Assembly: GCA_020631475.1 (NCBI GenBank)
Contig: JAHDHE010000003.1
Location: forward strand, 1-64,000
DNA length: 64,000 nt
Reading direction: 5' to 3'
Source of the DNA: Tenacibaculum sp.
GTDB taxonomy: Bacteria > Bacteroidota > Bacteroidia > Flavobacteriales > Flavobacteriaceae
Translations under genes and position numbers: made by a program
Notes under the pieces: model-generated
Seen by the model: the letters and a program-made list of their open reading frames with translations, nothing else
What the model was told of the DNA's origin: nothing
Database searches by the model: none
Part shown: piece after piece, positions 1 to 64,000 of the stretch
Layout of the letters: each line of letters starts with the position of its first letter
Numbering within the stretch: position 1 is the first letter of the stretch

Positions 1-2
1 GG

Positions 3-188
3 AAAGAAATGTATCAAGTATTTAACTGTGGTCATAGAATGGAAATTTATGTTTCTCCAGAAATTGCCCAAGACATTATTGCTATTTCTAAATCTTATAA
101 TGTGAATGCACAAATTGTTGGTAAGGTAGAAGCATCAGATTCTAAAAAGCTAACAATCAAAAGTGAATACGGTACTTTTGAATATTAA
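3..188 (+). CDS. purM: Phosphoribosylformylglycinamidine cyclo-ligase, C-terminal part (5' truncated by window)
   Basis: Frame 3 reads KEMYQVFNCGHRMEIYVSPEIAQDIIAISKSYNVNAQIVGKVEAS..., which matches the AIR synthetase C-terminal FNxGHRMEIYV style motif; stop at 186-188. Confidence 0.8.
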   Translation, partial: KEMYQVFNCGHRMEIYVSPEIAQDIIAISKSYNVNAQIVGKVEASDSKKLTIKSEYGTFEY

Positions 189-214
189 AAAGTATCAGAA
201 TATATCATAAAAAA

Positions 215-392
215 GAGGCTGTCTGAAAAGTAAAAACGAAAAATGAAATTTAGATTATTTTTCGGTCACTTCTTTAAAAACATCAAAAAACCATCATTTT
301 AGCTTAAAATGATGGTTTTTCTATAATTTCTGAAACTGTCATAGAAAATTTTTCGGTAAAAAAAATGACAAAAAGTCTTTTCAGACAACCTC
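215..392. repeat. MITE-like element copy 1 (178 bp) with terminal inverted repeats GAGGCTGTCTGAAAAG / CTTTTCAGACAACCTC
   Basis: Near-identical second copy at 33738-33916; imperfect terminal inverted repeats; internal palindrome AAAAACCATCATTTTA-GCT-TAAAATGATGGTTTTT at about 286-320. Confidence 0.85.
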
Positions 393-665
393 TTCTTAAA
401 TAGATTATTGAAGTTTTTTATCAATTATTGATTTAAACCCTTTAAATATTAACCAGAAAGGTAGAACAACTGTATAACAGCAATACAGAAATTATAATAG
501 TTAAGATTACTGCTACAAAAATAACCAATATTTAAAATAGTTACTTTATCAGAATTTAAAGCCGTGTTTATGAGAAAATTACCGCCAAAAAGAAATAGTT
601 GACTGGTATTTAGATTCTTTTTTACACAGTCTTTGGATTAATGCTTTTTGCCAGACAGTGTCTTT

Positions 666-1373
666 TTATCTACCGTCTTGTAAAGCAAAAACTCTTCGTA
701 ATAAATCAGTATTTCTTAAACCTACTTTTTCACGAATTCCTTTTTCTTCTACAGCAATCATCGTAAAAACTCCTTTTAAAGCTTCAGTTGTCACATAATC
801 TGTTAAATCTGGATTTACTCTTTTAACAAAAGGAATACTATTATATTTATTAATTAGATTAGACCATATTTGATCTGCACCAACTTTTGCAAATGAATTT
901 TTAATTACAGGATTAAATTTACCATATAAAGCCGCATTTGTTTTTCCTTGTAAATAAGATGTAGCTGCATTTTGCTCACCTAATAAAATGTTCTTTGCGT
1001 CATTAAAAGTGATTCCTTTTACTGCATCAACAAAAATAGGTGTTGCTGTTTTTACCGCATCCTCAGCGGTTCTATTAATAGCTCTTAAACCTTCATCTGC
1101 AAGACTACTTAAACCTATTTTACGCAAAGCGTTATCAACCGTTTGTAATTCTTTTGGCAACAATATTTTTACTAAATCATTTTTATAAAAACCATCTTTA
1201 GCTGTTAGTTTTTTAACTTGATTCTTAATACCATTATCTAATGCCTGACGTAAACCTCCACCTATTTGATCTTGCGTTAAAGCTCCTCCTGATGGTAATT
1301 GATTTACTACTTTTTGTAATTCAGCACATCCAGTTAACAAAACTACAAATGCTAATGCTATAATTTTTTTCAT
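666..1373 (-). CDS. DUF4197 domain-containing lipoprotein
   Basis: MKKIIALAFVVLLTGCAELQ lipobox signal and DUF4197-like body; start likely at the internal MKKII rather than the ORF-track Met. Confidence 0.75.
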   Translation of the reverse strand: MKKIIALAFVVLLTGCAELQKVVNQLPSGGALTQDQIGGGLRQALDNGIKNQVKKLTAKDGFYKNDLVKILLPKELQTVDNALRKIGLSSLADEGLRAINRTAEDAVKTATPIFVDAVKGITFNDAKNILLGEQNAATSYLQGKTNAALYGKFNPVIKNSFAKVGADQIWSNLINKYNSIPFVKRVNPDLTDYVTTEALKGVFTMIAVEEKGIREKVGLRNTDLLRRVFALQDGR

Positions 1374-1422
1374 ATTTGTTTGATTTATACTTTTTAGAAA
1401 CAATTAATTACTAATTGTCACA

Positions 1423-1587
1423 TTATTTAAAACTGTCTGTTTTTTTATCATAACCGTAAGCACAATGTTTACATCCGTTTTTACAACAATATCCTCTTTT
1501 TAAATGAAATTTCTCTGTAAAAACTTTATAACCCTGTTCGTTAAAGTAATAATCTTCTTCTGTTAATTCAATCCTTTTATTATACAT
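1423..1587 (-). CDS. DUF5522-like short Cys-rich protein, 54 aa (not in ORF track)
   Basis: Translated by eye: MYNKRIELTEEDYYFNEQGYKVFTEKFHLKRGYCCKNGCKHCAYGYDKKTDSFK with a CCxxxCxxC motif. Confidence 0.75.
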   Translation of the reverse strand: MYNKRIELTEEDYYFNEQGYKVFTEKFHLKRGYCCKNGCKHCAYGYDKKTDSFK

Positions 1588-1618
1588 GTTTGCAAAAATA
1601 TCGTTTTTTTAAATACAA

Positions 1619-1645
1619 AAAGGTTGCCAAATTTTGACAACCTTT
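1619..1645 (-). terminator. Rho-independent-like terminator of the ABC/M1 gene
   Basis: AAAGGTTG-loop-CAACCTTT hairpin followed by a T-run on the minus strand. Confidence 0.6.
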
Positions 1646-1667
1646 AAATATTTAAAATCTTTTACAA

Positions 1668-4600
1668 TTAAAGTTTCCTTCTATTATCGTCAGATTTTGT
1701 ATCGATTAATTTATTGTAAGGATCTACCCCAACTTCAACTGGTTTTTTATCAACTATAATTGAAACTTTATTATTAATTTTTGTGATTTTATGTTTCTTT
1801 AAATACAACTCTACTTCTTTTTTATCATCTCCTGAGCCTTCTTCTCCAAAAACACCTATATCAATATAATCTGCTAAAGGAACTGATAAAATAGGCTTCT
1901 TCATCTTTTCTGTTTTATAAGAAATTGTGTCACCTACTTGTTCTCCATAATAACGTTTACCTTTATCGTTGTTTCTATACTTACTTACATTAAATTCAAT
2001 ATCTACCTGATATTTTCCGTTCTCTAATTCTTTAGACGAAACATCAACTACTCTATTTCTGTATAATGTAACCGTTTCAAACATATCTTTAATTACATAT
2101 TGTAAACTATCTGGAACTTCTTTTTTAATATAATCAACCATTTCTATTGATGTTGTATAAGGTGCGTCTTGAAATTTCACTTTTTCAACATATCTCTTTA
2201 AGGCACCGTTTAGCTTTTCTTCTCCTATATAATCACTCAAAGCATAAAAAACTAATGATCCTTTTTGATAACGGATGTATCCTTGTCCGTCATTATACAT
2301 TAACGCTTTTTCTCTTTTTCGTTCTAAAGTTCTTTGCGTTAAATACCCATCTAACGATTTCTTTAAAAACTTACGCATTTCAGATTTCCCTGCTTTGTGT
2401 TCTAATACTTTTAAAGCAACATATTCAGATAAGCTTTCAGATAACATAGTAGCTCCTAAAACATCTGCACCTATTACTTGATGCGCCCACCATTGGTGTG
2501 CTAATTCATGAACAGTTACTGCAAACGGATAATCTACTCCTTCATCTTTCTTATCAACATCAGCAATAAAACCGATAGATTCTGAAAACGGTATGGTATT
2601 CGGGAATGATTGCGCAAAACTACCTCCTGTTTTAGGAAACTCGATAATACGAACTTGCTTGTGTTGATATGGACTAAAGTTTTTAGAGTTATAATCTAAC
2701 GAAGCTTTAACACCCGCGATCATTCTATCTAAATTATATTCATGCCCTTTTTGATAATAGATTTCTAAATCTACATCATTCCATTTATCACGTTTCACTT
2801 CATACTTTGCAGAGTTAAACGCATAGAAATTCAAAATTTTGCTATCCATTTTATAATGAAAATATCTACGACCGTCTTTTACCCACTCTTTTTGTAAATA
2901 CCCTGGAGCAATTGCTATTTGATCTTCATCGGTACTTACCGTTGTTTCAAAATCTATCCAATCAGAATCATGAGAAATATAGGTATTTCCTAGCGCAGTA
3001 CTATCTGACGGATGTGGTTTTAAATCATTTTTAGCTAATCCGTATTTTTCACGAGTTTTATTATCACTTAATTCTCCAGCATCTGAATATCCGAAAGATG
3101 GATAAATTCCACTATTCATAAACGTACCGTTTCTTCTTACTGGTGAGTTTTTTCTGAAGAAATTGTTTGGTTTATTCTTTATTGTAAAATTAAGTTCTAA
3201 GCTATCACCAGGATTTAAAGGTGTTTTTAATTGATAAATATCAAAGTTTTGAATCGTATCTTCTAAAACCAGAGTAGTTGGTTTATTAAATACAAACGTA
3301 CTTGGATAACTATTATGATTTAAAAATAAGCTATCTATAACCTCATCAGTTTTATTAATCATTTTATAAGTTCCTGATGAGTTAAAGTCATAACTTTTAG
3401 GAAAAATATTCATATCAACATTTACCGCTACAATTCTTGGTTGCGCTTTTCCTTCGTATTTTTTATAGCTTTTTTCCCATTCTATACGTAATTTTTCTCT
3501 TTCTTTTCTTGATGTTCTTTCGTTTTTAATATTATTCTCATAATAAATTCTTCCTCCTAAAGAAAAGAAAGCTAATAATAAAACTCCTAAAACAGCTACG
3601 GTTTTAACAGACATTCGTTCTTTAAAAATTGATAATCTTTCTTTAAAAGAATGTGGTAAACCTCTTACCCAAAATAATCCTGTTAAAACCAATAATACGA
3701 ATCCTCCAAGTGCCCAATAAGTTTTATAAATTAAATATTTTAATAAAGTAGATCCGTATCCATTCATATCAGAATATCTAAAACTTGGACCTTGATTGTA
3801 TTTAAAAATTGATTGTTCAATACCTGCAAAGGTTAAAAATGGCAATCCGAAGTTAATGACGATTAATATAAATAATCCTAAATATGGATTCCCTACTAAA
3901 GTTTGAATAAATAATGCTAATAAAGCCCATATTGCAAAATGAATAAACTGTAATACAAACAATTCATACATGTAATGACCTATTTCAAAGTTATAAAACC
4001 CTTCATAAACTTGATAAATGATACCCGCTATCATAACTACTGACAACAATACTAATTGCACTTTTAATAAAGCTATTAATTTAGATAACCATAATACCCA
4101 ATTTGGAGTTGGAGTAACATCTACTAAATGATTTGCTTTTGCCATTTTACCTCTATGCACCAACATACCTGCATATAAAAAAGTAATAATATTTATTGAT
4201 AAAGTAAAAGCTCCCATTCCGCTTTGTAACATTTTCCAAGTTACAGGCAAGGTTTTAGTACCAAATAATAATCCTGTTTGAGATAAGGTAATAATCGTTA
4301 AAATTAACCCCACTAAAACAATGGCTATAAATGGTAATGCTTTAACAATATATTTAAAATCTATATTCGAAAGTTTCCAAGTGCTTTTTAAATTCTGTAC
4401 AAAAGAGAAATTATAATTTACCTTAGGAAGCTCAATTCTTGTAATTCCACCGAAATTCTTCTTTATAACTCTATCTCCTTTTTCTTTTTTAAAGAATGAT
4501 AAACTTATTGCATTTTGACTGAATGAGAATTTTTTATAGACTCCACCAAAAATTAAAGCAGAGATTCCTAACCAAATTAATCTGTTATATATAATAACTC

Positions 4601-5321
4601 CTTGTAAAGGTAAAGCAGCGTCGTTTTGTTCAGCTAAAGTCCAATAACGAGTATAATACTTTAAGGCAGCGTCTCCGTAAGGATCAAGTAAACCTGCTAA
4701 AAAACGATTTCCTTCTTCAGATAACAATCCTTGCATTAATCCTTGGAGAAACATTACAACAATAATTGTAATAAAACCAGCAGCAATGTTTCTTGTAAAC
4801 GTTACCACTGCAAAAACAATGGCTCCAAAGAAAATTAAATTAGGCAGTATATATATAAAATAAGAATGTAAATAAGCACCAAAATTAAAAGCATTTACAA
4901 TTTCAGAGTTTGTTCCAGGGAGCCTAAACCCTATAAAAGTTGCTAATCCTATTCCTAATACAATTAAGGTTACAATTAATAAACCACTTAAAAATTTGGC
5001 TAATAAATAATTGGCTTTTGTAAATGGATACGAATATAATATAGAGTGCATTTCACTTTTATAATCTCTAAAAATGGTAACCCCTATTATTGATGGAAGC
5101 AGAAAAAATATTAATTGTGCTGTACCATTAAACATATTGTAAACTCCTATTGGAGAGTTTACTATTTTATTACCGCCTACTGTAACTGTAATACTATCAA
5201 AAATACCTGCGTTTGCTGCTGCAAAAAATACCGAAATAACAAAAAATATTGCGGCATAAATATAAAATGCTGGTTTCTTAAACCAGTAATTTAATTCGTG
5301 TTTAAATATTGTAGAAAACAT
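1668..5321 (-). CDS. ABC transporter permease fused to M1-family aminopeptidase-like domain (1217 aa)
   Basis: N-terminal multi-TM ABC-2-type region; C-terminal gluzincin HELAHQWW motif with downstream LSESLSEY. Confidence 0.85.
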   Translation of the reverse strand: MFSTIFKHELNYWFKKPAFYIYAAIFFVISVFFAAANAGIFDSITVTVGGNKIVNSPIGVYNMFNGTAQLIFFLLPSIIGVTIFRDYKSEMHSILYSYPFTKANYLLAKFLSGLLIVTLIVLGIGLATFIGFRLPGTNSEIVNAFNFGAYLHSYFIYILPNLIFFGAIVFAVVTFTRNIAAGFITIIVVMFLQGLMQGLLSEEGNRFLAGLLDPYGDAALKYYTRYWTLAEQNDAALPLQGVIIYNRLIWLGISALIFGGVYKKFSFSQNAISLSFFKKEKGDRVIKKNFGGITRIELPKVNYNFSFVQNLKSTWKLSNIDFKYIVKALPFIAIVLVGLILTIITLSQTGLLFGTKTLPVTWKMLQSGMGAFTLSINIITFLYAGMLVHRGKMAKANHLVDVTPTPNWVLWLSKLIALLKVQLVLLSVVMIAGIIYQVYEGFYNFEIGHYMYELFVLQFIHFAIWALLALFIQTLVGNPYLGLFILIVINFGLPFLTFAGIEQSIFKYNQGPSFRYSDMNGYGSTLLKYLIYKTYWALGGFVLLVLTGLFWVRGLPHSFKERLSIFKERMSVKTVAVLGVLLLAFFSLGGRIYYENNIKNERTSRKEREKLRIEWEKSYKKYEGKAQPRIVAVNVDMNIFPKSYDFNSSGTYKMINKTDEVIDSLFLNHNSYPSTFVFNKPTTLVLEDTIQNFDIYQLKTPLNPGDSLELNFTIKNKPNNFFRKNSPVRRNGTFMNSGIYPSFGYSDAGELSDNKTREKYGLAKNDLKPHPSDSTALGNTYISHDSDWIDFETTVSTDEDQIAIAPGYLQKEWVKDGRRYFHYKMDSKILNFYAFNSAKYEVKRDKWNDVDLEIYYQKGHEYNLDRMIAGVKASLDYNSKNFSPYQHKQVRIIEFPKTGGSFAQSFPNTIPFSESIGFIADVDKKDEGVDYPFAVTVHELAHQWWAHQVIGADVLGATMLSESLSEYVALKVLEHKAGKSEMRKFLKKSLDGYLTQRTLERKREKALMYNDGQGYIRYQKGSLVFYALSDYIGEEKLNGALKRYVEKVKFQDAPYTTSIEMVDYIKKEVPDSLQYVIKDMFETVTLYRNRVVDVSSKELENGKYQVDIEFNVSKYRNNDKGKRYYGEQVGDTISYKTEKMKKPILSVPLADYIDIGVFGEEGSGDDKKEVELYLKKHKITKINNKVSIIVDKKPVEVGVDPYNKLIDTKSDDNRRKL

Positions 5322-5351
5322 ATATTTTATTTTTTAAAATTATAAATTGCA

Positions 5352-6239
5352 TTAAGCATTAACTGGTTCGTCTTGCTTTAATGCGATAAAATAAACGTCA
5401 TCTAACTGAGGTTTAGATTCACTAAAATCTTCAGAAGGTCTCTCATCTGAATACACTCTAATATTTAATGAATTGTCTTCATTATAATTTGATGATAAAA
5501 CATTGTAATTTGCTTCGTTCTCTTCTAAATTATCTCTATCAATAATTTTTGTCCAGATTTTACCTTCAATTTCTTTAGTAGATTCTATTGGAGTAGTTTG
5601 TTTTAAAATTCTTCCACCATTTAAAATTGCCATTTCGTTACACAACTCTTTTACATCTTCTACAATATGCGTTGAAAATATTACTGTAGAATTCGTACCA
5701 ACTTCTCTTAATACATTTAAAAAACGACGTCTTTCTGCTGGATCTAATCCTGCTGTTGGCTCGTCAACAATAATTAATTTAGGATTGTTAAGTAGTAATT
5801 GCGCAATTCCGAAACGTTGCTTCATTCCTCCAGAATAACCTGCAACATATTTCTTTCTTACCTCATATAAATTGGTAATTTCTAAAACCTCTTTAATTAT
5901 ATTTTTTCTATCTGTTTTAGAACTAATTCCTTTTAAAGTTGCAAAATAATCTAATAAATCTTCTGCCGACATCTTTGGATACACTCCGAAAGATTGTGGT
6001 AAATATCCCAATGATTTTCTAAATTCTATTGGATTTTTTAAGACATCAATTTCATCAAAAGTAATCGATCCGCTATCTGGACTTTGTAGTGTTGCAATGG
6101 TTCTCATTAATGATGATTTACCTGCTCCGTTAGGGCCTAATAAACCGAACATTCCTGTTCCTATTTCTAAATTTAAACCATCAATAGCTTTTACACCATT
6201 TTTGTAGGTTTTTGTTAAATTTTGGATAACTAATCTCAT
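5352..6239 (-). CDS. ABC transporter ATP-binding protein
   Basis: Walker A GPNGAGKSS, signature YSGGMKQR, Walker B LIIVDEP; adjacent to the permease fusion. Confidence 0.9.
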   Translation of the reverse strand: MRLVIQNLTKTYKNGVKAIDGLNLEIGTGMFGLLGPNGAGKSSLMRTIATLQSPDSGSITFDEIDVLKNPIEFRKSLGYLPQSFGVYPKMSAEDLLDYFATLKGISSKTDRKNIIKEVLEITNLYEVRKKYVAGYSGGMKQRFGIAQLLLNNPKLIIVDEPTAGLDPAERRRFLNVLREVGTNSTVIFSTHIVEDVKELCNEMAILNGGRILKQTTPIESTKEIEGKIWTKIIDRDNLEENEANYNVLSSNYNEDNSLNIRVYSDERPSEDFSESKPQLDDVYFIALKQDEPVNA

Positions 6240-6329
6240 AGTCTTTTGATTTGGTTGATTTTATTAATTGACTATCAGATGCAAAAAAGTATAATTCGTT
6301 ACAGTTTTTTTTAACATTTTTTTAAATAA

Positions 6330-6360
6330 AAACGTCAAACTAATTTTTAGTTTGACGTTT
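6330..6360. terminator. Hairpin terminator between the DUF4136 gene and the ABC ATPase gene
   Basis: AAACGTCAAACTAA-TTT-TTAGTTTGACGTTT, a 14-bp perfect stem. Confidence 0.7.
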
Positions 6361-6384
6361 TTATATTTTAATTGCCTTTTTAGA

Positions 6385-6936
6385 CTATTTTTTACCGCTA
6401 CCTGGAGGGTATTTCGACATAATTTCAGCTACAAACTCTTTAATACGAGCTTCTCTTTTCTCCATATTACTCACTTTTAAAGCTCCAGTACCTATTCCTT
6501 GCCATACTAATTCTTTCTTTTTAGCATCTAAAATATCTAAAAACAAAGTACCTTCTGTGTATTGATTTACGTTTAAACGATTAGCTCCATTCCACATCCA
6601 AGGATTCCAACCCCAACCATAGCCATATCCCCAGCCAAAATTATTATCGTTAATATTTATACGCTCTCTAGATTTGGTAAATAAACTCACAAGAACATCT
6701 GGATTAGATGATTTTGTCATTCCTTTTGCTATTAACTCAGCTTCTACAGCACGCATAATTCTCTTCTTATCTAAATCTGATATAGGAGCTTTATCGATTC
6801 CTGTTTTGTAAAACGCAAATGTTTTATATTGATTAAAATCTGCTTTGGTATCATAATCTGTTGCAACTCTAACCGAACTACATGAAACGATAAACAAAGT
6901 AATAATTGGCAAAAAAAGTAATTTCGTAATTTTCAT
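6385..6936 (-). CDS. DUF4136 domain-containing lipoprotein
   Basis: Lipobox FIVSCSS, then VRVATDYDTKADFNQYKTFAF typical of DUF4136. Confidence 0.75.
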   Translation of the reverse strand: MKITKLLFLPIITLFIVSCSSVRVATDYDTKADFNQYKTFAFYKTGIDKAPISDLDKKRIMRAVEAELIAKGMTKSSNPDVLVSLFTKSRERININDNNFGWGYGYGWGWNPWMWNGANRLNVNQYTEGTLFLDILDAKKKELVWQGIGTGALKVSNMEKREARIKEFVAEIMSKYPPGSGKK

Positions 6937-6947
6937 TTTCTTAGGAT

Positions 6948-8945
6948 TTACATGTTATCTAACAATGCATCATCTACTAAATTAGGAACTGTAACTTTTA
7001 ATTTCTTTTCAGCTTGCATTGCTCTTTTAATAGCAAATACAGCCCCTTCATTTCTTGCCCAACTACGTCGTGAAATTCCGTTATTCACATCCCAGAAAAG
7101 CATTGATTTTAAGCGTCTTGATGCACCTTTAGAACCATCAAGAAGCATGCCAAATCCTCCGTTAATAACTTCTCCCCATCCTACTCCACCACCATTGTGG
7201 ATTGAAACCCAAGTAGCTCCTCTAAAACTATCTCCTATTACATTATGAATCGCCATATCTGCGGTATAACGAGAACCATCGTAAATATTTGAAGTTTCAC
7301 GGTATGGTGAATCTGTACCAGATACATCGTGATGATCGCGTCCTAATACAACATTTCCTATTTTACCCTTTTTAATCGCTTTATTAAATGCTTCAGCAAT
7401 TTTCATGCGTCCTTCTGCATCTGCATATAAAATACGTGCTTGCGAACCTACTACTAACTTATTTTCTTGTGCTCCTTTAATCCACTGAATATTATCAGCC
7501 ATTTGCTGCTGAATTTCCTCTGGTGAATTCTCCTTTATTTTTTCTAAAACTTTACAAGCAATCGCATCTGTTTTTGCTAAATCTTTTGGATCTCCTGAAG
7601 TACAAACCCAACGGAACGGTCCGAAACCATAATCAAAACACATTGGCCCCATAATGTCTTGTACATAACTTGGATACTTAAATTCTCTACCAATTGTAGG
7701 GTTTTCAGCCATTACATCAGCTCCTGCTCTACTCGCTTCTAATAAAAAGGCATTTCCATAGTCAAAGAAATAAGTTCCTTTTTCCGTATGCTTATTAATA
7801 GCCGCTGCGTGACGACGTAAAGTTTCTTGTACCTTTTCTTTAAATAATTCTGGATTGTTCGCCATCATTTCATTTGCATCCTCAAAAGAAATATCAACAG
7901 GATAATATCCTCCTGCCCATGGATTGTGTAATGATGTTTGATCAGATCCTAAATCGATATGAACATTTGCTTCATCAAACTTTTCCCAAACCTCAACAAT
8001 ATTTCCTAAATAAGCTATTGATACAACTTCTTTATTTTCTTTTGCTGATTTTACACGAGAAACCAATTCATCTAAGTCAGTAATTTTTTCATCTATCCAA
8101 CCTTGATCTAATCGAATTTGAGTAATCTTCGGATTCACCTCAGCACAAACCGTAATACAACCTGCAATATTTCCTGCTTTTGGTTGCGCTCCACTCATAC
8201 CACCTAAACCAGCTGTTACAAATAAATTCCCTTTAGGCTCTTTTTTAATTTTTCTAAATCCGTTTAAAACAGTAATTGTTGTTCCATGCACAATTCCTTG
8301 TGGACCGATATACATATAGCTTCCCGCAGTCATTTGTCCGTATTGAGAAACTCCTAAAGCATTCATTTTTTCCCAATCGTCTGGTTGCGAATAATTCGGA
8401 ATTACCATTCCGTTTGTTACTACAACTCTTGGAGCGTCTTTATGCGATGGAAATAATCCCATAGGATGTCCCGAATACATCGTTAACGTTTGTTTATCTG
8501 TCATTTCAGATAAATATTTCATAGTTAAAAGATACTGTGCCCAATTCTGAAAAACAGCTCCATTTCCTCCGTAAGTAATTAATTCATGCGGATGTTGCGC
8601 TACTGCATAATCTAAATTATTCTGAATCATTAACATGATTGCTTTTGCTTGTTCAGATTTACCTGGATACTCTTTAATATCTCTCGCATACATTTTATAA
8701 GTAGGGCGAAAACGATACATATAAATTCTACCGTAATCTTCTAATTCCTTAGCAAATTCAGGTAATAAAACTTCATGGTGTTTTTTATCGAAATAACGTA
8801 ATGCATTTTTTAATGCTAACTTTTTTTCTTCAGCAGTTAAAATTTCTTTACGCTTTGGCGCTCTGTTTATTGATGAATCATAAACTGGCATTTCTGGTAA
8901 TTCACTCGGAATACCCTGTTTTATTTGTTTTTTAAATGACATCAT
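6948..8945 (-). CDS. hutU: Urocanate hydratase
   Basis: Full-length urocanase-like protein (GMSGAQPKAG, TGGxGxx regions, DHHDVSGTDSPYRETSNI); adjacent to hutH. Confidence 0.93.
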   Translation of the reverse strand: MMSFKKQIKQGIPSELPEMPVYDSSINRAPKRKEILTAEEKKLALKNALRYFDKKHHEVLLPEFAKELEDYGRIYMYRFRPTYKMYARDIKEYPGKSEQAKAIMLMIQNNLDYAVAQHPHELITYGGNGAVFQNWAQYLLTMKYLSEMTDKQTLTMYSGHPMGLFPSHKDAPRVVVTNGMVIPNYSQPDDWEKMNALGVSQYGQMTAGSYMYIGPQGIVHGTTITVLNGFRKIKKEPKGNLFVTAGLGGMSGAQPKAGNIAGCITVCAEVNPKITQIRLDQGWIDEKITDLDELVSRVKSAKENKEVVSIAYLGNIVEVWEKFDEANVHIDLGSDQTSLHNPWAGGYYPVDISFEDANEMMANNPELFKEKVQETLRRHAAAINKHTEKGTYFFDYGNAFLLEASRAGADVMAENPTIGREFKYPSYVQDIMGPMCFDYGFGPFRWVCTSGDPKDLAKTDAIACKVLEKIKENSPEEIQQQMADNIQWIKGAQENKLVVGSQARILYADAEGRMKIAEAFNKAIKKGKIGNVVLGRDHHDVSGTDSPYRETSNIYDGSRYTADMAIHNVIGDSFRGATWVSIHNGGGVGWGEVINGGFGMLLDGSKGASRRLKSMLFWDVNNGISRRSWARNEGAVFAIKRAMQAEKKLKVTVPNLVDDALLDNM

Positions 8946-8957
8946 AATTTCTTTATT

Positions 8958-10448
8958 TTAACGAACTGTAAATTCTTGATTTTTAACCATACCTACCAAT
9001 GCATTAATATCATCTTTAAGTACACGATCTTCTTCTAACTTTGCTACTTTATTTCTTATTATCTTAAAATTTTCTTCTATTATAGGTGAAAATGTATTTG
9101 GTCTTCTAAAATCCATTGCTTGTGCAGCATACATAAATTCGATGGCTAAAATTTTATCAATATTTCCTAATATCTGATTGAATTTGCGCCCAGAAATACT
9201 TCCCATAGAAACATGATCTTCTTGTCCTAATGATGTTGGAACACTATCTGCTGATGGAGGAAAACACAATGATTTATTTTCAGTAACTAAAGCTGCAGTA
9301 GTATATTGAGGAATCATAAATCCTGAGTTTAAACCACCAGCTTCGGTTAATAATCTTGGTAAACCAAATTTTCCTTCTAACAATAAATAACAACGTCTGT
9401 CTGCAATATTTCCTAATTCAGCTGCGGCAATTGATGCATAATCTAAAGCCATTGCTAAAGGTTGCCCATGAAAATTACCACCTGATATTGCTTCGGTTTC
9501 ACTTAATACAATTGGATTATCGGTTACAGAATTCATTTCTATTTCTGCTAATTCTTTTAAATGCGCATAAGCATTTCTTGAGGCTCCGTGTACTTGTGGC
9601 ATACAACGAATTGAATATGGATCTTGCACTCTAGGAAAACTTTTATCCTCTACATTTTGAGAATCTTTTAATAACATACGCATACGCTCTGCTACTTTTA
9701 AGTTTCCTTTAAACGGACGTATTTTATGTAGCTCTTCTTTAAAAGGAGAAACATTTCCTGAATAACCTTCTAAAGTCATAGCTCCAGCAACATCTGCTAA
9801 ATCTAGTAGATACTCCATTTTTTTCAATCCTAAAATAGCATGTGCTAAAATAAATTGCGTTCCGTTTATTAAACCTAAACCTTCTTTAGCTTGTAAAACT
9901 AAAGGTTTTAAATTATGCTTTCTTAATACTTCTTTTGCTGGTACAATTTCTCCATCTTGCCAAAACTCACCTTCACCTAATAATGGTAAAAATAAATGCG
10001 ATAATGGCGCTAAATCTCCTGATGCTCCAACCGAACCTTGTTCTGGAACAACTGGTAATAAATCGTTTTCAATAAAATAAACAATACGTTCTATTAATTC
10101 TAAACTAACTCCTGAAAAACCTTGACATAAAGCTTGCACTTTACAAATCATCATAATTTTAGATAATTTTTTATCAATAGGATTCCCCACACCAACTGCA
10201 TGCGTGATTAATAAGTTTTCTTGTAACTTACTTGTTTCTTCAGGTGTAATTTGCACGTCACACAAAGGTCCGAAACCTGTATTTATTCCGTAAACAGCAG
10301 CATCTGAATTTGCCATTACTTCTACCTTAGCTCTACATTCATTTATTTTTAACACAGCATCGTTCGATACTTCTGCTTTTAAAGTTCCTTCTGCGATAGC
10401 AATTACCTTATCTACAGTTAATTTATCTATTCCGTACTTAAACATCAA
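8958..10448 (-). CDS. hutH: Histidine ammonia-lyase
   Basis: MIO-forming GSVGASGDLAPLSH motif. Confidence 0.95.
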   Translation of the reverse strand: MMFKYGIDKLTVDKVIAIAEGTLKAEVSNDAVLKINECRAKVEVMANSDAAVYGINTGFGPLCDVQITPEETSKLQENLLITHAVGVGNPIDKKLSKIMMICKVQALCQGFSGVSLELIERIVYFIENDLLPVVPEQGSVGASGDLAPLSHLFLPLLGEGEFWQDGEIVPAKEVLRKHNLKPLVLQAKEGLGLINGTQFILAHAILGLKKMEYLLDLADVAGAMTLEGYSGNVSPFKEELHKIRPFKGNLKVAERMRMLLKDSQNVEDKSFPRVQDPYSIRCMPQVHGASRNAYAHLKELAEIEMNSVTDNPIVLSETEAISGGNFHGQPLAMALDYASIAAAELGNIADRRCYLLLEGKFGLPRLLTEAGGLNSGFMIPQYTTAALVTENKSLCFPPSADSVPTSLGQEDHVSMGSISGRKFNQILGNIDKILAIEFMYAAQAMDFRRPNTFSPIIEENFKIIRNKVAKLEEDRVLKDDINALVGMVKNQEFTVR

Positions 10449-10515
10449 TTCTTATTTTATTTATAACAAAGTTATTTCTATTTTTGATAACCAACAAGAC
10501 TCTTTAAATTAATAA

Positions 10516-11409
10516 TTGATAACCGTGAGTAATCAAATAGAATTCCGTCATTTTAAATATTTTTTAGCAGTTGCTGAAGATTTACACTTTAGAAAAGCAG
10601 CAGAACGTCTCTTTATTTCTCAACCAGGGTTAAGCAGGCAAATAAAACAAATGGAAGAAGATTTAGAAATTCAATTATTTGTTCGACATAATCGAAAAGT
10701 GCAATTAACAGAAGCAGGACAATACCTTAAAACAGAAATTACACAAAATTTAAAAAATCTAAACGCTATTTTAAACAATGCGAAACTACTCCAAGATGGA
10801 AAACATGGTCAATTAAAATTTGGATATGTTGGTTCTGCAATGCAAGATATTATTCCTAATTTATTAATTGATTTTAAAAAAGAGCATCCTAATATTCAGT
10901 TTGGATTAAAAGAAATGGATAACCAAAAACAAATTGAAAGTTTACTTTCTCATGATATTGATCTTGGTTTTGTTCGTTTAGATAGAGTTCCTAGAGGTTT
11001 AACTATTAAACCAATTTTAGAAGAATCTTTCTGCTTGGTGCTTCCTAAAAATCACCACATAAACGAAACTAATTTTAAAAATTTAGAACAATTAAAAAAT
11101 GAATCTTTTATTTTATTTGATCCATCTTATAGCCCTTCTTACTATGAAAAAGTAATGCAAATTTTTGATGAAAGTGGTTTTTCTCCAATTATATCTCATA
11201 ATACAATTCACGCAGCCTCAATTTATAAATTAGTTGAAAATAACTTCGGGTTATCTATTGTTCCTAAATCATTGCAAAAAGGATATAACATGAATGTTAA
11301 ATTCATTGAATTAACTAAAATTAAACAACGAACCACGCTTTCGGTAATTTGGAATAAAAGTAACAGAAATCCGATATTAAAATCACTATTAAAAAAACTA
11401 AACAAATAA
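10516..11409 (+). CDS. LysR family transcriptional regulator, divergent from hutH
   Basis: N-terminal HTH FRHFKYFLAVAEDLHFRKAAERLFISQPGLSRQIKQME. Confidence 0.9.
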   Translation: MITVSNQIEFRHFKYFLAVAEDLHFRKAAERLFISQPGLSRQIKQMEEDLEIQLFVRHNRKVQLTEAGQYLKTEITQNLKNLNAILNNAKLLQDGKHGQLKFGYVGSAMQDIIPNLLIDFKKEHPNIQFGLKEMDNQKQIESLLSHDIDLGFVRLDRVPRGLTIKPILEESFCLVLPKNHHINETNFKNLEQLKNESFILFDPSYSPSYYEKVMQIFDESGFSPIISHNTIHAASIYKLVENNFGLSIVPKSLQKGYNMNVKFIELTKIKQRTTLSVIWNKSNRNPILKSLLKKLNK

Positions 11410-11477
11410 CACACTCATAATCAATATAAAAAATCAATAAAATATAAAATGATTATTTTTACAAACAAGTTTTTGCT

Positions 11478-11807
11478 TTGTTTATGATTCTTATTTCAAA
11501 ATACCTTGTTCCGAAAGGCTTTGTAGGCTTAACTTTATTTCCTTTCATTTTTTTAAAACGAAAAGATTTAAAACATAACGCTGAACTTATAAATCACGAA
11601 AAAATACATTTAAAGCAACAAAAAGAACTATTGGTTATTTTTTTTTATGCTTTTTATGGAATTGAATGGTTTTTTAAATTTTTAAAGTATAAAAACTCCT
11701 TTTTAGCTTATAAAAATTTAAGCTTCGAACGTGAAGCTTATCTCAATGAAAATAATTTATATTATTTAGAGAATAGAAAATTTTGGACTTTCCTTAACTA
11801 TTTATAA
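11478..11807 (+). CDS. Small conserved hypothetical protein with HExxH motif
   Basis: INHEKIHLKQQKE followed by two hydrophobic/aromatic segments and FEREAY. Confidence 0.6.
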   Translation: MFMILISKYLVPKGFVGLTLFPFIFLKRKDLKHNAELINHEKIHLKQQKELLVIFFYAFYGIEWFFKFLKYKNSFLAYKNLSFEREAYLNENNLYYLENRKFWTFLNYL

Positions 11808-11837
11808 TTACTAAAGAATTCTTGTTTCTTTTAAGAA

Positions 11838-11879
11838 ATTCGTAAATTGCGTACCCAAAATTTAAGTTAATTTACGAAT
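11838..11879. promoter_or_regulatory. 11-bp perfect inverted repeat whose right arm overlaps the icmF start codon
   Basis: ATTCGTAAATT (11838-11848) and AATTTACGAAT (11869-11879); ATG at 11878. Confidence 0.5.
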
Positions 11880-14800
11880 GGAACAAATAGCACCTTATAA
11901 ACCAATACATAAAGTTAGAATTGTAACTGCTGCATCTTTATTTGATGGACACGATGCTGCCATTAATATTATGCGTAGAATTATTCAATCTACAGGTGTT
12001 GAAGTTATTCACTTAGGTCATGATAGAAGTGTTGAAGAAGTAGTTAATTGTGCTATTCAAGAAGATGCCAATGCCATTGCAATGACATCTTATCAAGGAG
12101 GACATACCGAGTATTTTAAGTACATGTATGATTTATTGAAAGAAAGAGGAGCTTCTCATATCAAAATTTTTGGTGGCGGAGGTGGTGTAATTCTTCCTGA
12201 AGAAATTAAAGAATTAATGGATTACGGAATTACTCGTATCTATTCTCCTGATGATGGTCGTGAATTGGGTTTACAAGGAATGATTAACGATTTGGTAAAA
12301 ACTTCAGATTTTGCAATCGGCGATGTATTAAACGGAGAAATAAATAATTTAGCTGATAAAGAAATAGGTAGCATTGCACGTATTATTTCTTCTGCTGAAA
12401 ACTTCCCAGAAGTAGCTAAAGAAACTTTAGACGCTATTCATGAAAAAAATAAAAACTCAAAAACCCCTGTTTTAGGAATCACAGGAACGGGTGGAGCTGG
12501 AAAATCGAGTTTAGTAGATGAGTTAGTTCGTCGATTTTTAATTGATTTTCCGAATAAAACTATCGGATTAATTTCTGTAGATCCTTCAAAACGTAAAACT
12601 GGTGGTGCATTATTGGGTGATCGAATTCGTATGAATGCTATTAATAACGAACGTGTTTATATGCGTTCTTTGGCAACACGTCAATCTAATTTAGCTTTAT
12701 CAAAATATGTAAATGAAGCTGTTGAAGTTTTAAAAGCAGCTGAATTCGATTTAATCATTTTAGAAACTTCTGGTATTGGACAATCTGATACAGAAATCAT
12801 AGAACATTCTGATACTTCTTTATATGTAATGACTCCAGAATTTGGGGCAGCAACACAATTAGAAAAAATCGACATGTTGGATTTTGCTGATTTGGTTGCC
12901 ATCAATAAATTTGACAAACGTGGAGCTTTAGATGCAATTCGCGATGTGAAAAAACAATACATGCGTAACAACAATCTTTGGGATGTTCATATGGATGATA
13001 TGCCTGTTTTTGGTACGATTGCTTCACAATTTAACGATCCTGGAATGAATACGTTATACAAACGTATTATGGATAAGTTGGTTGAAAAAACTGACGCAGA
13101 TTTAAAATCGAACATGGAAATTACTAAAGAAATGTCTGAAAAGATATTTGTAATTCCACCAAGTAGAGTTCGTTATTTATCAGAAATATCAGAAAGCAAT
13201 AGAGCTTACGATAAAAAAGTTGATGATCAAGTTATTGTTGCTCAAAAATTATATGGAATTCATCAAACAATATTATCTTTAATAGATGTCACTTCGAGCG
13301 CAGTCGAGAAGTCTTTTATTTCTAAAAACGGATTAGAAAATGATGAGATCCTGAAACAAGTTCAGAATGACGAACAAGAGTTTGTCAAGCTTTTAATCGC
13401 TCAATTTGATAAAGTAAAACTAAATCTTGACAACCATAACTGGGAAGTTATTTTGAACTGGAAAGAGAAGGTTGAAAAATATAAAAATCCTATTTACACG
13501 TTTAAAGTACGTGATAAAGAAATAAAAATAGCCACACATACTGAGTCGTTATCACATACTCAAATTCCGAAGGTATCTTTACCAAAATACCAAGCTTGGG
13601 GAGATTTATTACGTTGGAGCTTACAAGAAAATGTACCTGGAGAATTCCCATACGCATCAGGATTGTATCCTTTTAAAAGAACTGGTGAAGATCCAACAAG
13701 AATGTTTGCTGGTGAAGGTGGACCAGAACGTACAAACCGTAGATTCCATTATGTAAGTCTTGGGATGCCTGCTAAAAGATTATCAACTGCTTTTGATTCG
13801 GTAACCCTATATGGTAATGACCCAGGAGTTAGACCAGATATTTACGGTAAAATTGGTAATGCAGGAGTTTCTATTTGTTGTTTAGATGATGCTAAAAAAT
13901 TATATTCTGGCTTCGATTTAAGTCACGCAATGACTTCGGTTTCTATGACTATTAATGGTCCTGCACCAATGTTGTTAGGTTTCTTTATGAATGCAGCAAT
14001 CGATCAGAATTGTGAGAAATACATCAAAGAAAATAAGTTAGAAAAACAAGTTGAAGCGAAATTCAAAGAAATTTACGATTCTAAAGGTTTAGACAGACCT
14101 GTTTACCAAGGAGATTTACCTGAAGGAAATAATGGTTTAGGATTGATGCTTTTAGGTTTAACTGGTGATATGGTTTTACCTCCGGATGTTTATGCTGAAA
14201 TTAAAAAAACAACGTTAGCACAAGTTCGTGGTACTGTACAAGCTGATATTTTAAAAGAAGATCAAGCACAGAACACTTGTATATTCTCAACTGAGTTTGC
14301 ACTGCGTTTAATGGGTGATGTACAAGAATATTTTATTGAAAAACAAGTCCGTAATTTTTATTCAGTTTCTATTTCTGGATATCATATTGCAGAAGCTGGA
14401 GCAAATCCAATTACGCAATTAGCATTAACATTATCAAACGGATTTACTTATGTTGAATACTACTTATCTCGTGGTATGGACATTAATAAATTCGGTCCAA
14501 ATTTATCGTTCTTTTTCTCAAACGGAATTGACCCAGAATATTCTGTGATTGGTCGTGTTGCTCGTAAAATTTGGGCAAAAGCTTTAAAACATAAATACGG
14601 AGCTAATCCAAGAGCACAAATGTTAAAGTATCATATTCAAACTTCAGGTCGTTCTTTACACGCTCAAGAAATCGATTTTAACGATATTAGAACAACCCTA
14701 CAAGCATTGTATGCAATTTACGACAACTGTAACTCGTTACACACCAATGCGTATGATGAAGCCATTACAACTCCAACTGAAGAATCTGTACGTAGAGCAA

Positions 14801-15327
14801 TGGCGATTCAGTTAATTATCAATAAAGAATTAGGATTAGCTAAAAATGAAAATCCGATACAAGGTTCCTTTATTATTGAAGAATTAACCGACTTAGTAGA
14901 GGCGGCTGTTTTAGAAGAATTTGACAGAATTACCGAACGTGGCGGTGTTTTAGGTGCTATGGAAACAATGTATCAACGTTCTAAAATACAAGAAGAAAGC
15001 TTGTATTACGAAACCTTAAAGCACACAGGAGAATTTCCAATTATTGGTGTAAACACGTTCTTAAGTAGCAAAGGATCGCCAACTGTACAACCTGCGGAAG
15101 TTATTCGTGCTACGGAAGAGGAAAAACAATTCCAAATTCAAACCAAAGAATTATTGAACAAAGCTAACGATGGAAAAGTTCAAGAACAACTAGCTATTTT
15201 ACAAGAAGCTGCTATTCAAAATGAAAATTTATTTGACAAATTAATGGAAGCAACAAAGTTCTGTTCTTTAGGTCAGATTACCGAAGCTTTATTTAAAGTT
15301 GGAGGGCAGTATAGAAGAAATATGTAG
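11878..15327 (+). CDS. icmF: Fused isobutyryl-CoA mutase type protein (B12-binding + MeaB-like GTPase + mutase large subunit)
   Basis: N-terminal DGHDAA B12-binding motif, [21 protein letters not shown]-loop, and C-terminal mutase [25 protein letters not shown]. Confidence 0.9.
13288..13372. repeat. Palindromic intergenic-type repeats embedded in frame in icmF
   Basis: GTCACTTCGAGCGCAGTCGAGAAGT (same core as 29348-29370) and TGAGATCCTGAAACAAGTTCAGAATGACG (same core as 24234-24294). Confidence 0.8.
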
Positions 15328-15355
15328 AAGGCAATTTTAGCTGATAACTATAGAG

Positions 15356-15378
15356 ACTCCGTACAAATTGTGCGGAGT
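15356..15378 (+). terminator. Terminator of icmF
   Basis: ACTCCGTAC-AAATT-GTGCGGAGT followed by TTTTCTTATTTT. Confidence 0.65.
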
Positions 15379-15456
15379 TTTCTTATTTTAAAAAATATTA
15401 CACATTTCCTTGTAATATATTTAAATCTCGAAATACTAATCAATAAAAAAACAATT

Positions 15457-15939
15457 TTGAGTAACGATTTTTATACAACATCAATATTACCGCATGCAGG
15501 TATTATTATAAAAATATGCAGAGCATATACTGATTCTCAAGAAGATTTTGAAGATTTTTATCAAGAGGCGTGTTTACAAATTTGGAAAAGTAGAGATGCT
15601 TTTCAAAACAAATCTAAATGGTCTACTTGGATTTATCGAATTACCTTAAACATTTGTTTAACGCTTTCTAAAAAAAATAAACGAAGAGGTAATAACGTTG
15701 AAATTCTTCATGAACAATCAGAAAAAAACACTGCTTTTAAAGATGAAAGTTTAAACCTGTTGTATGATGCTATTAAAAAATTATCAGAAGTCGACAGAGC
15801 GATAATTTTATTGCATTTAGAAGAAAATCCACACAAAGAAATTGCCTCAATTATTGGAACAAGCGCTAACAATATTGCGGTACGTATTAATAGAATTAAA
15901 AAACAATTAAAAATATTATTAGATGGAAAAATCAATTGA
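15457..15939 (+). CDS. ECF-type sigma-70 family RNA polymerase sigma factor
   Basis: Sigma2/sigma4 pattern (DFEDFYQEACLQIWKSRDAF..WIYRITLNIC...IASIIGTSANNIAVRINRIKKQL). A TTG start near 15457 fits better than the ORF-track Met at 15370, which lies inside the icmF terminator. Confidence 0.8.
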   Translation: MSNDFYTTSILPHAGIIIKICRAYTDSQEDFEDFYQEACLQIWKSRDAFQNKSKWSTWIYRITLNICLTLSKKNKRRGNNVEILHEQSEKNTAFKDESLNLLYDAIKKLSEVDRAIILLHLEENPHKEIASIIGTSANNIAVRINRIKKQLKILLDGKIN

Positions 15940-16540
15940 AAAAATTTGGAATGAAGCTTTTATTAGTGAAGACACTTTAATTGCTCCGAAAATAAACGAT
16001 ATATACAATCAAAAATCAAAATCGGTAATCAACAAAATAAAAAAAACTTACGAGATTGACAATAAAGGCTTGATTCCTATGGCTATTTTGGTTGCTACTG
16101 GAATGACGATATTCTCGGAAGCTATTATAGGTTTTTATGGCGCTTTTTTAATTTTGTGCTTATATTTTTATAATACCAACTTGTTAAAAAAGTTTAAAAC
16201 CATTGATGTAAAATCAGACAACTTAACGTATTTAAAAAAATACAAAAGCATTATAAACGTAATAATGAAAGCAACTAAAAAGCTATTTGTATTTGCAATA
16301 CCGTTAGCTATTTTATCCATCTTTGCACTTGCTTTTAATATTAAAGAGAAAAGTTTTTTATCAAAATTTATCTCTTCTGATACTTCTTTTATGCAAATTA
16401 TAGGAATCGGTTTTATTGTTGCTCTTGTTGTTTCTATAATAGGAATAATCGTTTATACAATTTCGACTAAAATATTATACGGAACCCTTATTTCTAAACT
16501 TGATAGCATAATTAAAGAAATGGAAGAATTAAAAAGTTAA
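15923..16540 (+). CDS. Membrane protein overlapping the ECF sigma gene; possible anti-sigma partner
   Basis: 17-nt overlap with the sigma gene; hydrophilic N-terminus followed by several TM segments. Confidence 0.55.
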   Translation: MEKSIEKIWNEAFISEDTLIAPKINDIYNQKSKSVINKIKKTYEIDNKGLIPMAILVATGMTIFSEAIIGFYGAFLILCLYFYNTNLLKKFKTIDVKSDNLTYLKKYKSIINVIMKATKKLFVFAIPLAILSIFALAFNIKEKSFLSKFISSDTSFMQIIGIGFIVALVVSIIGIIVYTISTKILYGTLISKLDSIIKEMEELKS

Positions 16541-16549
16541 AATACAGTT

Positions 16550-16680
16550 CTTGTCATTTAGAATGACAATACAAGATTTTTTTTAAAGATTAGAATCACA
16601 ACATACAGATTACTTCGTCGTGTCTCTTCTTAATGACAAATAGAACGGAACGTCATTATGAACGCAGTGAAGTAATCTTG
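16550..16680. repeat. Intergenic palindromic repeat cluster between the membrane protein gene and recQ
   Basis: TTGTCATTTAGAATGACAA hairpin, ATTACTTCGTCGTG.. and GTCATTATGAACGCAGTGAAGTAATCTTG motifs related to the ATTGCGAGGAACGAAGCAATCT class. Confidence 0.65.
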
Positions 16681-16693
16681 TTTTATAACTTAA

Positions 16694-18811
16694 TTATAAT
16701 CTTTTCTTTTGCAAAATAGTCAACCCAATTCTTATTTGTTCATACGGAACTTTCTCGCCTAAAAATTCGAAATAAGGTTTTAGTGTAGGTTCGTTTTTTA
16801 ATACTTTTTTAGCGTTTGCGATCAACTTTAAAGTATCCGCTTCTATAAACTCATCTAAACTCACATCTTTTCCTTCTAAATACAATTTAGATAAATGTGA
16901 AAAAATTGTTTGCGCTTTTAAATTACGCTTATCAGCAATTTCATCTATTGTAAAACCTTCTTTATATAATTGAAATGTTTCTAAAGTAGTATCTTTTCTT
17001 CCTCGTTTTTTCTCGTTGATAAAGGTTTTTATCTCTTCCATAAACTCACCTCCATACACTTCTAACTTACGCTGCCCTACTCCACTAATTGCTAAAAATT
17101 CATTATCTGTTTGCGGACGCTCATTTTCCAATTCTTTCAGAGTTGCATCACTAAAAACTAAATATGCTGCAATATCTTCTTCTTGTGCAATGCGGTAACG
17201 TAATTTACGTAAACGTTCAAATAAGGTGTCTTTTGCTGCTGGTTTCGTTTTCGATTTTTTCTCTTTAGCCGTAACTTTAGTTTCTTTCTTAAACTCAACT
17301 GGAGTTGTTAGTTGTACTTTTTCTCCACCAAATAATACTTTTTTAGAGAAATCGGTTAATTGTAATACGTTATTTAAGTGAAATGCTATTTGGCAATATC
17401 CTTGGTTAATTAACTGAATAATATAATGTTGCCAATGTTGCCATGAAGTATCACTACCCACTCCATATGTTTTTAAAGTCTGATAATTTTTATCATAAAC
17501 CGCAGCATTTTTTGCTCCTCTTATTACATCAATAACGGTCCCCATTGCTTCTTTTTGCTGCAAACGATAAATAGCAGATAATGCTTTTTGAGCAATCACA
17601 GTTCCATCGAAAAACTTTGGTGGATTTTTACAAACATCACAATTTCCACAATTCTCCTCAATCAACTCTCCAAAATAGCTTAACAATATTTTTCGTCTAC
17701 AAACAGTAGCTTCGGCAAATTGTTTCATTCTATCTAATTTTGCCTCCTGAACTTCTCTATTACCTGTATTTGCAATAAACTGACGCAATTGAATTACATC
17801 TGCATAACTATGAAATAATAATGCTTGCGATGGTAATCCGTCACGACCTGCACGCCCAATTTCTTGATAATATCCTTCGATATTTTTAGGCATATTATAA
17901 TGAATCACCCAACGTACATTCGATTTATCGATTCCCATTCCAAAAGCAATGGTTGCACAAATAATTTGAGTATCATCTTTAATAAAATCTTCTTGCGTTT
18001 TTGCACGTTCATCAAAAGTTAAACCAGCGTGATATGCTTTTGCATCTATTCCGTTTTGCTTTAACTTACTTGCTAATTGTTCAGTTGCTTTTCTACTTAA
18101 ACAATACACAATTCCAGAATCGTTAGGTCGCTTATTAATAAACTTAACAATTTGTTGTACCCTATTATTTGCAGGACGAACTTCTAACGCTATATTTTCT
18201 CTATTAAAAGAGCTTACATATTTTGTTGCGTTAGGAATTGCTAATTGTTCTAAAATGTCTTCTTGCGTAGCTTTATCGGCTGTAGCTGTTAAAGCAACTA
18301 TAGGTGTTTCTGGTAATGTCTTTTTTAAGAATGATAATTGTTTGTATGATGGTCTAAAATCATGACCCCATGAAGAAATACAATGTGCTTCATCAATAGC
18401 TACACAACTTATATAATTTTGATTTAAAAGATTTTGAAGCAGTGGTAAACTCTCTGGAGCAACATATAATAATTTGATTGATTTATTAGCAATCGCATCA
18501 AACACTTGCTGTTGTTCTTCGGATGATTGACTACTATTATAATACGTTGACGGAATTCCGTTTGCTTTTAAACTATCAACTTGATCTTTCATTAATGCAA
18601 TTAACGGAGAAATAACCAAGGTAATTCCTTCAAAAAATAAGGATGGTAATTGAAAACAAATAGATTTACCTCCACCTGTTGGCATAATAACCAAGGTATC
18701 TTTTTTAGCTAAAATATTTTCAATAATTGATTTTTGTTCTAATCGAAAACTATCATATCCGAAGTTGATTTTTAGTTTTTCTAGTAGGTCTTTTTCAGTA
18801 ATCTGCATCAT
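16694..18811 (-). CDS. recQ: ATP-dependent DNA helicase RecQ
   Basis: MPTGGGKSICFQLP, DEAHCISSWGHDFRPSY, HRDC region, C-terminal HTH. Confidence 0.92.
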   Translation of the reverse strand: MMQITEKDLLEKLKINFGYDSFRLEQKSIIENILAKKDTLVIMPTGGGKSICFQLPSLFFEGITLVISPLIALMKDQVDSLKANGIPSTYYNSSQSSEEQQQVFDAIANKSIKLLYVAPESLPLLQNLLNQNYISCVAIDEAHCISSWGHDFRPSYKQLSFLKKTLPETPIVALTATADKATQEDILEQLAIPNATKYVSSFNRENIALEVRPANNRVQQIVKFINKRPNDSGIVYCLSRKATEQLASKLKQNGIDAKAYHAGLTFDERAKTQEDFIKDDTQIICATIAFGMGIDKSNVRWVIHYNMPKNIEGYYQEIGRAGRDGLPSQALLFHSYADVIQLRQFIANTGNREVQEAKLDRMKQFAEATVCRRKILLSYFGELIEENCGNCDVCKNPPKFFDGTVIAQKALSAIYRLQQKEAMGTVIDVIRGAKNAAVYDKNYQTLKTYGVGSDTSWQHWQHYIIQLINQGYCQIAFHLNNVLQLTDFSKKVLFGGEKVQLTTPVEFKKETKVTAKEKKSKTKPAAKDTLFERLRKLRYRIAQEEDIAAYLVFSDATLKELENERPQTDNEFLAISGVGQRKLEVYGGEFMEEIKTFINEKKRGRKDTTLETFQLYKEGFTIDEIADKRNLKAQTIFSHLSKLYLEGKDVSLDEFIEADTLKLIANAKKVLKNEPTLKPYFEFLGEKVPYEQIRIGLTILQKKRL

Positions 18812-18836
18812 GCTACAAAAATAGAAATAAAAAAAA

Positions 18837-18856
18837 CGAAGATTTTAAAATCTTCG
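18837..18856 (-). terminator. Terminator of the tricorn-like S41 gene
   Basis: Perfect 20-bp palindrome CGAAGATTTTAAAATCTTCG with a T-run on the minus strand. Confidence 0.65.
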
Positions 18857-18881
18857 CTTTTTAATTATATAAACTAAACTA

Positions 18882-21800
18882 TTATTTAATGTCTTGTAAC
18901 AATACCTCTACTGCTTTTTTTAATTGAGCATCTTCTCCTCTTTCTTTCCACCCTGGAGCATTTTTAACTAAATAATCTGGAACAGCAGGAGCATCATTTT
19001 CCATATTTTTTCCTGTTTTCTTTACAAACCAAGCTCTAAATGGCATACGAATATATCCGTTTTGTAATCCTTTACCTCCAGTTGAAATTACTGCTCCAAA
19101 AGTAGGTTGACCAACTAATTTACCTAATCCTAAGTTTTTAAATGCATGTGAAAAAATTTCAGCGTTTGAATAACTATTCTCATTACATAAAGCAACTACA
19201 GGTTTTGTGTTTACTGATAAAATTGCACGTTCATTAAACGGATAATTTTTACTGTATTTCTTATGATTTTTTAATGTTTTAGCAGCTCCTCTTGGAACAG
19301 TATATGCATGTTGATCTACATTTAAAACCGCCATTAAACGATCAGTTGTCCAACCTCCACCGTTATAACGAACATCAATTACAATTCCTTTTTTACCATA
19401 TCCACTCGCTTTTAATTCACGTTCGAAACGCTCAAAACTTGGTTGATTCATTCCTTGAATATGTATATATCCTAATTGACCGTTTGAATATTCATCTACT
19501 AACTTTTTACGAGATTCTATCCAAGCTTCGTATTGCTGACTTCTAATTGATCTTTGTGGACGAATTACCACATCTTTTCCATTATTTAAACTCAATAACA
19601 CTTCGTTACCTTGAGTTTGTTTTAATAATTTATAAAAGTTCGTGTTTTTACCAACTGTATTTCCATTAACAGCAGTAATTACATCACCTACTTTTAATTT
19701 ACTTTTCGATTTATCTGCAACTGTATTTGGCAATACATAATTTACTTTTACTCCCTCGTTTACATTAGTTACATCTATACCTAACAGCCCAATTTTTTCA
19801 TTAACATTTTTAGGAGCACTTCCACGATATCCCATATGACTTGCATTTAACTGGCCTAACAATAGATTATACATATATGAATAATCTTGATGCGTAGTTG
19901 CCGATAACACCCAAGGCTTGTATTTTTTAACCAATGCGTTCCAATCATATCCATGAAATTCTGGATCGTAAAAGCCTGCTGTTAACGCTCTAATACCCTC
20001 GTTAAAAATTTGCTTGTATTCTTTTTTACTATTCTTAGTATAGGTTGCCGAATGAGGTAACTTCGTTACCTTATCAGATTTTGTATCTAACTGGCTTAAG
20101 CTTCCTTTAGAAGTAAAATAAACTTTTCCTTTATTTTCTGTAATACCTCTAGCCCCACTAACTCCTTTAATTGCTTTAGGCTTGCTTCCATCCCATTTAA
20201 CCTTATAAGTACTTCTTTTTTTACTAGCAGGATTTGTTGCTGAGAAATAGATAAACTTACTATCTGCACTAAACACAGGACTAAACTCATTGTCTTGTAA
20301 AGAAGTAACTTGAACTAAACGATCGTAAATTCTATCTTGATCTATTTTAACAACTACTTTTTCCTTTTTCTTATTATCCTTTTTCTCTGATTTTTTCTCA
20401 TCTTTCTTTTCTGGATAATAAGCTCCTTCTTCGTGATCTTTTTTTGATTTTTCCCAGTCAGATTTTTCTAACCAAACCATCCAAACATCATAATTAATTC
20501 CACTTCTGTTAGATAAAAAAGCTATTTTTTTACCATCAGCACTCCAAACAGGATTACGATCACTTCGTGGATGCATTGACACATTCATTTTTATTGAAGG
20601 ATCTTTGATTGATTGGATAAAAATCTCACTATCAAAATTTAAATCTTCTTGAGAGTAGGCTAAGTATTTACTATCTGGACTCCAAGATACATCTTCAGCA
20701 GCTGCCCAAGAATTAGAATATTCTTTAGGGTTTACTATTTTTCCATCTTTTAAATCAGCAATCATTAAAACCCCTCTACCAACTTGGTAAGCAATTTTCT
20801 TTCCGTTTGGCGATACTAATGAACCTTCTATATCTTCTTTACTTTTCGTTAATTTAGTAACCTTTGTTTTTAAACTACGATGTAAACCAACCAATGTATC
20901 TGTTGACACAGCACTATATAATTGATAAACCCCATCTCTATCTGAAGAAAAAACAACTGTTTTGTTATCAATCCATTGTGGATTACGATCTCTAAACGAA
21001 TGCTTACTTACATTGTTAGAGCGCTTTTTCTCTTTATTATTTTGCTTAACAAATATTTCTCCATTAATTTCTAAAGCTATGTTTTTTCCGTCTGGAGAAA
21101 CTGCATAACTACTAATTCCGTTAGAAACTGTTTTTGTTTCCTCTTCTTCAAAACGGTTATCAGAAGAAATATTTAGATTGACTTTTTGCTTTGATCCGTT
21201 TTCAACTTTAAATAAGTTTACTCCACTTAAATAAATAATGGTTCCATTATCACTTACCGAATAAGAACGCACTCCATCTTTTTTCTCTGATGTTAATTTA
21301 GTTGCAACTCCATTAGCAGTTCCATTTGAAGAAATTGACTGCTTATACACATTATATCTTCCGCTTTTAGCACCTATATAATATAAATTACCTGAAGCAT
21401 CCCACATTGGTGTATGATCGTTTTTATTATTTGTTGTAATTTGATAATACTGCTTAGTCTGAGTATTGTAAATCCAAATATCTCGTTGCGCAGAACCTGA
21501 ATAATCTTCACGAGCAATACGACAAGCTCCTTTTGTAAATGCAATAAATTTACCGTTTGGTGAAACTGTTGCCATCTCTCCATAAGCAGTTAATAGTCGT
21601 TGAGGAGTACCTCCATTATGGTTAACATTATACATTTGCGCATCCCACTCTGGACCACGATATACTCTTCTTGTGGTAAAAACTATTTCTCCTTTCTTTG
21701 TCCAATCTGTTGGAGTATTTGCAGTAGGATAATACGTTAATTGTTTAGGAACTCCTCCATTTACTGAAGTTACAAAAACATTATCATTACCTTTTCTGTT

Positions 21801-22043
21801 TGATGAAAAAGCTATTTTTGTTCCGTTAGCATTCCAAACAGGATTACTTTCATACCCTTTATGAATTGTTAATCGTTTGGTTTGTTGGTTACTAAAATTA
21901 TAGGTCCAAATATCTCCGTGATAAGAAAATGCTATTTGTGAAGCATCTGGACTAATAGCTGGTTTACGAATTAAATTATTTTGAGCCAGCAGAAAATTAC
22001 TTGTAATTATTGCAATTACAATGAGTATTTTTTTTGAAGTCAT
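18882..22043 (-). CDS. S41 family / tricorn-like protease with TolB-type beta-propeller repeats and PDZ domain
   Basis: Repeated SPDGKxIAF/WSxDGKKIAFxSxRxG units, PDZ-like GVKVNYVLPNTVADKSKLKVGDVI, S41 core DVRYNGGGW...NENSYSNAEIF. Confidence 0.88.
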   Translation of the reverse strand: MTSKKILIVIAIITSNFLLAQNNLIRKPAISPDASQIAFSYHGDIWTYNFSNQQTKRLTIHKGYESNPVWNANGTKIAFSSNRKGNDNVFVTSVNGGVPKQLTYYPTANTPTDWTKKGEIVFTTRRVYRGPEWDAQMYNVNHNGGTPQRLLTAYGEMATVSPNGKFIAFTKGACRIAREDYSGSAQRDIWIYNTQTKQYYQITTNNKNDHTPMWDASGNLYYIGAKSGRYNVYKQSISSNGTANGVATKLTSEKKDGVRSYSVSDNGTIIYLSGVNLFKVENGSKQKVNLNISSDNRFEEEETKTVSNGISSYAVSPDGKNIALEINGEIFVKQNNKEKKRSNNVSKHSFRDRNPQWIDNKTVVFSSDRDGVYQLYSAVSTDTLVGLHRSLKTKVTKLTKSKEDIEGSLVSPNGKKIAYQVGRGVLMIADLKDGKIVNPKEYSNSWAAAEDVSWSPDSKYLAYSQEDLNFDSEIFIQSIKDPSIKMNVSMHPRSDRNPVWSADGKKIAFLSNRSGINYDVWMVWLEKSDWEKSKKDHEEGAYYPEKKDEKKSEKKDNKKKEKVVVKIDQDRIYDRLVQVTSLQDNEFSPVFSADSKFIYFSATNPASKKRSTYKVKWDGSKPKAIKGVSGARGITENKGKVYFTSKGSLSQLDTKSDKVTKLPHSATYTKNSKKEYKQIFNEGIRALTAGFYDPEFHGYDWNALVKKYKPWVLSATTHQDYSYMYNLLLGQLNASHMGYRGSAPKNVNEKIGLLGIDVTNVNEGVKVNYVLPNTVADKSKSKLKVGDVITAVNGNTVGKNTNFYKLLKQTQGNEVLLSLNNGKDVVIRPQRSIRSQQYEAWIESRKKLVDEYSNGQLGYIHIQGMNQPSFERFERELKASGYGKKGIVIDVRYNGGGWTTDRLMAVLNVDQHAYTVPRGAAKTLKNHKKYSKNYPFNERAILSVNTKPVVALCNENSYSNAEIFSHAFKNLGLGKLVGQPTFGAVISTGGKGLQNGYIRMPFRAWFVKKTGKNMENDAPAVPDYLVKNAPGWKERGEDAQLKKAVEVLLQDIK

Positions 22044-22110
22044 TATAAATAGTAGTTTAAACTACTAAAATACTTTTTTCAAACTTCAATTAAGAAAAAT
22101 TAGGAATACC

Positions 22111-22881
22111 TTAACAATTCTTTACACTCTTAATAAATCTATCAATACCTTCTACTCCATTCTTATCTAGATTCTTAATAAACGCTGATCCGATAATTGT
22201 TCCGTTTGCATATTTACAAGCTGTAGTAAATGTTTTATTGTCTGAAATACCAAAACCAACAATTAAATTACTTTGTAAATTCATTGCTTTTATACGTTCA
22301 AAATAAGCAATTTGTTGTTCAGAAATTTCACCTTTTGCTCCCGTAATACTTGCAGAAGCAACTACATAAATAAAGGCTTTGGTATATGAATCTATTTTAC
22401 GAATTCTTTCTTCGGATGTGTGAGGAGTGATTAAAAACACATTTGTAATTCCATAACTTTCAAATAATGCTTTGTAATGATTTTCAAATTCAATCATTGG
22501 TAAATCTGGAATAATAACAGTGTCGATTCCACATTCTTTCACTTTCTTGCAAAATTCGTGCTCACCATATTTTAACAACTGATTCAAATACCCCATTAAT
22601 ACTAACGGAGTTTTATTTGAATTCTTAATTGATACTAATTGCTCAAAAATAATATCGAGGTTAATTCCGTTTTCTAAAGCTTTCTGACTACTATCTTGTA
22701 TCGTTGGTCCATCAGCTAAAGGATCAGAATATGGTAAACCTACTTCAATAAAATCTACTCCGCTTTTTTCTAATTCAGCAATTACTTTTGTTGTATCATT
22801 TAATTCAGGAAAACCAGAAGTAAAATAGATTGATAGTACATTTTTATCTTTCTGCTGAAATATATTTTTAATTGAATTCAT
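22111..22881 (-). CDS. trpA: Tryptophan synthase alpha subunit
   Basis: FIEVGLPYSDPLADGPTIQ signature; operon context. Confidence 0.95.
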   Translation of the reverse strand: MNSIKNIFQQKDKNVLSIYFTSGFPELNDTTKVIAELEKSGVDFIEVGLPYSDPLADGPTIQDSSQKALENGINLDIIFEQLVSIKNSNKTPLVLMGYLNQLLKYGEHEFCKKVKECGIDTVIIPDLPMIEFENHYKALFESYGITNVFLITPHTSEERIRKIDSYTKAFIYVVASASITGAKGEISEQQIAYFERIKAMNLQSNLIVGFGISDNKTFTTACKYANGTIIGSAFIKNLDKNGVEGIDRFIKSVKNC

Positions 22882-22895
22882 TTCTTTATTAATTG

Positions 22896-22956
22896 GTCAT
22901 TGCGAGGAACGAAGCAATCTCTAAATACAGATTCCTTCACTTTGTTCGGAATGACG
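22896..22956. repeat. Palindromic repeat in the trpB-trpA junction
   Basis: GTCATTGCGAGGAACGAAGCAATCT...AGATTCCTTCACTTTGTTCGGAATGACG. Confidence 0.8.
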
Positions 22957-22957
22957 T

Positions 22958-24139
22958 TTATTTTAAATGATTGATATACGTTTCTAAATCTTTATCTCCT
23001 CTACCCGATAAATTAATTACCACAACTTGATCTTTTTTCAAATCCATTTTTGGTAAAACTGCTAAGGCATGTGCACTTTCTAACGCAGGAATAATTCCTT
23101 CAATCTTTGTTAATTCATAAGCAGCTTCTAAAGCTTCTTTATCAGTTGCATTCATAAACGTTGCACGTTTTGTTTCGTGCAAATATGCGTGTAACGGACC
23201 AACTCCTGGATAATCTAAACCTGCAGAAATTGAATAAGGTTCAACAATTTGTCCGTATTCATCTTGCATTAAAATAGTTTTACTTCCATGAATCACACCT
23301 ACTTCACCTAACTGAGAAGTTGCCGCACTTTCGCCGGAATTAACACCTAAACCAGCAGCTTCAACAGCTATTAATTCAACATCTTTATCATCTAAATAAT
23401 GATAAAAAGCTCCTGCTGCGTTACTTCCTCCACCAACACAAGCAACAATCGTATCTGGATTTTCTTTTCCTGTTTGCGTTTTTAATTGAATTTTCATTTC
23501 TTCTGAAATCACTGCTTGTAAACGCGCTACCATATCTGGATACGGGTGTGGACCAACAACAGAACCAATTAAATAATAAGTTTCGGGATGCTGAATCCAA
23601 TAACGAATTGCTTCGTTTGTAGCGTCTTTTAATGTTTTACTTCCGCTTGTAGCAGGAACTACTTTTGCTCCTAACATTTTCATACGAGCAACATTTGGAG
23701 CTTGACGCTTAATATCGGTTTCTCCCATAAAAACAATACATTCTAAATCCATCAACGCACAAACAGTTGCAGTAGCAACTCCGTGTTGACCTGCACCAGT
23801 TTCAGCAATAATTTTAGTTTTACCTAAATGTTTTGCAACTAAAATCTGACCAATTGTATTATTTACTTTATGAGCTCCTGTATGATTTAAATCTTCACGT
23901 TTTAAATAAATGGTTGCTCCGTATTTTTCTGATAATCTTTTTGCCAAATACAACGGACTTGGACGACCAACATAATGTTGCAACAAATCTTTATACTCTT
24001 TCTGAAATGCTTCTGAAGCAAGTATATCTAAATAATTATCTTCTAATTCTTTTACGTTTGGGTATAATAATTCAGGAATAAATGCGCCACCGAATTGCCC
24101 GTAATACCCTTCTTTAGTTGGTTGAAATTCTGATTTCAT
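22958..24139 (-). CDS. trpB: Tryptophan synthase beta subunit
   Basis: [18 protein letters not shown]-lysine motif, [20 protein letters not shown]. Confidence 0.96.
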
Positions 24140-24152
24140 ATGCTATGGTATT

Positions 24153-24216
24153 CTGTCATCCCTATTAGTAAACCAATTCTTACAAAGATATTATTTCACT
24201 TCGTTCGCAATGACAG
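24153..24216. repeat. Palindromic repeat in the trpF-trpB junction (unit 1)
   Basis: CTGTCAT ... TTCACTTCGTTCGCAATGACAG, inverted termini. Confidence 0.65.
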
Positions 24217-24233
24217 GTTTTTATATTTATTTG

Positions 24234-24294
24234 CGTCATTCCGAACTTGTTTCGGAATCTCATTATGAGAAGCTGAAACAAGTTCAGCTTGACG
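24234..24294. repeat. Palindromic repeat in the trpF-trpB junction (unit 2)
   Basis: CGTCATTCCGAACTTGTTTCGGAATCTCATTATGAGAAGCTGAAACAAGTTCAGCTTGACG; inverted termini and inner hairpins. Confidence 0.8.
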
Positions 24295-24301
24295 ATATTT
24301 A

Positions 24302-24961
24302 CTATAGTTTTAATTCTTTTTTAAATTGTTTTAACTTTTCTACCGATTTTAATCCTGCTTCAATCTCAAACTTACTATTTACGTCTAACGCATAAATTGG
24401 TAAATCAGATTTCTGTAATTCTTTAATTGCTGTTATCTTATCTAATCCAATACCTCCACTTAAAAAGAATGGTTTTGTGGAATTATATTTTTTTAGAATC
24501 GACCAATCAAATGTTACTCCGTTCCCTCCTCTTTCTTTTCCTTTAGTATCAAATAAAAAGTAATCTACTAAAGGTTCGTATTGTTTTAAAACTTCGAAAT
24601 TAAAATCATCTTCAACCCCAAAAACCTTAACAATTTCTGGTATTTTATATTTTGACCTTTGATGCTTTTCTGCAATACTTTCTTTAAATATTTCTTTTAA
24701 TCTTTGTAAATATTCTGGTGATTCATCTCCGTGTAATTGTATCATTTTTAAACCATACTCTTCAACTAACGAAACTACAATTTCTGGAATTTCATTTACA
24801 AAAACTCCAGCCTTCTTTATTTCTTTTGGAAGCTCAGGAATAATTCCCTCAAAATTTCTTTTTGATTTCTCATAGAAAACAAACCCCAAGTAATCAGGTT
24901 GCAATGCTGCAACTTGTTGAATATTCTCTATGTATTTCATTCCACAAACTTTCAGTTTCAT
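24302..24961 (-). CDS. trpF: Phosphoribosylanthranilate isomerase
   Basis: MKLKVCGMKYIENIQQVAALQPDYLGFVFYEKSKR...; start at internal Met because the upstream 21 codons derive from the adjacent repeat. Confidence 0.92.
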   Translation of the reverse strand: MKLKVCGMKYIENIQQVAALQPDYLGFVFYEKSKRNFEGIIPELPKEIKKAGVFVNEIPEIVVSLVEEYGLKMIQLHGDESPEYLQRLKEIFKESIAEKHQRSKYKIPEIVKVFGVEDDFNFEVLKQYEPLVDYFLFDTKGKERGGNGVTFDWSILKKYNSTKPFFLSGGIGLDKITAIKELQKSDLPIYALDVNSKFEIEAGLKSVEKLKQFKKELKL

Positions 24962-24978
24962 CTTTAATTCTTTTTTTG

Positions 24979-25040
24979 TTATTGCGAGAGAAACGAAGCA
25001 ATCTTTATGAAGAGATTCCTTCACTACGTTCGGAATGACG
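24979..25040. repeat. Palindromic repeat in the trpC-trpF junction
   Basis: GTTATTGCGAGAGAAACGAAGCAATCT...AGATTCCTTCACTACGTTCGGAATGACG, same class as 22896-22956. Confidence 0.8.
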
Positions 25041-25041
25041 T

Positions 25042-25830
25042 TTATCTTATTTGATCAATAAATTCTTTACAAGCTTGTCCTGGATTCTCTGTTTTCATGA
25101 AATTCTCACCTATTAAAAATCCTTGAAATCCGTGTTCTTTTAATCCTGTAATAATTCTTGGGTCTGAAATTCCACTTTCTGAAACTTTAAGTGTCGAATC
25201 TGGAATTTGACTTGCTAACTTCATCGAATGCTCTAAATCAACTTCAAAAGTTTTTAAGTTTCGATTATTAATTCCGATGATCTTATTATCTAAATCGTTA
25301 ATCTTATCTAAGTCTTCTTTAGTATGTACTTCGTACAAAACCTCTAAACCTAAATCGTTAGCTAGTTGACCGTAATTTTTTAATTCCTGCGCTGTTAAAC
25401 ACGCTGCGATTAATAAAACAACATCTGCTCCAATTGCTTTTGCTTCAACAATCTGAAATCCGTCAACAATAAAATCTTTTCTTAAAATTGGTTTTTGCTG
25501 ATTTACAGTTCTCGCTTCTAATAAATCTGCCATACTACCTCCAAAAAAAGAAGTATCTGTTAAAATAGATTGTGCAGCAACATTTGCATCTAAATAACCT
25601 TCAGTTACTTCAAGAATTGTAGCTTTATCGTTAATAATTCCTTTTGATGGAGATTGACGTTTAAATTCTGCTATAATTCCTGTTGATCCAACTTGTAATA
25701 ACGATTTTTTTAACGAAAAAGCTGCGTTTTTAAAGTTAGGGCTTTCAACTAATTTCTTAACAGGAACCTCAGCTTTAATCTTTGCTATCTCTGTTTTTTT
25801 AAATGCGATTATTTTATCTAAAATTGTCAT
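25042..25830 (-). CDS. trpC: Indole-3-glycerol-phosphate synthase
   Basis: IIAEFKRQSPSKG, RKDFIVDGFQIVEA, NNRNLKTFEVD, SESGI motifs. Confidence 0.95.
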   Translation of the reverse strand: MTILDKIIAFKKTEIAKIKAEVPVKKLVESPNFKNAAFSLKKSLLQVGSTGIIAEFKRQSPSKGIINDKATILEVTEGYLDANVAAQSILTDTSFFGGSMADLLEARTVNQQKPILRKDFIVDGFQIVEAKAIGADVVLLIAACLTAQELKNYGQLANDLGLEVLYEVHTKEDLDKINDLDNKIIGINNRNLKTFEVDLEHSMKLASQIPDSTLKVSESGISDPRIITGLKEHGFQGFLIGENFMKTENPGQACKEFIDQIR

Positions 25831-25905
25831 ATAATTAATTATGAATTTTAAATTATGAATTACAATTTATTTTTAAATCGATTCATAATTAATAACTCTA
25901 CTTTA
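25831..25905. repeat. AT-rich AATTATGAATT-type repeats, downstream flank of the four-helix-bundle gene
   Basis: TAATTATGAATTTTAAATTATGAATTAC...GATTCATAATTAATAACTC...TTATGAATT. Confidence 0.6.
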
Positions 25906-26262
25906 TGAATTAGTATTTCTGATTGTTTTTTGGATACTTCCAATAATTTTTAATATTTCTTCAATATCTTCTATCAATGATTTTGATTCTTTATCGGATA
26001 AAAAATCGGTATCTTTTAATAAACGAATCCAATAATGAGACTCTCTTGCTTCTTTATAAGCTATAGTTAATTTGGCAAAAAAATCTTTTCGACTCTGACC
26101 ACCAATAGCCTCTTCAACATTTGCTCCTATAGAAGTTCCTGAACGTAATAATTGTTTACTTAATACAAACTCTTTCTTTTCAGAAGATAAATGCTTGTAT
26201 AATTTTACCACTCTAACGGCAAAATCATAGCTTTTCATTTGAATTATATTATCTTTTTTCAT
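25903..26262 (-). CDS. Four-helix-bundle (S23 / 23S rRNA IVS-type) protein inserted in the trp operon
   Basis: SYDFAVRVVKLYKHL..LSKQLLRSGTSIGANVEEAIGGQSRKDFFAKLTIAYKEARESHYWIRLL is the canonical pattern of this family. Confidence 0.88.
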   Translation of the reverse strand: MKKDNIIQMKSYDFAVRVVKLYKHLSSEKKEFVLSKQLLRSGTSIGANVEEAIGGQSRKDFFAKLTIAYKEARESHYWIRLLKDTDFLSDKESKSLIEDIEEILKIIGSIQKTIRNTNS

Positions 26263-26269
26263 TAGTTCA

Positions 26270-26307
26270 AATTTATAATTCGTAATTATTAATTCGTAAT
26301 TAACTTC
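26270..26307. repeat. AT-rich AATTCGTAATTA repeats, upstream flank of the four-helix-bundle gene
   Basis: TTATAATTCGTAATTATTAATTCGTAATTAAC; the trpD stop codon lies within it. Confidence 0.6.
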
Positions 26308-27278
26308 GTTAAGCATCTCTTTGCTCTCAATTCAAATAAAGATTCTTTAGCTTCTGCAAAAGTATCATGAAAAGATTTAGTATCATCAACTATTTTTAAT
26401 GCGAATGCAGCATTTGTTAGCACTACATTGTTTTGTGCATCTGTACCGTTTCCTTCAATTATATTTTTAAATATTTTAGCAGCTTCAGTAACAGAGTTTC
26501 CTCCAAAAATATCTGTTTGTTGTAATCTTTTTTGCCCTAAATCTTCTGGATTAATTAATTGCTCACCATTTTTAGTAAACAGTTTAAATCCGCTTGTTAA
26601 AGAAATCTCATCATAACCATCAAGCGCATGTACAATTCCGTAATTACTATTTTCTTCTTGTAAAATATAGTTATACAAACGTGCAACTTCTAAATTAAAA
26701 GTTCCTAATAATTGATTTTTTGGTGAACTCGGATTTACCAAAGGACCTAACATATTAAAAAATGTTTTTAATGCTAACTCCTTTCGTGTAGAGCTTACCG
26801 CTTTCATTGCAGGATGAAATTTTGGCGCATGCAAAAAACAAATATTGGCTTGTTCTAAATGAGATTTTAAAGTAGCCTCATCATTGGTAAATTGATAACC
26901 AAAGCTCTCTAACATATCTGAAGAACCTGATTTTGAAGACACAGAATAATTACCATGTTTCGCAACTTTTTGTCCAGTTCCTGCAACTATAAAAGAGGTT
27001 AATGTTGAAATGTTAAACGTGTCTTTTCCGTCTCCACCAGTACCTACGATATCAATGGTATTATAATCTGAAAAATCTACTTTTATAGCTAACTCAATTA
27101 ATGCACTTCTAAAACCAGAAAGTTCATCAACCGTAATTGGTCGCATCATAAAAACCGTCATAAAAGATGCTAAATGTGCTTCGTTAAATTTTCCTGAAGC
27201 AATATCTATTAAGATTTGTTTTGCTTCAGATTTAGTTAATCTTTTATGTTGATATAAATCGTTTAAAATTTGTTTCAT
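26289..27278 (-). CDS. trpD: Anthranilate phosphoribosyltransferase
   Basis: DIVGTGGDGKDTFNISTL, KHGNYSVSSKSGSSDMLE; start at internal MKQILNDLY. Confidence 0.95.
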   Translation of the reverse strand: MKQILNDLYQHKRLTKSEAKQILIDIASGKFNEAHLASFMTVFMMRPITVDELSGFRSALIELAIKVDFSDYNTIDIVGTGGDGKDTFNISTLTSFIVAGTGQKVAKHGNYSVSSKSGSSDMLESFGYQFTNDEATLKSHLEQANICFLHAPKFHPAMKAVSSTRKELALKTFFNMLGPLVNPSSPKNQLLGTFNLEVARLYNYILQEENSNYGIVHALDGYDEISLTSGFKLFTKNGEQLINPEDLGQKRLQQTDIFGGNSVTEAAKIFKNIIEGNGTDAQNNVVLTNAAFALKIVDDTKSFHDTFAEAKESLFELRAKRCLTKLITN

Positions 27279-27280
27279 CT

Positions 27281-27316
27281 TAAAGGCTTTAAGCATTAAG
27301 CTTGAGGCTTACAGCT
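27281..27316. repeat. AAGC-rich repeat at the trpG-trpD junction
   Basis: TAAAGGCTTTAAGCATTAAGCTTGAGGCTTACAGCT; overlaps the trpG 3' end. Confidence 0.5.
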
Positions 27317-27880
27317 ATTTATAAAATTTCTAACAATCTGTTCTCCTACTTCTGTTAATATTGATTCAGGATGGAATTGTACCGCTGATATATTAAATAC
27401 ATTATGTTCTATTGCTTGTATCGCCCCATCTTCATCTTTTGCTGTAATCGAAATTTCTGATGGGAAATTTTCATTAGAAGCTATCCAAGAATGATAACGA
27501 GCTGCTTCAAATTTCTCTGGAATACCTTTAAAAATTACTGCGTCTTTTTTAACAACTTTCATTTCTGTGGCTACTCCATGAAAAACTTCTCCCATGTTTA
27601 TAATGTTTCCGCCAAAAACCTCTGTAATTGCTTGTAATCCTAAACAAACTCCGAAAATTGGTTTGTTTCCTGCATAGGCTCTAATTACATCTTTTAAAAT
27701 ACCGGCTTCATCAGGAATTCCTGGTCCTGGCGATAAAATAATGGCATCATAACGTTCAATTTCTTCAACAGAAATCTCATCGTTTCTATACACATCTGGT
27801 AACTGTCCCGTAATATCTTCTACCATGTGTACCAAATTGTAGGTAAACGAGTCGTAGTTATCTAATATTAATATGTTCAT
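27296..27880 (-). CDS. trpG: Anthranilate synthase component II (glutamine amidotransferase)
   Basis: LDNYDSFTYNLVH, SPGPGIPDEAG, GVCLGLQAI, VQFHPESILT. Confidence 0.95.
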   Translation of the reverse strand: MNILILDNYDSFTYNLVHMVEDITGQLPDVYRNDEISVEEIERYDAIILSPGPGIPDEAGILKDVIRAYAGNKPIFGVCLGLQAITEVFGGNIINMGEVFHGVATEMKVVKKDAVIFKGIPEKFEAARYHSWIASNENFPSEISITAKDEDGAIQAIEHNVFNISAVQFHPESILTEVGEQIVRNFINSCKPQA

Positions 27881-27886
27881 TTTTTT

Positions 27887-27948
27887 AAGCTATACGCTAT
27901 AAGCTTCAAGCAATAAGCGTAAAGCATATTGCATAAAGCATATTGCTA
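27887..27948. repeat. AAGC-rich repeat at the trpE-trpG junction
   Basis: AAGCTTCAAGCAATAAGCGTAAAGCATATTGCATAAAGCATATTGC, including tandem AAAGCATATTGC(AT). Confidence 0.55.
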
Positions 27949-27949
27949 T

Positions 27950-29341
27950 TTATATTTTTTCTGCTAAAAGCAACGCTTTTTTTAACGCTGCTAATTTATT
28001 ATTTACTTCTTGTAATTCTTTTTCTTCATCAGAATGAATTACGATTCCTGCTCCTGCTTGATAATATAACACATTGCTTTTACTTACAAAAGAACGAATT
28101 GCAATGGCTAAATTTACCGAACCGTCTAAACCGATAATTCCAACTGCGCCACCGTAAAATCCACGGGATTGATTTTCGTAAGTATCAATTAATTGCATTG
28201 CTTTATATTTTGGAGCTCCACTTAATGTTCCTGCCGGAAAAGTGTCTCCAACAATATTAATCGAATTTCCTTTTATTTTTCCTTGTACGGTAGAAACCAA
28301 ATGAATTACATGACTAAAATACTGAACCTCTTTAAACACCTCAACTTTTACATTCTCTGCATGTTTACTTAAGTCGTTTCTTGCTAAATCAACTAACATT
28401 ACATGTTCTGCGGTTTCCTTTTTATCTTCTGATAATTTTTTACCCAACTTAATATCTTCAGCCATATCACCCGTTCTTCTAAATGTTCCTGCAATCGGAT
28501 TGATAATTGCTTTTCCTGCATTTATTTTAATTTGTGCTTCAGGTGAAGATCCCATTAATTTAAAAGAACCGTAATCGAAATAAAATAAATATGGTGACGG
28601 GTTTATTGATCTCAATGCTCTATATACATTAAACTCATCTCCTTTAAATTCTTGCTGAAATTGACGTGATAAAACTAGCTGAAAAACATCACCTCGTTTA
28701 CAATGTGCTTTTGCTCTTACAACGTATTCTTTAAAATCTTTATTCGTACAATTAGACGTTTCTTCTCCTTTAATTTCAAATTTCTGAGTATTAAAAGCTT
28801 GTGAATTAATAATTGTTTCAATCTCTGAAATTCTCGATTCATTTCCTAATTCAACATTTTCAATTAAAGTCATCTCATCGTTAAAATGATTTATCGCAAT
28901 TATAAAACGATAAAAACTGTATTGCATTACAGGTATTTTAGACGGAGCTTCTTTAACATTCAGTTTAATATTTTCAAAATACTGAACACTATCATAAGTA
29001 CTATAACCATACAATCCGTTAAAAGATTTTAGTTCTGAAGGACAATCTAATTCTATTGATTTTGAAAAATTATCAAACAACTCATAAAAGTTTTTATCAA
29101 TTGAATGACTCTTTATAAGTTTTCCTTTTTTAGAAACTTCAAAAGCATCATTATCTACCTTCATTGTTACCATTGGCTCTATACAGATAAAAGAAAAACT
29201 TTCCTCTTTACTGTGGTAATCTGAACTTTCTAATAATAATGTATTAGCATATTTATCTCTAAACCTTAAATACAATCCTACTGGAGTAATTGTATCTGAG
29301 ATTCTTTTTTTACTAATTGTTTTAAATGCTATTTTATTCAT
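27950..29341 (-). CDS. trpE: Anthranilate synthase component I
   Basis: GDVFQLVLSRQF, INPIAGTFRRTGD, FPAGTLSGAPKYKAMQLID; start at internal MNKIAFK because the upstream codons are repeat-derived. Confidence 0.95.
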   Translation of the reverse strand: MNKIAFKTISKKRISDTITPVGLYLRFRDKYANTLLLESSDYHSKEESFSFICIEPMVTMKVDNDAFEVSKKGKLIKSHSIDKNFYELFDNFSKSIELDCPSELKSFNGLYGYSTYDSVQYFENIKLNVKEAPSKIPVMQYSFYRFIIAINHFNDEMTLIENVELGNESRISEIETIINSQAFNTQKFEIKGEETSNCTNKDFKEYVVRAKAHCKRGDVFQLVLSRQFQQEFKGDEFNVYRALRSINPSPYLFYFDYGSFKLMGSSPEAQIKINAGKAIINPIAGTFRRTGDMAEDIKLGKKLSEDKKETAEHVMLVDLARNDLSKHAENVKVEVFKEVQYFSHVIHLVSTVQGKIKGNSINIVGDTFPAGTLSGAPKYKAMQLIDTYENQSRGFYGGAVGIIGLDGSVNLAIAIRSFVSKSNVLYYQAGAGIVIHSDEEKELQEVNNKLAALKKALLLAEKI

Positions 29342-29347
29342 AATTGA

Positions 29348-29423
29348 TGTCAGTTCGAGCGCAGTCGAGAACATTTTAATTTCTCTTATTTTTAATGACC
29401 TCTCGACTGCGCTCGAGTTGACA
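29348..29423. repeat. Inverted pair of GTCGAG-type palindromic repeats directly upstream of trpE
   Basis: TGTCAGTTCGAGCGCAGTCGAGA (29348-29370) and TCTCGACTGCGCTCGAGTTGACA (29401-29423), reverse complements with 2 mismatches. Confidence 0.85.
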
Positions 29424-29442
29424 TTTTTCTATTAAAAACAAA

Positions 29443-29470
29443 AAAAGGCTTATCGTGAGATAAGCCTTTT
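29443..29470 (-). terminator. Attenuator terminator of the trp leader
   Basis: AAAAGGCTTATC-TCAC-GATAAGCCTTTT followed by TTTGTTTTT on the minus strand. Confidence 0.8.
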
Positions 29471-29503
29471 CTTTATATTATATACATATAGGATTCTTCT
29501 CAC

Positions 29504-29551
29504 TTAAATATTAAGAGAGTTCCACCACCATATGTTGTTTTGTTTCATCAT
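29504..29551 (-). CDS. trpL: trp leader peptide MMKQNNIWWWNSLNI (15 aa; not in ORF track)
   Basis: Three consecutive TGG codons, placed between a consensus promoter and a terminator upstream of trpE. Confidence 0.85.
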   Translation of the reverse strand: MMKQNNIWWWNSLNI

Positions 29552-29558
29552 TGAGTTA

Positions 29559-29589
29559 CAAATGTATAAAGTGTTTTTGATTTTGCAAA
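29559..29589 (-). promoter_or_regulatory. trp operon promoter (Bacteroidetes -33/-7 type)
   Basis: On the minus strand: TTTG-N19-TACATTTG, matching the TTTG/TAnnTTTG consensus. Confidence 0.75.
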
Positions 29590-29827
29590 TTTTTACTTCA
29601 CTTTATTTTCTTGAAAAGAGAAAACAATAAGTTTTGTAAGCAAAAAGCAATATATTAAATTACAAATTCACATTAATTATATTTTTTCAGTTACAATATA
29701 AAACTTAAATTAAAAATATAGTTTTCAAATACAAACATCATTCGGTTATTTGTAACAAAATAATAAATACCTCTTCGGTAACACTTAGGGAGACAACAAT
29801 AAAATAAAAGATTAAAAACATAAAGTT

Positions 29828-31492
29828 ATGTGTGGAATTGTATGTGCGTTTGATTTAAAACAATCTTCAGAAAGTTTAAGACCTCAAGTATTAGAAATGG
29901 CTAAAAAGATTCGTCATCGCGGTCCAGACTGGAGCGGAATTTACAGCGACGATAAAGTAATAATGGCTCACGAACGTTTGGCTATTGTAGATCCTGCTTC
30001 AGGGCAACAACCTTTATTTAGTGCTGATAAAAAATTAGTTTTAGCTGCTAATGGAGAAATATACAATCACAGAGAATTAAAAAAACAATTTAAATTCGAT
30101 TATGAATTTCAAACTGAATCAGATTGTGAAGTAATTTTAGCACTACACAAAGAAAAAGGAGTTGATTTTCTTGATGATATGAATGGAATGTTTGGTTTTG
30201 CTTTATATGACGTTGAAAAAGACGAATATATTATAGCAAGAGATCATATGGGAATCATCCCTTTATATATCGGTTGGGATCAAAACGGAACATTTTATGT
30301 TGCCTCTGAATTAAAAGCTTTAGAAGGTGTTTGTGCTAAAATCGAATTATTTCCTCCTGGACATTATATGTCAAGTAAAGACGGAAAATTTGTACAATGG
30401 TATAAAAGAGATTGGAGTGAATATGATGCTGTAAAAGAAAACGAAACAAGCATACAAGAGGTTAAAGAAGCTTTAGAAGCTGCAGTTCATAGACAATTGA
30501 TGAGTGATGTTCCTTACGGAGTTTTATTGTCTGGTGGATTAGATTCATCAATCACCTCAGCCATTGCTAAAAAATATTCTCAAATGAGAGTTGAATCTGA
30601 CGACAAATCAGAAGCTTGGTATCCACAATTACACTCTTTTTCTGTTGGTCTAGATGGTTCTCCTGATTTAGCTGCTGCACAAAAAGTAGCTGATCATATT
30701 GGTACCATTCATCATGAAATAAAGTTCACCATCCAAGAAGGTTTAGATGCTATTAAAGATGTTATTTACAACATCGAAACGTATGATATTACAACGATTC
30801 GTTCTTCTACTCCAATGTATTTAATGGCTCGTGTTATAAAATCAATGGGAATTAAAATGGTATTATCTGGCGAAGGAGCTGATGAAATTTTTGGAGGATA
30901 TTTATATTTTCACAAAGCACCAAACGCGCAAGAATTCCACGAAGAAACTGTGCGTAAATTAGACAAATTACATATGTATGATTGTTTACGCGCAAACAAA
31001 AGTTTAATGGCTTGGGGAATTGAAGGTCGTGTTCCTTTTTTAGATAAAGAATTTATGGATGTTGCAATGCGCATCAACCCACAAGATAAAATGATTAACG
31101 GAGAACGCATGGAAAAATGGGTAATTCGTAAAGCATTTGAAGATATGCTACCGCAAGAAGTTGCTTGGAGACAAAAAGAACAATTTTCTGATGGTGTTGG
31201 TTATAGCTGGATTGACACTTTAAAAGAAGTTGTTGAAAAAGAAGTTACAGATGAGCAATTAGCAAACGCTAAATTCCGTTTTCCAATAAACACACCTTTA
31301 AACAAAGAAGAATTTTATTACCGTTCTATTTTCGAAGAACACTTTCCAAGTGATACCGCAGCATTAAGTGTACCACAAGAAGCAAGTGTTGCCTGTAGTA
31401 CAGCCACTGCTTTAGAATGGGATGAAGCTTTTAAAAACATGAACGAACCTTCTGGAAGAGCAATTATCAATGTACATGATGATGCTTATTAG
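29828..31492 (+). CDS. asnB: Asparagine synthase B (glutamine-hydrolysing)
   Basis: MCGIVCAFD Ntn-glutaminase start; LLSGGLDSSITSAIA PPi loop. Confidence 0.95.
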   Translation: MCGIVCAFDLKQSSESLRPQVLEMAKKIRHRGPDWSGIYSDDKVIMAHERLAIVDPASGQQPLFSADKKLVLAANGEIYNHRELKKQFKFDYEFQTESDCEVILALHKEKGVDFLDDMNGMFGFALYDVEKDEYIIARDHMGIIPLYIGWDQNGTFYVASELKALEGVCAKIELFPPGHYMSSKDGKFVQWYKRDWSEYDAVKENETSIQEVKEALEAAVHRQLMSDVPYGVLLSGGLDSSITSAIAKKYSQMRVESDDKSEAWYPQLHSFSVGLDGSPDLAAAQKVADHIGTIHHEIKFTIQEGLDAIKDVIYNIETYDITTIRSSTPMYLMARVIKSMGIKMVLSGEGADEIFGGYLYFHKAPNAQEFHEETVRKLDKLHMYDCLRANKSLMAWGIEGRVPFLDKEFMDVAMRINPQDKMINGERMEKWVIRKAFEDMLPQEVAWRQKEQFSDGVGYSWIDTLKEVVEKEVTDEQLANAKFRFPINTPLNKEEFYYRSIFEEHFPSDTAALSVPQEASVACSTATALEWDEAFKNMNEPSGRAIINVHDDAY

Positions 31493-31529
31493 ACGTGATT
31501 TTAACAAAAAATAAATTTTATCTACATAT

Positions 31530-31553
31530 AAAACCTTGCTTTTGCAAGGTTTT
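31530..31553 (+). terminator. Terminator of asnB
   Basis: AAAACCTTGC-TTTT-GCAAGGTTTT. Confidence 0.75.
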
Positions 31554-31610
31554 ATTGCTCAGCAACAAATCAACCTTAAACATAAAACCTAAAAATCTAA
31601 AATAAACCCA

Positions 31611-31750
31611 TTTTTAGCGATTTTAAGACATTTTTAAATAATTAACAAATGTTGATAATTAAAAACATCAATCGCTAAAAAGCTTTTATTCGGTTTATAA
31701 TTTTTGTAGATTTGTGTAGATTCAAAAAGTCGCTTTCGAGCGATTTTTTT
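31611..31750 (+). promoter_or_regulatory. Structured leader region upstream of gyrB
   Basis: TTTTTAGCGATT (31611-31622) / AATCGCTAAAAA (31670-31681) inverted repeat, then a UUCG-loop hairpin AAAAAGTCGCT-TTCG-AGCGATTTTTT (31724-31749) with a T-run. Confidence 0.55.
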
Positions 31751-31754
31751 ATGA

Positions 31755-33719
<1,965 letters not shown>

Positions 33720-33737
33720 TTTTCAAATTAAATAAAT

Positions 33738-33916
33738 GAGGCTGTCTAAAAAGTAAAAACGAAAAATGAAATTTAGATTATTTTTCGGTCACTTCTTTAA
33801 AAACATCAAAAAACCATCATTTTAACTTAAAAATGATGGTTTTTCTATAATTTCCGAGCCTGTCACAGAAAATTTTTCGGTAGAAAAGCTGACAAAAAGT
33901 CTTTTCAAACAGCCTC
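33738..33916. repeat. MITE-like element copy 2 (179 bp)
   Basis: Terminal GAGGCTGTCTAAAAAG / CTTTTCAAACAGCCTC; near-identical interior to 215-392. Confidence 0.85.
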
Positions 33917-33928
33917 ACTAAGAATGGT

Positions 33929-35788
33929 TTAGTTCTTCAACCAAGCATTTCTTAAAATTACTTTAGCATCAGTTACAGGTAATTCTTCTAATACTAGACC
34001 AGAACTTTCATAAGTAGGTTGTGTAAAATCACCTTCTAATTTTACTAAGTTCCCATCTCTGGTAACTTCCATAGTAATTTTATCTCCAGCTTTCCATTGC
34101 ATTGTTTTTCCAATAATTGGACGCGCATTTGCTAATAATACTTTTTCTCCATTTACAGATTCTAAAACATCTCCTGCTTTAATACCTAAAGCAGTTAAAG
34201 CGGTATTTGTTCTTGGAGTAAAGAAGATTTTTTTATCATTATTAACTGAAATAAAAGGTTGCCCTTTGGCATCAATAAAATATGCTGAATTGGTTGTCTT
34301 TGTTTCTTTTTTAACTCCAACTTTATTAAAATAAACTGAATAATCAATTGGGGTACTTCCTTCTACGTGGTTTGCGAAAAATGCTCCAACTTTAGGGTTT
34401 GTCATTTTTACAATCTCAGCAATAATCTCATCGTCTTTAAAAGGTTTATGTGCTCCGTATTTGTTAGATAAATCTCTCATTAAATCAACTAATCCATACT
34501 TTCCAGTACTTTCTTCACGTAAAATAATATCAAAACACATACCAATTAAAGCACCTTTCATATATACATTAGAGTAGTTCGAAGCGTATTCTTTATCTAA
34601 GATATTTTTACTCATTTCGGTAAAAGACATATCGTCTTTAAAACGTTTAGAAGTAGCAATTTTTCCTTGCATTTTAGCAATAAACTGCTCTGGAGTAATT
34701 AAGTCTTGATTTACTTGAAATAAGTTAGCAAAATATTCCGTAATTCCTTCATACATCCATAAGTGTTTAGACATATCAGGTTCGTTAAAATTAAAATTAT
34801 GAATCTCTTCTGAATGCACTGATAAAGGAGAAACAATATGGAAGAACTCATGAGAAACAGTTCCATTAATCATTCCATCTGCTAATTGCTTTTTAGAATA
34901 TGATTCTGGATACACAACAGTAGTTGAAGATAAGTGCTCTAAAGCACCAAAACTTTGCCATTTATATACTGCAGGATCAAATAGATATAATAAAATATTA
35001 TATTCTTTGGTAGTTTTAAAACCTTTTAAAAAGTTACTCTGCGCTTGCACCATTTTCTTTAAGTCAGCTTCCATATCTTTTGCAGAGTGCACTCCGTTAG
35101 GGGAGTATACTGATAAGGTAACATCAATTCCATCTACATTAAAACTTACATTGTTTAATGGAGCGTACATAATTGGGTTATCAGAGATTTCATCATATCT
35201 AGAAGCTACAAATACATCTTTAGTATTGTCTTCTTTAGTTGTGTTTTTATTAATTAAAGAAGTAGTTTCGTATAAGCTTGCAGGATGTAGAACATTAATT
35301 TTATAAGGAGTTTCTTTCTTTCCAGTAAAGTATCCTACAAAACCAGGAAGGTTTAAGAAGAAGTTTTTATCCTTTTCGATGTTTGTACCTGCCATTACGT
35401 AAATTCCGTGTTTTACTTCAGAATCGAAAGTATCATCTACTTGGTATGATAACTTGTCCATTTTTGTGGCGTTGTTAATTTTCCAAGAATTTTGATCTAA
35501 TTTCTCAACAGTTAATTCATTTTCGTCATAATCAAAAGCTTTAAAGTTAGATACAAACTGACCGTAGTTACTCATAGCATACGTTCCAGGAACAATTGCG
35601 GGAATATTATAAACGATGGTAGCTTCTTTAATTTTATGAGGATTAACTTCTACAGTTACTTTATCATCAACAACATTATTAATATCGATAGTTGTTTCGA
35701 TTAAAGGAGTTTCTTTTGTTAAGTTTTTAGAAGAAGAACAACTTCCTAAAACAGCAATAGCAGCAATAGCTACAAGTATTTTTTTCAT
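33929..35788 (-). CDS. M61 family metallopeptidase with PDZ domain (lipoprotein)
   Basis: SHEFFHIVSPLSVHSEEI motif, lipobox VLGSCSSS, C-terminal PDZ-like GIKAGDVLESVNG. Confidence 0.85.
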   Translation of the reverse strand: MKKILVAIAAIAVLGSCSSSKNLTKETPLIETTIDINNVVDDKVTVEVNPHKIKEATIVYNIPAIVPGTYAMSNYGQFVSNFKAFDYDENELTVEKLDQNSWKINNATKMDKLSYQVDDTFDSEVKHGIYVMAGTNIEKDKNFFLNLPGFVGYFTGKKETPYKINVLHPASLYETTSLINKNTTKEDNTKDVFVASRYDEISDNPIMYAPLNNVSFNVDGIDVTLSVYSPNGVHSAKDMEADLKKMVQAQSNFLKGFKTTKEYNILLYLFDPAVYKWQSFGALEHLSSTTVVYPESYSKKQLADGMINGTVSHEFFHIVSPLSVHSEEIHNFNFNEPDMSKHLWMYEGITEYFANLFQVNQDLITPEQFIAKMQGKIATSKRFKDDMSFTEMSKNILDKEYASNYSNVYMKGALIGMCFDIILREESTGKYGLVDLMRDLSNKYGAHKPFKDDEIIAEIVKMTNPKVGAFFANHVEGSTPIDYSVYFNKVGVKKETKTTNSAYFIDAKGQPFISVNNDKKIFFTPRTNTALTALGIKAGDVLESVNGEKVLLANARPIIGKTMQWKAGDKITMEVTRDGNLVKLEGDFTQPTYESSGLVLEELPVTDAKVILRNAWLKN

Positions 35789-35897
35789 GATGTGATTTAT
35801 TAGTTTCTAGTATTTGTACTGATTAAAGACGATTTGTTACAAACTATGCAACATATTTAACACCTTTTTAAGAGATACAACCTACGTTAAAACGTTG

Positions 35898-35905
35898 TAC
35901 CTTTG
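35898..35905 (+). promoter_or_regulatory. Candidate -7 box TACCTTTG immediately upstream of the radical SAM gene
   Basis: Matches TAnnTTTG; ATG at 35913. No clear -33 TTTG partner seen. Confidence 0.45.
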
Positions 35906-35912
35906 CAACGGC

Positions 35913-37883
35913 ATGAGAATAAGACGAGTTTCAGATTGGTTACCTACTACAAATAAGGAGGTTAAGTTAAGAGGATGGGAAGAATTAGATGTAATTCTTT
36001 TTAGTGGAGATGCATATGTAGATCATCCATCATTTGGTCCTGCAGTAATTGGACGTATATTAGAGAGTTACGGACTAAAAGTTGCAATTGTACCACAACC
36101 TAGTGTACATGATAATTTACAAGATTTTGAAAAGTTAGGGAGACCTCGTTTATTTTTCGCGGTTACTGGTGGATGTATGGATCCAATGGTAAGTAATTAT
36201 ACCGCTAGTAAACGTCGAAGAGATAAAGATGCTTATACACCAAATGGAGATAAAGGGTTTAGACCTGATTATGCAACTTCTGTGTATTCGAAAATTTTAA
36301 AAGAGAAATTTCCAGATGTTCCTGTTTTGATAGGAGGAATTGAAGCTTCGTTACGTCGAGTAACGCATTACGATTATTGGTCTGATAAACTATTGCCAAC
36401 AATTTTAGAAACTTCTAAAGCTGATATGTTGGTTTATGGAATGGGAGAACAACCTTTACGAGAAATTGTTGAGTTGTTACAAAAAGGAGTTCCATTTTCG
36501 AGTTTAAAAACTATTAAACAAACTGCCGTTTTTATTAAAGACGGAGAGAAAATTCCGAAGAATAAAAATTGGCAAGATGTTGAAATCAGTTCGCATGAAG
36601 TTTGTTTAAAAGATAAAAAAGCATACGCATCCAACTTTAAAGTAATAGAACAGGAGTCGAATAAATTATATGCGCGTCGTATTTTTCAACAAGTTGGAAA
36701 TAAAAAGTTGATGATAAATCCGCCTTTTCCAACAATGACGGAAGAGGAGATTGATGCTTCTTTCGATTTACCTTTTACACGTTTACCGCATCCAAAGTAT
36801 AACAAACGAGGACCAATTCCTGCGTTTGAAATGATTAAGTTCTCTATAAACATTCACCGTGGATGTTTTGGAGGATGTAGTTTTTGTACAATTTCTGCAC
36901 ACCAAGGAAAATTCATAGCAAGTCGTAGTCAAGAGTCTGTATTAAAAGAAGTTGATGCTGTTGCTCAGATGGATGATTTTAAAGGATATTTATCTGATAT
37001 TGGTGGACCTTCTGCAAATATGTACAAGATGAAGGGTAAAGTACAATCTATTTGTGATAAATGTGTTGCGCCGTCTTGTATTTCGCCAGTGATTTGCTCT
37101 AATTTAGACACTTCTCATAAACCACTAACCAAATTATATCAAGCTGTTGATGCTCATCCGAAAGTAAAAAAATCATTTATAGGAAGTGGAATTCGACACG
37201 ATATGTTAGTGCCAGAGTTTAATAAAAACGCAGATCCGAGAGAGTTAGATGCATATACCGAAGAGGTAATGACGAATCATGTTTCTGGACGTTTAAAAGT
37301 AGCTCCAGAACATACTTCTGATCCTGTTTTAAAACTAATGCGTAAACCATCATTTAAATATTTTCATATGTTTAAAGATAGATTTGACCGTATTAATATA
37401 AAGAAGAAATTAAAGCTACAATTAATACCATATTTTATATCGAGTCATCCAGCTTGTGAAAAAGAAGATATGGCAAATTTAGCTGCTGAAACCAAAGATA
37501 TGGGCTTTCAGTTAGAGCAAGTACAAGGGTTTACACCAACACCTATGACGGTTGCTACGGTGATTTATTATAGTGGGTATCATCCATATACTTTAAAACC
37601 AACTAAAACTCCTAAGACAGCTAAAGAAAAAGAAGAGCAACATCGTTTTTTCTTTTGGTATAAAAAGGAAAATAGAAAATGGATTAAAGATACGCTTACC
37701 AAAGTTGGACGTAATGATCTACTAAAAAAGTTATTACCTGAAGATAATTCATGGAAGAAAAATAAAGCAGGAAAAGCTAAAAATACTTTTGACGATACGG
37801 TGACTGCTTTTAACCCGAAATCAAGAAACTCACGAAATAGATCTAAAAGTAAAACCACAGGTTTTAAAAAGAAAAGAAGGTAG
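35913..37883 (+). CDS. YgiQ family radical SAM protein
   Basis: NIHRGCFGGCSFCTISAHQGK CxxxCxxC motif with YgiQ-type N-terminus (RRVSDWLPTTNKEV). Confidence 0.9.
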   Translation: MRIRRVSDWLPTTNKEVKLRGWEELDVILFSGDAYVDHPSFGPAVIGRILESYGLKVAIVPQPSVHDNLQDFEKLGRPRLFFAVTGGCMDPMVSNYTASKRRRDKDAYTPNGDKGFRPDYATSVYSKILKEKFPDVPVLIGGIEASLRRVTHYDYWSDKLLPTILETSKADMLVYGMGEQPLREIVELLQKGVPFSSLKTIKQTAVFIKDGEKIPKNKNWQDVEISSHEVCLKDKKAYASNFKVIEQESNKLYARRIFQQVGNKKLMINPPFPTMTEEEIDASFDLPFTRLPHPKYNKRGPIPAFEMIKFSINIHRGCFGGCSFCTISAHQGKFIASRSQESVLKEVDAVAQMDDFKGYLSDIGGPSANMYKMKGKVQSICDKCVAPSCISPVICSNLDTSHKPLTKLYQAVDAHPKVKKSFIGSGIRHDMLVPEFNKNADPRELDAYTEEVMTNHVSGRLKVAPEHTSDPVLKLMRKPSFKYFHMFKDRFDRINIKKKLKLQLIPYFISSHPACEKEDMANLAAETKDMGFQLEQVQGFTPTPMTVATVIYYSGYHPYTLKPTKTPKTAKEKEEQHRFFFWYKKENRKWIKDTLTKVGRNDLLKKLLPEDNSWKKNKAGKAKNTFDDTVTAFNPKSRNSRNRSKSKTTGFKKKRR

Positions 37884-37909
37884 TTTATATTAACATCTCA
37901 TAAAGAAAA

Positions 37910-37945
37910 CGAGTAAAGCCAAATTTTTATACTTGGCTTTACTCG
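37910..37945. terminator. Bidirectional terminator between convergent genes
   Basis: CGAGTAAAGCCAA-loop-TTGGCTTTACTCG, 13-bp stem. Confidence 0.75.
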
Positions 37946-37954
37946 TTTTAGCTA

Positions 37955-38605
37955 TCACATCATTCCATAGTACAGATAAATCACAAAAACGGTATCAACA
38001 AATCCGTGAACAGCTACATTAAACCATAAATCATTCTTTTTAAAATGAAAAATAACAGCTAAAAGCATTCCGGTAATACCAGATAAAAGCTGTCCACTTA
38101 TTCCTTGGTAGGCATGAACGTAACCAAAAAGAATTCCTAAAAGAAGAATATTAAAAATAAGACTTAGGGTACTTGAACCAAAAAACTTAGTAAATTGTCT
38201 CATTAAATAACCTCTAAATACTATTTCTTCACCAAACGCAGCCGATGCCCAAATGTAACCAAGTAAACTTATGCATGCAGTTAAGTTTCCTTTATAAGGA
38301 TCAAATACAGAAAGATCAATAGGTTGTTCAGTAAGATAAGTAATACCTGGTAGCATTATATAGCTATAAAACAGAAAAATTGCTGCACCAACTAACGGAG
38401 CTATGATTAATAAGTTTTTTAGATTGAATTTTTCTCGTTGAAACCCTAAAGATTTAAAGAGGTCTTTTTTATATTCTATAGCACTTGCTATTAAAATTAT
38501 AATGGCTCCTATAATCATTTGAAAATTTCCTGATAAGTATAAAATACAGCAAATAACAATAGTAATTATTGGTGTTAAATTTGAAATTAAAAAGGCTTTT
38601 TTCAT
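37955..38605 (-). CDS. CPBP family intramembrane (glutamic) metalloprotease
   Basis: EEIVFRGYLMRQF and downstream FGYVHAYQG / NVAVHGFVD motifs; multi-TM. Confidence 0.88.
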   Translation of the reverse strand: MKKAFLISNLTPIITIVICCILYLSGNFQMIIGAIIILIASAIEYKKDLFKSLGFQREKFNLKNLLIIAPLVGAAIFLFYSYIMLPGITYLTEQPIDLSVFDPYKGNLTACISLLGYIWASAAFGEEIVFRGYLMRQFTKFFGSSTLSLIFNILLLGILFGYVHAYQGISGQLLSGITGMLLAVIFHFKKNDLWFNVAVHGFVDTVFVIYLYYGMM

Positions 38606-38720
38606 TGTTTATTCGTTTTAAATTTTAAACAAAGTAAAAACGATAAAGCAATAAAAACGCCAATATATAGCTTGTTTTTACCGAATGGTATCAAAATAAT
38701 TACTGAATAGTTTATGTATT

Positions 38721-39551
38721 TCAAGTCTTACTTTCAAACCAATTCATAAAAGCTTGTTTTTTGTGTCTACTAATATTTATTTGCAAAGATTCCTTATTTG
38801 GAATTGTAGGTTTTAATAGTAATGATAATTTTCCGTTTTCTATAGATTGTATTTGTTCTATCGAGCGAAGATGAATTATAGTTTGTCTATTAGTTCTAAA
38901 AAAACTTTGTTCATTTACTTTACTTTCAATTTCGTTTAAAGTGAAATCTGTCATAATTAAAGTACCATCTGTTTTTACAATGTATACAATTTTGTTTTCA
39001 CTATATATAAAAGCTATTTCAGAATGTTTAACCAATGTTATTTTTCCACTTTGTTGTACTTTAAGTACCCCTTGAATAGAGTTAAGTTTATGCAGTTTGT
39101 ATATGTCAGATGAAAATAAAAGAGAAATTAGTATAGTGTCTATTAATAAAGAAACTAAAAGTCCATTTAATAGATAGTAAAAGTTATAATCTACTTTCCC
39201 ATTAACCAAAAAGTTTGAAATATAATAAAAAGGAATATAAAATATAGTAATGTAACCTAAAGTTGAAAATAAGAAAAACAATAATGCTTTTGAATTAATT
39301 TTTTCAGAAAAGTATTTACGTTTAAAGTATTTAAAATTAAAATATGAAATAATAATAGCAACACTACCACCAATAATAGAAGCAATAATTGGAATTATAG
39401 GAAATTGATAGTTTCTATTAAATGGAAAGTTTTCTGGTGTAGTAAAGTGATTAATAATAATAGAAAACACTATAATAAAAAAGCTATTTTTAATCCAGTA
39501 ATTTGAAAGATTAATGTTTTGTTTAAAAAAAAGATGTATTGTTTTCATCAA
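38721..39551 (-). CDS. LytTR-type DNA-binding protein with N-terminal TM domain
   Basis: C-terminal IAFIYSENKIVYIVKTDGTLIMTDFTLNEIESKV..FFRTNRQTIIHLRSIEQI pattern. Confidence 0.85.
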   Translation of the reverse strand: MMKTIHLFFKQNINLSNYWIKNSFFIIVFSIIINHFTTPENFPFNRNYQFPIIPIIASIIGGSVAIIISYFNFKYFKRKYFSEKINSKALLFFLFSTLGYITIFYIPFYYISNFLVNGKVDYNFYYLLNGLLVSLLIDTILISLLFSSDIYKLHKLNSIQGVLKVQQSGKITLVKHSEIAFIYSENKIVYIVKTDGTLIMTDFTLNEIESKVNEQSFFRTNRQTIIHLRSIEQIQSIENGKLSLLLKPTIPNKESLQINISRHKKQAFMNWFESKT

Positions 39552-39575
39552 GAGCTTTAATATGTTGTTTTAGTT

Positions 39576-40439
39576 TTATAACGCTATCATTTTAATAAAT
39601 TCTTCTACGTACCTATCTTCATAATCATAAATAGCCATAATATGTTTACTTTCAATATCCCAAAACTTAGTATTAGTTTTATTTGCAGCATTATAAATAT
39701 TCCTTCCTAGTTGGTAAGGAACTTGAACGTCGGATTTACTATGTAAAATTAAAGTTGGAATCTTTAAGTTCTTTATTTCTTCTTCAGCAGGGAAATCGTT
39801 GTTCATTATTAATGGAACTATCCATTTAAAGTTTTCTAATTTTAGCATTCTTGCATATACTTTCCCAATATCTGGAAAGGAACTAAAGGTTCCTTCTAAG
39901 ATTAAACCTTTTACTTTTTCTTGTCTTTGACTAGCAGTCATTGTAGCAAAAGCTCCACCTAACGATTGTCCCCAAATTATAATAGGTTTTCCCTTAATAT
40001 CATTCATTTCTGTAACTTTATCAAAAATAAATAAAGCATCCTTTTTCAAAATCAAGGAGTTATTTGCTTCTCCAGTTGATTTTCCAAAGTTTCTACGCTC
40101 AAAACTAAATATTTGGAAACCTTTTTTTAAAAGAGGTTTGTAAGATTTTTGAATAGAAGACATTAAATGCATTCCCTTACCAGAATAATGGAAAATTGTT
40201 CCTATTGTCTCAATTGAATCTGGTTTAAAGAGAACCCCATGTAATTTTACGTCTTTATCTACATTAAAATAAAACTCTTGATAATTTAATTTTGATGTAA
40301 ATTCAATGTAATGAGTTCCATTCATTTTATAAATCATTTGATCTGAAAATCTTGAAAATCGAAGAAATAAAATGGTTAAAACTAATATAGAGATAATTAT
40401 AAGTGTTAACCATTTTGCAATTTTTAAAACCTTGTTCAT
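39576..40439 (-). CDS. Alpha/beta hydrolase
   Basis: GQSLGGAFA nucleophile elbow; SKSDVQVPYQLG acid region. Confidence 0.85.
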   Translation of the reverse strand: MNKVLKIAKWLTLIIISILVLTILFLRFSRFSDQMIYKMNGTHYIEFTSKLNYQEFYFNVDKDVKLHGVLFKPDSIETIGTIFHYSGKGMHLMSSIQKSYKPLLKKGFQIFSFERRNFGKSTGEANNSLILKKDALFIFDKVTEMNDIKGKPIIIWGQSLGGAFATMTASQRQEKVKGLILEGTFSSFPDIGKVYARMLKLENFKWIVPLIMNNDFPAEEEIKNLKIPTLILHSKSDVQVPYQLGRNIYNAANKTNTKFWDIESKHIMAIYDYEDRYVEEFIKMIAL

Positions 40440-40450
40440 AGAATGTCTTT

Positions 40451-42091
40451 TTACTTAATAGTGTTTAGGGTTTTCATAGCAAATTTTCCCACTTTTCCAT
40501 TAGAATTTATAGATATTGTTTTATTAAGTAAACTTTTAGCTTTCTCTTTATTACCAATTTTTAAATAAGCTTTTCCTAAATTTAAATAAGCATTAGCAGA
40601 GTTAGGAAAAAGCTGAGTAATAAATGAAAATATTTGAATCGCAGCTTGCTCTTGTTTAACACTTAGCATACGATGAGCAGACTTACTTAACTCCGCTTCA
40701 AAATCAATGAATTTATATCGAGGATCTTTTACCATTTTTATAACTTCTGTAGCTAATTTTTGAGGGTCTCCAGCCATATATAATTCTCTTATATATTCTA
40801 ATGGGTTTATTTTAAAATCTTTTCCTGAAAATGTTAATGCAGCATTTAAAACAGGATCTTGATTAGATGCATACTCTGAAAAACTCATTTCAATTGGAAT
40901 TTGAGGAGCTAACCATTCAGCGTATTCCCATGTTGGTTTCCCCTGCCACCAAGCATAAGATAATTGAATAGTAAGATTACTATTAGGTAAAGTTACAGGA
41001 CGTGCATCTCCCCAAAAATTCACGTTTTCGGCAGTTGGCTCACCCACAAAAATAGCATTCGTATAGTTGTGTAATTCATTAACTAAATTTTGAGCAGCAG
41101 AGTAAGTGCGTTTACCAATAATTACATACAAACTACCAATTTTATTAATTTTCTTAGTTTCAATAATTCCTGTGATAACATCTTTATTTAGGTAACTATT
41201 TCCGCCACCATTTAAACGAACATCAATAATTAATTTTTCAACATTGTTGTTTTCAACAAAATCAAAAACACGTTTATAAAAATCTTTTGTGTTCTCTTTA
41301 GGATTATTAGCAACTCTACTATGTCTTACATACACGGTTTTTTTATTCGCTAAATATTCGAAGAAATAAACTTTATCAAGATTTTTCAGATACAATGGAG
41401 TAAAAGATTGATCTCTTGCATCTAGCCAATTTTCATTTTGACGAACATACCCACGATGGGTAGGCATATTTTCTCCTTTTTTCATAACTTCGAAAGAGTG
41501 TGCGAAAACTTTGCCTTTTTTTTCTAAAGTAAGTGTAACTTTATTTTGAAGAGTTTTTGTAATTTTTTGAGCATGTAATATTTCAGGAAGCCTTAAATTG
41601 TTAATTCCGTAAGCTTTAAAATATTGTGAGTTTTCTGATTCTACTGTTGGCTCAATTGTTTTTAAAGCTTTTAAAATGGGTGTTTTTTCTATAGCTATAA
41701 CTTTTGCTCCAATTGCTTTAGCGTACTTTTTATGTGTTCCTTGTATATACACTCCATCTTTAAACTGATATAAATTGAAAGGTAATTGTGAGAATTTATA
41801 TGATTTTTGGTTAAAACTAACATAACTATGCCCGTATTTAAATAAAGATACAAGTCGAGAAAAACCAACAACTACTTCGTGTTGTGTTAAATTAGGAATG
41901 TCTTTATAAAGTGATTTTACCTCGGTATCAAAAACATTTTTGGTTGTTTTTACAAAAAGATGTGAGTAATCTTTATGCACTGTTTTTTGAAAAAAACGAA
42001 GATCATTTTGCCATTGTTTTGAAGTTAATTTTTCTTGTGCTGATAATTGAAAGAAAAATAATAGACTAAGTATTAAAAATATTTTTTTCAT
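40451..42091 (-). CDS. S41-like peptidase with C-terminal TPR segment
   Basis: DVRLNGGGNS...GKRTYSAAQNLVNEL, then NAYLNLGKAYLKIGNKEKA TPR. Confidence 0.8.
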   Translation of the reverse strand: MKKIFLILSLLFFFQLSAQEKLTSKQWQNDLRFFQKTVHKDYSHLFVKTTKNVFDTEVKSLYKDIPNLTQHEVVVGFSRLVSLFKYGHSYVSFNQKSYKFSQLPFNLYQFKDGVYIQGTHKKYAKAIGAKVIAIEKTPILKALKTIEPTVESENSQYFKAYGINNLRLPEILHAQKITKTLQNKVTLTLEKKGKVFAHSFEVMKKGENMPTHRGYVRQNENWLDARDQSFTPLYLKNLDKVYFFEYLANKKTVYVRHSRVANNPKENTKDFYKRVFDFVENNNVEKLIIDVRLNGGGNSYLNKDVITGIIETKKINKIGSLYVIIGKRTYSAAQNLVNELHNYTNAIFVGEPTAENVNFWGDARPVTLPNSNLTIQLSYAWWQGKPTWEYAEWLAPQIPIEMSFSEYASNQDPVLNAALTFSGKDFKINPLEYIRELYMAGDPQKLATEVIKMVKDPRYKFIDFEAELSKSAHRMLSVKQEQAAIQIFSFITQLFPNSANAYLNLGKAYLKIGNKEKAKSLLNKTISINSNGKVGKFAMKTLNTIK

Positions 42092-42126
42092 AATAATGTA
42101 GTTGATTTTTTTTGATAAAGTATATT

Positions 42127-42924
42127 TTACAAACTGATAAGAGGAATTGCTTGTTTAGCTTGATAAAAAGTATATCCAATCCATGAAGCATAAATTAATC
42201 CAAAACAGCCTACAGTAATAATTTGAAATTTGTTAGTAGCTTTCCATTTATTTGATAACCATAACGCAAAAATCGGAATTATTTGTAGTCCATGTAATCC
42301 AAAAAAATGAGCAATTCTTAAATCTCCAGCAATCGTACTCCAATTAACTAAAGGTAACCCTGCACCTCCATCTGCTATTCCAACATTATGAGACATTTGG
42401 TTTATCATTTGCTGACCTATCCAGCTACCAACAACTATAATTATCCATCCTAATAATATTGCAAATTGAATTGACTTTGTGGTTTTTAATTTTAATCTAA
42501 TTGTTTCGAAAATAAATAAAAGCATAATCAAAACATTGATTAGAATCATTAGCCCCATTCCAGCAAATAAAAGAGCATCAAAATTTGTGTTTTTATTATA
42601 ATGTGATTGAACTCCTCTTGAAGCTTGATAAATAATAATACCAAACTCAATTAACAATGTCCATGAAACGATATTATTAAGTATGTTTTTCTTTCTTTTA
42701 GAAAAAGGATATAAAGTTATGAAGTATCCAAAAGTTAAGATATAAATCCCTCCTGATATTGAAAATTTTAAAGGCTTAGTCCACACGTTAGCACCCATTA
42801 AAGTTCTGTCATCTATAAAAAGACCTATTAAAGATATAAGACCAAAAACGAAATGAATTAAAACAATTGTATATAATATTGGACTCTGTTTTTTTACGGT
42901 GTTAAATATTTTTTTTAAGAACAT
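42127..42924 (-). CDS. Multi-TM membrane protein of unknown function
   Basis: 265 aa, about 7 hydrophobic segments; no motif I recognise confidently. Confidence 0.55.
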   Translation of the reverse strand: MFLKKIFNTVKKQSPILYTIVLIHFVFGLISLIGLFIDDRTLMGANVWTKPLKFSISGGIYILTFGYFITLYPFSKRKKNILNNIVSWTLLIEFGIIIYQASRGVQSHYNKNTNFDALLFAGMGLMILINVLIMLLFIFETIRLKLKTTKSIQFAILLGWIIIVVGSWIGQQMINQMSHNVGIADGGAGLPLVNWSTIAGDLRIAHFFGLHGLQIIPIFALWLSNKWKATNKFQIITVGCFGLIYASWIGYTFYQAKQAIPLISL

Positions 42925-43346
42925 TGTATCTTATTTTGTTTAGTTATTTTGATAATGAAAAAAAGAAGGAAACCAATAGGTCCAAACATAAATGTTAAGA
43001 AAAGACAAGGAGCGATTATTAATTGATGAATATTTAGTTTTTTGGATGCATTAAGCATCCACATACCTATAATAAGATCGAAAGCTAAGTAGTGGATCCA
43101 ACCAGCTAAAACTGCATTTTCTTTTGTAAATAATTTCATAACAGAAGTAAGACTTCCAAAATCTGGCATACCATTAATTTTGATAGATAGAAATATGTAT
43201 ATGGCATAAATAAATGATAATATCAATGGGATTATCTTAAAGTTTATTAGATACTTAGTTACTTTCCATTTTGGTAAAAAGATCATCAAAATCCACATTA
43301 GTGTCGTAATTAAACCTGCTATAGAGAAAACTTGTGTAGGTGTCAT
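42915..43346 (-). CDS. ABA4-like family membrane protein
   Basis: AGWIHYLAFDLIIGMWMLNASKKLNIHQLIIAPCLFLTFMFGPIGFLLFF pattern of the ABA4-like family. Confidence 0.75.
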   Translation of the reverse strand: MTPTQVFSIAGLITTLMWILMIFLPKWKVTKYLINFKIIPLILSFIYAIYIFLSIKINGMPDFGSLTSVMKLFTKENAVLAGWIHYLAFDLIIGMWMLNASKKLNIHQLIIAPCLFLTFMFGPIGFLLFFIIKITKQNKIQCS

Positions 43347-43522
43347 GTCTTTTTTTGATTTTTATATTTATAAAATGTTGTTATAAAGAGTTCAATTATT
43401 GAAGTAAATACATTTTTAATAGTTCAATCATTTCTATAATTAATTTAAGAATCATTTTTATCATAAGAGCTGGTATTTTGTTTTACAACATCAAAACTAA
43501 TGAGAGATACGTCTTTGAAAAT

Positions 43523-43603
43523 TACACTTAAGTGTAGTTTTTATAAATGAGTAGATTTCCTATAACTATATTTTTTATTTTTACAACTACTCTTTAGGGT
43601 AGT
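43523..43603. promoter_or_regulatory. Two related operator-like palindromes upstream of the PAS-LuxR gene
   Basis: TACACTTAAGTGTA (43523-43536) and ACTACTCTTTAGGGTAGT (43586-43603), each followed by a T-rich tract. Confidence 0.45.
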
Positions 43604-43651
43604 TTTTTTAGAAATAGTATTTTTACCAAGTAATGAAGATTTAAAATTTAT

Positions 43652-44410
43652 ATGGCTAATGTTAATTCTTTTTTTAACTCTAAGAATACAGTCAGAGAGT
43701 TAACAAAAAATGTAATAGATCAAACAAGTAATTATATTGAGGCTATAAAAGCCTTTTCAAGGACTACTTACAGTAGTCTTTATGTTATTGATTATGAGAA
43801 AAAAGGATTTGATTATGTTTCAGATAACCCTTTGTTTTTATGTGGTCATTCTCCTGAAGAAGTTGAAGAAATGGGCTACGAGTATTATTTTAAATATGTA
43901 CCTGAAGAAGATTTAGACTTATTGTTAACAATAAATACTGTTGGGTTTGATTTTTATGAAGCAATACCTATAGAAGAGCGTAAAGATTATACGATATCGT
44001 ATGATTTTCTTTTAAAAACAAAAGAGGGGAAATCTATTTTAATTAATCAAAAACTAACTCCCATGTTTTTGAATGAAGAAGGAAAAGTATGGAAAGCTCT
44101 TTGTGTTGTTTCATTGTCAACCAAATCAAATTCGGGTAACATAACGATTTACAAAAATGGAAGTAATGTAATTTCTGAATATGATTTAAAAGCGAATCAT
44201 TGGAGAACTTTAGAAAAAGTAAAACTGACTAATAGAGAAAAAGAAATAATACAATATTCTATAAGAGGTTATTCTATTAAAGAAATTGCAGAAAAAATAT
44301 TTGTATCACCAGATACTGTTAAATTTCATCGAAAAAAACTTTTTGAAAAATTAGATGTTACCAATATAAGTGAAGCTATTAGATATGTAACCAATAATAA
44401 ATTGTTGTAG
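43652..44410 (+). CDS. LuxR-type HTH regulator with N-terminal PAS-like domain
   Basis: C-terminal LTNREKEIIQYSIRGYSIKEIAEKIFVSPDTVKFHRKKLFEKLDV. Confidence 0.85.
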   Translation: MANVNSFFNSKNTVRELTKNVIDQTSNYIEAIKAFSRTTYSSLYVIDYEKKGFDYVSDNPLFLCGHSPEEVEEMGYEYYFKYVPEEDLDLLLTINTVGFDFYEAIPIEERKDYTISYDFLLKTKEGKSILINQKLTPMFLNEEGKVWKALCVVSLSTKSNSGNITIYKNGSNVISEYDLKANHWRTLEKVKLTNREKEIIQYSIRGYSIKEIAEKIFVSPDTVKFHRKKLFEKLDVTNISEAIRYVTNNKLL

Positions 44411-44411
44411 T

Positions 44412-44864
44412 TTAATTACCATTTTCTTCTAACCTAAGCTCTTTCCATTTAAAGCTTCCATGATTAACAATTGACTGGAAATCTTTATGAATTTGATCAA
44501 TATAATCAGGGTCGTTTTTATCTTGTTCAGTAGCAAGTTTGGTTTTTAATTCAAGTTCTTTTAAACGACCGCGTGTTTCACCATAAATAACCCATAATTC
44601 TTTGTGGTTGTAAAACCCGTCACAAGCAGCAAATATTGTACTAGATGCACTAAAAAATAGCGTTAAAATTTTAATAATAGTTCTATATTCTTTAAAGTCA
44701 TCACCTACTGCAACTAAAAAAGTAATTAAAGCAGATGAAATAGCAATACTTATATAAATTCGAAATGAGTTTTTCTTGTTTCTTTTAGCTCGACTAGATG
44801 AAAATTCAATCATTTTTGAAATTTCTTGTTGTAAAATTTCAAATCGAGAAAGTGTTTTATTCAT
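44412..44864 (-). CDS. SLATT/DUF4231-like two-TM protein
   Basis: Two central TM segments flanked by charged helices, about 150 aa; IYGETRGRLKELELKTKLATEQ. Confidence 0.55.
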   Translation of the reverse strand: MNKTLSRFEILQQEISKMIEFSSSRAKRNKKNSFRIYISIAISSALITFLVAVGDDFKEYRTIIKILTLFFSASSTIFAACDGFYNHKELWVIYGETRGRLKELELKTKLATEQDKNDPDYIDQIHKDFQSIVNHGSFKWKELRLEENGN

Positions 44865-44936
44865 AGCTAATTAATTCTTTTTCAAACATATTTAAAAAAA
44901 GAAAAAGAACAAAATAAAAAGTTAAAGTTTTGTAGA

Positions 44937-45476
44937 TTAATTACAAACCTTACAATCGTCTTTATCTTTAACTTTACCAACTAACTTTCCGTTTTCATTT
45001 AAAACAAATCCGCAGCAATCCATAAACCCTTTAGCAATAAGTTTACGAGCACGTTGAATTTGTGATTTTGTTGTTGGTAAACTTTGTTTTAACTGGTCAG
45101 CAACCTCTTGTTGTTTTAATCCTTTAATATCTGATAAAAATAATGGGTCTCGATATTTTTTTGGCAAACTTTGTAAGATTCCTTGTAAACAATCTTTTTC
45201 AGTATGTGAATGCTCTTCTATTTTCGTTTCAGTTTCAAAATTAGCTAATTCGAATGTTTTATTAGTGCTTTTAAAATAATCCATAATAGAATTACGAGCG
45301 ATAGTGAAAATCCAAGATTTTAATTTTGTTAGATCTTTTAAAGTATGAAGTTTCGTGTGGATTTTAATAAAAGTATCTTGTAAAATATCGTCCGTAACAG
45401 CTTTGTCTTTTACTTTACTTAAAATAAAAAACTGAACGTCTTTAGCGTATTTTGTCCAAACTTGATTTGTAGTCAT
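44937..45476 (-). CDS. sigZ: SigZ-like RNA polymerase sigma factor with Cys-rich C-terminal tail
   Basis: sigma2/sigma4 regions plus tail MDCCGFVLNENGKLVGKVKDKDDCKVCN. Confidence 0.78.
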   Translation of the reverse strand: MTTNQVWTKYAKDVQFFILSKVKDKAVTDDILQDTFIKIHTKLHTLKDLTKLKSWIFTIARNSIMDYFKSTNKTFELANFETETKIEEHSHTEKDCLQGILQSLPKKYRDPLFLSDIKGLKQQEVADQLKQSLPTTKSQIQRARKLIAKGFMDCCGFVLNENGKLVGKVKDKDDCKVCN

Positions 45477-45492
45477 TTTTAATACAGCATAA

Positions 45493-45534
45493 AACAGAAA
45501 TTATTCTTTTATAAATTTAAGAATAATTTCTGTT
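45493..45534. promoter_or_regulatory. 16-bp perfect inverted repeat between the Cys-rich ORF and sigZ
   Basis: AACAGAAATTATTCTT (45493-45508) / AAGAATAATTTCTGTT (45519-45534), 10-nt loop. Confidence 0.7.
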
Positions 45535-45554
45535 ATAGTTAACAAATAGATGGT

Positions 45555-45659
45555 TTAACAATTGCAATTATTACAAGAACAATTTTCGCAAGTACAATTC
45601 GCGCAATTTCCTGTTTTACATCCGTCGCAATTACAAGTACATTGATTTTTATATTTCAT
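45555..45659 (-). CDS. Cys-rich (11 Cys / 34 aa) putative metal-binding peptide, not in ORF track
   Basis: Translated by eye: MKYKNQCTCNCDGCKTGNCANCTCENCSCNNCNC. Confidence 0.7.
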   Translation of the reverse strand: MKYKNQCTCNCDGCKTGNCANCTCENCSCNNCNC

Positions 45660-45714
45660 AATATTTAATTTTTAAATTCATAAAGTAGACTTAAATAAGT
45701 TTAAAAAGATGCAT

Positions 45715-46056
45715 TTATTCTGAAAAATATTTTTGTAATTCTTTTCTAATAGGAATTGGTTTAATGGGAGATATATCTGCTCCTCCAGTATTTCCTTTAG
45801 GAACCCAAATTTTTGTGAAGAAGATTGAAGCTATAATTCGAGTAATCTGTCCAAAAACTTCTTTACTATTTTTAGTTTTTAAACCGAAAGCAAACATTTT
45901 TATATGTGATAGAGTGTGACGGTATAGGTGTTTTTGACCTAAAATATAAGCATTTTCTAAATGATAAAAAGACACTTTAAAACGCTTGTTTTTAAGTGCC
46001 TTTTTAGCTAATTGTAATTGATTATAAAATTCTTGCTTACGTTGTAGTTTAGTCAT
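45715..46056 (-). CDS. DUF3703 family protein
   Basis: AFYHLENAYILGQKHLYRHTLSHIKMFAFGL-type sequence and WVPKGNTGGADISPIKPIPIRKEL tail. Confidence 0.75.
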   Translation of the reverse strand: MTKLQRKQEFYNQLQLAKKALKNKRFKVSFYHLENAYILGQKHLYRHTLSHIKMFAFGLKTKNSKEVFGQITRIIASIFFTKIWVPKGNTGGADISPIKPIPIRKELQKYFSE

Positions 46057-46098
46057 GATTTTTATAAGTAGACTAAACTTTTAAGTAAAAAGATGCAA

Positions 46099-46548
46099 TT
46101 AATGAACTTTTATTAATTTTATATCAAATATTAAAACAGAACCGCCAGGGATACCTGAATGATTTTTGCTACCATAACCTAACTTAGAAGGAATTAATAA
46201 AACACCTTCGCCACCTTCTTTAAAATATGTAATTCCTTCAGTCCACCCTTTAATAACTCGTTGTAAATTAAATTTAATACCAGAAGAGTTTTGATCAAAA
46301 ATTTTTCCATCTATATAATACCCTTTATATGCTACAGTAACGTCTGAAGTACTTGTAGGGTTATTTCCAGAACCTTCTTTTGTAATGATATAGTATAAAC
46401 CTGAATTACTTTTTTTAGCAGTTAAATTATTTTTAGTTAGATAAGTAATAATATCAGCTTCATTTTTAGCATCATAATTAATGTCATCATCATTAGAACA
46501 AGATAAGAAAGCCGAAAAGAAAGCGAAAAGAAGTGTTATTTTTTTCAT
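46099..46548 (-). CDS. FKBP-type peptidyl-prolyl isomerase lipoprotein
   Basis: VTVAYKGYYIDGKIFDQNSSGIKFNLQRVIKGWTEGI...SKLGYGSKNHSGIPGGSVLIFDIKLIKV. Confidence 0.88.
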   Translation of the reverse strand: MKKITLLFAFFSAFLSCSNDDDINYDAKNEADIITYLTKNNLTAKKSNSGLYYIITKEGSGNNPTSTSDVTVAYKGYYIDGKIFDQNSSGIKFNLQRVIKGWTEGITYFKEGGEGVLLIPSKLGYGSKNHSGIPGGSVLIFDIKLIKVH

Positions 46549-46585
46549 TTTATATTAAGTTTAGATTGCGAATATAATACAAAAT

Positions 46586-48196
46586 TTAGTTCACTTTTAC
46601 TCCGTTTATGTAAGTTTCTATTACTTTTGTTTTCGGTATTTTTTCACCTTCAATTTTCATGATGTCATTTTCCAAAATCACAAAATCAGCAACTTTACCA
46701 ATCTCGATACTTCCTTTTTCGTTTTCTTCGAAATTTGCATAAGCATTCCAAATAGTCATTCCTTTTAAAGCATCTTTTCTTGATAAGGCATTTTGCATTT
46801 GAAATCCTTTTTCAGGATATCCTTTTAAGTCTTTTCTTATAGTTGCCGCATAAAAAGTATATAACGGACTCACGTTTTCAATAGGAAAATCAGTTCCTAA
46901 AGCTACTTTTCTGTATTGTTTTAATAATTTGCTGTAGGCGTAAGCTCCTTTTATTCTTTCAGAGCCAACACGATCTTCTGCCCAATACATATCTGAAGTT
47001 GCATGTGTTGGTTGTATTGAGGGTAACACATTTTTAAAATGATGAAAATCTTTTGCATCAACTATTTGAGCGTGTTCAATTCTCCAACGTCTATCTTTTT
47101 TGTTTTTTAAAACTTTATCGTAAGTTTTTAGCATTACATAATTGGCAGAGTCGCCAATAGCATGGGTATTCATTTGATATTCAGAATCGGCAATTCTTTT
47201 GGCTAAATTTTGAAGATTATCATAAGAATTTACCAACGCTCCGAAATGTCCTTTTTTATCAGAATATTCATCTTTTAAAGTTGCTCCGCGAGAACCTAAA
47301 GCTCCATCAGAATATACTTTTACAGAGCGTACATTTAAACGATTAGTTTTTACAATACCTTTATTTAAGTAATAATGTAAATTTTTTTTGTTGTTAGAAA
47401 TCATTGCGTAGATACGCATTTTTAAATCGCCTGTTTGTTGTAAACTATCAATTAACTCAATTACTTGTTTGTCTAAACCGGCATCATCAACTGTTGTTAA
47501 TCCTACATTGAAACAAATTTTTTGGGCATCTTTTAATGCTTGTATCTGTTCTTTTTTAGTAGGTTGAGGTACTTTTATAAAGTTCATGGCATTATCAATC
47601 AATACTCCTGTAAGCTTTCCGTCTTTTTTAATAAATTCTCCACCATCTATTTTAGAATCAATAGAAATTTTAGCTAAATCAATTGCCGCTTGATTTACTA
47701 ACATTGCGTGTCCGTCAATTCTTCGAATAGCAACTGGAATGTTAGGAAAAATACTATCTAATTTTTCTTTTGTTGGGTATTCTTTAACTTCCCAATCGTT
47801 TTGATCCCAACCACGACCAGTAATAAAAGAAGTGTTTTTTTCTTTCTGAAAAGCAACTAATTTTTTTAATACCTCGTTATAGCTTTTGGTACCAGTTAAA
47901 TCTACTTTTTGTTGTTGTAAACCTAATCCGTAAAAATGACAATGAGCGTCTATAAAACCAGGATATATTGCTTTGTTTTTTGCATCAATTATATTATTTG
48001 AACTGAATTTTTTTAAAATTTCATTTTTAGATCCAACACCTATAAATTTTCCGTTTTTTATTGCAAAACTTTCTTTTTTAGAAAAAATACTATCAACCGT
48101 ATATACATTTGCATTAATAACTATTAAATCAGAATCTTGTTTTTTACATTTTGTAAATAATCCGATAGTAAAGAAAAGTATAAGTATTTTTTTCAT
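46586..48196 (-). CDS. Amidohydrolase (YtcJ-like) lipoprotein
   Basis: FIDAHCHFYGLG metal motif, RIEHAQIVD, ALGTDFPIE. Confidence 0.87.
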   Translation of the reverse strand: MKKILILFFTIGLFTKCKKQDSDLIVINANVYTVDSIFSKKESFAIKNGKFIGVGSKNEILKKFSSNNIIDAKNKAIYPGFIDAHCHFYGLGLQQQKVDLTGTKSYNEVLKKLVAFQKEKNTSFITGRGWDQNDWEVKEYPTKEKLDSIFPNIPVAIRRIDGHAMLVNQAAIDLAKISIDSKIDGGEFIKKDGKLTGVLIDNAMNFIKVPQPTKKEQIQALKDAQKICFNVGLTTVDDAGLDKQVIELIDSLQQTGDLKMRIYAMISNNKKNLHYYLNKGIVKTNRLNVRSVKVYSDGALGSRGATLKDEYSDKKGHFGALVNSYDNLQNLAKRIADSEYQMNTHAIGDSANYVMLKTYDKVLKNKKDRRWRIEHAQIVDAKDFHHFKNVLPSIQPTHATSDMYWAEDRVGSERIKGAYAYSKLLKQYRKVALGTDFPIENVSPLYTFYAATIRKDLKGYPEKGFQMQNALSRKDALKGMTIWNAYANFEENEKGSIEIGKVADFVILENDIMKIEGEKIPKTKVIETYINGVKVN

Positions 48197-48215
48197 GTGT
48201 TTGTTTTACTTTTTA

Positions 48216-48575
48216 TTATTGAGTGTAAATTAAGTAAGCAATGTATAGTAATAGAAATTGAAGAGGTATGCGTACAATTGCTATTTTTTTTGAACCAATA
48301 GCGGGTTTTTCTCTAAAAACATCCCAAATATGAATAGGTAAAAAAACAACCATTAAAATAAACATTGCAATAGCTGCTTGTTTATTTGTTTTATTAATTA
48401 ATAACCCAATACCAATTGCAAGTTCAAAAAAACCAGCAATATAATTTATAGCTAATTTTGGTAAGAAATTAGGAATAAAACGATTAAAAATTTTTGGTTT
48501 TATAAAGTGCATTATACCTGCAAAAACAAAAAAAGCACCAAAAAGTATTCGTAATATAAGTATTAAAATATCCAT
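48216..48575 (-). CDS. DoxX family membrane protein (paralog 1)
   Basis: 4-TM, FVFAGIMHFIKPKIFNRFIPNFLP..HIWDVF. Confidence 0.8.
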   Translation of the reverse strand: MDILILILRILFGAFFVFAGIMHFIKPKIFNRFIPNFLPKLAINYIAGFFELAIGIGLLINKTNKQAAIAMFILMVVFLPIHIWDVFREKPAIGSKKIAIVRIPLQFLLLYIAYLIYTQ

Positions 48576-48586
48576 ACAATATAGGT

Positions 48587-48955
48587 TTAAAAGTTTTCTT
48601 TTTTATAAATAACCCAAGCCCAACCTATAAATAAAAACTGAACAGCTATTCTAATATACGCAGCAGTTTTAGATCCGATAGCAGGAATTTCTTTAAAAGC
48701 ATCCCAAATATGAATTGGCATAAAAACAAGCATCATTAAGAAAATTCCGTAAGCAGATTTTTTTTGATATCCTTTTATAAAGAGCCCAATACCTAATAGT
48801 ATTTCTATAATTCCTGAAATATAATTTACTGTTAATTTAGGTAAGAAATCAGGAATAAAACCATTGTAGAATTCTGGTTTATTAAAATGATTGAAACCTC
48901 CGTAGATTAAGAAAATTGCTAGTGATATTTTTAAAGATATGTAAACGTATTTCAT
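48587..48955 (-). CDS. DoxX family membrane protein (paralog 2)
   Basis: LIYGGFNHFNKPEFYNGFIPDFLP..HIWDAFKEIPAIGSK; clear paralog of the neighbour. Confidence 0.8.
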   Translation of the reverse strand: MKYVYISLKISLAIFLIYGGFNHFNKPEFYNGFIPDFLPKLTVNYISGIIEILLGIGLFIKGYQKKSAYGIFLMMLVFMPIHIWDAFKEIPAIGSKTAAYIRIAVQFLFIGWAWVIYKKENF

Positions 48956-48957
48956 GT

Positions 48958-50394
48958 TTAAGGTTTTAATGTTTCGTTATTGTATAAATATTTATCCATT
49001 AAATAAACAATACTGGTCATAGATGCGCTACCTAATTCGAGTTCACGTTTGTTTACTTTGTCAAACGTATCGGTAGCAGCGTGGTGATAATCGAAATAAC
49101 GTTGTGAGTCTGGTCGGTAACCAACTAAAGTTACGTGATCGTCTTTTAACGGACCAATATCAGCACCACTACCACCAGCAGTAATATCATGCAATCCGTA
49201 TGGAGCTAAGAGTTTTTTCCAGCTTTGTAATAATTTTCTATTTTTCTCATTTGCGTCTATTGAAAAACCTCTTGGAGTATGTCCGCCAGCATCCGACTCT
49301 AAAGCTCCAATATGTAATTCACCGTGCTTTTTTGCTAAACGAGCATATTCTGTAGCACCACGTAAACCGTTTTCTTCATTCATGAAAAATACAATACGAA
49401 TGGTGTTTTTTGGTTTGATGTTATTCTTTTTTAAAAGGTAAGCTACTTCTAAAGATTGTACAATTCCTGTACCGTCATCGTGTGCACCATCACCTAAATC
49501 CCAAGAATCTAAATGCCCACCTATTACTAATATTTTATCAGGATTTTCACTTCCTTTTATTTCACCAACTACATTATGGGATGGAGCATCTGGTAACGTT
49601 TTGCAACTTTGCTTAAAGAAGAATTTTAAGTTTGGACTTTCTTTTAAATGCTTGCTTAAATTTTCTGCTGCTCTAGAACTAATAGCGGCTGTTGGAATAT
49701 ATTCTGATTTAGGAATATCTCCGTAACCCATAGAGCCAGTATGAGGATAATCGTCAATTCCGTTAGTCATAGAACGAACAATTACTGCTTTAGCCCCAAA
49801 TTTACCTACAGTTGCAGCTCCTCCGTAACGTTGTCCAACACAACCACCATAAGCTCTAAAAGTATTGATTAATGTATTGTCGAAAGCACCGTTGAAGAAT
49901 ACAATTTTATCTTTTGCTTTTTCTCCAAGACTTTTCGCTTCTTCAAGACTTTTTACTTCGATAATTTCAGCAGTAATACCTTCTTTAGGAGTAGCAATAG
50001 ATCCTCCTAAAGCACATACAGGAACATTAATTTTTTCTCCATTAAAGGTGTAATTGGCAACTTCTTTTTCGCCACGAACCCAATGCGGAACCATAACGGG
50101 TTGTAACCAAACAGAATCTAATCCCACTTCTTTCATTAATTTTTCGCTCCAAATAACCGATTTAGCAGCCCCTTCAGATCCGGACAACCTGCTACCTATA
50201 TTAGTTGTTAAATCACGTAACCATTCATAAGATTTTCCTTTAGTTAACGCTGTGTTAAAGATGTGTTTTATTTGAGTTGAATCTTTCTTGTAATCTATTG
50301 AAGTAGTTACAATAGGTGTTGCTGTTTTTTTTTCAGTACTACAAGAAAACAATAAAAAAATAGCAATAATAAGTGGTGTGTAAAACTTTGTCAT
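48958..50394 (-). CDS. M28 family metallopeptidase lipoprotein with PA-like insert
   Basis: GGHLDSWDLGDGAHDDGTG and FMNEENGLRGA metal-ligand motifs. Confidence 0.9.
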   Translation of the reverse strand: MTKFYTPLIIAIFLLFSCSTEKKTATPIVTTSIDYKKDSTQIKHIFNTALTKGKSYEWLRDLTTNIGSRLSGSEGAAKSVIWSEKLMKEVGLDSVWLQPVMVPHWVRGEKEVANYTFNGEKINVPVCALGGSIATPKEGITAEIIEVKSLEEAKSLGEKAKDKIVFFNGAFDNTLINTFRAYGGCVGQRYGGAATVGKFGAKAVIVRSMTNGIDDYPHTGSMGYGDIPKSEYIPTAAISSRAAENLSKHLKESPNLKFFFKQSCKTLPDAPSHNVVGEIKGSENPDKILVIGGHLDSWDLGDGAHDDGTGIVQSLEVAYLLKKNNIKPKNTIRIVFFMNEENGLRGATEYARLAKKHGELHIGALESDAGGHTPRGFSIDANEKNRKLLQSWKKLLAPYGLHDITAGGSGADIGPLKDDHVTLVGYRPDSQRYFDYHHAATDTFDKVNKRELELGSASMTSIVYLMDKYLYNNETLKP

Positions 50395-50443
50395 TTATGG
50401 TTCTATTTTAAGAACCATAAATGTAAGTTTTATATTTTTAATT

Positions 50444-52237
50444 TTAGAAAAGAGAATCAAATTTCCAAGTTAAACCAGCCATAGCTTGAAAACCTTGAAC
50501 GTTAAAATTGGTAAATCTTTGATAATTGTTATTTAATACGTTTTTTAAGTTTAAAAATGCAGAGAATGAATCGTTAAAGTGATAACCTCCATTAAAATTT
50601 ACATCGAAATAACTTTCTAAATTAATAGTTGTGTAAGTTTGAGCAGGTAAAGCATTATATAACTTCCCTTTTCGTTCTCCAACAAAGAAAAAATTAGCGC
50701 CAGCAAACCATTTATCAGTTTTGTAGGTTCCGAATAATTCTCCTTTTATATTAGGAGCATTCCATGGTTCTTGTTGATTTGTTAAAGTGTATTGATTAAA
50801 CTGCGCATTTATACCAACAGTTAAATTTTTAATTCCATTAAAAGCAGCTTCACCGAAGAATGATACTAATTTTATATCATCATATTCTGTATTAAATGAA
50901 TTTCCGTATTCATAACCTAATAAAGAAAAAGCATTTGTTCCTGTAGTATTTGTTCCGTCTGACTTTGATTGATTTAAAGCAAAAAACTGATTGTTTTCAA
51001 TATCTGCATAACTGGCTTTAAAATTATAACTAAACTGAGCATCTAATTTTCCTCTTATACCTGCAAAAGCATTATACTTTTTGTTGGTTTGAAGTATTTT
51101 TTGTGTAGGCGAAATAAACGGGTTTTTATCAGCAAGTGATTGGTAAGTGTTGGTTTCTAAATCACCAGAAGCTCCAATAAATACATTTGCAAAATCTTTT
51201 ACAATAGGATAGGATATTTCTATATCTGGATATATAAAAAAGTTATTGTTTTTGTTTTCTAAATCTAAAGTAAAATAGGTTTTAGCTCCAAGTTGTATTG
51301 CTAAATCTTGTACATTAAATTTATAGGTTGGTTGTAATCCGATGGTAAAAAAACTGTGTTTTAATTCATTTTGGTTTGAATAAGATTTTTCGAATTTACC
51401 ACCTAAATAACTTAAGGTTGTTTTGATGTATAAATCGTTTAATTGACGATGAAAATTGTCTAACGGAAATTTAAATGTAGCATCAGTATCAATTAAAAAT
51501 TCACTACTACTTAACACATCAGAAAAATAGTTTATCAATCCGTTTGCTTCTTCTAAATATGAGTCATCAAAATTAATGTTTCCAAAAATTTTAAACGAAT
51601 TATAGGCTTGTTCTTCTTCTATAGCACTTATTGCAGCATTAGTAAAAGCAATATTTGTTGGTAAACCATACCAATTGTTTTTATTTCGCTCTGCATTTAA
51701 ACCAGCTTTCCAATTAAAGTAGCGTTCTTGTTGAGCATAAAATAAATTTAAATTGGCATTGTAATAGGTACTACTCAGTTTTGTATTTTCAACAGGATCT
51801 ACCGATAATAAAAATTTTACGTGCGCTCCAAATTCGCTATTATAACTTTCGTTACGCCTTACATAGGCTTCTAAAAAAGGAGTTATTTTATTACCAAAAC
51901 CTAAAGAAAGATAGTTAGGGTATAACTTTTCTCTTTTGCCTAAATCTACCTTTTTCATAGTTCCGCTTTTGGGAATAAAGGTAGAAGCAACAGGAACAGA
52001 GAATATTTGATACTCTAATTCTTTTTTTTGAGTTTCTTTAGTGTGTTTAATTATAGGTTTTTGTTTTATTTTAAAAGCATCAGTAATTTTAGGAACGTAT
52101 GATGTTACTACATTTACAACTTCTGTTTTTATAATAGTGTCTTTCGCTTTTTCGGGTACCTTTTTTTCTTGAGCATTTGCAATTGATATTACTAATACAG
52201 CAAGTAAAACTATGTGCTTCTTCATCGATTTAATCAT
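50444..52237 (-). CDS. TonB-dependent-receptor-like outer membrane beta-barrel protein
   Basis: Signal peptide, alternating amphipathic strands, C-terminal FSAFLNLKNVLNNNYQRFTNFNVQGFQAMAGLTWKF. Confidence 0.75.
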   Translation of the reverse strand: MIKSMKKHIVLLAVLVISIANAQEKKVPEKAKDTIIKTEVVNVVTSYVPKITDAFKIKQKPIIKHTKETQKKELEYQIFSVPVASTFIPKSGTMKKVDLGKREKLYPNYLSLGFGNKITPFLEAYVRRNESYNSEFGAHVKFLLSVDPVENTKLSSTYYNANLNLFYAQQERYFNWKAGLNAERNKNNWYGLPTNIAFTNAAISAIEEEQAYNSFKIFGNINFDDSYLEEANGLINYFSDVLSSSEFLIDTDATFKFPLDNFHRQLNDLYIKTTLSYLGGKFEKSYSNQNELKHSFFTIGLQPTYKFNVQDLAIQLGAKTYFTLDLENKNNNFFIYPDIEISYPIVKDFANVFIGASGDLETNTYQSLADKNPFISPTQKILQTNKKYNAFAGIRGKLDAQFSYNFKASYADIENNQFFALNQSKSDGTNTTGTNAFSLLGYEYGNSFNTEYDDIKLVSFFGEAAFNGIKNLTVGINAQFNQYTLTNQQEPWNAPNIKGELFGTYKTDKWFAGANFFFVGERKGKLYNALPAQTYTTINLESYFDVNFNGGYHFNDSFSAFLNLKNVLNNNYQRFTNFNVQGFQAMAGLTWKFDSLF

Positions 52238-52248
52238 TGAGCGTTTTT

Positions 52249-55200
52249 TTAGTTTTGGGTATTTACTGATTCGTTTGTTTTAGCTTCTTTATTTTTTATG
52301 TTTCGAAGTTCGTTTTTGGCTTCTTCTAATACATCTTTATATTGGGTAAAGTTTTTAATAATATTCTCTAAAATATATGTTGCTTGGTAGGCGTCTTTTA
52401 AAGCATAGTAATTTTTAGCCATGATAATATAACTTTTTACACCCCAGTATTTATAAGAAGAATAGTTGGCAATTAAATCTTGAATTGCTTTGTTAGAGGT
52501 TTCATAATCTTTATGATCATTTAAAAAGAAAGCGTTGTAGTACAAACTTTCGGCTTTTAATTCGCCTGTTGCTTTTTTACTAACTTCGTTAAAAAACTCT
52601 TCAGCAGTTAAATAATCATCCGATTTAAATGAAGAACGAGCTATAATTACTTTAGCATCTTCAATAACATTTGTATCAACTTTACCGTTACTTAATACTT
52701 TTTCTGCGTATGAAATAGCATTTGCATACTTTTTATTATTGTAATAACCTTTCATTAAATTACTTTGTGCAAAAATGATATTTTGCGGGTAATTTGCCTC
52801 TTTTTCTAATTGCTCTAGAACTTGCATTCCGTTATTCCAATCTTCTTTTTCTAAATATATTTTAGATAATTTAGCTAAAGATTCTTCGGAGAATTCACTT
52901 TTGTTTTGACTAATAACATAAGAATAATGCGGAATAGCATTATCAAACTGATTAATGTTGTTGTACGATTGAGCTAAATAAAAATGAGCTTTTAAAGCAT
53001 TAACACCATTAGGAAATCCTTGTAAGTATTTATTAAATCCTTCTATGGCTCTATTTGTATTGTTTTCTAAAAATTTGTTTTCAGCAGATTGATAAGTTGC
53101 ATTGTCAAGCTCAGCATCTGTAACATTTACAAATTTTACATTTTTAACCCACGCAGCATATTCATCAACTTTACCAATATCTATATATACATTTTTAACA
53201 TTGGTAACAGCTTGTTTTGCTTCGTTAGAGTTTGGATGTTTAGCAACTATTTCTTTATACTTTTCTAAAGCTTTTTGATTGTTATTATTACTATAATACA
53301 ATAAACCTTGACGTAAAAGAACATTAGGTACGTAGTTACTATTTGAGTGATTTAATAATAGCTTGTTATAAGTTTCTTGAGATTTATTTGTACTGTTTAT
53401 AGTAGTATAAGTTGTAGCTAATTGAAACAAAGCATCGTCTTGTAGTTGAGAATCTTTATAATTACTAATAAGCGTTTTTAAACTTTCTATTTTAGATGAA
53501 TTGTCGCCCATATATCCATTACTCATTGCTATTTGGTATTGTGCATAATCTGAACCAACACCACCTTCTTGCACCACTTTTTTGTATGCTTTAATTGCTT
53601 TAGTATAATTTTTTGAAGCATAAAAAGAATCACCTAAACGATTAGAAGCATCATCATTTAAATCATTTTCATCTAGCTTTTTATCTAAAAATAGCTGAAA
53701 ATGTTTTGCAGCATCGTTGTATTTTTTTAATTTAAAATAAGTATATGCAATATTGTAATCTAGCTTTTTTATTTCTTCAATATCATCTTTGGTTATTAGT
53801 AAAAAACTAGCGAGTGCTTCTTGATAATTTCCTAATAAGTAATCGGTTTCTGCTAACCAAAAAGTTCCTTTATTATTTATCGATGTATTTTCTGATAATG
53901 TTGCATTGTAAAAATATGGTTTAGCTTCTTTTAGCTTATTTTCATTAAAAAGTTGAATTCCCCTGTATAAAGAAACTTCGTTTGCTAAGTTTTTGTTTTC
54001 AGGTGTTTTTGTAGTGTTTAAATAATCTAGCGCACCTTGATAATCTTGTTGATGTAAATAAGAGGTGATTAATAAATTGCTTATTTCAGCTGAATTATGA
54101 GACGTAGGATACTTAGCTAAAAAACCTTTTAAAACATCCGGAACACTTTCGTATGGGTTTCCTTGTTCGTAACTTAATTTTGCATAGTTTAACGAAGCAC
54201 CTTCGGTAATTTTAAGATCAAATTCCATTTCGCTAGCATTTTTAAATGCATTTAAAGCTTCTGGCTTTTTCTGTAACTCTAAATAACATTCCCCTAAATG
54301 ATAGTATGCATTTTGAGCAACTTTATTATTTCCGCCTATAATTTTATTAAAATTACTAATAGCTTGTTCATAATCTTTTTGTTTGTAATAAGCATATCCC
54401 AAATAATAATAATCGGTGTTAGTCCATTTACCTCTTTTACCTTTAAAAGCTTTTAAATACGGAATCGATTTCTCATATTTTTGAAGGTTAAAATAACTTT
54501 CTCCAATAATTTTTGAAACTTGAGAGATTTCTTTTTCGTCTTTAGATGTTTCTAAAAGTTTTTCTCCAATTTGAACAGATTTATCAAAACGACCAGCTTT
54601 AAAACTAATATCTAAAATGTAGTAATTTGCTTTTGCTTTATAGGTAGCATCGTTTGCTAACTGACTTAAATTATCTTCAGCCTCTCCAAAATTTTCTTGT
54701 TTGTAAGCTATAAATCCATAATAATAACGAGCATCATTACCATAAATAGGATTTCCTAATAATGTTTGAAAACGAGATTTTGCATCCTTTAAATAATTAG
54801 AAACCAACAAAGCATATCCCATTTTATAGTTCAACTCATTTTTTTCTTTTTGAGTTAACAACTTTTCATTTACTTTTTGATACCATTTTAACGCGTGCGC
54901 AGCTTTTCTGTTAGCAAAATAATAGTTACCTACATTTAAAAAAGCTTTCTCGGTTTTATTATTATAAGGGTGATTTTTAACAAAATCAATCACCTTATTA
55001 TCAGCATCATCTTGAATCAGTTTTACAGCAGACATAGCATCATAATAATCAGCATCTGCTTTTAAGTTTTTATGATTTTCTGACTCTTTAGATACTTTAA
55101 TAAATAGCTGTTGAGCAGCAGCATAAGCTTTATTATTGTATAGTCTAATAGCTTTGTGATAATTTGCACTAATATCAGAGTTAATAGCTGTTTTTTGAGC

Positions 55201-55269
55201 TATCATCGATGTTGAAAAAGCTAATAAGAATAATAAATAATAGCTCTTTTTATAACAAATAAATTTCAT
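52249..55269 (-). CDS. Large TPR-repeat protein (1006 aa)
   Basis: Many TPR units (AYYHLGECYLELQKKPEALNAFKNA etc.) behind a signal peptide. Confidence 0.88.
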   Translation of the reverse strand: MKFICYKKSYYLLFLLAFSTSMIAQKTAINSDISANYHKAIRLYNNKAYAAAQQLFIKVSKESENHKNLKADADYYDAMSAVKLIQDDADNKVIDFVKNHPYNNKTEKAFLNVGNYYFANRKAAHALKWYQKVNEKLLTQKEKNELNYKMGYALLVSNYLKDAKSRFQTLLGNPIYGNDARYYYGFIAYKQENFGEAEDNLSQLANDATYKAKANYYILDISFKAGRFDKSVQIGEKLLETSKDEKEISQVSKIIGESYFNLQKYEKSIPYLKAFKGKRGKWTNTDYYYLGYAYYKQKDYEQAISNFNKIIGGNNKVAQNAYYHLGECYLELQKKPEALNAFKNASEMEFDLKITEGASLNYAKLSYEQGNPYESVPDVLKGFLAKYPTSHNSAEISNLLITSYLHQQDYQGALDYLNTTKTPENKNLANEVSLYRGIQLFNENKLKEAKPYFYNATLSENTSINNKGTFWLAETDYLLGNYQEALASFLLITKDDIEEIKKLDYNIAYTYFKLKKYNDAAKHFQLFLDKKLDENDLNDDASNRLGDSFYASKNYTKAIKAYKKVVQEGGVGSDYAQYQIAMSNGYMGDNSSKIESLKTLISNYKDSQLQDDALFQLATTYTTINSTNKSQETYNKLLLNHSNSNYVPNVLLRQGLLYYSNNNNQKALEKYKEIVAKHPNSNEAKQAVTNVKNVYIDIGKVDEYAAWVKNVKFVNVTDAELDNATYQSAENKFLENNTNRAIEGFNKYLQGFPNGVNALKAHFYLAQSYNNINQFDNAIPHYSYVISQNKSEFSEESLAKLSKIYLEKEDWNNGMQVLEQLEKEANYPQNIIFAQSNLMKGYYNNKKYANAISYAEKVLSNGKVDTNVIEDAKVIIARSSFKSDDYLTAEEFFNEVSKKATGELKAESLYYNAFFLNDHKDYETSNKAIQDLIANYSSYKYWGVKSYIIMAKNYYALKDAYQATYILENIIKNFTQYKDVLEEAKNELRNIKNKEAKTNESVNTQN

Positions 55270-55394
55270 ATTTTTTAGTTATCTAGAAAGTATAACGTTC
55301 GTTTTTTATTTTTGTTGGGAGACTTTGCATCAAAAGTAATAAATGTTATAGAATTACATAATAAAATTTTAGATTTGTAAAAACCAATAGATTT

Positions 55395-56078
55395 ATGGAA
55401 AGCCCTGTTTTACATCTTGAAAATGCTGATATTTATCAGCAAGATTCTTTAGTATTATCAAAAATTAATTTTACTTTAAATAAAGGTGATTTTTATTATT
55501 TGATAGGAAAAACAGGAAGTGGAAAAAGTAGTTTGCTTAAAACTTTATATGGTGATTTAAGATTGCAACGTGGTTTAGGAACAATTGTAAACTTCGATTT
55601 AAAAAAAATGAAAGAAAAAGACATTCCTTTTTTAAGAAGAAAATTAGGAATTGTTTTTCAGGATTTTAAATTATTAAATGATAGAAATGTTTTTGATAAT
55701 TTAGAGTTTGTGCTAAAAGCTACTGGATGGAAGAATAAGACTGATATGAAAAATAAAATTTATGAGGTCTTAGATAAAGTAGGAATGAAAGAGAAATACT
55801 ACAAAAAAACTTTCGAACTTTCTGGAGGAGAACAACAACGTGTTGCTATTGCAAGGGCTTTATTAAATGATCCTGAATTAATTTTAGCAGATGAACCTAC
55901 AGGTAATTTAGATCCTAAAACTTCACTAGAGGTAATGGAGTTATTAAATGAAATTCATAAAAGTGGTAAAACAATTTTAATGGCAACTCACGATTATCAA
56001 CTAATTGTTAAGTTTAAACAAAAAACTCTTAAGTGCGAAGGAGGAGAGTTGTTTGAAGTAGTTCAACAAGCAATATAA
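55395..56078 (+). CDS. ftsE: FtsE-like ABC ATPase
   Basis: [53 protein letters not shown]. Confidence 0.8.
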
Positions 56079-56232
56079 ATAAACCCACTCCAAACAAATG
56101 AAGTGGGAAAATTGCTATGAAAAACTATGAAAGAGAAGCTCTGCTGATGCTCCTCTGTAAAATTAGTACGTTACATATAAGCAAGCCTTACATAAAACAG
56201 TAATTTTAACATATTTTTATAAAAACAAAAAA

Positions 56233-56255
56233 AATCCTGAGGAAAACTCAGGATT
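56233..56255 (-). terminator. Terminator of mdh
   Basis: AATCCTGAG-loop-CTCAGGATT followed by a T-run on the minus strand. Confidence 0.7.
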
Positions 56256-56279
56256 AATTATTTTTTGTAAAGAATATTT

Positions 56280-57206
56280 TTAGATATCTAAAGCTGAATT
56301 ATTATTCTTCACAGCTTCTGCAGATGCAGTTAAATGCTCTTTTTCTGCATCAGATAAATTAATATTAACGATTTTTTCAATTCCGTTTTTACCTAATACT
56401 ACTGGTACACCGATACATAAATCAGACAAACCGTATTCACCATCTAATAAAGCAGAACAAGGAAATATTTTCTTAGTATCACAAGCAATTGCTTGCACCA
56501 TTCCAGAAACAGCAGCACCAGGTGCATACCAAGCAGAAGTACCTAATAAACCAGTTAATGTAGCTCCACCAACTTTAGTATCTTGCTTTACTTGTTCTAA
56601 TCTTTCTTCTGATAAAAATTCAGAAACAGGTACAGAATTACGAGTAGCTAAACGAGTTAAAGGAACCATTCCTTTATCAGAGTGACCACCAATAACCATT
56701 CCGTCAACATCAGAAATAGGAGCTTCTAAAGCTTCAGCTAAACGGTACTTGAAACGAGCAGAATCTAAAGCTCCACCCATACCGATAATTCTATTTTTAG
56801 GTAATCCAGTTGTTTTATGAACTAAATAAGTCATTGTATCCATAGGATTAGAAACAACAATGATAATTGTGTTTGGAGAATGCTCTATTAAACTAGCAGA
56901 AACCATTTTTACGATACCAGCATTAATACCTAATAACTCGTCACGAGACATACCAGGCTTACGTGCAATACCAGAAGTAATAACACAAACATCAGACCCT
57001 GCAGTTTTGCTATAATCTCCAGTAGTTCCTGTAATTTTAGTATCAAAACCATTTAAAGAAGCAGTTTGCATTAAATCCATTGCTTTACCTTCAGCAAAAC
57101 CTTCTTTAATATCTACTAATACAACTTCTGATGCGAAATTTTTAATAGCAATGTACTCTGCACAACTTGCACCTACAGCACCTGCTCCTACAACTGTTAC
57201 TTTCAT
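56280..57206 (-). CDS. mdh: Malate dehydrogenase
   Basis: MKVTVVGAGAVGASCAEY Rossmann start, VVSNPMDTMTYL, GMGGALDSARF, GGHSDKGMVPL. Confidence 0.94.
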   Translation of the reverse strand: MKVTVVGAGAVGASCAEYIAIKNFASEVVLVDIKEGFAEGKAMDLMQTASLNGFDTKITGTTGDYSKTAGSDVCVITSGIARKPGMSRDELLGINAGIVKMVSASLIEHSPNTIIIVVSNPMDTMTYLVHKTTGLPKNRIIGMGGALDSARFKYRLAEALEAPISDVDGMVIGGHSDKGMVPLTRLATRNSVPVSEFLSEERLEQVKQDTKVGGATLTGLLGTSAWYAPGAAVSGMVQAIACDTKKIFPCSALLDGEYGLSDLCIGVPVVLGKNGIEKIVNINLSDAEKEHLTASAEAVKNNNSALDI

Positions 57207-57280
57207 TTTATATTTTTTTTAATTGTGATGATTAATTTAAGATGCACAAAAATAGCGATTTGGCTAGGTATATAAAAGAA

Positions 57281-57306
57281 AACCTCATTGAAATTTCAAC
57301 GAGGTT
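57281..57306 (-). terminator. Terminator of the DUF6588-like gene
   Basis: AACCTCATTGAAATTTCAACGAGGTT hairpin with a flanking T-run. Confidence 0.6.
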
Positions 57307-57330
57307 TTTTATGTTTTAAGTTTGATGATT

Positions 57331-58374
57331 TTATCTAAAGCTAAAAGCGATACCAGCATTAACTGAATTGTACTCTTGCATGGTATAACTTCCAAATATT
57401 TTAAAGAAACCTAAACTTAAACGTGTACCAATAGTTGCGTTAAAACCACCAGCACTTGTGTTTAAAGATAGTGGGTTATTACCTAAGTTTACTGATCTAG
57501 ATATAGAAGGAACTGTATTTGTTTTATAGGTAGCAATAAAATCACTATCAGCTTTCATGTTTAATGTCGTGCTACCTCCATTATAACCCACTCCTCCATA
57601 AAAATTAATAATAGGAAAGTTAATTGAAGCAATAGCCTGTATAGTATATGAATTTAGTTTAAACTCGGTAAGTGCATTTGTAGCTTTAATTTCTCCATCT
57701 ATATTACCAATCGTATAATCAACATTCATATTCGTATAAGCTGCTAATAAAGATACATGTAATGGTAATTTATCTAAAGGACCAAACCAACTGGTAATTT
57801 CTTTCTTAAGCCCTATACCAAACAAGCCTCCTTTAACATCATCATTACCAACTTTTGGCACATAACGTAACATGGCTTCAAGTTTAAAAGGTAAACCTAA
57901 CCCTACTTGAATAGAAGGGGCAGGAACAGCACTTGCTGGTAAGTCTTCTTTCGCTCCTTTAGGCATTGTAAAGTTAGCTTTTACTTCTTGACCATCTACT
58001 GTAGTAGTGTATTCTAATTCAGCTGGAGTAATTGATTCACTACCTGCAAAAGTAGCAGATGTAGTAACTCCATTTGTTACTTTTGTCTTGTTAGATAATC
58101 CTAAATTTGCAATAGTAAACATCTCATCTTTTGAAGGGATGAATGAAGCATTTGCTGCAATAGTAATATCAAAACCAAATTTTTTATGAACTTTAGCTGT
58201 ATGATACCAACCACTATTCATACTATATATTAAACCATTCATAGCAGGTTTAATATATGCACTTGTTAATTTTGTAGCATCTTCTTTAGCAAGAAGAATT
58301 GATTCGAAATCTTGAGCTTTTGTATTAATTACAAATGCTAAAAGAGTAAATAATGATAAAGTGATTTTTTTCAT
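57331..58374 (-). CDS. DUF6588-like outer membrane protein
   Basis: Signal peptide; IYSMNSGWYHTAKVHKKFGFDITIAANA..FNATIGTRLSLGFFKIFGSYTMQEYNSVNAGIAFSFR. Confidence 0.65.
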   Translation of the reverse strand: MKKITLSLFTLLAFVINTKAQDFESILLAKEDATKLTSAYIKPAMNGLIYSMNSGWYHTAKVHKKFGFDITIAANASFIPSKDEMFTIANLGLSNKTKVTNGVTTSATFAGSESITPAELEYTTTVDGQEVKANFTMPKGAKEDLPASAVPAPSIQVGLGLPFKLEAMLRYVPKVGNDDVKGGLFGIGLKKEITSWFGPLDKLPLHVSLLAAYTNMNVDYTIGNIDGEIKATNALTEFKLNSYTIQAIASINFPIINFYGGVGYNGGSTTLNMKADSDFIATYKTNTVPSISRSVNLGNNPLSLNTSAGGFNATIGTRLSLGFFKIFGSYTMQEYNSVNAGIAFSFR

Positions 58375-58434
58375 ATTACAAGGTTGTTATTTTATGCAAA
58401 TGTATAAAAAACTAAGGATTACTCTAATTAAAAA

Positions 58435-58458
58435 GAGGCTGCTTTTTCAGACAGCCTC
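58435..58458 (-). terminator. Minimal MITE-end hairpin resembling a terminator after the DJ-1-like gene
   Basis: GAGGCTG-CTTTTTCAGA-CAGCCTC; right half TTTTTCAGACAGCCTC matches the MITE terminal repeat; minus strand ends in CTTTTTAATT. Confidence 0.65.
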
Positions 58459-58494
58459 TTCAATATAAATTTTATAAATAAATGTAAACCTATT

Positions 58495-59244
58495 TTAGGA
58501 CGACGCATTTAAAATTATATGTGGAACTTTTTCTACATCCCAATCAATTACCAAACCTCCTGCGAGAGATTTTGCTATTTCTGGCCCATATAGATATTCA
58601 CATAAATACAATGCCGCTTCAAAAGATTTTGCACCTCCAGCTGAAGTTATATACTTTCCATCATGAACAAACAGTACATCTTTACGAATATCTAAGTCTG
58701 GAAACATTGTTCTCATTTTATCAATATCAGAAGGAAATGTTGTAGAAACTTTTCCGTTTAAAATTCCTGCTTTTGCTAATACAAAAGCACCATCGCAATG
58801 CGAGGTTACAAACTGAGCTTCTTTATCTACTCTCTTTACAAAATCTATTAATTCCTTATTTTCTAAATCAGAATCTAAATGATGTTCTGCACTCGGAACT
58901 ACCAAAATATCAATTTTTGGTAAACTATCTTTTAGGTAATTAAAATCTGGTAAAATTCTCATTCCTTCAAAAGTAGTAATCGGTTTATCGGTATTTGCAA
59001 CCGTAAAAACATTCATCGGTTTAATCCCTTTTCTAAAAATAGTATGCTGAAAAATATCAAACGGAGCAGTTAACTCGGTATTAAATGTTCCGTCCATAAT
59101 TAAAAAAGCAACGTTGTATCTATTGGGTTTTATCTCAGGGAATACCTTTTTAACTACCATTTCTTTTTTTACCTCTTTCTTTTTTGTCGTCGAATTACAA
59201 CTTATCAATAACAATAATGCAAATATGTATCCTAGGTACTTCAT
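58495..59244 (-). CDS. DJ-1/PfpI family lipoprotein
   Basis: Lipobox LLLLISCNS; FVTSHCDGAFVLAKAGILNG nucleophile-elbow motif. Confidence 0.82.
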   Translation of the reverse strand: MKYLGYIFALLLLISCNSTTKKKEVKKEMVVKKVFPEIKPNRYNVAFLIMDGTFNTELTAPFDIFQHTIFRKGIKPMNVFTVANTDKPITTFEGMRILPDFNYLKDSLPKIDILVVPSAEHHLDSDLENKELIDFVKRVDKEAQFVTSHCDGAFVLAKAGILNGKVSTTFPSDIDKMRTMFPDLDIRKDVLFVHDGKYITSAGGAKSFEAALYLCEYLYGPEIAKSLAGGLVIDWDVEKVPHIILNASS

Positions 59245-59395
59245 AAATTCAATTTTAAAATTGTTTAAAAATATTCATTTTGCTTCTTTTCTGTTTGAAT
59301 TAAGAAATGTTTTTTCTGCTTTAACATTTTATTATGACTCACTTCCTTGCTTATATTCTTAAATTCGAATCGTCAAACTTTTTAATTTATACATA

Positions 59396-61894
59396 ATGAC
59401 TAAAAGAATAGTATCGAAAATACTTGTTCTTTTTTTCTTTTTTGGTATTTCTACTCAAATAGAAGCACAGCGAAAAAAAAGAAAAAAAGGTAAACAAGCA
59501 GAAACTACAAAACCAAAAACTAAACCTTCAAAGAAAAAAGGAATAAAACCTTATAAAGAAGTAGTTACGAAAAAACACACTACTGATGATGGTTTGTTTA
59601 AAATACATCGTAAAAATCAACAATATTTATTTGAAATTCCAAATTCTTTATTGAATAGAGAAATGTTAATGGTTACTCGAATTGCCAAAACTGCAAACGG
59701 AATTGGCTTTGGAGGTGGTAAACAAAATACACAAGTATTGCGTTGGGAAAAGAAACACAAGAAAATTTTACTTCGTGTGGTTTCTTATAATGTTGTTGCC
59801 GATTCAATTTTACCAGTACATGAAGCTGTAGTAAATTCTAATTTTGAACCTATTTTATATTCTTTCCCTATTAAGGCTTTTAACAAAGACACAACTGCTA
59901 CGGTTATTGATGTTTCTCCATTATTTACTAGTGATGTAAAAGCTATTGGTTTTCCGCAAAGAAGAAGAAAGCAATATAAAATTTCTAAAATGGATAAAAA
60001 CCGTTCTTATATAGAGCGTATTACTAGTTATCCTAAAAACATAGAAATGCGTCATGTAAAAACGTATGTTTCGAGTGCACCGCCTTCAAACAAAAGTGTA
60101 GGATCTGTTTCTATGGAATTAAGTAATTCTATGATTTTGCTTCCTGAAAAACCAATGAAGCGTCGTTATTTCGATCAACGTGTTGGATGGTTTGCTCGAT
60201 CTCAAACAGATTATGGTTTAGACGCTCAAAAAAGTAAATCGGTAAAATATTTAGACCGATGGAGATTAGAGGTTAAAGATGAAGATATTGAAAAGTTTAA
60301 AAGAGGTGAATTAGTTGAACCTAAAAAACCTATTGTTTATTACATAGACAGAGCCACACCTAAAGTGTGGAGAAAATATATTAAACAAGGAATTGAAGAT
60401 TGGCAAGTAGCCTTTGAAGCAGCTGGATTTAAAAATGCAATTATTGCTAAAGATCCGCCAAGTAAAGAAGAAGATCCTGATTGGAGTCCTGAAGATGTTC
60501 GTTATTCTGTAGTTAGATATTTAGCTTCTCCTATTCCGAATGCTAACGGACCTCACGTAAGCGATCCTCGTTCGGGAGAAATTCTTGAATCTGATATTAA
60601 TTGGTATCATAATGTTATGACATTATTACATAACTGGTATTTTATTCAAACTGCTGCTATAAATCCAGAAGCAAGAACAAACAAGTTTAAAGATGAAATT
60701 ATGGGACGTTTAATACGTTTTGTTTCTGCTCATGAAGTAGGTCATACCATCGGATTACCTCATAATATGGGAAGTTCTGTAGCGTATCCAGTAGATTCTT
60801 TACGTTCTGCTAGTTTTACAAAAAAGTTTGGAACCGCGCCTTCAATCATGGATTATGCTCGTTTTAACTATGTTGCACAACCAGAAGATAAAGGAGTAGC
60901 TTTAATGCCTAATATTGGACCTTACGATAAATATGCTATTAATTGGGGGTATCGTCCAATATTAAATACTACTGCAAAAGGAGAAAAAGCTACTTTAAAC
61001 AAATGGATTTTAGACAAAGCTAATAGTCCTTTATACAGATTCGGTCATCAACAGGTTAGAAATGTAATTGATCCTAGTTCGCAAACTGAAGACTTAGGAA
61101 ATGATGCCGTAAAAGCAAGTGAATACGGAATTAAAAACCTTAAAAGGATACTACCTCGTTTAGAAGAATGGACTACAGAAACTGGAGAAAATTACGAGGA
61201 ATTAAACACCATGTACAGACAATTGCTAGGGCAGTTTAATAGATATATGGGACATGTTAGTTCTAATATTGGTGGAGTTTATGAGCATTACAAAGCTGTC
61301 GGACAAGACGGTGCTGTATATACTCATGTTGATAAAAATCATCAAAAAAAGGCATTACGCTTTGTAAATACACAATTGTTTGCTACCCCTAATTGGTTAA
61401 TTGATAAGAATATTATTGAAAAAACACAATTTTCTGGTTCAGGAGAACGTATTCGTAATCTTCAAGTAAATACATTAAATCGTATTTTAAAAACTGGTCG
61501 TATGACTCGTTTAGTAGAAAACGAAACGCTTAACGGAACTAAAGCATATACTTTATTAAATATGATGACAGATTTACGTAAAGGTGTTTGGTCTGAATTA
61601 TATTCATATAAATCGATAGATGCTTACAGAAGAAATTTACAAAGAGCTTATTTAGATCGTTTAGATTTTTTACTTAACAAAGCTAAGAATCAAAAAGGCA
61701 CAAATAATGGTGGCTATTTTAAACAAACAGCTGTAAACATTAGTCAATCTGATATTAAACCAGTTGTAAGAGGTGAATTAAAGCGTTTACAAAGAGATAT
61801 TAAGCGTGCTTTACCTACTGCTAAAAACACCTTAACAAGGTACCATTTACAAGATGCTTCAGATAGAATAAAACATATTTTAGATCCTAAATAA
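59396..61894 (+). CDS. Zinc-dependent metalloprotease (DUF5117/DUF4953-type)
   Basis: HEVGHTIGLPHN metzincin motif; SIMDYARFNYVAQPEDKG. Confidence 0.85.
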   Translation: MTKRIVSKILVLFFFFGISTQIEAQRKKRKKGKQAETTKPKTKPSKKKGIKPYKEVVTKKHTTDDGLFKIHRKNQQYLFEIPNSLLNREMLMVTRIAKTANGIGFGGGKQNTQVLRWEKKHKKILLRVVSYNVVADSILPVHEAVVNSNFEPILYSFPIKAFNKDTTATVIDVSPLFTSDVKAIGFPQRRRKQYKISKMDKNRSYIERITSYPKNIEMRHVKTYVSSAPPSNKSVGSVSMELSNSMILLPEKPMKRRYFDQRVGWFARSQTDYGLDAQKSKSVKYLDRWRLEVKDEDIEKFKRGELVEPKKPIVYYIDRATPKVWRKYIKQGIEDWQVAFEAAGFKNAIIAKDPPSKEEDPDWSPEDVRYSVVRYLASPIPNANGPHVSDPRSGEILESDINWYHNVMTLLHNWYFIQTAAINPEARTNKFKDEIMGRLIRFVSAHEVGHTIGLPHNMGSSVAYPVDSLRSASFTKKFGTAPSIMDYARFNYVAQPEDKGVALMPNIGPYDKYAINWGYRPILNTTAKGEKATLNKWILDKANSPLYRFGHQQVRNVIDPSSQTEDLGNDAVKASEYGIKNLKRILPRLEEWTTETGENYEELNTMYRQLLGQFNRYMGHVSSNIGGVYEHYKAVGQDGAVYTHVDKNHQKKALRFVNTQLFATPNWLIDKNIIEKTQFSGSGERIRNLQVNTLNRILKTGRMTRLVENETLNGTKAYTLLNMMTDLRKGVWSELYSYKSIDAYRRNLQRAYLDRLDFLLNKAKNQKGTNNGGYFKQTAVNISQSDIKPVVRGELKRLQRDIKRALPTAKNTLTRYHLQDASDRIKHILDPK

Positions 61895-61900
61895 TTTTTA

Positions 61901-61929
61901 AAAACGGTAATCTTTAAGATTGCCGTTTT
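61901..61929 (+). terminator. Terminator after the zinc metalloprotease gene
   Basis: AAAACGGTAATC-loop-GATTGCCGTTTT plus T-run. Confidence 0.7.
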
Positions 61930-61981
61930 TTTAATCTATTTTACATTCTTTATATTTACTCTTCAAACAACCAAACAAACC

Positions 61982-63901
61982 ATGAAACGTTACTTAATCC
62001 TATTTTTCATTGTTGCATTCTCTTTATTAAGCTGTTCAAAAAAAGAGACTGTAGAAACATCAAAAGAAGACACCTACGTCCAAGGCAATTTCAATAAAGA
62101 GGAAGTGCAAATTACCATGAGAGATGGAACAAAACTCCACACTACTATTTACTCTCCAAAAGATACCAGTAAAGTATATCCTATTTTATTGCAACGTACT
62201 CCATATAGCTGTAGACCTTATGGTAAAGATCAATTCAGAAAAAAAATTGGTCCAAATCCTATTTTAATGAAAGAAGGAAACATTATCGTATATCAAGATG
62301 TTCGTGGTCGTTGGATGAGTGAAGGTGTATATGACAATATGCGTGCTTACATTCCAAATAAAACAGAAAAACAATCTGACGAAACAACAGATACTTACGA
62401 CACTATTGATTGGTTGGTGAAAAACATAAAAAACAATAATGGAAAAGTGGGTACTTGGGGAATTTCGTACCCTGGACATTACGCAACTGTTTCTACTATT
62501 GATGCACACCCTGCTTTAAAAGCAGCATCACCTCAAGCATCTATTGGAGATTTCTTTTTTGATGATTTCCACCACAATGGTGCGTTTTTATTGAGCTATT
62601 TTAAAGCTATTTCGTTATTTGGAACCTACAAAGATCAACCAACAGATTCTGCGTGGTATTCTTTTCCTGAGATGAAAACGCAAGATCAATATCAGTTTTT
62701 CTTAGACAATGGTCCGTTAAAAAACTTAAACCAATATTTTCAATATGATAAATTAGATACCAAAACTGCTGAGAGTAAGAATCGTATTGATGATTTCTTT
62801 TGGAAAGAAATTGTTGAACATCCTAATTACGACTCTGTTTGGAAAAGTAAAGGAATTATACAGCATTTAAACAAAGTACCTTCTACTGTAGCAACCATGG
62901 TTGTTGGTGGTTGGTTTGATGCTGAAGATTTATATGGCCCATTAGAAACTTATAAAAATATTGAAAAACATCAACCAAACAATTACAATACATTGGTTTT
63001 TGGACCTTGGGATCATGGTGGATGGTCGAGAAATAAAGTTCCTAATAAAGTAGGGAACTATTATTTTGGGGATTCTATTTCTTTAAAGTTCCAAAAAAAT
63101 ATTGAAACAAAATTCTTTAATCACTTCTTAAAAGGTAATGGTTCTAAAAATAGTGGATTACCAGAAGCACACGTTTTTGATACTGGTAAAAAAGAATGGA
63201 AATCATATGATATATGGCCACCAAAAAACATTGAAAAAGAAACTTTTTATTTATCAGAAAATCAAGAATTAACGGCAGCTAAAAAATCAGAATCTAAAAT
63301 CAGCTTTATAAGTGATATTAAACGTCCTGTTCCGTATTCTGAAGATATTAAAACCGTTTTTACACCTCGTAAATATATGACCGACGATCAACGTTTTGCT
63401 GCTCGTAGACCAGACGTTTTAGTTTTTGAAACCAATGTTTTAACCGAAGATTTAACTCTTGCAGGTGATATTTTAGCAAAACTAAATGTAGCCACAACTG
63501 GTACTGCTGCCGATTGGATTGTAAAAGTTATTGATGTTCATCCGCATGATTTAAAAAATGATAACAAAGAAATGCAATCGCATTTAAAACTAAGTAATTA
63601 TCATATGATGATTCGTAGCGAAGTAATGCGTGGACGTTTTAGAAATGATTTTTCTAAACCAGAACCTTTTACACCGAACATAAAAACAACGGTAAATATT
63701 AAGTTGCAAGATGTCTTTCATACAATTAAGAAAGGACACAAGCTACAAATACAAGTACAAAGCACGTGGTTTCCTTTAATTGATTTGAATCCGCAAACCT
63801 ATGTAGATAATATTTATAAAGCTGACGAAAAAGATTTTAAAACTCAAACACATTCGGTTTTTACAGATTCGAGTATTGAGTTTAATGTATTGAAACAATA
63901 G
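61982..63901 (+). CDS. CocE/NonD family hydrolase lipoprotein (X-Pro dipeptidyl-peptidase type)
   Basis: GTWGISYPGHYATVSTIDAHPALKAASPQAS and VVGGWFDAEDLYGP; C-terminal jelly-roll region. Confidence 0.88.
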   Translation: MKRYLILFFIVAFSLLSCSKKETVETSKEDTYVQGNFNKEEVQITMRDGTKLHTTIYSPKDTSKVYPILLQRTPYSCRPYGKDQFRKKIGPNPILMKEGNIIVYQDVRGRWMSEGVYDNMRAYIPNKTEKQSDETTDTYDTIDWLVKNIKNNNGKVGTWGISYPGHYATVSTIDAHPALKAASPQASIGDFFFDDFHHNGAFLLSYFKAISLFGTYKDQPTDSAWYSFPEMKTQDQYQFFLDNGPLKNLNQYFQYDKLDTKTAESKNRIDDFFWKEIVEHPNYDSVWKSKGIIQHLNKVPSTVATMVVGGWFDAEDLYGPLETYKNIEKHQPNNYNTLVFGPWDHGGWSRNKVPNKVGNYYFGDSISLKFQKNIETKFFNHFLKGNGSKNSGLPEAHVFDTGKKEWKSYDIWPPKNIEKETFYLSENQELTAAKKSESKISFISDIKRPVPYSEDIKTVFTPRKYMTDDQRFAARRPDVLVFETNVLTEDLTLAGDILAKLNVATTGTAADWIVKVIDVHPHDLKNDNKEMQSHLKLSNYHMMIRSEVMRGRFRNDFSKPEPFTPNIKTTVNIKLQDVFHTIKKGHKLQIQVQSTWFPLIDLNPQTYVDNIYKADEKDFKTQTHSVFTDSSIEFNVLKQ

Positions 63902-63932
63902 TATTATAAAGTGTCCTTAATAATATTAATAA

Positions 63933-64000
63933 ATGAAAGTAAGTTCTAAAATAATTTTTCTATTAATACTAATTAGCTTTCTTAACTGTACACAAAATAC
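63933..64000 (+). CDS. N-terminus of a lipoprotein, 3' truncated by window
   Basis: MKVSSKIIFLLILISFLNCTQNT, a lipobox signal peptide. Confidence 0.6.
   Translation, partial: MKVSSKIIFLLILISFLNCTQN

Follow-up and report, generated by a model that had tools for sequence, protein, structure and literature searches.

A candidate ribosome-mediated attenuator of the Bacteroid-trp family, with a leader gene predicted to lie almost at the 5′ end of its message, upstream of a Flavobacteriaceae trp operon

In the trp leader of Escherichia coli (trpL) tandem Trp codons, three alternative pairings (1:2, 2:3 and 3:4) and an intrinsic terminator are found with trpE downstream, and the locus described here shares all of these features. 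It differs from the E. coli leader (Trp_leader) in having a Bacteroidota sigma-A promoter, no Shine-Dalgarno sequence and a predicted near-leaderless start; Shine-Dalgarno pairing is not used in the phylum Bacteroidota. The Bacteroid-trp family (RF01692), described in 2010, is located ahead of trp genes in Bacteroidetes and, like the present element, has a leader with Trp codons and a 1:2 hairpin (Weinberg et al. 2010, PMC2864571). The Rfam model of this family differs in that it ends within the 5′ terminator arm and represents the 1:2 helix only, without the 2:3 pairing, the terminator or the promoter spacing; it also misses many genuine members. In main-text passages of two papers on Flavobacterium psychrophilum, a Bacteroid-trp element is noted upstream of trp (PMC6414381) and attenuation by leader peptides is inferred for amino-acid operons (PMC9723704, PMC6414381); these passages describe neither a 2:3 pairing nor a start point for the trp leader. 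In Sinorhizobium meliloti the trp attenuator RNA (trpL, rnTrpL) begins at the AUG of the leader ORF (PMC7298713), an alphaproteobacterial system that is alike in arrangement. In Streptomyces lividans trpL1 has a WWW leader peptide, a leaderless transcript and a terminator before trpE (PMC8079986), although this actinobacterial trpE is monocistronic and the sequence is different. Since leaderless trp leaders are known in these two organisms, the arrangement reported here is new only for Bacteroidota, within the literature searched.

Across the whole 64-kb stretch of DNA that was analysed (the window), RF01692 was the sole Rfam family with a match above its gathering score; the match extended over the full model length and the margin was small (49.7 bits versus 49). 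There was no match to the E. coli-type Trp_leader family at gathering score within the window, and matches to BTnc231, Phe_leader and microRNA-family models over the terminator and a nearby repeat were discarded because they were far under their gathering scores. The initial annotation had not recognised this known family. In addition to the score, the element is positioned upstream of trp biosynthesis genes in a member of the Bacteroidota, and the RF01692 matches in genomes of the same taxonomic family adjoin trpE. It is a member of a known attenuator family, a kind already known from the 2010 description, and is ordinary in kind and mildly novel in detail.

From 29589 to 29440 the minus strand reads TTTG-N19-TACATTTG, the spacer TAACTCA, an ORF encoding MMKQNNIWWWNSLNI and its stop, segments able to form three pairings that exclude one another, and an intrinsic terminator; the trp operon comes next. 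The features of the element are as follows:

29586-29589, minus strand: −33 element TTTG, read in the sequence, exactly 19 nt (29585-29567) from the −7 box
29559-29566, minus strand: −7 box TACATTTG, Bacteroidota sigma-A type TAnnTTTG, read in the sequence and in relatives
29552-29558, minus strand: 7-nt spacer TAACTCA, predicted transcription start at about 29553-29554, predicted 5′ UTR of 2-3 nt
29504-29551, minus strand: trp leader peptide ORF of 15 codons, ATG at 29551, WWW at 29530-29522, stop TAA at 29506-29504
29511-29519, minus strand: segment 1, CTCTCTTAA, pairs with segment 2
29498-29507, minus strand: segment 2, TTAAGTGAGA, contains TTAAGTGAG (29507-29499) and GTGAGA (29503-29498), with the invariant GUG core
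29484-29535, minus strand: whole 1:2 hairpin, including the outer helix that spans the Trp codons; this is the helix in the Rfam model
29455-29460, minus strand: core of segment 3, TCTCAC, 6 bp with GUGAGA (−8.8 kcal/mol)
29440-29466, minus strand: intrinsic terminator (3:4), GGCTTATC (29466-29459), loop TCAC, GATAAGCC (29454-29447) and seven T
29459-29571, minus strand: Rfam RF01692 Bacteroid-trp match

The TCTCAC core comprises the entire terminator tetraloop and the two 5′-arm bases that precede it. The sequences, the 19-nt spacing, the ORF and the terminator given in the initial annotation all proved correct to the base on the minus strand, as did the complementarity of GTGAGA and TCTCAC. 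The segments proposed for the 1:2 pairing do pair, but the helix is longer than had been claimed; an outer part (29535-29525 with about 29494-29484) extends over the Trp codons, and the complete helix was calculated at −13.5 kcal/mol.

RF01692 was detected in 211 of 300 genomes of the same family at E ≤ 0.001 (187 above the gathering score), compared with 278 of 300 for TrpE; in a class-wide sample it was present in 15 of 290 genomes, four other families included. The shortfall relative to TrpE within the family is largely under-detection by Rfam; upstream of trpE, all 20 inspected genomes that were RF01692-negative and TrpE-positive had a WW or WWW leader behind a −7 box or close to one, the script having failed to place the −7 box with the ATG chosen in one of them (L207). 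When 30 loci of the genus were picked by TrpE alone, all had a leader upstream of trpE (27 WWW, 3 GWW). Nearly every trpE-bearing genome of the family may thus carry such an attenuator. Only two of the three Trp codons were present in L180, L183 and L190 (GWW, within the genus) and in L205, L209, L212 and L213 (WWQ, WWC or WWH, elsewhere). The trp leader ORFs of L068 and L090 seem to begin with TTG and GTG, respectively, rather than ATG; the GTG of L090 is 5 nt from the −7 box.

The geometry of the leader was conserved in 95 family leaders, which were drawn from RF01692 matches and so weighted towards well-scoring ones. Seven or eight residues preceded WWW, segment 2 had its GUG core 27-30 nt past the first TGG, and the stop codon fell within −13 to +6 nt of the GUG, with a UGA stop inside the GUGA core in 54 of the 95. 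The peptides were 13-20 aa in length; their N-terminal residues varied and their C-terminal parts were read in differing frames and lengths, while the RNA segments were kept. Since peptide ends and frames vary while distances stay, selection acts on the position of the ribosome over the RNA segments. In the window and in the 95 relatives alike, a ribosome stalled at the Trp codons would cover segment 1 and one that had finished the peptide would cover segment 2. A short leader ORF with three consecutive Trp codons was present in 100/100 family leaders scored for promoter and UTR, a set that had been selected for WWW.

Because segments 1 and 2 shift register between clades, pairing was assessed by constrained folding of each sequence separately. 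With nothing covered, GUGA paired upstream (1:2) in 90/95 relatives; when the region through segment 1 was covered, its partner was the arm or loop of the terminator (2:3) in 95/95. Both pairings were possible in 90/95 sequences, compared with 8.8 ± 2.7 (maximum 15 in 20 shuffles) when the flanking bases were permuted and GUGA and the terminator were kept, a comparison that does not remove shared ancestry among the loci. The 2:3 duplex averaged −12.0 kcal/mol versus −6.3 ± 0.2 kcal/mol with segment 2 shuffled. The leader and pairing pattern of the window is far beyond chance, with 1:2, 2:3 and 3:4 pairings that are mutually exclusive.

The initial annotation had made its reading depend on the Trp codons and stems being conserved in relatives, and both were. 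The covariation that it had proposed across the stems was evident in the terminator, where the stem was paired in 100% of cells and 11 sequences, the window's clade among them, carried a double change from G-C to A-U. For 2:3 the signal was marginal: own partners averaged −12.0 and partners swapped between species −11.8 kcal/mol, with 346 of 5000 permutations as good, a difference that is slight because the core is nearly invariant. The base that follows GUGA tracked the one that precedes UCAC: A occurred with T in 29/38 and G with T in 5/52. RNAalifold analysis of an alignment of 90 leaders recovered the terminator alone, and no 1:2 or 2:3 pairing, owing to the shifting register of these segments from clade to clade. 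In one member of the genus (L008, 1568-1671) the terminator loop is inverted, with GTGA for TCAC and the stem unchanged, and the 2:3 core pairing is therefore lost; its close relative L039 differs.

The component elements, how they are spaced, how well they are conserved and which pairings they can form are all read in the DNA, and from these we infer stalling and regulation by tryptophan in the following form. RNA polymerase would start 2-3 nt ahead of the leader ATG, placing the leader ORF at the extreme 5′ end, and the first ribosome could load once that end emerges. When charged tRNA-Trp is scarce, the ribosome would stall on WWW and cover segment 1, and the freed segment 2 (GUGAGA) would pair with UCUCAC, in the arm and loop of the terminator, ahead of synthesis of the 3′ arm, so that the polymerase would continue into trpE. 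When tryptophan is plentiful, a ribosome at the stop codon would cover segment 2, the terminator would form and transcription would end; in the absence of translation, the 1:2 hairpin would sequester segment 2 and the terminator would form too. Folding of the leader in the window gave the corresponding structures. When a ribosome occupied WWW and the polymerase had just passed the terminator loop, GUGAGA:UCUCAC formed (−7.9 kcal/mol); when the ribosome was at the stop codon and segment 2 covered, only the terminator formed (−10.3 kcal/mol); without a ribosome, the 1:2 hairpin with its outer helix coexisted with the terminator. Once the 3′ arm had been made, the equilibrium structure was the terminator, also when the ribosome occupied WWW. 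Since the completed terminator is more stable than 2:3, antitermination would have to be kinetic, that is, a matter of timing. Timing-dependent antitermination is the standard attenuation model.

The conserved Trp codons, geometry and mutually exclusive pairings support the proposal of the initial annotation, and we regard the element as a ribosome-mediated transcription attenuator of the trp operon with a probability of about 0.94. Intrinsic terminators and short ORFs often arise by chance in AT-rich DNA, which would suit a terminator that is fixed and unregulated and a short ORF that is incidental; the WW or WWW leader ahead of trpE in 30/30 genus loci and 20/20 Rfam-negative loci, together with the conserved geometry and mutually exclusive pairing, makes that explanation very improbable. 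A leader that senses free tryptophan through its nascent peptide, as TnaC does, would also place a short Trp-containing peptide ahead of a regulated operon. It is equally hard to credit, since conservation is seen in the RNA segments and not in the peptide residues that flank WWW, and since consecutive Trp codons, the 1:2/2:3 alternatives and an operon that is biosynthetic, not degradative, fit the sensing of tRNA.

A less improbable, although still unlikely, alternative accepts attenuation and places the transcription start further upstream, so that the ATG-adjacent TACATTTG would not be the promoter used. Most mapped flavobacterial mRNAs do have leaders, 87% being over 10 nt in F. johnsoniae (PMC6847099), and in F. 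psychrophilum the median leader is 24 nt and 5.5% of mRNAs are leaderless (PMC9723704). About half of the trp leaders of the family also have a predicted UTR of at least 10 nt. A TAnnTTTG-type box was present in 30/30 genus loci and in 100/100 scored family leaders (98 perfect). Against an upstream start, the gap from box to ATG was 7 nt in 25/30 genus loci and 6-9 nt in all 30, which corresponds to a predicted 5′ UTR of about 3 nt, the 25 spacers of 7 nt comprised 21 different sequences, and a TTG-type element was located 19-20 nt upstream of the box in 28/30. Furthermore, A at −3 was found in 2/22 loci with a predicted UTR of 0-2 nt versus 30/44 with 10-20 nt, as if the two classes initiated translation differently; genes with leaders in F. 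johnsoniae prefer A at −3 (PMC6847099), and the shortest-UTR class lacked an A-rich, Kozak-like context. Mapped promoters have TAnnTTTG at −12 to −5 in F. psychrophilum (PMC9723704) and a box-to-start spacing of 4-5 nt in F. johnsoniae (PMC6847099); application of these sigma-A rules to the box at 29559-29566 puts the start at about 29553-29554. The near-leaderless start of the initial annotation is thereby supported as a prediction, by conserved spacing with variable spacers, and the leader ORF probably begins no more than about three nucleotides into the message, the 5′ UTR predicted from promoter spacing being 2-3 nt. The spacings of ORFs in the window ranged from 4 to 67 nt, a background of 11 values only and too few alone.

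Messages of this type are a small class: about 4-6% of mapped Bacteroidota mRNAs are leaderless or have 5′ UTRs under 10 nt (PMC7366714, PMC9723704), with 3.7% of 5′ UTRs under 10 nt in Bacteroides thetaiotaomicron (PMC7366714). Predicted UTRs of the 100 family leaders were bimodal, 41 being at most 4 nt and 44 being 10-20 nt, and on the TrpE tree the near-leaderless and longer-UTR states required approximately nine changes, at least five of them on well-supported branches. On balance we lean towards the view that, in Flavobacteriaceae-type bacteria, selection places the leader peptides of trp attenuators, and in this genus also of ilv attenuators, at the 5′ terminus of the mRNA. Repeated gain or loss, sharing with ilv and the different start context suggest that leaderless initiation may serve to synchronise the first ribosome with RNA polymerase. 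The predicted almost leaderless leader mRNA makes the short 5′ end a testable regulatory detail and offers a clear test of a role for leaderless initiation in Bacteroidota attenuation; the full anatomy of promoter, leader, 2:3 antiterminator and terminator is now available for a family of attenuators that is only partly represented in Rfam.

Other amino-acid operons of the genus also have leader peptides. His-run peptides preceded hisG in 28/29 loci (L114-L142), with −7 boxes mostly 16-19 nt before the ATG, and I/L/V-rich peptides preceded ilvD in 25/28 loci (L143-L170), with boxes mostly 4-10 nt before it. The median predicted UTR in the genus was 4 nt for ilv and 14 nt for his leaders, both with a looser box pattern.

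Downstream (3′) of the leader is a complete trp operon, trpEGDCFBA, all on the same strand; after trpE it occupies 22111-27880:

27950-29341, minus strand: trpE, first gene controlled, PF04715 and PF00425, probable and conserved start ATG at 29341, homologues align from residue 1
27296-27880, minus strand: trpG
about 26289-27278, minus strand: trpD
25903-26265, minus strand: 23S_rRNA_IVP gene, PF05635 (E 3e-29)
25042-25830, minus strand: trpC
about 24302-24961, minus strand: trpF
22958-24139, minus strand: trpB
22111-22881, minus strand: trpA

The trpE start at 29374 given by the ORF tool adjoins a repeat and was judged to be a false upstream start, the homologues aligning from the first residue of the ATG at 29341. 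The 23S_rRNA_IVP gene, which encodes a four-helix bundle, has trpD and trpC as its neighbours in the operon. Between the attenuator terminator and trpE is a GC-rich inverted repeat of 22 nt (CTCGACTGCGCTCGA..TGACA), at 29348-29369 on the minus strand and 29402-29423 on the plus strand; a further copy is present at 13287-13308, and similar pieces are found at other sites of the genome and in relatives. Transcribed divergently from the trp promoter region is asnB (29828-31492, plus strand), which encodes an asparagine synthase. The TrpE proteins of this genus and of about a dozen others share only approximately 55% identity with TrpE from the remainder of the family, from which they are separated by a long tree branch, and both kinds of TrpE are preceded by the same type of leader.
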